Of a stretch of DNA of 32,771 nt, positions 1 to 32,771 are shown piece by piece. This stretch comes from an uncultured Pseudomonadota bacterium. GTDB taxonomy: Bacteria > Pseudomonadota > Gammaproteobacteria > Steroidobacterales > Steroidobacteraceae. Position numbers and translations under genes: made by a program. The notes under the pieces were generated by a model. It was not told the DNA's origin and searched no databases. It saw only the letters and a list, made by a program, of their open reading frames with translations. The stretch lies in NCBI GenBank assembly GCA_903898785.1, contig CAIUGU010000048.1:1-32771 (forward strand), written 5' to 3'. Each line of letters starts with the position of its first letter. Position 1 is the first letter of the stretch.

Positions 1-27
1 CAGTTTGTAGATCCAGCCAGCCTTCAC
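1..27 (-). CDS. 5' end of an unidentified membrane or secreted protein (partial)
   Basis: Only nine codons are inside the window. They begin at a GTG (27-25 on the reverse strand) and read VKAGWIYKL, which looks like the start of a signal peptide or membrane anchor. The frame is open back to the stop codon of the upstream gene at 100-102, so it would be the third gene of the leftward redox operon. There is no strong ribosome binding site. An ATG at 83-81 opens a different frame that stops after 19 codons. A cytochrome c would suit the context, but nothing visible proves it. Confidence 0.3.
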
Positions 28-99
28 AAGCGTCGCCGCTCTGCCGTCCCTGCCTGCCCCGCTGCATCCAGCCCCGCGTTCATGATCGAACGGCCCGCG

Positions 100-1056
100 T
101 CAGTACGCGTGCACGGCAATGACATGCACGATGCCGGCCAGCAACATCATGAAGAACAGGGGCAGATGAAGCAGGTGCCACCAGGAGAACAGGTTTGCAT
201 AGGTCTGGTACTCGGCGACGCTCTGGGTCGCAGACATGCGCCTGTCGATGTAGGCGTACGCAGTCTCCTGCAATCGATGCCGGTGCGTATCGATCAACTG
301 GGACTGGGTCGCAGCCGCCGCCAACGCCAGTCGGACGTGCCTGTTCAGCCGCAATCGACCACGCAGACTGCACCACGCTACATAGAACGGGCGGACCAGT
401 GCCGGGCAACGCTGCGTGTCTTCGATGAGAAGCTTCTCCTCGATGGCGAGACGCGTGAGCAGCTCCGGCATGAACTTGACCGAGAGCGAGACGGTCCGCA
501 GCCGTTCGGCATTGGCCTTCAGTTCCGTGTAGTTGGTTTCGTGGCCGGTCAGGCCGTCATGGATCTTGGCGTAGAAGTACCGCCCCAGCATCCCGCTGCC
601 GAGGATCACCAGCATCAACGTGAGCGCCACGTTGCTGTTGGCGGCACCGAGCGAGAAGTTGGAATGGAAAAGGACGCAGACTGGCCCGACCACACCGAAG
701 ACGATATGTACCTGGAACCATGCCCTGACCGATCCCAGCTTCGAGAACCATGCGACGCGCTTGCGCAGCGGATAAAGCAGCAGAACCAGCATGAGACTGC
801 CACCGGTGATGCCCAGCGCATAGCCGAGGCCGCTCGCCGGCGAAATGAAGCGTTCTGTCGGGAATCGCCACCCGGCCAGCACGACCAGCGCAGCCAGGGT
901 CAGGAAGACACTGTCGAACGTGATCCAGCGCCGCCAGCGAGGCGGGAGCGGGACGTCACTTCGCGTGCTCCCCGCGCGCGCGCTCGGCATGGATGCGACA
1001 GCAGCAGGTGTCGGCACGGGGCTTCGCAATGCAGGAGGCTGCCGGGATGCTTGCAT
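100..1056 (-). CDS. Multi-histidine integral membrane protein, probable b-type cytochrome
   Basis: This is a 318-residue inner-membrane protein with a proline-rich cytoplasmic start and about five hydrophobic helices (roughly 47-63, 76-96, 115-131, 142-162 and 295-315). Histidines are placed as in b-heme proteins: H117 and H131 are 14 apart in one helix, and H294/H297 and H311/H316 lie in the last helix. That pattern recalls ferric-reductase-like or cytochrome b561-type heme binding. A soluble segment of about 130 residues lies between helices 4 and 5. The gene starts 6 bp after the CcmI-like gene stops, so the two are surely co-transcribed, and it faces an Fe-S flavoprotein across the divergent promoter region. 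The inference is transmembrane electron transfer. Heme binding is not proven and I know no named family for it. The upstream Shine-Dalgarno is weak, which suggests translational coupling. Confidence 0.82.
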   Translation of the reverse strand: MQASRQPPALRSPVPTPAAVASMPSARAGSTRSDVPLPPRWRRWITFDSVFLTLAALVVLAGWRFPTERFISPASGLGYALGITGGSLMLVLLLYPLRKRVAWFSKLGSVRAWFQVHIVFGVVGPVCVLFHSNFSLGAANSNVALTLMLVILGSGMLGRYFYAKIHDGLTGHETNYTELKANAERLRTVSLSVKFMPELLTRLAIEEKLLIEDTQRCPALVRPFYVAWCSLRGRLRLNRHVRLALAAAATQSQLIDTHRHRLQETAYAYIDRRMSATQSVAEYQTYANLFSWWHLLHLPLFFMMLLAGIVHVIAVHAY

Positions 1057-1062
1057 GGCCGC

Positions 1063-2316
1063 CTACCCGATGACCCGGTCGATCTTGATGCTGACGCGCT
1101 GGGTTGCGCGAGTACTGATGTCGCTGCTGCTGCCCTGCAAGTCGCCCGAAGCTGCAATGGCCTGTCCGCTGCGCGACAACCGTGCTTCGATGGTGACCTG
1201 CTGGAAGTCAGACAGTCGCCGGTCAGGCAGCATGGCCTGGGAGTCGTCGAGCACGAAGTGGGCCGGCCACTTCCCCGCAGCGACCTTCGAAACGGCGAGC
1301 GGTGGCCCCGACGCGTTCGGCGCCTTTGCGTAGATGAAGAGCGTCATGCCGTCGCTGATCCTGCTGCGCAGCGCCGGGTCAAGGTCGACACTTCCTTCGA
1401 TTCGCGCGCTCGCTGCTGGTGCAACGACCAGAGCCGCCTGCGCCGCACCACCACCCTTCGCCAAGGACTCCGCCTCTGAGATATTTGCGTCGATGATCCT
1501 CACGTCGGGCGACTCGGCGGGCAATACACCACGCAACTGCCGCCACAGGCGTGTCGCGTCGGCGTACCGCTTCTCCTGGATTGCGAGCGTGGCCTTGAGC
1601 CACAGCGCCTTCGGGTGGCTCCCGTGGATCTTGAGCGCCTGGTCAATGGCTTCCGCGGACTTGCCCTGCAGCGTGCCCCCGGGCTGCGATGCAAGGGCAT
1701 CGGCGTAGTCCGCCCACGAATCCGCAGTCATGCCCTTGAGGGCCCGCACCTGCTCGTACGCCGCGACGGCCCCCGCGAAATCACGCTGCGTGCGCTTGAG
1801 GGAAGCCATCTGCAGCCATGAGTCGACATCCTTCGGCGAAGCATTGATGTTCTGCTCATAGGTTGAGAGGTCACTCGCCACTTGCGCAACGGGCTGCGAA
1901 GAACCGGGAACGCGATGTGCTCTTGCGTCGGAGGCCGCCGCCGCATCGCCGACGAACTCATAGGACTGTGCGAGGAGATCCCATTCCGCATCTGTGCCCC
2001 CGCTGGCCGCCAGCTTGTCGGCGAGCTTCTGTATCGACGCCTCCATCGAGCCCACTTGTCCGTTCACGCCTGGTGCGACACCTGCATGCGGAGCGCTTGC
2101 GCCGGCAGACTCAAGCATGTCCGGGCGGCCCAGTTGCAGGTAGATCGCAAGTGCGAGACCGAACAACCCGACGGCCGCTGCAGCACCTACCCAGACGCGC
2201 CGACCCGGCTTCGTGGGCTCGTCTGCGAGGCCACGCAGGACGGGCAGCAATACGAAACTGGCAGCAATGCCTGCTGCGAATCCGGCAATGACCCAGAATG
2301 CCGCCGCCAATGACAT
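1063..2316 (-). CDS. CcmI/CycH-like TPR protein
   Basis: The 417-residue protein has two N-terminal membrane helices (about 3-28 and 41-61), a TPR region (about 110-290) and a C-terminal domain. That domain shows the hallmarks of the cytochrome c biogenesis factor CcmI/CycH: a run of the type FIYAKAP..GPPLAV, then FVLDDSQAM, then LSDFQQVTIEARLSRSG, then GDLQG. CcmI holds apocytochrome c for heme ligation, so this protein probably chaperones a c-type cytochrome or other extracytoplasmic redox partner. No ccmA-H genes are nearby, so it is more likely a dedicated paralogue than the general maturation gene. The ATG has a good ribosome site (AAGGGAGA, about nine bases upstream). It is first in the leftward operon and is followed after 6 bp by the histidine-rich membrane protein. 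Confidence 0.88.
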   Translation of the reverse strand: MSLAAAFWVIAGFAAGIAASFVLLPVLRGLADEPTKPGRRVWVGAAAAVGLFGLALAIYLQLGRPDMLESAGASAPHAGVAPGVNGQVGSMEASIQKLADKLAASGGTDAEWDLLAQSYEFVGDAAAASDARAHRVPGSSQPVAQVASDLSTYEQNINASPKDVDSWLQMASLKRTQRDFAGAVAAYEQVRALKGMTADSWADYADALASQPGGTLQGKSAEAIDQALKIHGSHPKALWLKATLAIQEKRYADATRLWRQLRGVLPAESPDVRIIDANISEAESLAKGGGAAQAALVVAPAASARIEGSVDLDPALRSRISDGMTLFIYAKAPNASGPPLAVSKVAAGKWPAHFVLDDSQAMLPDRRLSDFQQVTIEARLSRSGQAIAASGDLQGSSSDISTRATQRVSIKIDRVIG

Positions 2317-2658
2317 ACGATGAATCTCCCTTTTTCGTGGATCGCGCGACTACCGGGCCTATCGCCGGCACTGCGCGACACGACTGCTTGTTATGTAGAA
2401 GTGTAGAAGGAAGGATGCAGAGGATGCATTGGAAATTTCGTGACTTGTCTGGACCTGACGACAGTTACAGGTGTCGACTTCATCACAAAGCTTGCGTTTG
2501 TCGCCCACAACCAACGTATGCGGCCATTGCTCATCGTTGCGGGCACGTATCTTAAGGATCATTAAGAAGGATCCGCTCATACTCGATTCGCAACATGAGC
2601 GCTTCACCATGTTGCGATTCATTCGCAGGTCACGTCGTAGAGAAGCGCAGGGGACACC
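2317..2658. promoter_or_regulatory. Divergent control region without a convincing gene
   Basis: About 340 bp separate the leftward CcmI-like gene from the rightward genes. No frame looks coding. It contains short tandem repeats (TGTAGAAG twice at 2394-2409; GGATGCA at 2413-2419 and 2422-2428), a small dyad CTTAA-N6-TTAAG at 2551-2566 and a long dyad at 2585-2620. It is visibly more A/T-rich than the flanking genes, as expected for two back-to-back promoters. I could not place -35/-10 boxes with confidence. Confidence 0.5.
2585..2620. repeat. 13-bp inverted repeat, operator or RNA hairpin candidate
   Basis: The arms at 2585-2597 and 2608-2620 are complementary at 12 of 13 positions around a 10-bp spacer; the core GCAACATG/CATGTTGC is perfect. 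It lies about 40 bp before the first rightward start codon. There is no T-run after it, so it is not an intrinsic terminator. It is either a binding site for a dimeric regulator or a leader hairpin for the rightward redox genes. Confidence 0.6.
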
Positions 2659-2838
2659 ATGAAAATGCTACTGGCTTCGCGACCGCGTCCCGTGATTGCC
2701 TGTAGCTTTGCGAGGCGTGAGGGTGCCTTGCTTGCCGGCATTCATGCCGGCCTGGCTCGAGTCGTGAACGACGCTTACAGGGGCGTCCCGGGCCAACAGC
2801 ATCGATACGCAATGACCTGGACTGGATCTTCGGAGTGA
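2659..2838 (+). CDS. Possible 59-residue leader or small protein
   Basis: This short open frame starts at an ATG with a fair ribosome site (AGGGGA, five bases upstream). It ends at a TGA lying two bases before the GTG (2841) chosen for the downstream flavoprotein. The product begins MKMLLASRPRPVIACSF and is Arg/Gly-rich with no recognisable domain or clear membrane segment. Its position suggests a translationally coupled leader or small subunit. Codon use is not decisively coding, so it may be chance. The alternative is that this stretch is simply 5' untranslated leader. Confidence 0.28.
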   Translation: MKMLLASRPRPVIACSFARREGALLAGIHAGLARVVNDAYRGVPGQQHRYAMTWTGSSE

Positions 2839-2840
2839 GT

Positions 2841-4148
2841 GTGCTCGACTACGCCATCTACATCGTGCCGGTGCTGCTGCTGTGGCTGTGGTTCGGTCGA
2901 CAGCGCGCCCACACGGTTCGCAAGAGCGCGGAAGCAAAGTCGGAGTCGGTCAGTGCCGGTCTGATCGAACCGCCGTCGTTGCATCCCATCATCGATCCTT
3001 CGCTGTGCATCGGCTGCGGCTCGTGCGTGAAGGCATGCCCTGAACAGCCCCATCACCACGTGCTCGGCCTCATCAACGGCAAGGCGGAGCTGGTAAGCCC
3101 GACTGATTGCATCGGGCACGGCGCTTGCCGTACTGCCTGCCCCGTCGGCGCCATCACGCTCGTGTTCGGCACCGAGAAGCGCGGCATCGATATCCCCGTG
3201 CTGACCCCCCATTTCGAGACGAATGTGCCTGGCATCTTCGTTGCCGGCGAATTGGGTGGCATGGGCCTGATCCGGAATGCACTGGAGCAAGGCAAGCAGG
3301 CTGTCGACATGATCGAGCGGCATCGCCCTCGCGGTGGCGCCGATCTGCTTGACCTCATCATCGTCGGTGCAGGCCCCGCTGGATTCGCGGCGTCGCTTTC
3401 GGCCCTCTCGAAGCGCCTTCGATTCGTGACGCTGGAGCAGGAATCGCTCGGCGGCTGTGTTTTTCAGTATCCCCGCGCCAAGCTCGTCATGACGCAGGCC
3501 GCCACGCTGCCGATCGTGGGCAAGGTGAACTTCACCCGCACGACCAAGGAAGAACTGCTGGAGTTCTGGCAGGGCATCGAACGGAAGTCGGGAGTGACGA
3601 TCAACTACAAGGAGCGCGTCGAGGGCCTCCATAACCTGGGTGCCGATGGGTTCCTGGTGAAGACTCCGAAGGGCGAATACCGCGCGAGGAACGTGCTGCT
3701 TGCGATCGGCCGACACGGTACGCCGCGCAAGCTCGGCGTTCCCGGCGAGGACCTGCCCAAGGTTGTCTACAGGCTGATCGATCCCGAGCAATACAAGGGC
3801 CAGCACGTTCTGGTGGTCGGCGGCGGAGACAGCGCGCTCGAGGCCGCAGCCAGCATCGCTGAGCTGGGTGGAACGCAGGTCACGCTGTCCTATCGAGGCG
3901 ATGCCTTTGATCGGGCCAAGCCCCGCAACCGCGACCGCATTGCGGCCGCCGCAAAGTCGGGTGAGCTTGATCTGCGCCTCGGCTCCACGGTCAAACAGAT
4001 TGCCATGGACCGCGTGTTCCTCGACCACAATGGCAAGAAGCTTGAGGTCGAGAACCAGTCGGTGATCGTCAATGCGGGCGGGGTGCTCCCCAATGACTTC
4101 CTGCGCCAGGCGGGCGTCGCCGTGGAGACCAAGTATGGCACTGTGTAA
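2841..4148 (+). CDS. Membrane-anchored 4Fe-4S / FAD-NAD(P) oxidoreductase
   Basis: The predicted product is 435 residues. It has an N-terminal membrane anchor (about 5-18), then a ferredoxin-type domain with CIGCGSCVKACP (C56, C59, C62, C66) and CIGHGACRTACP (C90, H93, C96, C100), where the second motif has His in place of one Cys. A strand reading VPGIFVAGE (129-137), usually at the C-terminal end of thioredoxin-reductase-like flavoproteins, comes next. It precedes the FAD-binding GAGPAG (176-181) and the NAD(P)-binding GGGDSA (327-332), so the fold looks permuted. The role inferred is passing electrons between NAD(P)H or ferredoxin and membrane carriers. GTG 2841 is preferred because GGAG lies five bases upstream; the in-frame GTG at 2835 has no ribosome site. 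The 3' end overlaps the ankyrin gene by 14 bp. Confidence 0.9.
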   Translation: MLDYAIYIVPVLLLWLWFGRQRAHTVRKSAEAKSESVSAGLIEPPSLHPIIDPSLCIGCGSCVKACPEQPHHHVLGLINGKAELVSPTDCIGHGACRTACPVGAITLVFGTEKRGIDIPVLTPHFETNVPGIFVAGELGGMGLIRNALEQGKQAVDMIERHRPRGGADLLDLIIVGAGPAGFAASLSALSKRLRFVTLEQESLGGCVFQYPRAKLVMTQAATLPIVGKVNFTRTTKEELLEFWQGIERKSGVTINYKERVEGLHNLGADGFLVKTPKGEYRARNVLLAIGRHGTPRKLGVPGEDLPKVVYRLIDPEQYKGQHVLVVGGGDSALEAAASIAELGGTQVTLSYRGDAFDRAKPRNRDRIAAAAKSGELDLRLGSTVKQIAMDRVFLDHNGKKLEVENQSVIVNAGGVLPNDFLRQAGVAVETKYGTV

Positions 4149-6126
4149 TGCAATCCCCGCTTGCGCACTTGGACTGTTGCTGGCCAGCGCCCCAGCGTTT
4201 TCCGCAGCGCCTGTGGAACGCGCCTACTCCGCTCAGCCCACGCTGGAGCCTGCGCAGGCTGCCATCCGCCTGAAGAATTTCCAGGGTGCCGTCCACCTGC
4301 TCGAGCCACTTGCCGCGAAAGGCAATGCCAATGCCTCGTATCTGCTGGCTTGCCTGTACCGGGCCGGGCTCGGAGTCACTGCCGATGCAGCCAAGGAGAG
4401 AGCGTTGCTGCTTGCTGCTGCAGAGGCAAAGCACGCGGGCGCGGCGTACAGCCTGGCTCTGTCCCTGCAGAAGACAGAACCTCGCGATCTGCAGGCAGCA
4501 CGCCGCTGGCTGGAAGCGGCAGCCGGGGCGGGTCATGAACTCGCCGCTCGTTCGCTGCGACGGGGTGGGCTACCACTCGAGTTCCTGCCCGCGTCGGATC
4601 TGCGGTCTCCTTCAGCACGACTGGCTGCCCTCTGGTCAGCCGCGGACAACGACGACGTTGGAACGCTGGCTCTGTTCGCAAGCCCGGATCTGATGTCGGC
4701 CACCGATGCGTTCGGGAGAGATGCCCTCATGCGCGCCGCCGAGACAGGTGCGGAGAACGCCCTGCAGGAACTGCTCCGCTTGCGTGCGGACGCCAGGCGA
4801 GCAGACCAGTTCGGCACCACTGCCCTCATGCTTGCATCTGCCTCGGACAGCACAGCGGCGGTCGACGCGTTGATCAAGGCAGGCGCCGACGTCGATGCCC
4901 AGGACAAGGTTGGCAATACCCCGCTCATGTATGCGGCGCGTGCCGAGCGGGCCGACAACGTCAAACCCCTGCTTGCTGCGATGGCAACAACCGGCAAGTT
5001 CAATGCGCGCAACAGCGAAGGCTGGACAGCCCTCGATTGGGCTCTTCGCGGCAAGTCCGTGCCTGTCATGCAGTCGCTGCGCGCCGCAGGTATCACTGCC
5101 ACCGTCGCCAGGCGGGAAGCGTCGACTCCTTCCGTTCCCCTGCGTCGTGCCGCGAAGGCGGACCTTTACGCGGGCTGGTCCGACCTCGGAGTAGGTGCAA
5201 CGCGACCGGCGACCGGGATGCTGAGCACGCTGATGGCAACGCCGCGCGCGGAACCCTGGTCTGCGCAAGACCTGCGGACGGCCTTGGGCAATGCAGTGAT
5301 GACTGGCAATGCGGACGCGGCGGAAAAGCTGCTGCCCCTGGTGCGGAACCTGGGCGGAGTTGCGGTCGCCCCCCAATGGTTCGACTGGGCCATCCGCCAC
5401 GGCGACCTCAAGATGGTGCAGTTGCTGATGCCGGCAGCCGCGAAGAGCCCGGCCGCGAGTGGCGTCGAGGCGCCCGTGCTGGCAGCGACGCGTGCCAGGA
5501 AAGCGGAGGTGCTGAAGGCACTGCTTGATGCCGGCTTCGACGCGGGAGCCACCGACAAGCCCGGACGCGATGCGCTGATGGTCGCCACGCGTTCGAGGCA
5601 ACCGGAACTCGTCACGCTGCTGCTGGAACGCCGCGGTGATCCGTCGCGCGTTGACGAAGACGGACGCTCGGCACTGTGGTACGCCGCGCAGACCGGATTC
5701 ACCGAGGCGGCCCGGCAACTCCTGCGACCGGAGAACCGGGATCGGGAAGACAAGCAGGGAACCTCGCCGCTCTCCATCGCAGCGAGTGAAGGCCGGACGG
5801 AAGTCGTCGCGCTGCTGCTTGCCAACGGCGTCGCAGCGAACTCGACCGGGCGCAACGGCATGTCGCCCTTGCTGATGGCAGCGGCGAACGGACATGCTGC
5901 GACGGTGCAACGCTTGCTGGCGGCAGGCGCTACTGCGAATGCCACCGGCGCCTTCGGGAACACGCCGCTGATCGTCGCCACCCGGAACGGGCACCTGCCG
6001 GTCGTGAAGCTGCTGCTCGCCGCCGGTGCCAATCGCCAGTTGCGGAACAACGACGGCAATTCCGCGAGCGACCTTGCCGATGCGCTTGGCAACGTGGAAC
6101 TCGAGGCCCTCCTGAAGGCTGGCTAG
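4135..6126 (+). CDS. Secreted Sel1-like / ankyrin-repeat protein
   Basis: The product is 663 residues. It starts with a signal peptide (MALCNAIPACALGLLL, cleavage near AFSA), then two or three Sel1/TPR-like units (about 35-150, ASYLLACLYRAGLGV and similar). Two blocks of ankyrin repeats follow (about 170-320 and 385-660), with typical G.TALM.A...G...V..LL..GA units. Such proteins are periplasmic binding scaffolds. The ATG lies 14 bp inside the end of the flavoprotein gene behind GGAGA, so the two are translationally coupled. An earlier in-frame ATG at 4072 would extend deep into the flavoprotein gene and bury the signal peptide, so it is rejected. Partnership with the redox proteins is inferred from coupling only. 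There is no enzymatic domain. Confidence 0.92.
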   Translation: MALCNAIPACALGLLLASAPAFSAAPVERAYSAQPTLEPAQAAIRLKNFQGAVHLLEPLAAKGNANASYLLACLYRAGLGVTADAAKERALLLAAAEAKHAGAAYSLALSLQKTEPRDLQAARRWLEAAAGAGHELAARSLRRGGLPLEFLPASDLRSPSARLAALWSAADNDDVGTLALFASPDLMSATDAFGRDALMRAAETGAENALQELLRLRADARRADQFGTTALMLASASDSTAAVDALIKAGADVDAQDKVGNTPLMYAARAERADNVKPLLAAMATTGKFNARNSEGWTALDWALRGKSVPVMQSLRAAGITATVARREASTPSVPLRRAAKADLYAGWSDLGVGATRPATGMLSTLMATPRAEPWSAQDLRTALGNAVMTGNADAAEKLLPLVRNLGGVAVAPQWFDWAIRHGDLKMVQLLMPAAAKSPAASGVEAPVLAATRARKAEVLKALLDAGFDAGATDKPGRDALMVATRSRQPELVTLLLERRGDPSRVDEDGRSALWYAAQTGFTEAARQLLRPENRDREDKQGTSPLSIAASEGRTEVVALLLANGVAANSTGRNGMSPLLMAAANGHAATVQRLLAAGATANATGAFGNTPLIVATRNGHLPVVKLLLAAGANRQLRNNDGNSASDLADALGNVELEALLKAG

Positions 6127-6168
6127 CGGGCTAACACCGGCAGGCCTCGCGCCTTCCCGTCCGGCAGC

Positions 6169-6474
6169 TCACTTCCTCGGGCCGAACAATGCCTCCAATG
6201 CGGCGCGCGCCTGATCCAGCTCCTGCTGGTTCCGGGGCGTATGGGCCCCGGGCCGGGGCTTGAAGTAATCGCAGAAGTTCGCCCGCTCCTTGTCCTTCAC
6301 TTCCTCCGCAATAGGCTCGCGACACTGCTTGGCAACGGTGGTCTTGTAGAACTCGCACAGGCGGCACGCATGTAGCGCCGCCCTGCAGGTGCGGCACTCA
6401 TCGAAGCGGCTGAGCGGCAGGCTCAGGTCGGCGATGGACGCCCCGCAACTCCAGCAAACAAGGCCCTGCGACAT
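6169..6474 (-). CDS. Small Cys-rich (zinc-ribbon-like) protein
   Basis: The predicted product is a 101-residue soluble protein. It has Cys pairs CWSCGA near the N-terminus, CRTC about 20 residues later, then CRLCEFY, and further single cysteines in KQCREP and NFCDYFKP. The spacing suggests one or two zinc ribbons or another metal site. The start is the ATG at 6474, with AGGGGGAGCC directly upstream; longer in-frame starts would run into the kup coding region. The C-terminal 30 residues are charged and helical. I recognise no named function. It is transcribed divergently from kup and convergently with the ankyrin gene, with 42 bp between the stop codons. Confidence 0.78.
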   Translation of the reverse strand: MSQGLVCWSCGASIADLSLPLSRFDECRTCRAALHACRLCEFYKTTVAKQCREPIAEEVKDKERANFCDYFKPRPGAHTPRNQQELDQARAALEALFGPRK

Positions 6475-6616
6475 GGCTCCCCCTGTTGGCCGCTCGTTCC
6501 GGCTGGACCGACGTACGCGGATGATCGCATGGAAAGACGACGAAGGCAGGACTACACTCCGCGCCTGAACCGGGATAGCCCGCCCCCACGACCCTACAGA
6601 TACGCCCAGACGCCTC

Positions 6617-8578
6617 TTGCCGCGCCTCATCAACCTGGACCTGCCGGGACCCTCTTCAGCGGGCGAAGCCGGTGCCCCCGGCCATCCCGATGCACCCGCG
6701 TCCGCGCATGACGCGAGCCATGCCAAGGGCGGCGCTGCCATCGTCGTCGGCGCATTGGGCGTCGTCTTTGGCGACATCGGTACCAGCCCCCTCTACGCGC
6801 TGCGCGAATGCTTCTCGCCGATACACGGCATTGCCGTCACGCCCGACAACATCCTCGGGCTGTTGTCGCTGATCTTCTGGTGCCTCGCGCTGATCATCAC
6901 GGTGAAGTATGTCGGCATCGTGCTCGAAGCGGACAACCGGGGCGAGGGCGGCATCCTCGCACTCAGCGCGCTGCTGGTCGGCGCGTCGCGCAACTGGCGC
7001 ATCTGGACGCCGGTCAGTGCCGTGGGGCTGTTCGGCGCAGCCCTGTTCTTCGGCGACGGCTTCATCACGCCCGCCATCTCGGTGATGAGCGCAATCGAGG
7101 GGTTGGCGGTCGCGGCGCCCAACCTGCACGGCGCTGTCATGCCAGGCGCGGCGTTGATCCTGACGTGCCTGTTCTTCGCGCAGAAGCGCGGGACCGCGGT
7201 CATGGGCCGGGCATTCGGCCCCGTCATCATTACATGGTTCGCGACGATCTCGGTGCTCGGCATCCTCGGCATCCTCAAGGCACCCGCGGTGCTGGCGGCC
7301 ATCAATCCAGCGCACGCCGCACGGTTCTTCATGGACAACGGCGTGGCCGGTTTCATCACGCTGTCAGCGGTATTCCTGTGCGTCACCGGGGGCGAAGCGC
7401 TGTACGCGGACATGGGCCACTTCGGCCGCGGTCCGATCCGTCGCGGCTGGCTGCTCGTCGTGCTGCCTGCACTGCTCCTCAATTACTTCGGGCAAGGCGC
7501 GCTGCTGCTCACGAATCCGGAAGCCATCCAGAATCCGTTCTACCTGCTCGCGCCGGGCTGGGCGCTCATACCGCTGATCCTGCTAGCCACTGCTGCCACG
7601 GTGATCGCGTCCCAGGCTGTCATCTCCGGCGTCTTCTCGATTGCGAGGCAGGCCATCAACATGGGATACCTGCCGCGGCTGCGGGTGCTGCACTCCTCGG
7701 AACACTCGATCGGCCAGGTTTACGTACCCGCCGTCAACTGGCTGTTGTTCGTCTGCACGCTGGCGCTGGTCGTCCTGTTCGGCTCGTCCAGCGCGCTCGC
7801 CGGCGCCTACGGCATCGCGATCGTGTGCGACATGGTAGTCACGTCGATCATGGTCATCATGCTGCTCAGGATCGCCGATGCTAGGGCCAATCGCGCCGTC
7901 ATCGGCGTCTTGTCGATCATCCTCGTCATCGAGCTGTGCTTCTTCGGGTCGAACATCCTGAAGCTCGACGATGGCGGCTGGATCCCGCTGGCGATCGCGT
8001 CAGGCATCTATCTGCTGATGAGCACGTGGCGCGAAGGCCGACGCGCGCTGGCGTGGCTCGTGGCCAAGCAGCAGGTACCGGTGCGCGAGTTCCTCGCCTC
8101 GATCGCCGAACAGAAGCCGAATGCAGCTCCGGGTACTGCCGTCTATCTCGTCAGCGACGCAGGCGGCATCCCGCGTGCACTCTCGCAGAACCTGCGGTTC
8201 AACGGCGTGCTGCACGAGCGGATCATCCTGCTCACGTTTGTCAGCACGGAACTGCCGCGCGTGCCTGCGGACAAGCGGGTGGACACGCACACGATCGCAC
8301 CCGGCATCTACAGGGTCATCGCACGCTACGGGTTCATGGAAGTGCCGGACATCCTGTCGGCCCTGCGGGGTGCCGATGCGAAGGGCGTCGAGTTCCGGCC
8401 CGACGAAACCACCTACGTGATCGGCCGCGAGAACCCGGTGTTTTCCGGCAACTCCGGCATGCCGTTGTGGCGCAAGCGGCTGTTCGCCGTCATGGGCCGC
8501 AACAGCCAGCTCGCGTCCATCCACTTCGGCGTGCCAGCCCATCGCGTGGTCGAGATCAGCAGCCAGGTCAATCTCTGA
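6617..8578 (+). CDS. kup: Low-affinity potassium transporter Kup
   Basis: The 653-residue inner-membrane protein belongs to the KUP/HAK/KT family, which takes up K+ with protons. The family signature GVVFGDIGTSPLYALRE is at the start of the first helix. About twelve hydrophobic helices follow, and after them comes a C-terminal cytoplasmic domain of about 150 residues. Length is close to the usual 620-680. The only in-frame start before the first helix is the TTG at 6617, so the gene seems to use TTG; the first 35 residues are a Pro/Ala/His-rich extension. It stands alone between the Cys-rich gene (divergent) and pgl (convergent, with the stop codons directly adjacent at 8578/8579). Confidence 0.97.
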   Translation: MPRLINLDLPGPSSAGEAGAPGHPDAPASAHDASHAKGGAAIVVGALGVVFGDIGTSPLYALRECFSPIHGIAVTPDNILGLLSLIFWCLALIITVKYVGIVLEADNRGEGGILALSALLVGASRNWRIWTPVSAVGLFGAALFFGDGFITPAISVMSAIEGLAVAAPNLHGAVMPGAALILTCLFFAQKRGTAVMGRAFGPVIITWFATISVLGILGILKAPAVLAAINPAHAARFFMDNGVAGFITLSAVFLCVTGGEALYADMGHFGRGPIRRGWLLVVLPALLLNYFGQGALLLTNPEAIQNPFYLLAPGWALIPLILLATAATVIASQAVISGVFSIARQAINMGYLPRLRVLHSSEHSIGQVYVPAVNWLLFVCTLALVVLFGSSSALAGAYGIAIVCDMVVTSIMVIMLLRIADARANRAVIGVLSIILVIELCFFGSNILKLDDGGWIPLAIASGIYLLMSTWREGRRALAWLVAKQQVPVREFLASIAEQKPNAAPGTAVYLVSDAGGIPRALSQNLRFNGVLHERIILLTFVSTELPRVPADKRVDTHTIAPGIYRVIARYGFMEVPDILSALRGADAKGVEFRPDETTYVIGRENPVFSGNSGMPLWRKRLFAVMGRNSQLASIHFGVPAHRVVEISSQVNL

Positions 8579-9283
8579 CTACGGCGACCAGAAGACGTCG
8601 ACCGGCACCTGCTGTTGATGGAGAATGCCGCGGACGGGAAACTCCGTGACGGGTCCCGGCTCCCTCGCCTTCACATAGACCTGCCATTTTTCCGCGCCGA
8701 CGATGTGCAGGACGAGACGCCGCGCGTCGAGCAGCGCCGCGAGATTGAGGCTCATCCTGTCATGCGGGGCCTTTGGTGCGCGCATGGCAACGCAGGCAGG
8801 CGCCGCCGACGAATCGAGCGCACCCGCGAGTCCGCGAGAGCCCGGAAACAGCGACGCCGTGTGGCCATCATCGCCCATCCCGAGCAGGACCACGTCGAAC
8901 GGCCGCGCGATCCGCGTGAGTGCACGCCATGACCATTCCACGGCCTGCTCCACGGAATCCGACGGATTCTTCAAGCCGACGAAATGGGCCCTGGCGGCCG
9001 GCCCTGCCAGCAGCGCTTCCCGCACGCTCCTCTCATTGCTGTCAGGGGCTGCCGTCTCCACCCAGCGTTCGTCGGCCAACGTCACCCAGACGCGGCTCCA
9101 GTCGATGGGTTCGGCACCGATCAGGCGGAACAGGTTCGCGGGAGTACGACCACCAGAGACGACGAGGCTTGCCACTCCCCGCGCGTCGATGGCCTCCTGC
9201 AGGTCGACGCGAATCTCGCCCACCAGCGCGTGCTCGAGCGCGAGGGCGTTGGGAAAGCGATGTTCCTTGACGAAGCGATGCAT
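8579..9283 (-). CDS. pgl: 6-phosphogluconolactonase
   Basis: The 234-residue cytosolic enzyme hydrolyses 6-phosphoglucono-delta-lactone to 6-phosphogluconate, the second step of the oxidative pentose-phosphate and Entner-Doudoroff routes. DevB/NagB-family motifs are intact: VVSGGRTP near residue 45, LADERWV, DSNERSVRE, LGMGDDGHTASLFPG and RMSLN. Length is normal. It is downstream of and co-directional with zwf, the usual pairing, with a gap of 91 bp. Because the zwf copy is reduced to its 3' third, the promoter of the original operon may also have been lost; what now drives pgl is unclear. Confidence 0.96.
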   Translation of the reverse strand: MHRFVKEHRFPNALALEHALVGEIRVDLQEAIDARGVASLVVSGGRTPANLFRLIGAEPIDWSRVWVTLADERWVETAAPDSNERSVREALLAGPAARAHFVGLKNPSDSVEQAVEWSWRALTRIARPFDVVLLGMGDDGHTASLFPGSRGLAGALDSSAAPACVAMRAPKAPHDRMSLNLAALLDARRLVLHIVGAEKWQVYVKAREPGPVTEFPVRGILHQQQVPVDVFWSP

Positions 9284-9374
9284 AGGTTAGCCCCTGGGCG
9301 AAAGGCTTGATGCTACTGTCAGCGTCAGGCCTGTGTCTTCCTGACCAGAGACTGCATCCTGCGCTCTTCCCGTT

Positions 9375-9782
9375 CTACAGTTCATCGTTCCACGCAATGC
9401 CGTCGCGACCCACCAGCGCGCTCGACGAGGCAGGTCCCCAGCTTCCTGCCGTGTAGGCCTTCGGCTTCTCGTCGTGCTGCGACCAGCCTTCGCGGATCGG
9501 GTCGATCCAGCGCCAGGCCGCATCGAGCTCGTCACGCCGCATGAACAGCGTCAGGTTGCCGTTGACGACGTCCATCAAGAGGCGCTCGTAGGCATCGAGG
9601 CTGCGCATCTTGAAGGTCTCGCCGAGGTCGAGCGCAAGGTCGACAGGCTTGAGGCGCATCCCTTCGCCCGGGCTCTTCGCCAGGATTGTCAGCGTGATGC
9701 TTTCCTCTGGCTGCAGCTGGATGACGAGCCGGTTGGGCGATTGCGCCGTGGCCTGCTTGTCTAAGATGGCGTGCGTGGGCGG
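9375..9782 (-). pseudogene. zwf: Glucose-6-phosphate dehydrogenase, C-terminal third only
   Basis: About 135 residues match the C-terminal part of Zwf: PNRLVIQLQPEESITL, then MRLKPVDLALDL, DAYERLLMDVVNG, LTLFMRRDELDAAWRWIDPI and KAYTAGSWGPASS. The match stops abruptly at PPTHAIL, around 9780. Beyond it the frame stays open to 9950 but reads as non-Zwf sequence and runs into the end of the glycosyltransferase gene. Roughly 350 N-terminal residues are missing, including the NADP+-binding fold and the substrate-binding motif, so no dehydrogenase activity is expected. Either a deletion/rearrangement or an assembly chimera made the junction. The partner pgl is intact just downstream. Confidence 0.85.
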
Positions 9783-9783
9783 A

Positions 9784-9873
9784 TCGTGGATTGCGACGGC
9801 CGAGCTGATGAATTCCGGCAAGTGGAACGAGATCGAGGCACTGGCCCGCGACGCCGCGTCGCTCAGGGCGTAG
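9784..9873 (+). pseudogene. Possible 3' remnant of a rightward gene (TPR-like end)
   Basis: On the forward strand the bases next to the zwf breakpoint read ATAELMNSGKWNEIEALARD followed by AASLRA and a TAG at 9871-9873. The TAG is directly adjacent to the stop codon of the leftward glycosyltransferase (9874-9876). The peptide resembles the last helix pair of a TPR protein. The tight stop-to-stop join suggests it was the natural end of a gene convergent with the glycosyltransferase, now lacking its 5' part. It is too short for a family assignment and could be a chance frame. Confidence 0.33.
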
Positions 9874-11142
9874 TCAGGCCGCGGAAGACTGATCGGCGGG
9901 AACAGCGGGGCGCGCGGCAGGCGCCGCCTCGGCCGGCGCGAGACCCGCATCGGGCACGCCGAGGTAGACCATCTGGTAGCGCCAGACCGAACGCGTCTGG
10001 TTGAAATGCTCCAGCGTGTTGTCGCGCGCGTTGCGTGCCATGAATACCCGATGCTCTGCGGGCATCTCCATCACGCGCGCGATGCCCCGTGCCAGCGACA
10101 CTTCGCTGCCGGCCTCGGCATTGATCCCGAAGCGGCCGACGACTTCGCCCTGGGCAGCCACACCCGTCGCCACGCAGGGAACGCCGCACAGCATCGCCAT
10201 GGCGAGGGTCATCCGCTGCTCGTCGATGAGCGCGCTCGACACCACCACATCGCAGGCACTGAAAAGGCCCGGCAAGTCGGTCCATTCCCCGAGCAGGCGA
10301 ACGCGCGTTGCGAGCGCACCTCCCCCTACCAACGCCATCAGCGGCGCGTTGCCCTTCTGCACTCCCTTCCCGGCCAGCAGGATCTGCGCATGCGGGTTCG
10401 TGCGAATGATGTCACCGGCCGCCTTGAAGAACGTGATGTGGTCGAACTCGGGCTGGAACGGGGCCTGCATGCAGATGACGAAGGCATTCGCCGCAAGGCC
10501 CAGCTTCTCGCGCACGCGCTTGCGGGCCACGAGGCTCGGCTTGAAGCGCTCCGGATCGACACCCGGCGAGATGACGGTCGAATTCTCTTCCGGGAAACCC
10601 GCACGCCGGTGCCGGGAGCGGGACGCTTCCGACGGATAGACGATCTGGTCGAACTGCGGTGCGAGCTTCAGCGCGAGCTTGAGCTTCAAGCGATCCAGTG
10701 CCCCGGACCGCGGAGACACCACTTCCGTCTGGAGGTGGCTGCAGATGAAACGGGTGTGTGGCCCGGCAACCCGGCGCAGCAACTGAGCCGCGATCAGGGC
10801 GGACAGGCCCCAGGCGTGGATGACATCCGGCTCGTATTCGCGGACGACCTGCACGAGTTCGCGGGGTGCCAGCGCCGACCAGCGCCGGCGCGACAGCCTG
10901 ATCTCGTGAACGGGAATGCCCGCCTGCCGGACCACATTGGCATGAGGATGCCCGGGTGCGAAGTGCACGACCCGGTGCATCAGGGTCCTGCGGTCACCCC
11001 TCATCAGGAGCGGCAGCAGCATGGTGTTGACCGTGAGATTGCCCTCCGTCCGCGCGCTGACAAGATGCAGCACCCGCTGCGGCCTGACGGTGGCGGCGTC
11101 CAGGGGGGTCTCGATCGTGTCTGGCGAGTAAGGGGAGGACAT
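9874..11142 (-). CDS. GT4-family glycosyltransferase
   Basis: The 422-residue protein has a GT-B fold. The N-terminal half has RVLHLVSARTEGNL and later PDVIHAWGLSALIAAQLL; the C-terminal half has TVISPGVDPERFKP, AQILLAGKGVQKG and VRLLGEWTDLPGLFSACDVV. In place of the usual EGFG..LLEAMA motif it reads SSALIDEQRMTLAMAMLCGVP, keeping one acidic residue and the small-residue pattern. It probably transfers a sugar from a nucleotide-sugar donor to a cell-surface acceptor in the cytoplasm; the acceptor is unknown. The C-terminal tail is Ala/Pro-rich. It is preceded by about 110 bp of non-coding sequence after the AttH gene, so it may be transcribed with that operon or separately. Confidence 0.92.
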   Translation of the reverse strand: MSSPYSPDTIETPLDAATVRPQRVLHLVSARTEGNLTVNTMLLPLLMRGDRRTLMHRVVHFAPGHPHANVVRQAGIPVHEIRLSRRRWSALAPRELVQVVREYEPDVIHAWGLSALIAAQLLRRVAGPHTRFICSHLQTEVVSPRSGALDRLKLKLALKLAPQFDQIVYPSEASRSRHRRAGFPEENSTVISPGVDPERFKPSLVARKRVREKLGLAANAFVICMQAPFQPEFDHITFFKAAGDIIRTNPHAQILLAGKGVQKGNAPLMALVGGGALATRVRLLGEWTDLPGLFSACDVVVSSALIDEQRMTLAMAMLCGVPCVATGVAAQGEVVGRFGINAEAGSEVSLARGIARVMEMPAEHRVFMARNARDNTLEHFNQTRSVWRYQMVYLGVPDAGLAPAEAAPAARPAVPADQSSAA

Positions 11143-11255
11143 CGAGCGGGATCGTAGCAGCCGGCCGGCCCCTTCCCGTCCGGCGGGAGGACTTGGGCCT
11201 CGGCAACTGTTAACGGCGGCACATTCAGTCTGCCCGACCCGTCCTCGCTAGCCGG

Positions 11256-12365
11256 CTACATCCTGAGCCGGGTGCCGTAGCCGGTCAGCTCCAGGTAGCC
11301 CCGTCCCGCCGCATTCCCTGCTTCGTCCAGCAACTCAACCGCCCCTTCCCAGTAGATCGTCCCGGTACTGCGCCGGGAATCGCTTTCCTGGTCGTCGAAC
11401 AGGGGCCGCACCCGGTACCACGCCTCGCCGACCCGCACGCGCCATTCGACCGGATACTCGATGCCGGTACGCGGCGATCGCCAGGTCCGCTGGGGGTGCC
11501 ATTCCACCTGCTCCGGCCGATAGACGGACGTCTCCGTCGCGCCCGCGCCCCGCCGCCTCCCCGCTGCAGCCCAGTGCGCCCGGCCCTGGCCGTCACGCAT
11601 GCGGAAGGCCATCAGCGCACCGCCGTCCTCGAGGTTGATCCCCATCCAGTCCCATCCTTGCGCGGCGTCGTCCATCAGCGTGCTGGACCATTCGTGGTCG
11701 AACCACGCCGTGCCGCGCACGGCAATGTCACGCCCCCCGACGTTGATGCGTCCGGACACCGCCATCTGCGGCTGGCTGTAATAATGACTCGCAGACGCCG
11801 GATCGGGACCCTTCTGGCTGAAGCCGCCGTCGCCTTGCAGCAGCGGAGGCTGGGTCGCCGCGAGATCGAGCGCGAGTTCAAAGTCCTTGCCCGGAATGCG
11901 CACCCGGTAGGTCTGCCCCTCCTGGCGCAGCGACCACTCCTCGATCACGACGTCAGTGCTGCCCTCGCGGGCTTCTGCAAGCCCGAAACCCGCACGTGCA
12001 ACCCGCTCGTCTTGCAGGAGGCGACCCACCTGCGGATCACTGATCGCCGCATGGGCAAACAGCAGCTGGTGCGCGGCGAAGCGCGACGGATTGCCTTCGT
12101 CGAGGCCTGGCCGGTTGCGGAAGAACGTCACCTGGAAACCGCGCGATTCCCCGCTGTCATCCTGCAGCCAGCCGGTGACGTACCACCACTCGATGCGGTA
12201 CTGCGGATGGCTGCCTTCGTCTTGCGGAAACGAGAGCGGCGTACCGCGCACCACCGGCGGATAGTCGGCCGCGGCTGCGGTGGCGGCCGCAATCACCCAC
12301 ATCGACACGAGCGCGGCGCACGCGGTTCGGCACACCCGGCGGAAGAACGGGGACGCCGTCATCAC
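11256..12365 (-). CDS. AttH-like secreted lipocalin-type protein
   Basis: The 369-residue protein has a signal peptide (hydrophobic to about residue 33, ending AAAA). The AttH/CrtC-like double-lipocalin motifs are clear: EWWYVTGWL (59-67), GFQVTFFRNR and GTAWFDHEWSS (219-229). AttH is the extracytoplasmic partner of AttEFG-type ABC exporters; its ligand is unknown, and the relation to carotenoid hydratase CrtC is structural rather than functional here. The ATG overlaps the TGA of the permease gene by four bases (12362-12365), so the two are translated in tandem. Length is typical. Confidence 0.92.
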   Translation of the reverse strand: MMTASPFFRRVCRTACAALVSMWVIAAATAAAADYPPVVRGTPLSFPQDEGSHPQYRIEWWYVTGWLQDDSGESRGFQVTFFRNRPGLDEGNPSRFAAHQLLFAHAAISDPQVGRLLQDERVARAGFGLAEAREGSTDVVIEEWSLRQEGQTYRVRIPGKDFELALDLAATQPPLLQGDGGFSQKGPDPASASHYYSQPQMAVSGRINVGGRDIAVRGTAWFDHEWSSTLMDDAAQGWDWMGINLEDGGALMAFRMRDGQGRAHWAAAGRRRGAGATETSVYRPEQVEWHPQRTWRSPRTGIEYPVEWRVRVGEAWYRVRPLFDDQESDSRRSTGTIYWEGAVELLDEAGNAAGRGYLELTGYGTRLRM

Positions 12366-14878
12366 CAGTCCTCCTTCACCGCGCGAACGACATCGTCACG
12401 CAACGCCAGGCGGCCGCTCCACACGGCGGTCAGTGCGGCCGCCGCCACGAGCGACAGGCTGAGGACCATCAGCAGCGTCCACGGGAAGTACACGTCCATG
12501 CTCCAGTGGAACGACTGGCGGTTCACCACATAGATAAGGATCAGGCTCACCACGGCGCCGATGACCAGGCCCGCGAGCACACCCACCGCACCCAACAGGC
12601 CGCCTTCTGCCGCCAGCATGAAGCCGACCTGCCTGCGCAACAGGCCGACGTGACGCAGCACCCCGAGTTCGGCCCGCCTCGCGATCACCTGGGCGCTGGT
12701 GCTGGCCGCGATGCCCGCCAGCCCGATGCAGACGGCGATGACCTCGAGCAGGTAGGTCACCGCGAAGGTCCGGTCGAAGATCCTCAACGTGATCGCCCGG
12801 ATCTCGCCGGGCCTGCGAACATCGAACTCCGCAAGGCCGGGCAGCCGCTCGTGGACTCGATCCACGAGGGCGTCGACATCGGCGCCCGACTCGAGCCAGA
12901 GCCACGCCGCGTTCGCTCGCACATCGCCCGTCAGCCTCACGTAGGCATCATGGTCGATCACGACGCCGCCGTTCTGCCGCTCGTAGTCACGGTAGATACC
13001 GCGCACCGAAAAGCGCACCGCACGCTCGCCGATCGAACCGGTGAAGGCATCTCCGGAACGTACCGACAGCAAGTCGGCGGCGGCTTCCGAGATCCACACC
13101 GGCTGCGCATCGCCCGGTACCGCGTTGGTCGCGGCAGCTTCAAGCCACAGCGTGCGACCGGCATCCTGTTCCTTGATGGGTCGCGCGATCAGCGCGAGCG
13201 GCGTGTTGAGCCCCGCCACGGCCAGTTGCGCAAACCGGTTTGCATCGACACGCTCGACTTCCGGCAACGCGACCAGCGCACTGACGTCGTCGGCATCGAG
13301 GAATGCCGTTTCGCTCGTGAAGCCGGCTCGCAAGTACAGGTCGGCCGGCAGGATCTTCTCCAGCCACTGGTCAAGCGACGTGCGAAACGACGTGACCATG
13401 ACGGCCATCGCCACCATCAGGCTGAAGCTGACCAGGATCGCGGACAGGCTGGTGGTCGCCTGTCGTGCCGTGCCGCGCAGATGTGCCGTCGCGATCTGCC
13501 ACGGGACCGAGCGCGTCTCGGGCAACAGACGCAGCATCAGCCGCGTGACTGCCGGCATCAGGAACACTGCGCCGATCAGCACCAGCGCGATGGCCGCATA
13601 GCCCGCCAGCGGCAGGCCGTCGATCGCAGGCAGCAGCAGCAAGCCGCCCGCCAGCACCCACAGCCCGACGCCGGCGATCGTGTTGCCGCGTACAGCGGGG
13701 TCCTCGATATCGCCTGCCTTCAGCGCAAGCGCCGCCGGAACCCGCGCGGCGGCGACGGCGGGACGCAACGTGCCGGCGATCGCCGCCGCCGTCCCGAGCA
13801 GGAAGAAGACGGCGACATCGAGCCACTCGACTTTGAGGGAGGGTGCGATCCCGCGGAAGTAGCCTGCGCCCAGGTCAGCGCCGAAGGCGTTCAATCCCGC
13901 GGCGGCAATGACGATGCCGAGGCCGACGCCGCAGAGCGCGCCCACGCTGCCGACGATCGCTCCCCCGGCCAGGGTACTTGCGATCTGCTCGCGGGCCGAC
14001 ACGCCCATGGCCTTGAGCAATGCAAATTCGCGGCGGCGGCGGATGACCGCCAGCGATTGCGTGGAGTGCACGAGGAAGGCGCCGGTGAACAACGCGACGA
14101 GGGCGAGCGCCGTCAGGTTCGAGCGATACGCGCGGGTGAGTCGCAACGCCTCGTCGGTCTCGGCCCCCGGCGTCGTCACCGTGACGCCAGGCGGCAGCAA
14201 GGCGGCGATCTGCTGCTGCACCTCTTCCGTCGCCGCGCCACTGCGCAGCCGCAGCTCCACGCGCTGCAGCTTCCCAAGCTGCCCGAGCCGCCACTGCGCC
14301 GTGCCGATGTCGAGGACCATCGCACGCTGCCGATACGCCGCCGCCGGCAGGATGCCCGCCACCTGGAAACTGACCGGCGCGAGGCCCACCTGCACGGTCA
14401 GCGTATCGCCCTCCTTGAGGTTCAGGTCCCGCGCGGCGGCCGGACTCAGGAACACCGCGTCGGCCGCGAGCGGTGACAGGTTGGTTCGCGGAGCGTCGAC
14501 GCCGATGGACGGCTGCATGCGCGCCGCCCGGAAGAAATCGATGCCGAGCGCCGTTACCGCAGTCTGTTGTCCCACGACGCGCACCGGCACGTCGACGACC
14601 GGATTGGCGAGCGCCACGGCCGGCAGACGCGCCAGCACCGGAAACAGCGCTTCATCGAAGCCGGCGCCCGTCCCCTGCACCACGAGGTCCGAGAGGCCGA
14701 ACAGGCTGCGGGCCGCCAGCGACACCTCGCTCGCGGCCGAGCGGTTCACGAGCGTCACGCCAAGCCCGAGCGCCACGCCCAGCGCGATGACGACCACGGC
14801 CAGCACCGTGCGACCGGCGGCGTGGCGCAGCGGCCCCGTCACCAGCGCGGCGAACAGTTGCGAGCGGGCGCCCGTCAT
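12362..14878 (-). CDS. FtsX-type ABC transporter permease (AttF/AttG-like, fused)
   Basis: The 838-residue inner-membrane protein carries two FtsX/MacB-like permease halves in one chain. An N-terminal helix (about 22-44) is followed by a large periplasmic domain and three helices around 255-375, with the conserved RRREFALLKAMGVSAREQI cytoplasmic loop. Central helices (about 405-510) lead to a second periplasmic domain and a second FtsX unit, with ARRAELGVLRHVGLLRRQVG. This is the layout of LolCE/MacB-class mechanotransmission transporters, which act on lipids, lipoproteins or envelope substrates rather than importing solutes. Both ends overlap neighbours by 4 bp (ATGA), giving an ATPase-permease-AttH operon. 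Substrate unknown. Confidence 0.95.
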   Translation of the reverse strand: MTGARSQLFAALVTGPLRHAAGRTVLAVVVIALGVALGLGVTLVNRSAASEVSLAARSLFGLSDLVVQGTGAGFDEALFPVLARLPAVALANPVVDVPVRVVGQQTAVTALGIDFFRAARMQPSIGVDAPRTNLSPLAADAVFLSPAAARDLNLKEGDTLTVQVGLAPVSFQVAGILPAAAYRQRAMVLDIGTAQWRLGQLGKLQRVELRLRSGAATEEVQQQIAALLPPGVTVTTPGAETDEALRLTRAYRSNLTALALVALFTGAFLVHSTQSLAVIRRRREFALLKAMGVSAREQIASTLAGGAIVGSVGALCGVGLGIVIAAAGLNAFGADLGAGYFRGIAPSLKVEWLDVAVFFLLGTAAAIAGTLRPAVAAARVPAALALKAGDIEDPAVRGNTIAGVGLWVLAGGLLLLPAIDGLPLAGYAAIALVLIGAVFLMPAVTRLMLRLLPETRSVPWQIATAHLRGTARQATTSLSAILVSFSLMVAMAVMVTSFRTSLDQWLEKILPADLYLRAGFTSETAFLDADDVSALVALPEVERVDANRFAQLAVAGLNTPLALIARPIKEQDAGRTLWLEAAATNAVPGDAQPVWISEAAADLLSVRSGDAFTGSIGERAVRFSVRGIYRDYERQNGGVVIDHDAYVRLTGDVRANAAWLWLESGADVDALVDRVHERLPGLAEFDVRRPGEIRAITLRIFDRTFAVTYLLEVIAVCIGLAGIAASTSAQVIARRAELGVLRHVGLLRRQVGFMLAAEGGLLGAVGVLAGLVIGAVVSLILIYVVNRQSFHWSMDVYFPWTLLMVLSLSLVAAAALTAVWSGRLALRDDVVRAVKEDW

Positions 14879-15576
14879 GCCGGGCGAGCGCTCGCGGCGC
14901 TGGACTGCAACTGCAATCCGTCGCGGGTGAGCAGGTACACGCGATCGGTCGTTGCCGCCGCCACCGCGGAATGCGTGACGAGGATGCCGGTCGAGCCGTC
15001 GCGCTTCAGTTGCGCACGCAGCAGTGCGAGCACCTGGTCGGCGCTCTCCGGGTCGAGATTGCCCGTCGGCTCGTCCGCGAGTACCACAGCCGGCCGGTGC
15101 ACCAGTGCCCTCGCCACCGCCACCCGCTGCATCTCGCCGCCCGACAGCTCCTTCGGGAAACTGTCGCGGCGGTCGTCGAGGCCGACTGCCTTGAGCAGCT
15201 CGGCGATCCGTTCGTCGGCTTCGCGGCCCGCGATGCCGTTCAGCGCCAGCGACAACCCCACGTTGCCCGCCACGGTGAGGTGCGGCAACAGGTGGAACGC
15301 CTGGAAGACAAAGCCCATCCGCCGCCGGCGCAGCAGGGTGCGGGCATCGTCATCCAGCGTGGCGAGATTCCTGCCTTCGAGCAGGATGTCGCCCGAGTCC
15401 GGCACGTCGAGCCCCGCGATCAGGTTGAGCAGCGTCGACTTGCCGACCCCCGATTCGCCCATGATCGCGATGTAGTCGCCGGGCTCGAGGCTGAGCGACA
15501 CCTCGGCGAGCACCGCGCGCGGCCGGCCAGGATCCGGGCCGGGGAAGCTCTTTCGCACATTTTTCAATTTCAGCAT
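14875..15576 (-). CDS. ABC transporter ATP-binding protein (AttE/LolD-like)
   Basis: The 233-residue cytoplasmic ATPase has Walker A GESGVGKST (40-48), a Q-loop glutamine (Q92 in FVFQAFHLLP), signature LSGGEMQ (144-150), Walker B VVLADE (164-169), D-loop NLDP and switch histidine in VTHS. All catalytic elements are intact. The LLP after the Q-loop and the short length are typical of the LolD/MacB class that pairs with FtsX permeases. It is the first gene of the leftward exporter operon and overlaps the permease gene by 4 bp. Upstream, about 190 bp separate it from the divergent glucan synthase gene. Confidence 0.97.
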   Translation of the reverse strand: MLKLKNVRKSFPGPDPGRPRAVLAEVSLSLEPGDYIAIMGESGVGKSTLLNLIAGLDVPDSGDILLEGRNLATLDDDARTLLRRRRMGFVFQAFHLLPHLTVAGNVGLSLALNGIAGREADERIAELLKAVGLDDRRDSFPKELSGGEMQRVAVARALVHRPAVVLADEPTGNLDPESADQVLALLRAQLKRDGSTGILVTHSAVAAATTDRVYLLTRDGLQLQSSAASARPA

Positions 15577-15749
15577 TGCGCGCGCGACCCGTCATAACTC
15601 ATTGCAAATGAATGGGATACCGCCTGTCGATGCAGGTTGTCGCCGGCCTGGTCCCGGCGAGCCGCCAGAGCCCGTCGCTGAATTCGCACGTTCCCGGCAA
15701 CCGGTTGCAACGGCTATGATACTGGCTGGGATCCACTCACGTTCCGCGC

Positions 15750-15765
15750 GGCGGACAAGTCCGCC
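15750..15765. repeat. Perfect palindrome just before the glucan synthase start
   Basis: GGCGGAC-AA-GTCCGCC forms a 7-bp perfect inverted repeat that ends five bases before the ATG at 15771. No Shine-Dalgarno lies in the remaining TCCTT. As DNA it could be an operator; in the RNA it would place a GC-rich hairpin exactly where the ribosome binds, with a loop too tight to use the full stem. Confidence 0.55.
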
Positions 15766-15770
15766 TCCTT

Positions 15771-18446
15771 ATGCCCCTATCCCGCACCCAGCGCATCCTG
15801 TCGAGCCTGCTCGTCGCCCTGATCTTCGCGGGCGTCACGTACGGCCTGTGGGCCTACATGAACCAGCCCACGCAGGAGCCGCCGTGGCCGAAGCGCATCC
15901 AGGGGTTCGCGTTCTCCCCGTACCGCATCGACCAGGACGCCACGCTCGACCAGCTGCCTTCCGAAGAGCAGCTCGCCGAAGACCTGGCCGTCCTCGCCGG
16001 CAAGACCGTTGCCGTCCGCACGTATTCCACGATCGGCTCCGTCGGCGAAGTGCCGCGGATCGCGTGGCAGCAGAAGCCCCGCATCAAGGTCGCGCTCGGC
16101 ACGTGGCTCGACAAGCGCACCGAACGCAACGAAGAAGAGATCGAGAACGCGATCCGGATCGCCAGGACGCAGCCCAACATCATCCGGGTGTTCGTCGGCA
16201 ACGAATCGGTGCTGCGCGGCGACCTCACGATCGCCGAGCTGACGGCTTACCTGGACAGGGTACGGGCCGCCGTCGACAAACCGGTGAGCACCGCCGAACC
16301 GTGGCACGTCTGGCTCGCGCACCCGGAACTCGCGAACCACGTCGACTTCATCGGCGTGCACATGCTGCCGTACTGGGAAGGCGTCGATGTCTTCGAAGCG
16401 AACGACTACATCGTCGACAAGATGAACCGGCTGGAAGCCGCGTTCCCCGGCAAGCGCATCATCATCGGCGAAGTGGGCTGGCCGTCCGACGGCCGGACGC
16501 GGGAGAAGGCGGTCGCCTCGCCTGCAAACGAGGCGCTGTTCCTCAGGCGCTTCATCGCACGCGCGAAGCAGGAGAAGTACGTCTACTACGTGATGGAGGC
16601 GTTCGACCAGCCGTGGAAGTCGGCCATCGAAGGTTCGGTCGGTGCTTACTGGGGCGTGTACGACGTCAACCGCAAGCCGAAGTTCGAGTTCGTCGACCCC
16701 ATCATCCGCATCCCTGAATGGCATGTCCTCGCCGGCCTGTCGGTCGTGATCTCGGGCCTGCTGCTCGGGGCGATCTACATGTTCAGCGGCTCCCTCGGCA
16801 CGCGCGGACGGAGTTTCCTCGCGGCGGTCGTCTACGCGACGGCAACCGTCACCGTACTCATCATCTACGACTACTCGCAGAAGTACCTGACGATCACCGG
16901 GGTGCTGGTGGGCACGCTGCTGATCATCGGCATGCTCGGCCTGATCGCGGTGATGCTGGCCGAAGCGCACGAGTGGGCCGAAGCGCGCTGGGATACGGGA
17001 CGGCGGCGGCTGCTGCAGATCAACAAGAGCAGCAATGCGGCCGTGGCCGCGGCGTCCGCTTCAGGCGCGGTGCGCAAGGTGTCGATCCACGTGCCGGCCT
17101 ACAACGAACCGCCGCAGATGCTGATCGAGACGCTGGATGCGCTGGCACGCCTCGATTACCCGGATTTCGAAGTCCTCGTCATCGACAACAACACGAAAGA
17201 CGAGGCCATCTGGAGGCCCGTCGAGACGCACTGCCTTGGCCTCGGGCCGCGCTTCCGCTTCTTCCATGTGAGCCCGCTGGCCGGCTTCAAGGCGGGCGCC
17301 CTCAACTTCGCGCTCCGCCACACGGCGCCGGACGCCGAAGTGGTCGCCGTCATCGACAGCGATTACAAGGTCGAATCCGGCTGGCTCAAGGAACTCGTGC
17401 CGGCGTTCGACAATCCGCGAACGGCCATCGTGCAGGCGCCGCAGGACTACCGCGACGCCGACGACAACCTGTTCAAGGCCATGTGCCACGCGGAGTATCG
17501 CGGCTTCTTCCAGATCGGCATGGTCACGCGCAACGAGCGCAACGCGATCATCCAGCACGGCACGATGACGCTGGTCCGTCGCACCGTGCTCGAGAGCGTC
17601 GAAGGCTGGGCCGAGTGGTGCATCACCGAGGACGCGGATCTCGGCCTCAAGATCTTCGAAGCCGGCTACGAGGCCACGTACTCGCCGACAAGCTACGGCC
17701 GCGGCCTGATGCCGGACACGTTCATCGACTTCAAGAAGCAGCGCTTCCGCTGGGCCTACGGCGCGATGCAGATCCTGCGGGCACACACGAGTTCGCTGTT
17801 CTCGCACCGCGACGAGCGACTGACCGCCGGGCAGCGTTATCACTTCATCGCCGGCTGGCTGCCGTGGATCGCGGACGGCCTCAACCTGCTGTTCAATGCG
17901 CTCGCGATCGGCTGGACCATCGCCATGATCATCGCGCCGGCTCGCATCGAACCGCCCTTGCTGATGTTCTCGGTGCTGCCGTTGTCGCTGTTCACGTTCA
18001 AGCTAGTGAAGCTGATCCACCTGTACGTGACGCGCGTGAAAGCGAATCTCCGGCAGACCTTCGCCGCGGCCCTTGCGGGGCTCGCGCTGTCGCACACCAT
18101 CGGTCTCGCCACCGTCAAGGGCCTGGTCACGAAGGACGAACCATTCTTCCGCACGCCGAAGCAGGCGCAGCCGCACGCGTTCGCCGCGGCAGTGGCCGCC
18201 GCGCGCCAGGAATCGCTGCTCATGCTCGCGTTGTGGCTGGCTGCGCTCGGGCTGCAGACGGTGCCCGAGGAACTGAGCAGCCCGGACCTGTCGGTGTGGA
18301 CTGCCGTGCTGCTGATCCAGTCGATTCCGTATGCCGCTGCGCTCGCGGTGTCGTTGATCAGCGCATTCAACCTGCCGGCGCGATGGCTGGGTTCAACGCC
18401 TTCGCCGGCAGTCGGCGGACCGGCGGAACAGGGCAGCCAGCCCTAA
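15771..18446 (+). CDS. ndvB: NdvB-like beta-glucan synthase (GH17-like domain plus GT2)
   Basis: The 891-residue inner-membrane protein has an N-terminal helix (about 7-28). A periplasmic GH17-like domain (about 42-310) carries the acid/base VGNE (E145) and nucleophile IIGEVGWPSDG (E234). Four or so helices follow (about 318-398), then a cytoplasmic GT2 domain with VPAYNEPP, DSDY (529-532, DxD), TEDAD (619-623) and QRFRW (657-661), and C-terminal helices. This matches the Pseudomonas/Bradyrhizobium-type NdvB that makes beta-1,3 (cyclic) glucans from UDP-glucose and processes them by transglycosylation. Products usually serve osmoadaptation or biofilm tolerance. All catalytic residues are present. 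The gene ends overlapping the stop codon of the convergent oxidoreductase gene (18443-18446). Linkage type is inferred from the family. Confidence 0.92.
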   Translation: MPLSRTQRILSSLLVALIFAGVTYGLWAYMNQPTQEPPWPKRIQGFAFSPYRIDQDATLDQLPSEEQLAEDLAVLAGKTVAVRTYSTIGSVGEVPRIAWQQKPRIKVALGTWLDKRTERNEEEIENAIRIARTQPNIIRVFVGNESVLRGDLTIAELTAYLDRVRAAVDKPVSTAEPWHVWLAHPELANHVDFIGVHMLPYWEGVDVFEANDYIVDKMNRLEAAFPGKRIIIGEVGWPSDGRTREKAVASPANEALFLRRFIARAKQEKYVYYVMEAFDQPWKSAIEGSVGAYWGVYDVNRKPKFEFVDPIIRIPEWHVLAGLSVVISGLLLGAIYMFSGSLGTRGRSFLAAVVYATATVTVLIIYDYSQKYLTITGVLVGTLLIIGMLGLIAVMLAEAHEWAEARWDTGRRRLLQINKSSNAAVAAASASGAVRKVSIHVPAYNEPPQMLIETLDALARLDYPDFEVLVIDNNTKDEAIWRPVETHCLGLGPRFRFFHVSPLAGFKAGALNFALRHTAPDAEVVAVIDSDYKVESGWLKELVPAFDNPRTAIVQAPQDYRDADDNLFKAMCHAEYRGFFQIGMVTRNERNAIIQHGTMTLVRRTVLESVEGWAEWCITEDADLGLKIFEAGYEATYSPTSYGRGLMPDTFIDFKKQRFRWAYGAMQILRAHTSSLFSHRDERLTAGQRYHFIAGWLPWIADGLNLLFNALAIGWTIAMIIAPARIEPPLLMFSVLPLSLFTFKLVKLIHLYVTRVKANLRQTFAAALAGLALSHTIGLATVKGLVTKDEPFFRTPKQAQPHAFAAAVAAARQESLLMLALWLAALGLQTVPEELSSPDLSVWTAVLLIQSIPYAAALAVSLISAFNLPARWLGSTPSPAVGGPAEQGSQP

Positions 18447-19411
18447 GGCGTCGCCAGTACCCGCTGCGCGAGGCTCGTGCCGCTCGTCCAGGCGGCTTCG
18501 GCTCGGGCATCGAGGCACCAGTCGCCACAGAGCCCGAAGCGCAGGTTCGCGTCCCAGATGCACGGCTCGCCCAGCGGTTGTTCCACTCGTGCATAACGCC
18601 ACAGGTGGGCGTCGCGATACTTCGGCCGTGCAGTAACGCCCATGCGTGCGGCGAATTCCGCCACGAGCGCCTCGGCCACCGACGCATGCGTGTCATCGAT
18701 GTGATCCCGGGTCCACTCGGACGATGCGTGCAGCACCCAGCAGTCGTCCGTTGCCAGTCGGCCGGGCTTGCCCACATCCCGCGCCGCCCAGGACAGCGTG
18801 CCTTCCTGGTCCGTCAGTACATCGGCAGGCACGTCGAGGCGGTCCGCATAGGCCACCATCGCCGCCCAGCAGGGCGCCATGCGCACGTTGCGCAACCGCA
18901 CCTCGACATCCAGCGTCTCCGTGAAATCGCGCGTCAGCTCGACGGCCTGCGGAGCCGGAACGGCCAGCAACAACACCGCGAACGGCCCGAGCACATCGCC
19001 CGATTCGGTCTTCAGGAACCACTCGCCGTCCCGTCGCTCGCACATGAGTACCTTGAGGCCGCGCTTCACGTCGAGCCCGGCCGCCAGCGGCTTGACGATG
19101 CCGCTCATGCCGGGAACTCCGACGTACCAAGGCTCGCGCTGTGACACGCCTCGGGCTGCCGGCTGCCACTGCGCTGCGTAGCCGGTCGCGCTCGCCAGTT
19201 CCATGTAGTCGCGAAATCCTGCGTCGCGGACCATCAGGTACTGTGCGCCGTGGTCGAAGGCGAGCCTGCCGACGCGCCGGGTCGCAATCCGCCCGCCGAC
19301 TCCACGGCTCTTCTCGAGAACCGTCACCGCATGCTGCGCCCCGAACAGCACCCTCGCGCACGCGAGGCCAGCAAGGCCCGCTCCCACGATCGCCACCGCG
19401 CCTTCAGTCAT
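18443..19411 (-). CDS. Renalase-like FAD-dependent oxidoreductase
   Basis: The 322-residue flavoprotein begins with an FAD dinucleotide fold: VAIVGAGLAGLACARVL (6-22), an acidic end of strand 2 in VLEKSRGVGGR, then GGRIATRR and FDHGAQYLMVRD. The C-terminal FAD contact is FGLCGDWCLDARAEAAWTSG. This is the bacterial renalase/amine-oxidase-like layout; bacterial renalases oxidise isomeric dihydro forms of NAD(P)H, a metabolite repair role. Here the substrate is inferred from the family only. It is a single gene, convergent with the glucan synthase (stop codons share bases) and divergent from the metallopeptidase gene with about 145 bp between them. Confidence 0.88.
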   Translation of the reverse strand: MTEGAVAIVGAGLAGLACARVLFGAQHAVTVLEKSRGVGGRIATRRVGRLAFDHGAQYLMVRDAGFRDYMELASATGYAAQWQPAARGVSQREPWYVGVPGMSGIVKPLAAGLDVKRGLKVLMCERRDGEWFLKTESGDVLGPFAVLLLAVPAPQAVELTRDFTETLDVEVRLRNVRMAPCWAAMVAYADRLDVPADVLTDQEGTLSWAARDVGKPGRLATDDCWVLHASSEWTRDHIDDTHASVAEALVAEFAARMGVTARPKYRDAHLWRYARVEQPLGEPCIWDANLRFGLCGDWCLDARAEAAWTSGTSLAQRVLATP

Positions 19412-19557
19412 TGCATTCCCTCATTTGCCGCATCTTGACCGAATCGACGCCTGTGAGTCGATGTCCTTCACGAACTCCCGATATCCTCCCCCTATCGCGC
19501 GCGACCACCGAGCGGTACGCTCTGGCCTCCATTCATCCGTTCCGGACACCTCAAACC

Positions 19558-20436
19558 ATGCGCTGGCAAGGCCGCAAGCAGAGCGAAAATATCGAGGACC
19601 GTCGCGGCAGCCGGCTGTCGCGCGGCGTCGGCTTGGGCGGCATCGGCTTGGGCGGCATCGGCACCGTCGTCGTCATCCTCATCGCGCTGTACACCGGCCA
19701 GGACCCGACGAGACTGCTGCAGAATGTCGAGCAGATGACGGGAGGCGGCCAGGCGCAGGTGGAGCAGGGTCCGTACCAGGAATCGGCTGCCGAAGCGCAG
19801 TTGCGCGAGTTCACCGGATTCGTGCTGGCCGATACCGAAGAGACGTGGAATACGCTGTTCGCAGCGGCCGGCCGGCAATACGTGGAGCCGACCCTCGTGC
19901 TGTTCAGCGGCGCGGTCGAGTCGGCCTGCGGCCAGGCGGAATCCGCGGTCGGCCCGTTCTATTGCCCGGGCGACCAGAAGGTCTACATCGACCTGTCGTT
20001 CTACGAGGACCTGCAAGCCAAGCTCGGCGCGGGTGGCGACTTCGCGCAGGCCTACGTCATCGCGCACGAAGTCGGTCATCACGTACAGACGTTGCTCGGG
20101 ATCTCCGAGCGCAACCAGGCCGCGCGCCGCCAGGCCAGCGAGGTCGAGGCGAATGCGCTCTCGGTCCGCCAGGAACTGCAGGCCGACTGCTTCGCCGGGA
20201 TCTGGGCCCACAACGCCGACCAGTCGCGACAGCTGCTGGAAGCCGGCGACATCGAGGAGGGCCTGAACGCTGCCAACGCGATCGGTGACGACCGCCTGCA
20301 GCGTCAGTCGCAGGGGTACGTGTCGCCCGACTCGTTCACTCACGGCTCCTCAGAGCAGCGCGTCACCTGGTTCCGCCGTGGCTTCTCGACCGGCGACATG
20401 AACCAGTGCGACGCGTTCGCTGCGCGGACGCTCTGA
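19558..20436 (+). CDS. YpfJ-type neutral zinc metallopeptidase
   Basis: The 292-residue protein has a short charged cytoplasmic start (MRWQGRKQSENIEDRRGS), a Gly-rich membrane helix (about 23-46) and an extracytoplasmic zinc protease domain with HEVGHH (170-175) and a downstream ELQADCFAG (206-214) supplying the third ligand. The start at 19558 matches the family N-terminus; a longer open frame upstream (from 19141) lies in the neighbouring divergent gene and is rejected. The Gly-rich start of the helix is encoded by a 15-bp tandem duplication (GLGGI twice, about 19629-19658). Substrates of this family are unknown; periplasmic quality control is a reasonable guess. Confidence 0.94.
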   Translation: MRWQGRKQSENIEDRRGSRLSRGVGLGGIGLGGIGTVVVILIALYTGQDPTRLLQNVEQMTGGGQAQVEQGPYQESAAEAQLREFTGFVLADTEETWNTLFAAAGRQYVEPTLVLFSGAVESACGQAESAVGPFYCPGDQKVYIDLSFYEDLQAKLGAGGDFAQAYVIAHEVGHHVQTLLGISERNQAARRQASEVEANALSVRQELQADCFAGIWAHNADQSRQLLEAGDIEEGLNAANAIGDDRLQRQSQGYVSPDSFTHGSSEQRVTWFRRGFSTGDMNQCDAFAARTL

Positions 20437-20488
20437 TTCTCCGTCGGCGCATTGGCTGCGACAGCCGGCAGCGCTGAATCAGGATCCC

Positions 20489-23044
20489 GTGGCGCCTCCC
20501 TTACCCATCACCGAAGCGCTGCCGCGCCTGCTGGCCGCGCTCGAACATGAACGCAACGTCGTGCTGGAAGCGCCTCCGGGCGCCGGCAAGTCGACGGGCG
20601 TTCCGCTGGCGCTGCTGGACGCGAAGTGGCTTGGGGCAGGCCGGATCCTGATGCTGGAGCCGCGACGGCTCGCCGCCCGCGCGGTTGCGTCCCGCATGGC
20701 GTCGCTGCTCGGCGAACCCGTCGGCAGGACCGTCGGCTATCGCACGCGGCTCGACACCAAAGTCAGCGCCGCGACCCGCATCGAAGTCGTCACCGAAGGC
20801 ATCCTCACGCGACGACTGCAGCGCGACCAGTCGCTCGACGGCGTGGCGCTCGTCATCTTCGACGAGTATCACGAACGCAGCCTCAATGCGGACCTCGGCC
20901 TGGCGCTGTGCCTCGACGTGCAGGGCACGTTGCGCGAAGACCTGCGGCTGCTCGTCATGTCCGCGACGCTGGATGGCGAAGCGGTAGCCCGATTGCTCGG
21001 CAATGCACCGCGCATTACGTCGGCCGGCAAGTCCTTTGCCGTCGATGTGCACTATCAGACGGTGACGCCGCAGGCGAACCGCAGCGGGTCCACTCCATGG
21101 GTCGACATCGCGAGCCAGATGGCCCGCACGATCGGTCGGGTACTCGACGCGGCTCCTGGCGATGTCCTCGCCTTTCTTCCCGGCCAGGGCGAGATCCGGC
21201 GCACCGAGCGACTGCTGCTTGACGCGACGCTTCCGCCCGGCACGCGGGTACTCCCCTTATATGGCGACCTCCCGATTGCGCAACAGGACGCCGCTCTGGA
21301 ACCGGCGCCCGCGGGACAACGCAAGATCGTGCTGGCCACCAACATCGCGGAGACGAGCCTCACGATCGAAGGGATTCGCATCGTCGTCGACTCCGGCCTT
21401 GAACGCCGTGCGCGCTTCGACCCCGGCACGGGCATGAGTCGCCTCGAGACCGTTCGCATCGCCCGCTCGGCAGCCGACCAACGCAGGGGACGCGCGGGCC
21501 GCTTGAGCAGCGGCGTTTGCTATCGCCTGTGGACCGAGACCGAACAGGCCGCGTTGGCCGCACAAACCCCGGCAGAAATCCTCGAGGCCGATCTTGCTCC
21601 GCTCGCGCTCGAACTCGCGCTGTGGGGCGTGACGTCGCCGACGCAGCTGCGCTGGCTCGACGCGCCCCCTGCCGGCAGCTACTCGCAGGCGGTCGAATTG
21701 CTGCAAGCACTGGGTGCGCTGGCAGACGACGGACGGATCACCGCGCACGGCCGCGAGATGTCGGCGCTGGGTACGCATCCACGGCTCGCGCACATGTTGC
21801 TCAAGGCCCGCGCTGCGGGCGCCACCCGCCTCGGCACCGAGCTTGCCGCGCTGCTCGCCGAGCGCGACTTCCTGCGCACGCGTGATGCGACGCGCGATGC
21901 GGACTTGCGACTGCGCATCGACGCACTGCGTGAACGCGGCCGGTTGCCGAGTGGCATGGAAGCCGACCAGGGCGCTCGCCAGCGCATCCTGCAGGCGGCG
22001 AGCCTGCTGGCGCGACAGTTGGGCGAGGCGACGGATCGTGAGCGCATCGACACCGATGTGATGACCGGCGAACTGCTGGCGCACGCGTACCCCGACCGCA
22101 TCGGCCTCGCGCGATCCGAGGGACAAGGCGACTCTGCACGCTACCTGCTTTCCGGCGGACGCGGTGCGATGCTGAAGGACGCGCAGCTCCTCAGCCGTGC
22201 GGAGATGCTTGTCGTGGCCGAACTCGACGCCGGCGATCGCGATGCCCGCATTCGCCTCGCCGCACCGATCAGCCGTAGCCAGGTGGAGTCCGTGTTCCGC
22301 GATGCCCTCCGGGAGACGGAACGCATTGAATGGGACAGCCGCTCCAGCAGTGTCCTCGCACGCAAGGAATGCTGGCTTGGTGCGCTGAAGCTCGACGACC
22401 GTTTGCTCACTGCCAGCGATCCCGAGCGCATCCGTGCAGCGATGCTCGCCGGCATCCGCGAACTCGGCCTCGAGGCGTTGCCCTGGTCGAAGGACGCACG
22501 CGTCCTGCAGACCCGCATCGAGTTCGCGCGGCGCCACGACACCCAGGCGCCAAAACCCTGGCCGCGGGTCGATGATGACCACCTGCTCTCGACGCTGGAG
22601 GAATGGCTCGCTCCCTGGCTCGATGGCATCTCCCGCAAGGATCACCTGTCCCGGCTGGCGGTGGGAAAGATCCTCGAGTCCCTGCTCGACTGGCCGCAGC
22701 AGCAGCGATTGGCCAGCGTCGCCCCGACACACCTCGACGTCCCGAGCGGCTCGCGGATCCCGATCGAGTACACCGCCGAGGGCCCGGTGCTGTCGGTGCG
22801 GCTGCAGGAAGTGTTCGGGATGACGGAGACGCCGCTGCTGGGCGGCGGCAAGGTTCCCGTGACGATGCAGCTGCTGTCGCCTGCGCGCCGGCCGGTGCAG
22901 GTGACCCGCGACCTCAAGAGTTTCTGGGCCCGGGGCTACGCCGACGTCAAGCGCGAACTGAAGGGCCGGTACCCGCGGCACTATTGGCCGGACAACCCGC
23001 TCGAAGCGGAAGCGACCGCCCGGGCCAAACCCCGCGGGACGTGA
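20489..23044 (+). CDS. hrpB: ATP-dependent RNA helicase HrpB
   Basis: The 851-residue DEAH-box helicase has motif I PPGAGKST (29-36), motif II DEYH (125-128, then ERS), motif III SATLDG, motif V TNIAETSLTIEGI and motif VI QRRGRAGR, followed by the helicase-associated and HrpB C-terminal domains. Length is typical of proteobacterial HrpB (about 800-850). The start is a GTG at 20489, giving APPLPITEALPRLL, a normal family N-terminus; there is no better ATG. Biological role in most species is poorly defined (RNA metabolism). It follows the metallopeptidase gene by about 50 bp and may be co-transcribed. Confidence 0.97.
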   Translation: MAPPLPITEALPRLLAALEHERNVVLEAPPGAGKSTGVPLALLDAKWLGAGRILMLEPRRLAARAVASRMASLLGEPVGRTVGYRTRLDTKVSAATRIEVVTEGILTRRLQRDQSLDGVALVIFDEYHERSLNADLGLALCLDVQGTLREDLRLLVMSATLDGEAVARLLGNAPRITSAGKSFAVDVHYQTVTPQANRSGSTPWVDIASQMARTIGRVLDAAPGDVLAFLPGQGEIRRTERLLLDATLPPGTRVLPLYGDLPIAQQDAALEPAPAGQRKIVLATNIAETSLTIEGIRIVVDSGLERRARFDPGTGMSRLETVRIARSAADQRRGRAGRLSSGVCYRLWTETEQAALAAQTPAEILEADLAPLALELALWGVTSPTQLRWLDAPPAGSYSQAVELLQALGALADDGRITAHGREMSALGTHPRLAHMLLKARAAGATRLGTELAALLAERDFLRTRDATRDADLRLRIDALRERGRLPSGMEADQGARQRILQAASLLARQLGEATDRERIDTDVMTGELLAHAYPDRIGLARSEGQGDSARYLLSGGRGAMLKDAQLLSRAEMLVVAELDAGDRDARIRLAAPISRSQVESVFRDALRETERIEWDSRSSSVLARKECWLGALKLDDRLLTASDPERIRAAMLAGIRELGLEALPWSKDARVLQTRIEFARRHDTQAPKPWPRVDDDHLLSTLEEWLAPWLDGISRKDHLSRLAVGKILESLLDWPQQQRLASVAPTHLDVPSGSRIPIEYTAEGPVLSVRLQEVFGMTETPLLGGGKVPVTMQLLSPARRPVQVTRDLKSFWARGYADVKRELKGRYPRHYWPDNPLEAEATARAKPRGT

Positions 23045-23191
23045 CCCGACCGGAACGATGCGCTGCCGCATCCGCTTTTATTCAGTATTAATTCAGCCCG
23101 GTTGGGGTAAGACTAGCGTCAACGGAGAACCCTGAAGCCGCGGGCGTGGTCACAGGTGTCGTTCAACGCGATAAGCAATGGAGCAGCGAAC
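23045..23191. promoter_or_regulatory. Non-coding leader before the DUF6491 gene
   Basis: About 145 bp after hrpB contain an A/T-rich patch (TTATTCAGTATTAATTCAG, 23077-23095) with the repeated word ATTCAG, standing out in a GC-rich context. It probably holds the promoter of the secreted DUF6491 protein. I cannot assign exact -35/-10 boxes. Confidence 0.35.
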
Positions 23192-23662
23192 ATGAAAACA
23201 CGTATTCCTGGTGCATTGACTACCAAGGCTGGAGTCGTTGGCGCCGCGGCAGCCGCTGTCGTTGCCATGGTGCTGGGATCCACCCCCTTGTCCGCCGCCG
23301 AGAAGCCGGCCGCGAAGAAGGACGACAACAGCTGCATCTTCGCCGGCACGATCAACGACTGGCGCGGCCTGGACTCGCGCAACCTCGTGATCTGGGCGCC
23401 GAACAGCCATGTCGCCTACCACGTGACGCTGGGCTTCGCGCTGACTGACCTCAGGTCGACGGAAACGCTCGGTGTCGTCGACGGCAATGGCGACGGCCGC
23501 CTGTGCGGCTACGGCATGGACCAGCTGGTCATCACCAGCGGGCCATACCCGGAGAAGTCGACCATCACCGGCATGACGAAGCTGGACGATGCCGCGCTGG
23601 CCGAGCTCGGCGACAAGTACAAGGTGAACCTCGTGCGCAAAGGCAAGCCGGCCGCCAAGTAA
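23192..23662 (+). CDS. Secreted DUF6491-family protein
   Basis: The 156-residue exported protein has a signal peptide (MKTRIPGALTTKAGVVGAAA, hydrophobic to about 34, cleavage near LSAAE). The mature part has a Lys/Ala-rich linker and then the family core: DDNSCIFAGTINDW, RNLVIWAPNSHVAYHV and VDGNGDGRLCGYGMD. C48 and C105 could form a disulfide. It looks like a small periplasmic domain of unknown function. The ATG at 23192 is chosen because GGAGCAGCGAA precedes it and because it gives a proper signal peptide; an earlier in-frame start (23156) adds 12 residues without a ribosome site. It is the only gene on its own between hrpB and the DUF4404 gene. Confidence 0.88.
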   Translation: MKTRIPGALTTKAGVVGAAAAAVVAMVLGSTPLSAAEKPAAKKDDNSCIFAGTINDWRGLDSRNLVIWAPNSHVAYHVTLGFALTDLRSTETLGVVDGNGDGRLCGYGMDQLVITSGPYPEKSTITGMTKLDDAALAELGDKYKVNLVRKGKPAAK

Positions 23663-23734
23663 CGCGGTTCAACGGGCCCTCGGGCCGGAGTGCCTCGAGG
23701 TGACATTCCCTTAAAGAGGCACGCGGTTCCGCGC

Positions 23735-23775
23735 TTGCGAGCGTGGGCCGCGGCCCCTACCATGACTCTGTCATG
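23735..23775 (+). promoter_or_regulatory. Candidate sigma70 promoter with overlapping palindrome
   Basis: TTGCGA (23735-23740) and TACCAT (23758-23763) are 17 bp apart, a reasonable sigma70 pair. CATGAC-TCT-GTCATG (23761-23775), a perfect 6-bp dyad, overlaps the -10 box and the expected transcription start. It would drive the DUF4404 gene, whose ATG is at 23815. Upstream, GTGCCTC (23690-23696) and GAGGCAC (23716-23722) could form a loose hairpin after the DUF6491 gene. Confidence 0.38.
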
Positions 23776-23814
23776 CAGGCTTTGCCCCTGCGATTGCCAG
23801 CCCTGGAGCGAGTC

Positions 23815-24081
23815 ATGCCGTCTGCCCTGCATCAACGCCTTGAAGCCCTGCACGCCGAGCTCGCCGGCACCACCACGGTCGACGACGGCTCGCGGGAAGC
23901 GCTGGTTGCGCTGCTCGGCGATATCACCCGCCTGCTAGACAAGTCCGCCCCGGCCAGTACCGACGAGCAGCCTGTGGGCGAGCGCCTTGAAGCGCTGGCG
24001 CTCGGCTTCGAAGCCAAGCACCCGGCCCTCGGCACCGCGATCCGGCAGGTCGTCGACGCGTTGGGTAAAGCAGGCATCTGA
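23815..24081 (+). CDS. DUF4404-family small protein
   Basis: The 88-residue soluble, mostly helical protein reads MPSALHQRLEALHAELA near the start and ends FEAKHPALGTAIRQVVDALGKAGI, the typical DUF4404 pattern (short, acidic, two or three amphipathic helices). The start is set by GGAGCGA six bases upstream of the ATG; an in-frame ATG at 23773 overlaps the likely promoter. Function is unknown in the family. It is followed after about 85 bp by the HIT gene in the same direction. Confidence 0.88.
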   Translation: MPSALHQRLEALHAELAGTTTVDDGSREALVALLGDITRLLDKSAPASTDEQPVGERLEALALGFEAKHPALGTAIRQVVDALGKAGI

Positions 24082-24165
24082 CCATTCCCGAAGTCGTGAC
24101 GCAGGCATTGCCGCCCCCTCCCTCAAGGGCTGCGGAAGTCCCCTGACAGCGGGTAGACTTTGGCC

Positions 24166-24591
24166 ATGAGCTACGACACGAACAATATCTTCGCGCGGAT
24201 CCTCCGTGGCGAGATTCCCGCACACAAGGTCTTCGAGGACGAGGCCACGCTCGCGTTCATGGACGTGATGCCGCAGTCAGAAGGCCATACGCTGGTCATC
24301 CCGAAGGTCGCCGCCGAGAATCTGTTCGATCTGGCCCCCGCCGACCTCGGCCGGTTGATCCAGGTCACGCAGAAGGTCGCCGTCGCGGTTCGGGAAGCGT
24401 TCCGGCCAGACGGCCTCACGTTGATGCAATTCAACGGTCCCGAGGCGGGCCAGACCGTCTTCCACATTCATTTCCATATCGTGCCGCGCTACGTCGGTGT
24501 CGGACTGCGGTCGCATTCGCGACAGATGGCTGACAATGCGCTGCTGGCCGATCACGCGCAGCGTATCCGCGCGGCCCTTGGCAAGCCTTGA
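24166..24591 (+). CDS. HIT-family nucleotide hydrolase/transferase
   Basis: The 141-residue cytosolic protein has the histidine triad HIHFHIVPR (H100, H102, H104) and the family start [22 protein letters not shown] proteins of this HinT-like size hydrolyse nucleoside phosphoramidates or related adenylated compounds, with the middle-last histidine as nucleophile. The ATG at 24166 is preferred over a TTG six bases earlier. A TAGACT at 24154-24159 lies close upstream, so the mRNA may have a very short leader. The acetyl-CoA synthetase gene starts 37 bp downstream; both involve adenylates, but a functional link is speculation. Confidence 0.95.
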
Positions 24592-24628
24592 GCCGACTTC
24601 CCGCCAACCCGCTTCTTGCCCTGCTGCC

Positions 24629-26572
<1,944 letters not shown>

Positions 26573-27025
26573 CGCGCTAGCCCGGAAATAACGGAATCGA
26601 GGAACGCAGGGAAGCCAGAAGGTCACGGAAGCATCAGAGATGCCGTCACCCGGCCGGGGTGTCCGTTTGGTCCCTGCGTTCGTTACCGTCAGCTAACCGG
26701 CATTCGAGGGTGCCCGCCACGGACTGTCGTTGTGTAATCAGTCGTGGTCTCCGCTTCGCACCTCGCGCAGCGTCAACGCTAACGCCCAAGCGCAAAGTGT
26801 CTTCGATATGGCGCCTGTGGCGAGTGACGGCGACTGGACCAAACGGACACCCCGTCCGTGTGCCGGCTCGGAGACGGAGCGAAACCAATCGACTTTCTGC
26901 ATGAATACGCCAGATTCCGGTGTCGAATCGAGCGATGCCATGGGCTACAACTGTCCAGGAGAGACATGTATCCGCGATCCCGAACAGGGAATCGCCGTTG
27001 CCCATCCGACATTCGCATCCTTGGC
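26573..27025. other. Gene-free stretch, start of the accessory region
   Basis: About 450 bp after acs hold no convincing gene on either strand. Several short frames are open, but none has a recognisable product or clear codon bias. The main content is the inverted-repeat element at 26655-26854. The remaining 170 bp before the toxin-like gene show nothing I can name. Confidence 0.5.
26655..26854. repeat. 200-bp element with 19-bp perfect terminal inverted repeats (MITE-like)
   Basis: CGGGGTGTCCGTTTGGTCC at 26655-26673 is the exact reverse complement of 26836-26854. Inside, two nested pairings are visible, each with one bulged G: CGAGGGTGC (26705-26713) with GCACCTCG (26758-26765), and CCACGGACTG (26717-26726) with CAGTCGTGG (26739-26747). 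No reading frame fits inside, so this resembles a non-autonomous transposable element or a folded-DNA recombination substrate. No clear target-site duplication was found at the edges. A related end sequence lies at 27507-27529. Confidence 0.6.
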
Positions 27026-27265
27026 ATGGTCAAGCAAACCAAGTACTTTGAATCCGTCCGGAGACGCCCGGACCGCGCGGGGATTCAGGATGCCTGGCTT
27101 GAGCAGGCGATCCTCCATCCGGTACGGCGAACGCGACAGGCCGATGGACGCATTCGACACTGGTATCGGGTTCCCGAGAAGGAGAATCGAATCCTTCGGG
27201 TTATCCTTCTGGAAGACGGCGAGACGGTTCACAACGCGTTCTTTGACAGGAACTTTCAACCATGA
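27026..27265 (+). CDS. Putative toxin, DUF4258-like, paired with DUF2283
   Basis: The 79-residue basic protein begins MVKQTKYFESVRRRPDRAGI and contains IRHWYRVPEKENRILRVILL and a C-terminal ETVHNAFFDRNF. The compact alpha-beta shape, the Arg/His content and the pairing with a DUF2283 gene match small DUF4258/BrnT-like proteins that form predicted toxin-antitoxin modules. The next gene starts inside its stop codon (ATGA at 27262-27265). There is no strong ribosome site before the ATG. An in-frame start at 26858 would add 56 residues of non-family sequence. Toxicity is a prediction only. Confidence 0.72.
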   Translation: MVKQTKYFESVRRRPDRAGIQDAWLEQAILHPVRRTRQADGRIRHWYRVPEKENRILRVILLEDGETVHNAFFDRNFQP

Positions 27266-27459
27266 AGATCCGCTACTTCAAAGACACTGACACGATGCTG
27301 ATCGAATTCAAGGACGTGCCGGTCGCCGAGACCCGCGATCTGGACGAGAACACGATCCTGGATCTCGATGCCAGCGGCAACATCTGCTCGATCACGATCG
27401 AACACGCTTCCACGCGGGCGGATGCTCCCAAGCTCACCTATGAACAGGTGGCGGCCTGA
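27262..27459 (+). CDS. DUF2283-family protein, putative antitoxin
   Basis: The 65-residue protein starts MKIRYFKDTDTMLIEFKDVP and continues with DENTILDLDASGNICSITIE, a clear DUF2283 sequence (acidic, beta-rich, typical length 60-75). Its ATG overlaps the TGA of the preceding gene by four bases, so the two are made in a coupled way. In other genomes DUF2283 genes often sit beside DUF4258-like genes, and acidic DUF2283 proteins are the presumed antitoxins. Its last codons read GCCTGA, inside the accessory region just before the cassette-like unit. Confidence 0.85.
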   Translation: MKIRYFKDTDTMLIEFKDVPVAETRDLDENTILDLDASGNICSITIEHASTRADAPKLTYEQVAA

Positions 27460-27506
27460 CAGGCAGCCGCAGGCGAATCGGGCAACGCTTAAGGAGAGCC
27501 AGCCCT

Positions 27507-27529
27507 CCGGCCGGGGTGTATCCGTATGG
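27507..27529. repeat. Third, diverged copy of the repeat end
   Basis: CCGGCCGGGGTGT at 27507-27519 is identical to 26650-26662, and the following CCGTATGG differs by one base and a 2-bp insertion from CCGTTTGG of the first copy. The DUF4258-like/DUF2283 pair therefore sits between related repeat sequences. Confidence 0.45.
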
Positions 27530-27575
27530 ATGGTGCCGGGTCGTAAATCGGTATAGATTTAGTTAGGCATCCACA

Positions 27576-28031
27576 GTGCGAAATCATCTGATCTTGCTTT
27601 CGCTCCTTCTAAGCGTCGCCGCCTCAGCTCAGGTCGCTCGTATTGCCTACGAGCCTCCAACGATCGAGGCCGCAGTGGAGCGCATGGAAAACGATCCGGA
27701 TGTGGAGTTCAATTTCGATACAGCACACTCTCGATACCTATTCACCGCCATCTACGCAGGGGTACGCAGACCCCTTCCGGACACCGTTAAGCGCTATCTC
27801 GCCATGTGGGTCCGCTCATTTCGGCATCCGGAGTCCTATGTGACACTGTTCAGCTCAGAAGTAGCGATCGAGCAGGGTGGTCGTCGATACTAGATACCTA
27901 TCCAACAAACTCTGGTCGCACCTTTTGAGCAGGAAGCGAAGGCTGGAGCATCCGTCAAGCTATATGTCACGGCAATTGGAGACCAAATGAAGCAACCTGT
28001 GCTCCTGGTCAACGCGCTCGAGGTGCTATAG
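27576..28031 (+). pseudogene. Secreted protein gene split by an in-frame amber codon
   Basis: A GTG start gives a signal peptide (MRNHLILLSLLLSVAASAQ) and a mature part to TAG at 27891-27893 (105 residues). The same frame then continues for 45 codons with protein-like sequence (QQTLVAPFEQEAKAGASVKL, later QPVLLVNALEVL) to a second TAG at 28029-28031. The simplest reading is one 151-codon gene for a small periplasmic protein with one nonsense mutation, possibly from CAG or TGG. The alternative is a genuine 105-residue protein with a chance open tail. I do not recognise a family. It fills the cassette-like unit almost entirely. Confidence 0.6.
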
Positions 28032-28033
28032 AT

Positions 28034-28052
28034 GCCTGACAACGCGTTCAAC
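28034..28052 (+). other. attC-like half site
   Basis: GCCTGACAACGCGTTCAAC resembles the first half (R''-L'') of integron attC sites, whose common form is GCCTAACAA-N-CG/TTCAA. It follows the gene's stop codon by two bases. The matching second half is not visible downstream. Confidence 0.42.
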
Positions 28053-28581
28053 AGTCGCCATGAAGCCAATGTTCGCTTCGGGCCCTTCGTGCCGGGCAGG
28101 AATTCCGGGATGACGTTGCGACGAGGTTGCTCACCGGATATCGGTTGTTCGATCTTCGGGACGATTTCGCGGGATGCAGCCAAGTAAGGGCCGCTGCCGC
28201 CGCGACACTCCTCGTCTCGTCACAATCGCTTAGGCCAGCCGCCACGCGCAATGCTTGCGGCCAGCTTCAACGATCTCGATTCGCTCTAGGAACTCTGGCT
28301 TGGCGTAGCCCTACTGGACGGCAGTCCGACCTGGCAGCGCCCTTCTTGGCGACAGCCCCTCTGCTCGACGTGCCACGGGCCATCCCATTTCTGGATAAGC
28401 ACCGCAGATTCTCTCCTTAAGTCTCGAAGGCACAGTCGCTACCCTGCTTGCGTCAAGACGTTGCACAGGGAGGTGCGCGATGACGCTGGTATCTGCAGGG
28501 GGCGCAACTCAACTGAAGAGGACCGACTCCGGGATCGGTGCGCACAGGTATCCACGGCCTGCAGCACGACGGCAGGGCCGA
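28053..28581. other. Non-coding or decayed stretch
   Basis: About 530 bp contain no gene I can support. Codon use is irregular and frames are short or Arg/Ser-rich. On the reverse strand a short closed frame near 28240-28320 reads PEFLERIEIVEAGRKHCAW, which looks protein-like and could be the last piece of a lost gene, but it is only 26 codons. The stretch reads as accessory-region debris between the cassette-like unit and the toxin-antitoxin promoter. Confidence 0.4.
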
Positions 28582-28622
28582 TTGCCCCGGCTGTAGCCCA
28601 TGGGCTACACTCTGGCTACAGT
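28582..28622 (+). promoter_or_regulatory. Toxin-antitoxin promoter/operator with 18-bp palindrome
   Basis: TGTAGCCCA-TGGGCTACA (28592-28609) is a perfect 18-bp palindrome, and a third half-site TGGCTACAG follows at 28613-28621. TTGCCC (28582-28587) and TACACT (28606-28611), 18 bp apart, could be the -35 and -10 boxes, placing the palindrome in the core promoter. Palindromes bound by the antitoxin are the usual autoregulation device of such modules. The palindrome also contains the first possible ATG of the toxin gene. Confidence 0.6.
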
Positions 28623-28911
28623 CGTTCGACAGACGGATGAGTTTCGAGACTGGCTCGACGCCCTGAGGGATGTGACCGGACGCGCTCGCATCCTGATGCG
28701 TATTGATCGTCTCGCGCATGGGAATCCGGGTTCGCATCGGAGTCTCACTCGCGGCGTCTCTGAATTGAAGATCGACGTCGGGCCCGGTTACCGCGTGTAC
28801 TACACATGGCGTGGCGGTCAGGTTTTGCTGTTGCTGGCCGGCGGCGACAAGTCCACTCAGCCACGGGATATCGCCCGCGCAATCTGGCTTTCTGAACTGG
28901 AGGGAGGGTAG
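28600..28911 (+). CDS. RelE/ParE-superfamily toxin (HI1419-type)
   Basis: The product is 103 residues. The core starts RQTDEFRDWLDALRDVTGRA and includes HRSLTRGVSELKIDVGPGYR, then VYYTWRGGQVLLLLAGGDKS and ARAIWLSEL, the pattern of the HI1419/TIGR02683 'addiction module killer' family. RelE-fold toxins of this type usually cut mRNA on the ribosome. The gene comes before its antitoxin, as in HigBA-like modules, and ends 2 bp before it. Start choice is uncertain: ATG 28600 is the only standard start, but it adds about eight residues to the family core and lies in the palindromic operator. Activity is inferred. Confidence 0.9.
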   Translation: MGYTLATVVRQTDEFRDWLDALRDVTGRARILMRIDRLAHGNPGSHRSLTRGVSELKIDVGPGYRVYYTWRGGQVLLLLAGGDKSTQPRDIARAIWLSELEGG

Positions 28912-28913
28912 CG

Positions 28914-29231
28914 ATGGCAGGCACAGCGCGCCGGAAATCATCCAAGGTGAAGATCGCGCCCTTCGACGTTGCGGATCACCTGCGGACGCCCGAGGACATG
29001 GCTGCCTATCTTGATGCATGGCTCGAGGAATCGCCCGACGACACGGCGGGCATGGCGAGGGCGCTCGGCACCCTCGCCCGCGCCAAAGGCATGAGCCAGG
29101 TAGCGAAGGACGCCGGGCTCAGCCGGGAGAGTCTTTATCGCGCGCTCAGCGAAGACGGCAATCCGGGCTTTGCGACCGTACTCAAGGTTGTCAGGGCGCT
29201 TGGGCTCCGCCTCCGCGTACAGACGGCATGA
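28914..29231 (+). CDS. HTH antitoxin (HI1420-type)
   Basis: The 105-residue DNA-binding protein has a short basic start, the family region FDVADHLRTPEDMAAYLDAW, and a Cro/C1-type helix-turn-helix in ARAKGMSQVAKDAGLSRESL followed by YRALSEDGNPGFATVLKVVR. This is the TIGR02684/HI1420 antitoxin family. It should neutralise the toxin encoded just upstream and repress the shared promoter through the palindrome at 28592-28609. The ribosome site GGAGGG(TAG)CG lies within the end of the toxin gene. Downstream, CCCGTC-TC-GACGGG (29291-29304) could be a weak terminator stem, though without a T-run. Confidence 0.93.
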   Translation: MAGTARRKSSKVKIAPFDVADHLRTPEDMAAYLDAWLEESPDDTAGMARALGTLARAKGMSQVAKDAGLSRESLYRALSEDGNPGFATVLKVVRALGLRLRVQTA

Positions 29232-29361
29232 GCCCCCCCCTTTTCGCCCCCCTCGGCCGTTGCCTCCGCGAACCCCGACCCCGCGGAAGTCCCGTCTCGA
29301 CGGGGGGCGCAAACCCAGCTACGCTTGACTTTATTTGGCGCGGCTGCCGGAACTCACTGAA

Positions 29362-31605
29362 TTGAAAAGAATTGTCAAGAATCCGGCAGGTCGCGGCCTG
29401 CTTGCGGGAGCCTTGGGCACCGCGTTTCTGGCCAGCATGAGCCCCTCCATTGCCGGTGCGGCCGAGGCCGCCGCGCCCAAGTCCTTTGCGATCGTCCGCA
29501 TCCCCGAAGCCGACGCACCCAAGATCGACGGGCGGCTCGACGAGGCCTCCTGGAAGCAAGCCGCTGTCGTCAGCGATCTGGGCCAGTTCCAGCAGCGGGT
29601 CGGCGAGGCCACCGAGAAGTCCGAGTTCTACGTCATGTACGACAAGGACTACCTGTACGTCGGCGCGAGGCTGTACGACTCGGATCCGAAGGGCGTCCGC
29701 TCGTCGATCCTGCGCTACGGCGAGCGCCTCAACAACGAGGACAAGATCGCCATCATCCTCGATACGTTCAACGACAAGCGCAACGGCTACCGCTTCGAGG
29801 TCAACACCTTCGGCGTCCGCGACGACGCGCTGTACCTCGACACGACGCAGACGCAGTGGGACTGGGACGGCATCTACCTCGCCGATGCGGTCATCGACGA
29901 CCAGGGCTGGACGGCGGAAATGGCCATCCCGTTCAAGACGCTGTCGTTCGATGCCGCCACGGACACGTGGGGCATCAACTTCAACCGGTCGATCAGCCGC
30001 AAGAACGAACGCGATGGCTGGGTGTTCCGCAACCGCAACCAGAACCCGTCGAGCTCGGGTGAAGTCACCGGCATCCGCGATCTCGACCAGGGCCTGGGCC
30101 TCGACGTCGTGCCGTCCGTGAGCTTCCGGGGCGAGAAAGCCTTTCGCGCCGGCACGTCCGAGGAGAACATCGAGCCCTCGCTGGACGTCTATTACAAGAT
30201 CACGCCGGGCCTCAATGCCGCACTGACCTTCAACACCGACTTCTCGGCCACCGAAGTGGACGACAGGCAGGTGAACCTGTCGCAGTTCAGCCTGTTCTTC
30301 CCGGAGAAACGCGGGTTCTTCCTGCGCGAGTCGGACATCTTCGAGTTCGGCCGACTCAAGGGCGGCGACATTCCGTTCACGATCAATCCGACCTTCGCAC
30401 GGTCCTCGCTCGAGAACGGGCGGCCGTTCTTCTCGCGCAGCGTCGGACTGTCGGCCACCGGCCAGCCCGTCGACCTCGTCGCGGGACTCAAGCTGTCCGG
30501 CCGCGTCGGCGGGTTCAACGTCGGCGCGCTGGCCATCCGCCAGGACGAGCAGGTCGGCGTCGACGCGCAGAACCTGTTCGTCGGGCGCGCCGTGATGAAC
30601 GTGCTCACCGAGTCGAGCCTCGGCGTCATCGCCACCAAGGGCAACCCGCGGGCGAACCTGGACAACTCGGTGATGGGCGTCGACTTCCGCTATGTGAACA
30701 ACCGCCTCCCCAGCAATCGCAGCCTCGAAGGCGAACTGTGGGTGCAGAAGAGCGAGACGGAGGGAGTGACCGGCGACGACATGGCCTTCGGTGCCCGCCT
30801 GCGCAGCCCGAACAACGACGGCTGGCGGGGCGGCCTCGGACTGAAGGAACTGCAGGCCAACTTCAATCCGGCGATGGGCTACGTGAACCGCCGTGGCGTC
30901 CGTGGCTATACGGGCGAGGCCGGCTATCTGAAGCGCTGGCCGGTCGGCTTCACGCAAGGCATCTACAGCGGCATCGACTTCGAGCAGTACAACCGGACCC
31001 TGGATGACAGCCTGCAGAGCAGGCTCGTGACCTTCCGCTTCATGGATTTCTACGGCCGCCAGAATGACCAGGCGAAGATCCGCGCCTATCGCAACGAAGA
31101 GGTGCTGCGCACGCCGTTCCTGATCTCCCGCGGCATCACCGTGCCTGTCGGCGACTACAAGTTCGACGAGTACGAAGTCGAACTGGAAGCGACCGGTTCG
31201 CGTGCGTTGTCCGGCAAGGTCAACTACCGCGCCGGCGACTTCTATTCGGGCGAGCGCTGGCGCGCCACCGGCAAGATCCTGTGGAAGGCGAGCCCGCATT
31301 TCTGGTTCACCGGCAACTACGAATACAACGATGTCACGCTGCCGCAGGGCGACTTCATCGTGCGACTCGCATCGGTGCGTACCGACGTGATGTTCAACGC
31401 GGACTGGTCCTGGACCACGCTGGTCCAGTACGACAACGTGTCGGACAGCATTGCAGCCCACAGCCGCCTGCACTGGATCCCGCAGGCCGGCCGCGACATG
31501 TATCTCGTGTTCAACCACAACCTGCTCGACGAGAACGAGGACGGTACCTTCCGCTCGCTCCGCGCGGATGCCACGGTCAAGTTAAACTACACGTTCAGGT
31601 TCTAG
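29362..31605 (+). CDS. DUF5916 outer-membrane protein with CBM9-like N-terminus
   Basis: The 747-residue exported protein has a signal peptide (N-terminus LKRIVKNPAGRG, cleavage near IAGAAEA). A CBM9/DOMON-like beta-sandwich (about 40-220) includes APKIDGRLDEASWKQA, EFYVMYDKDYLYVGARLYDS, RNGYRFEVNTFGVRDDALY and WTAEMAIPFKTLSF. The long DUF5916 part has INTDFSATEVD-type and SLFFPEKRGFFLRE motifs, then alternating beta strands ending LNYTFRF, a C-terminal Phe typical of barrels inserted by BamA. Role unknown, perhaps glycan binding or export at the outer membrane. TTG 29362 gives a normal signal peptide n-region; a TTG at 29335 is the alternative. Neither has a strong ribosome site. A paralogue follows in tandem. 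Confidence 0.9.
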   Translation: MKRIVKNPAGRGLLAGALGTAFLASMSPSIAGAAEAAAPKSFAIVRIPEADAPKIDGRLDEASWKQAAVVSDLGQFQQRVGEATEKSEFYVMYDKDYLYVGARLYDSDPKGVRSSILRYGERLNNEDKIAIILDTFNDKRNGYRFEVNTFGVRDDALYLDTTQTQWDWDGIYLADAVIDDQGWTAEMAIPFKTLSFDAATDTWGINFNRSISRKNERDGWVFRNRNQNPSSSGEVTGIRDLDQGLGLDVVPSVSFRGEKAFRAGTSEENIEPSLDVYYKITPGLNAALTFNTDFSATEVDDRQVNLSQFSLFFPEKRGFFLRESDIFEFGRLKGGDIPFTINPTFARSSLENGRPFFSRSVGLSATGQPVDLVAGLKLSGRVGGFNVGALAIRQDEQVGVDAQNLFVGRAVMNVLTESSLGVIATKGNPRANLDNSVMGVDFRYVNNRLPSNRSLEGELWVQKSETEGVTGDDMAFGARLRSPNNDGWRGGLGLKELQANFNPAMGYVNRRGVRGYTGEAGYLKRWPVGFTQGIYSGIDFEQYNRTLDDSLQSRLVTFRFMDFYGRQNDQAKIRAYRNEEVLRTPFLISRGITVPVGDYKFDEYEVELEATGSRALSGKVNYRAGDFYSGERWRATGKILWKASPHFWFTGNYEYNDVTLPQGDFIVRLASVRTDVMFNADWSWTTLVQYDNVSDSIAAHSRLHWIPQAGRDMYLVFNHNLLDENEDGTFRSLRADATVKLNYTFRF

Positions 31606-31820
31606 TGGACTGCTGCACGGGTCTCGCGACCGGGACGAGCTGCCTCCATGCGGTGCAGGGAACACGATCGGGTGCCACTTTACGGTTCATTTCGCAGTTT
31701 ACCGGGCCCGCCCGCGCGGACGGGCCGCGGGACGAATCCGGTCTGGTACCATTGCGCCCGCTTCCGGTCGCCTCCAGCAGGAGTGTCGGCCGGCTCAACT
31801 GGATTCTTGCCGGATCGAAC
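31606..31820. promoter_or_regulatory. Spacer between the tandem DUF5916 genes
   Basis: About 215 bp without a gene. It contains a GC-rich dyad GGCCCG...CGGGCC around a 10-base loop in the middle (about 31708-31730), without a following T-run. It is long enough to hold a separate promoter for the second copy. No clear boxes were assigned. Confidence 0.35.
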
Positions 31821-32771
31821 ATGAAGAAACGCCCTGGGATCGTAGCGTCCCGCTCCCTCCTGCTGTCCCGAGTATCGGCCCTGGCCGCAATCGGCGTGGC
31901 TGCACTGGCCCTGTCAACCGGGGCCTGGGCTGCGGAAGTCGCCCCCAAGTCCTTCGGCATCAAGCGGATCACCCGGCAGGAAGCCCCGAAGATCGACGGC
32001 CGCATCGACGATGCCTCGTGGCAGAAGGCCGCGGTGATCGACGACTTCAAGCAACTCCAGCAGATCGAGCACGCCGACATCACCGAGAAGATGATCGTGT
32101 ACGTGATGCACGACGAGGACATGCTCTACGTCGCGGCAAGGCTGTACGACTCGTCCCCTGACCAGATCACGGCCAACATCCTGCGCCAGGGCGAGCGCAT
32201 GAACAACGAGGACAAGTTCGCCGTCATCCTCGATAGCTTCAATGACAAGCGCAACGGCTATCGCTTCGAGGTCAATCCCAACGGCATCCGCGACGACGCG
32301 CTGTACCTCGATACCACGCAGCTGCAGTGGGACTGGGATGGCCTTTACTACGCGAAGGCGGCCCGCGACAGCGAGGGCTGGACGGCGGAGATGGCCATCC
32401 CGTTCAAGACCTTGTCCTTTGACCCCGCCGGCAGCACATGGGGCATCAACTTCCAGCGCCTGATCGCGCGCAAGAACGAGCGCGACGGCTGGGTCTATCG
32501 CAATCGCAACCAGAATCCGTCGAGTTCAGGCGAGGTGACGGGCCTTGCCGGCATGGAGCAGGGTCTCGGCCTCGATGTCGTGCCCTCCGTCAGCTTCCGG
32601 CAGAACAAGGATCACGTGAACGACACCAGCGAGTTCAAGGTGGAACCGTCGCTGGATGTGTACTACAAAGTCACGACCGGCATGAACGCCTCCCTGACCA
32701 TCAACACCGATTTCTCGGCGACCGAAGTGGATAACCGCCAGGTCAACCTGTCGCGCTTCAGCCTGTTCTTC
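31821..32771 (+). CDS. Second DUF5916 outer-membrane protein (partial, 3' end outside window)
   Basis: The first 317 codons are present. A signal peptide (MKKRPGIVASRSLLLSRVSA, cleavage near GAWAAE) is followed by the same CBM9-like domain and start of DUF5916 as in the gene before it. Shared runs include KIDGR(L/I)D(E/D)ASW, DKRNGYRFEVN, WTAEMAIPFKTLSFD, NRNQNPSSSGEVTG, GLGLDVVPSVSFR and INTDFSATEVD/FNTDFSATEVD, so the two arose by tandem duplication. Their signal peptides and first 30 mature residues differ more. The frame is open to the window end with no stop. The ATG start is clear. Function as for its paralogue; unlike that copy it uses a standard ATG. Confidence 0.93.
   Translation, partial: MKKRPGIVASRSLLLSRVSALAAIGVAALALSTGAWAAEVAPKSFGIKRITRQEAPKIDGRIDDASWQKAAVIDDFKQLQQIEHADITEKMIVYVMHDEDMLYVAARLYDSSPDQITANILRQGERMNNEDKFAVILDSFNDKRNGYRFEVNPNGIRDDALYLDTTQLQWDWDGLYYAKAARDSEGWTAEMAIPFKTLSFDPAGSTWGINFQRLIARKNERDGWVYRNRNQNPSSSGEVTGLAGMEQGLGLDVVPSVSFRQNKDHVNDTSEFKVEPSLDVYYKVTTGMNASLTINTDFSATEVDNRQVNLSRFSLFF

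Follow-up and report, generated by a model that had tools for sequence, protein, structure and literature searches.

A permuted, membrane-anchored Fe-S flavoprotein as a probable electron entry point of a PCC3 porin-cytochrome conduit at the cytoplasmic membrane

PCC3 clusters, which occur in many environmental Proteobacteria, encode proteins that are among the most haem-rich known. According to the text of the paper that named them (He et al., 2017; PMC5566968), these porin-cytochrome clusters are found in Gallionellaceae, Leptothrix and Amphritea and are made up of a porin, a giant extracellular cytochrome (median 34 haems), a periplasmic cytochrome (median 21) and an inner-membrane protein (IMP) that has five helices, an SGXXG motif and two WX3HX13H motifs; a link to quinone was proposed there. 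Neither function nor direction has been demonstrated for PCC3 so far, and in the published papers that we found extracellular electron transfer is unproven for any of these clusters. Flavoprotein-fed haem proteins of the cytoplasmic membrane offer a second point of comparison. In the NADPH oxidase/ferric reductase domain, as in SpNOX (8qt6), HX13H pairs on two helices hold two b haems across the membrane and electrons arrive from a flavoprotein, and the Fre-MsrQ-MsrP relay of E. coli has a comparable flavoprotein input to two b haems. A third is provided by YpdA/Bdr and the ferredoxin-NADP reductases of the thioredoxin reductase (TrxR) type (7a7b, 5ygq), whose FAD and NAD(P) core recurs in the Fe-S flavoprotein described here (FSFL).

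The window, that is the whole stretch of DNA analysed, is a single contig of 32,771 bp (C48) from a metagenome-assembled genome of 3.15 Mb that is 77.7% complete, and its base 1 is the contig end. The left end (1-6126) carries two short operons that diverge from one control region (Table 1), with the membrane, CcmI-like, Fe-S flavoprotein and ankyrin genes lying where the initial annotation had put them. Leftward, the CcmI/CycH-like gene is followed by the IMP gene and then by the start of a 21-haem gene that is cut after nine codons; rightward, the FSFL gene is followed by the ankyrin gene. The two divergent gene sets had also been recognised at the outset, and since the same arrangement recurs across Proteobacteria it is more than chance. 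The control region matches that of a relative from the same genus (G001, 99% complete) at 79% over 202 bp. A consensus scan of this region gave no sigma-70-like promoter, no FNR-like or sigma-54-like patterns were found in it, and searches for Rfam families and tRNA genes in the window returned no match.

Table 1. Features at the left end of the window, with the evidence for each.
Feature	Position	Strand	Basis
Start of periplasmic 21-haem cytochrome c gene, nine codons, GTG at 27..25	1..27	-	Aligned start and sequence against L046:12728-14293 (21 CXXCH)
IMP, five-helix inner-membrane protein, 318 aa	100..1056	-	Invariant residues, AlphaFold2 model, PCC3 IMP motif
CcmI/CycH-like apocytochrome chaperone (TPR and Ig_CycH), putative PCC3-dedicated paralogue	1063..2316	-	PF23892 3e-32, PF23914 1e-10
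Divergent control region, 518 bp	2317..2834	.	Partly conserved with G001
FSFL, membrane-anchored Fe-S flavoprotein, 437 aa	2835..4148	+	Pfam, alignment, structure prediction
Two Fe-S motifs of FSFL	3006..3140	+	38-sequence alignment
Transposed FAD-binding segment of FSFL (FETNVPGIFVAGELGGMG...)	3147..3332	+	Segment profile; alignment with R. palustris ferredoxin-NADP reductase 5ygq
Secreted/periplasmic ankyrin-repeat protein	4135..6126	+	Ank_2 4e-80, weak Sel1

To judge from its sequence, the locus encodes the part of a PCC3 conduit that sits at the cytoplasmic membrane, because the IMP motifs are all invariant, 21- and 34-haem cytochromes and a barrel-type protein adjoin the same genes in G001, and the remaining cluster lies on another contig of the source genome (C267). 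The IMP has the published format: about 300 residues and five transmembrane (TM) helices, with the SGXXG motif in TM4 and a WX3HX13H motif in each of TM3 and TM5. The codons at the window edge (27..1, minus strand: GTG AAG GCT GGC TGG ATC TAC AAA CTG) match the start of the 21-CXXCH gene of G001 (GTG AGG GCA AGC TGG ATC TAC AGA CTG). G001 has the same genes, with FSFL 94% and IMP 83% identical, and continues past this start with a 521-residue protein of 21 CXXCH motifs, a 962-residue protein of 34 motifs that is predicted to be extracellular and, directly after this giant cytochrome, a Cys-poor 794-residue protein with SPOR and TPR matches, a candidate outer-membrane barrel that we call ‘barrel-type’. 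The end of C267 likewise carries a giant cytochrome, cut by the contig end and with at least 20 motifs in the part present, together with a barrel-type protein directly after it and a small lipoprotein-like protein. The repetitive haem genes evidently caused the breaks in both contigs, and we infer from G001 that C48 adjoins C267, with the genome's own 21-haem copy in the assembly gap between them. Amphritea atlantica DSM 18887 supplies a direct bridge to the described clusters, as the counts of 63 and 21 haems given for its PCC3 in the text of He et al. (2017; PMC5566968) are those that we find at its locus (L130), where FSFL adjoins. The likeness to PCC3 as set out in that text extends to the IMP motifs, the 21-haem periplasmic cytochrome, the giant, presumably extracellular cytochrome, the candidate barrel protein and the gene order. 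The initial annotation was right to see an electron-transfer module, though one belonging to a known conduit and not ‘self-contained’: the components for the periplasm, the outer membrane and the cell exterior are encoded past the end of the contig. Its suggestions that a further gene begins at this edge and that CXXCH-rich genes might lie to the left were both borne out, the next gene being one of redox chemistry, and the genes do co-occur in other genomes.

PCC4, as described in the text of He et al. (2017; PMC5566968), and a cNMP-binding flavo-Fe-S cluster that we encountered at three loci (L062-L064) resemble the present locus in that genes for redox proteins and multihaem cytochromes accompany an IMP whose motifs are related. 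They differ in that no 21-haem cytochrome was seen in them, and the L062-L064 proteins differ from FSFL in keeping the flavin core in the normal order with the Fe-S part at the C terminus.

For the membrane protein, an alignment of 44 sequences shows W113/H117/H131, S154-G155-G158 and W293/H297/H311 to be invariant, with H117 and H131 on TM3, SGxxG on TM4 and H297 and H311 on TM5. It is mainly because the two His pairs are invariant and equally spaced that we regard IMP as very probably a two-b-haem protein, in agreement with the b-haem membrane protein first proposed. The fold matches are middling. An AlphaFold2 model (pLDDT 82.5) has helices at 47-64, 76-91, 110-131 and 139-165 and a last, C-terminal one that runs to 317, and a second structural comparison gave low-rmsd matches across the bundle to the NADPH oxidase SpNOX (8qt6; Z 9.1, rmsd 2.8 Å, 117 residues) and to cytochrome b561 (4o7g; Z 8.4, 3.0 Å, 117 residues), Z scores that are unexceptional for helical proteins, whose bundles can match by chance. 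Foldseek alone was silent, with no match under E 0.001, and the probable reason is a long predicted helical hairpin between TM4 and TM5 (about 168-288). Pfam and NCBIfam searches of IMP gave no family, and hence no curated Pfam match to the ferric reductase domain (PF01794), a search of PDB sequences with the IMP profile gave chance coiled-coil matches only, and the alignment contains no conserved Cys. The text of He et al. (2017; PMC5566968) also describes two HX13H pairs for the ferric reductase domain. There are clear differences from NADPH oxidase: the flavin part of PCC3 is a separate TrxR-type protein with Fe-S clusters, the acceptor would be a multihaem cytochrome, and IMP has five helices and the long hairpin, which is predicted from its basic residues to be cytoplasmic and could serve as a docking site for FSFL.

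From its N terminus, FSFL has a single TM helix, two motifs for the binding of Fe-S clusters, an FAD segment and an FAD-NAD(P) core (Pfam: Pyr_redox_3 6e-42, 4Fe-4S dicluster 2e-11), which agrees with the membrane-anchored NAD(P)H/FAD/2x[Fe-S] protein of the initial annotation. Basic residues follow the helix, so that by the positive-inside rule the domains are predicted to be cytoplasmic. In an alignment of 38 sequences the first motif, C58xxC61xxC64xxxC68, sometimes has Ser or Ala at position 61, while in the second, C92xxH95xxC98xxxC102, an invariant H95 stands for one of the Cys. The core matches YpdA and TrxR in both sequence and predicted structure (24% identity to YpdA over 263 residues) and retains the GGGDSAxE motif and R354/R360/K362 of TrxR-type NADPH domains. 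The CXXC of thioredoxin reductases is absent, and across the 38 sequences the only conserved Cys are those of the Fe-S motifs, C208 being variable. As the NADPH-domain residues are retained and the CXXC is missing, the predicted active sites make FSFL an electron transferase rather than a disulfide reductase; a role as thioredoxin or bacillithiol disulfide reductase was rejected, the TIGR04018 and TIGR01292 models scoring 160 and 70 bits against cut-offs of 340 and 343. Two arginines suggest that the substrate is probably NADPH rather than NADH.

The arrangement of the flavin domain is unusual. HMM scores alone gave a gain of only about 0.6 bits for a permuted order, and the question was therefore retested with a profile of the segment itself. 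The profile of residues 105-166 finds its counterpart C-terminal to the core in the unpermuted relatives (L062-L064; 5e-11 to 3e-10), and in the permuted order the sequence FETNVPGIF is identical to that of the R. palustris ferredoxin-NADP reductase 5ygq. By these alignments FSFL is circularly permuted: the FAD segment, which is C-terminal to the core in TrxR and ferredoxin-NADP reductases, here precedes it. FSFL also differs from those enzymes and from YpdA/Bdr in carrying a fused Fe-S domain and TM helix. The permutation and the invariant Fe-S histidine should be of interest to enzymologists.

How closely FSFL is tied to PCC3 can be seen from its distribution. When an even draw of 274 Gammaproteobacteria genomes was scored for FSFL and for a strong IMP match, 33 had both, 2 FSFL only, 1 IMP only and 238 neither (Fisher p 5e-39). 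FSFL is thus present in 33 of the 34 genomes with a strong IMP match, the 34th (G247) keeping only the Fe-S part, and all three exceptions to the pairing are contig ends or a reduced FSFL. Copy number agrees as well: the three genomes that carry a second IMP (G090, G093, G158) also carry a second FSFL. Among the closest 59 genomes, the 15 with FSFL are the same 15 that have IMP. When one genome per species was scanned, at least 523 FSFL relatives were found, in Alpha-, Beta- and Gammaproteobacteria and under a few other record names. IMP is seen at 69 of the best 80 of these loci, and at 10 of the 11 without it a contig end lies close to FSFL and truncates the locus; a haem protein of at least 10 motifs adjoins IMP in 59 of the 60 testable loci among the same 80 (55 by script, and four more that the script missed because ORF calls overlapped there). 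Distance matrices, compared without species-tree correction, give r 0.76 for FSFL and IMP, against 0.80 for IMP and the 21-haem cytochrome. The text of the PCC3 papers that we found, as distinct from their figures and supplements, gives four components and makes no mention of a flavoprotein like FSFL, and that of He et al. (2017; PMC5566968) is likewise without the ankyrin and CcmI-like partners. FSFL appears to be a near-constant fifth component of PCC3 and, as far as those texts go, may be a new element. Its near-constant presence suggests that the conduit exchanges electrons directly with NAD(P)H, contrary to the published quinone model, to which a near-obligatory flavoprotein partner of the NAD(P)H type provides a concrete rival.

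We think it probable that this locus is the membrane end of PCC3, at which FSFL, fed by NAD(P)H, passes electrons to IMP and so to a haem wire leading outward. Anchored through its single helix, FSFL would have its domains on the cytoplasmic side, where NAD(P)H (NADPH being the more probable form) would reduce its FAD and the electrons would go on through the two Fe-S clusters to the inner b haem of IMP. They would then cross the membrane to the outer b haem, move to the 21-haem cytochrome spanning the periplasm and leave the cell by way of the barrel in the outer membrane and the giant cytochrome outside it. This is the simplest route, and it parallels that of NADPH oxidases. Outward flow is favoured on three grounds: electron flow from NAD(P)H in this direction is energetically favourable, there is no link with RuBisCO, and PCC3 expression in Sideroxydans ES-1 is lower under Fe(II), both clusters being down. 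RuBisCO is absent from G001 (99% complete) and from most PCC3 carriers among the relatives of the window and in its own genus, and its association with PCC3 among these relatives is not significant (p 0.26). One PCC3 IMP is raised in Sideroxydans CL21 cells able to oxidise iron, which counts against the outward reading. More tentatively, PCC3 as a whole may be an NADPH-driven exporter, a ‘bacterial NADPH oxidase’ that dumps reducing power outside rather than oxidising iron; if so, the circularly permuted Fe-S protein of TrxR type would be its flavin subunit and a giant haem wire its acceptor.

It seems unlikely to us that the same conduit instead brings electrons into the cell from donors such as Fe(II) or minerals, with IMP exchanging electrons with the quinone pool and FSFL acting as a side branch, for example in reverse supply to NAD(P)+. 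The text of He et al. (2017; PMC5566968) proposes the quinone model and PCC3 does occur in iron oxidisers, the CL21 response fits, and the IMP fold is also like that of cytochrome b561; however, an almost obligatory FSFL is left unexplained, and both the fall in ES-1 and the lack of RuBisCO in most carriers weigh against it. A further step down in probability is a scheme in which FSFL makes direct contact with NAD(P)H and low-potential extracellular donors reduce NAD(P)+ through it. Every step is reversible in principle, and Fe-S flavoproteins, as ferredoxin-NADP reductases illustrate, can work either way. The electrons would nevertheless have to move uphill to about -320 mV against the membrane potential, for which the usual donors such as Fe(II) are thermodynamically too oxidising, and no coupling subunit was seen.

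The accessory genes bear on how such a conduit might be assembled. The CcmI-like protein matches Ig_CycH well (3e-32; 110.9 against a cut-off of 27), TPR_CcmH_CycH at the margin (1e-10; 41.9 against 42) and TIGR03142 below threshold (15.7 against 29.3). Six family genomes (G001, G003, G007, G010, G017, G029) have a second CcmI/CycH copy beside PCC3 and a housekeeping copy elsewhere, which suggests that the paralogue is an assembly factor dedicated to PCC3, where it would help to fit dozens of haems into the apocytochromes. The CcmI-like TPR protein of the initial annotation is better read as such a factor than as a carrier. That FSFL, IMP and CcmI form only an assembly line, supplying reductant for thiols or haem iron in maturation of the giant apocytochrome with no conducted current, is very improbable: the CcmI paralogue does share an operon with IMP and FSFL is related to thioredoxin and bacillithiol reductases, but a thiol relay is disfavoured by the missing CXXC of FSFL and the lack of conserved Cys in IMP, and CcmI is found in just 33 of the best 80 of at least 523 FSFL loci, in which FSFL and IMP are near constant. 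Within the NAD(P)H-fed conduit that we favour, the ankyrin protein might be a periplasmic scaffold, which is only a guess. It had been put forward as a secreted repeat protein coupled to FSFL, and the coupling holds: its ATG at 4135 overlaps the FSFL stop by 14 nt, the ankyrin gene adjoins FSFL in 56 of the 72 loci that could be tested within the best 80 of at least 523, and in 50 of these 56 its start overlaps the FSFL stop or lies within 4 nt of it.

A cluster akin to that of the window is found at loci L062, L063 and L064 in the genomes of distant relatives (G044, G013 and G041, respectively), where a protein of 790–824 aa immediately precedes a five-helix protein resembling the inner-membrane protein IMP, with 10-haem and 7–10-haem proteins downstream of the latter. 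The flavin core of the 790–824 aa protein has the normal, unpermuted order, in contrast to the circularly permuted core of FSFL, the membrane-anchored Fe-S flavoprotein. A domain scan of the L062 member gave Pyr_redox, two cNMP-binding domains and C-terminal 4Fe-4S domains.

At L152 (G247), only the Fe-S part of FSFL is left (115 aa); an opposite-strand ORF is inserted there, and the neighbouring IMP and 21-haem cytochrome gene are intact. At L153, in the complete genome G091, two ORFs of 294 and 171 aa replace the single FSFL and adjoin proteins with 21, 23 and 69 CXXCH haem motifs; the split reflects either gene decay or an FSFL made of two chains.

The small Cys-rich protein, without a Pfam family, has a counterpart (87.5% identity) beside the cluster in the same-genus genome G001 too. 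The paralogous pair appears to be an outer-membrane barrel-type protein duplicated in tandem.

Further features of the window
Feature	Position	Strand	Remark
Small Cys-rich protein	6169-6777	-	Adjoins KUP-type potassium transporter
Two consecutive paralogous secreted proteins	29335-32771		One ~756 aa, one cut by contig end
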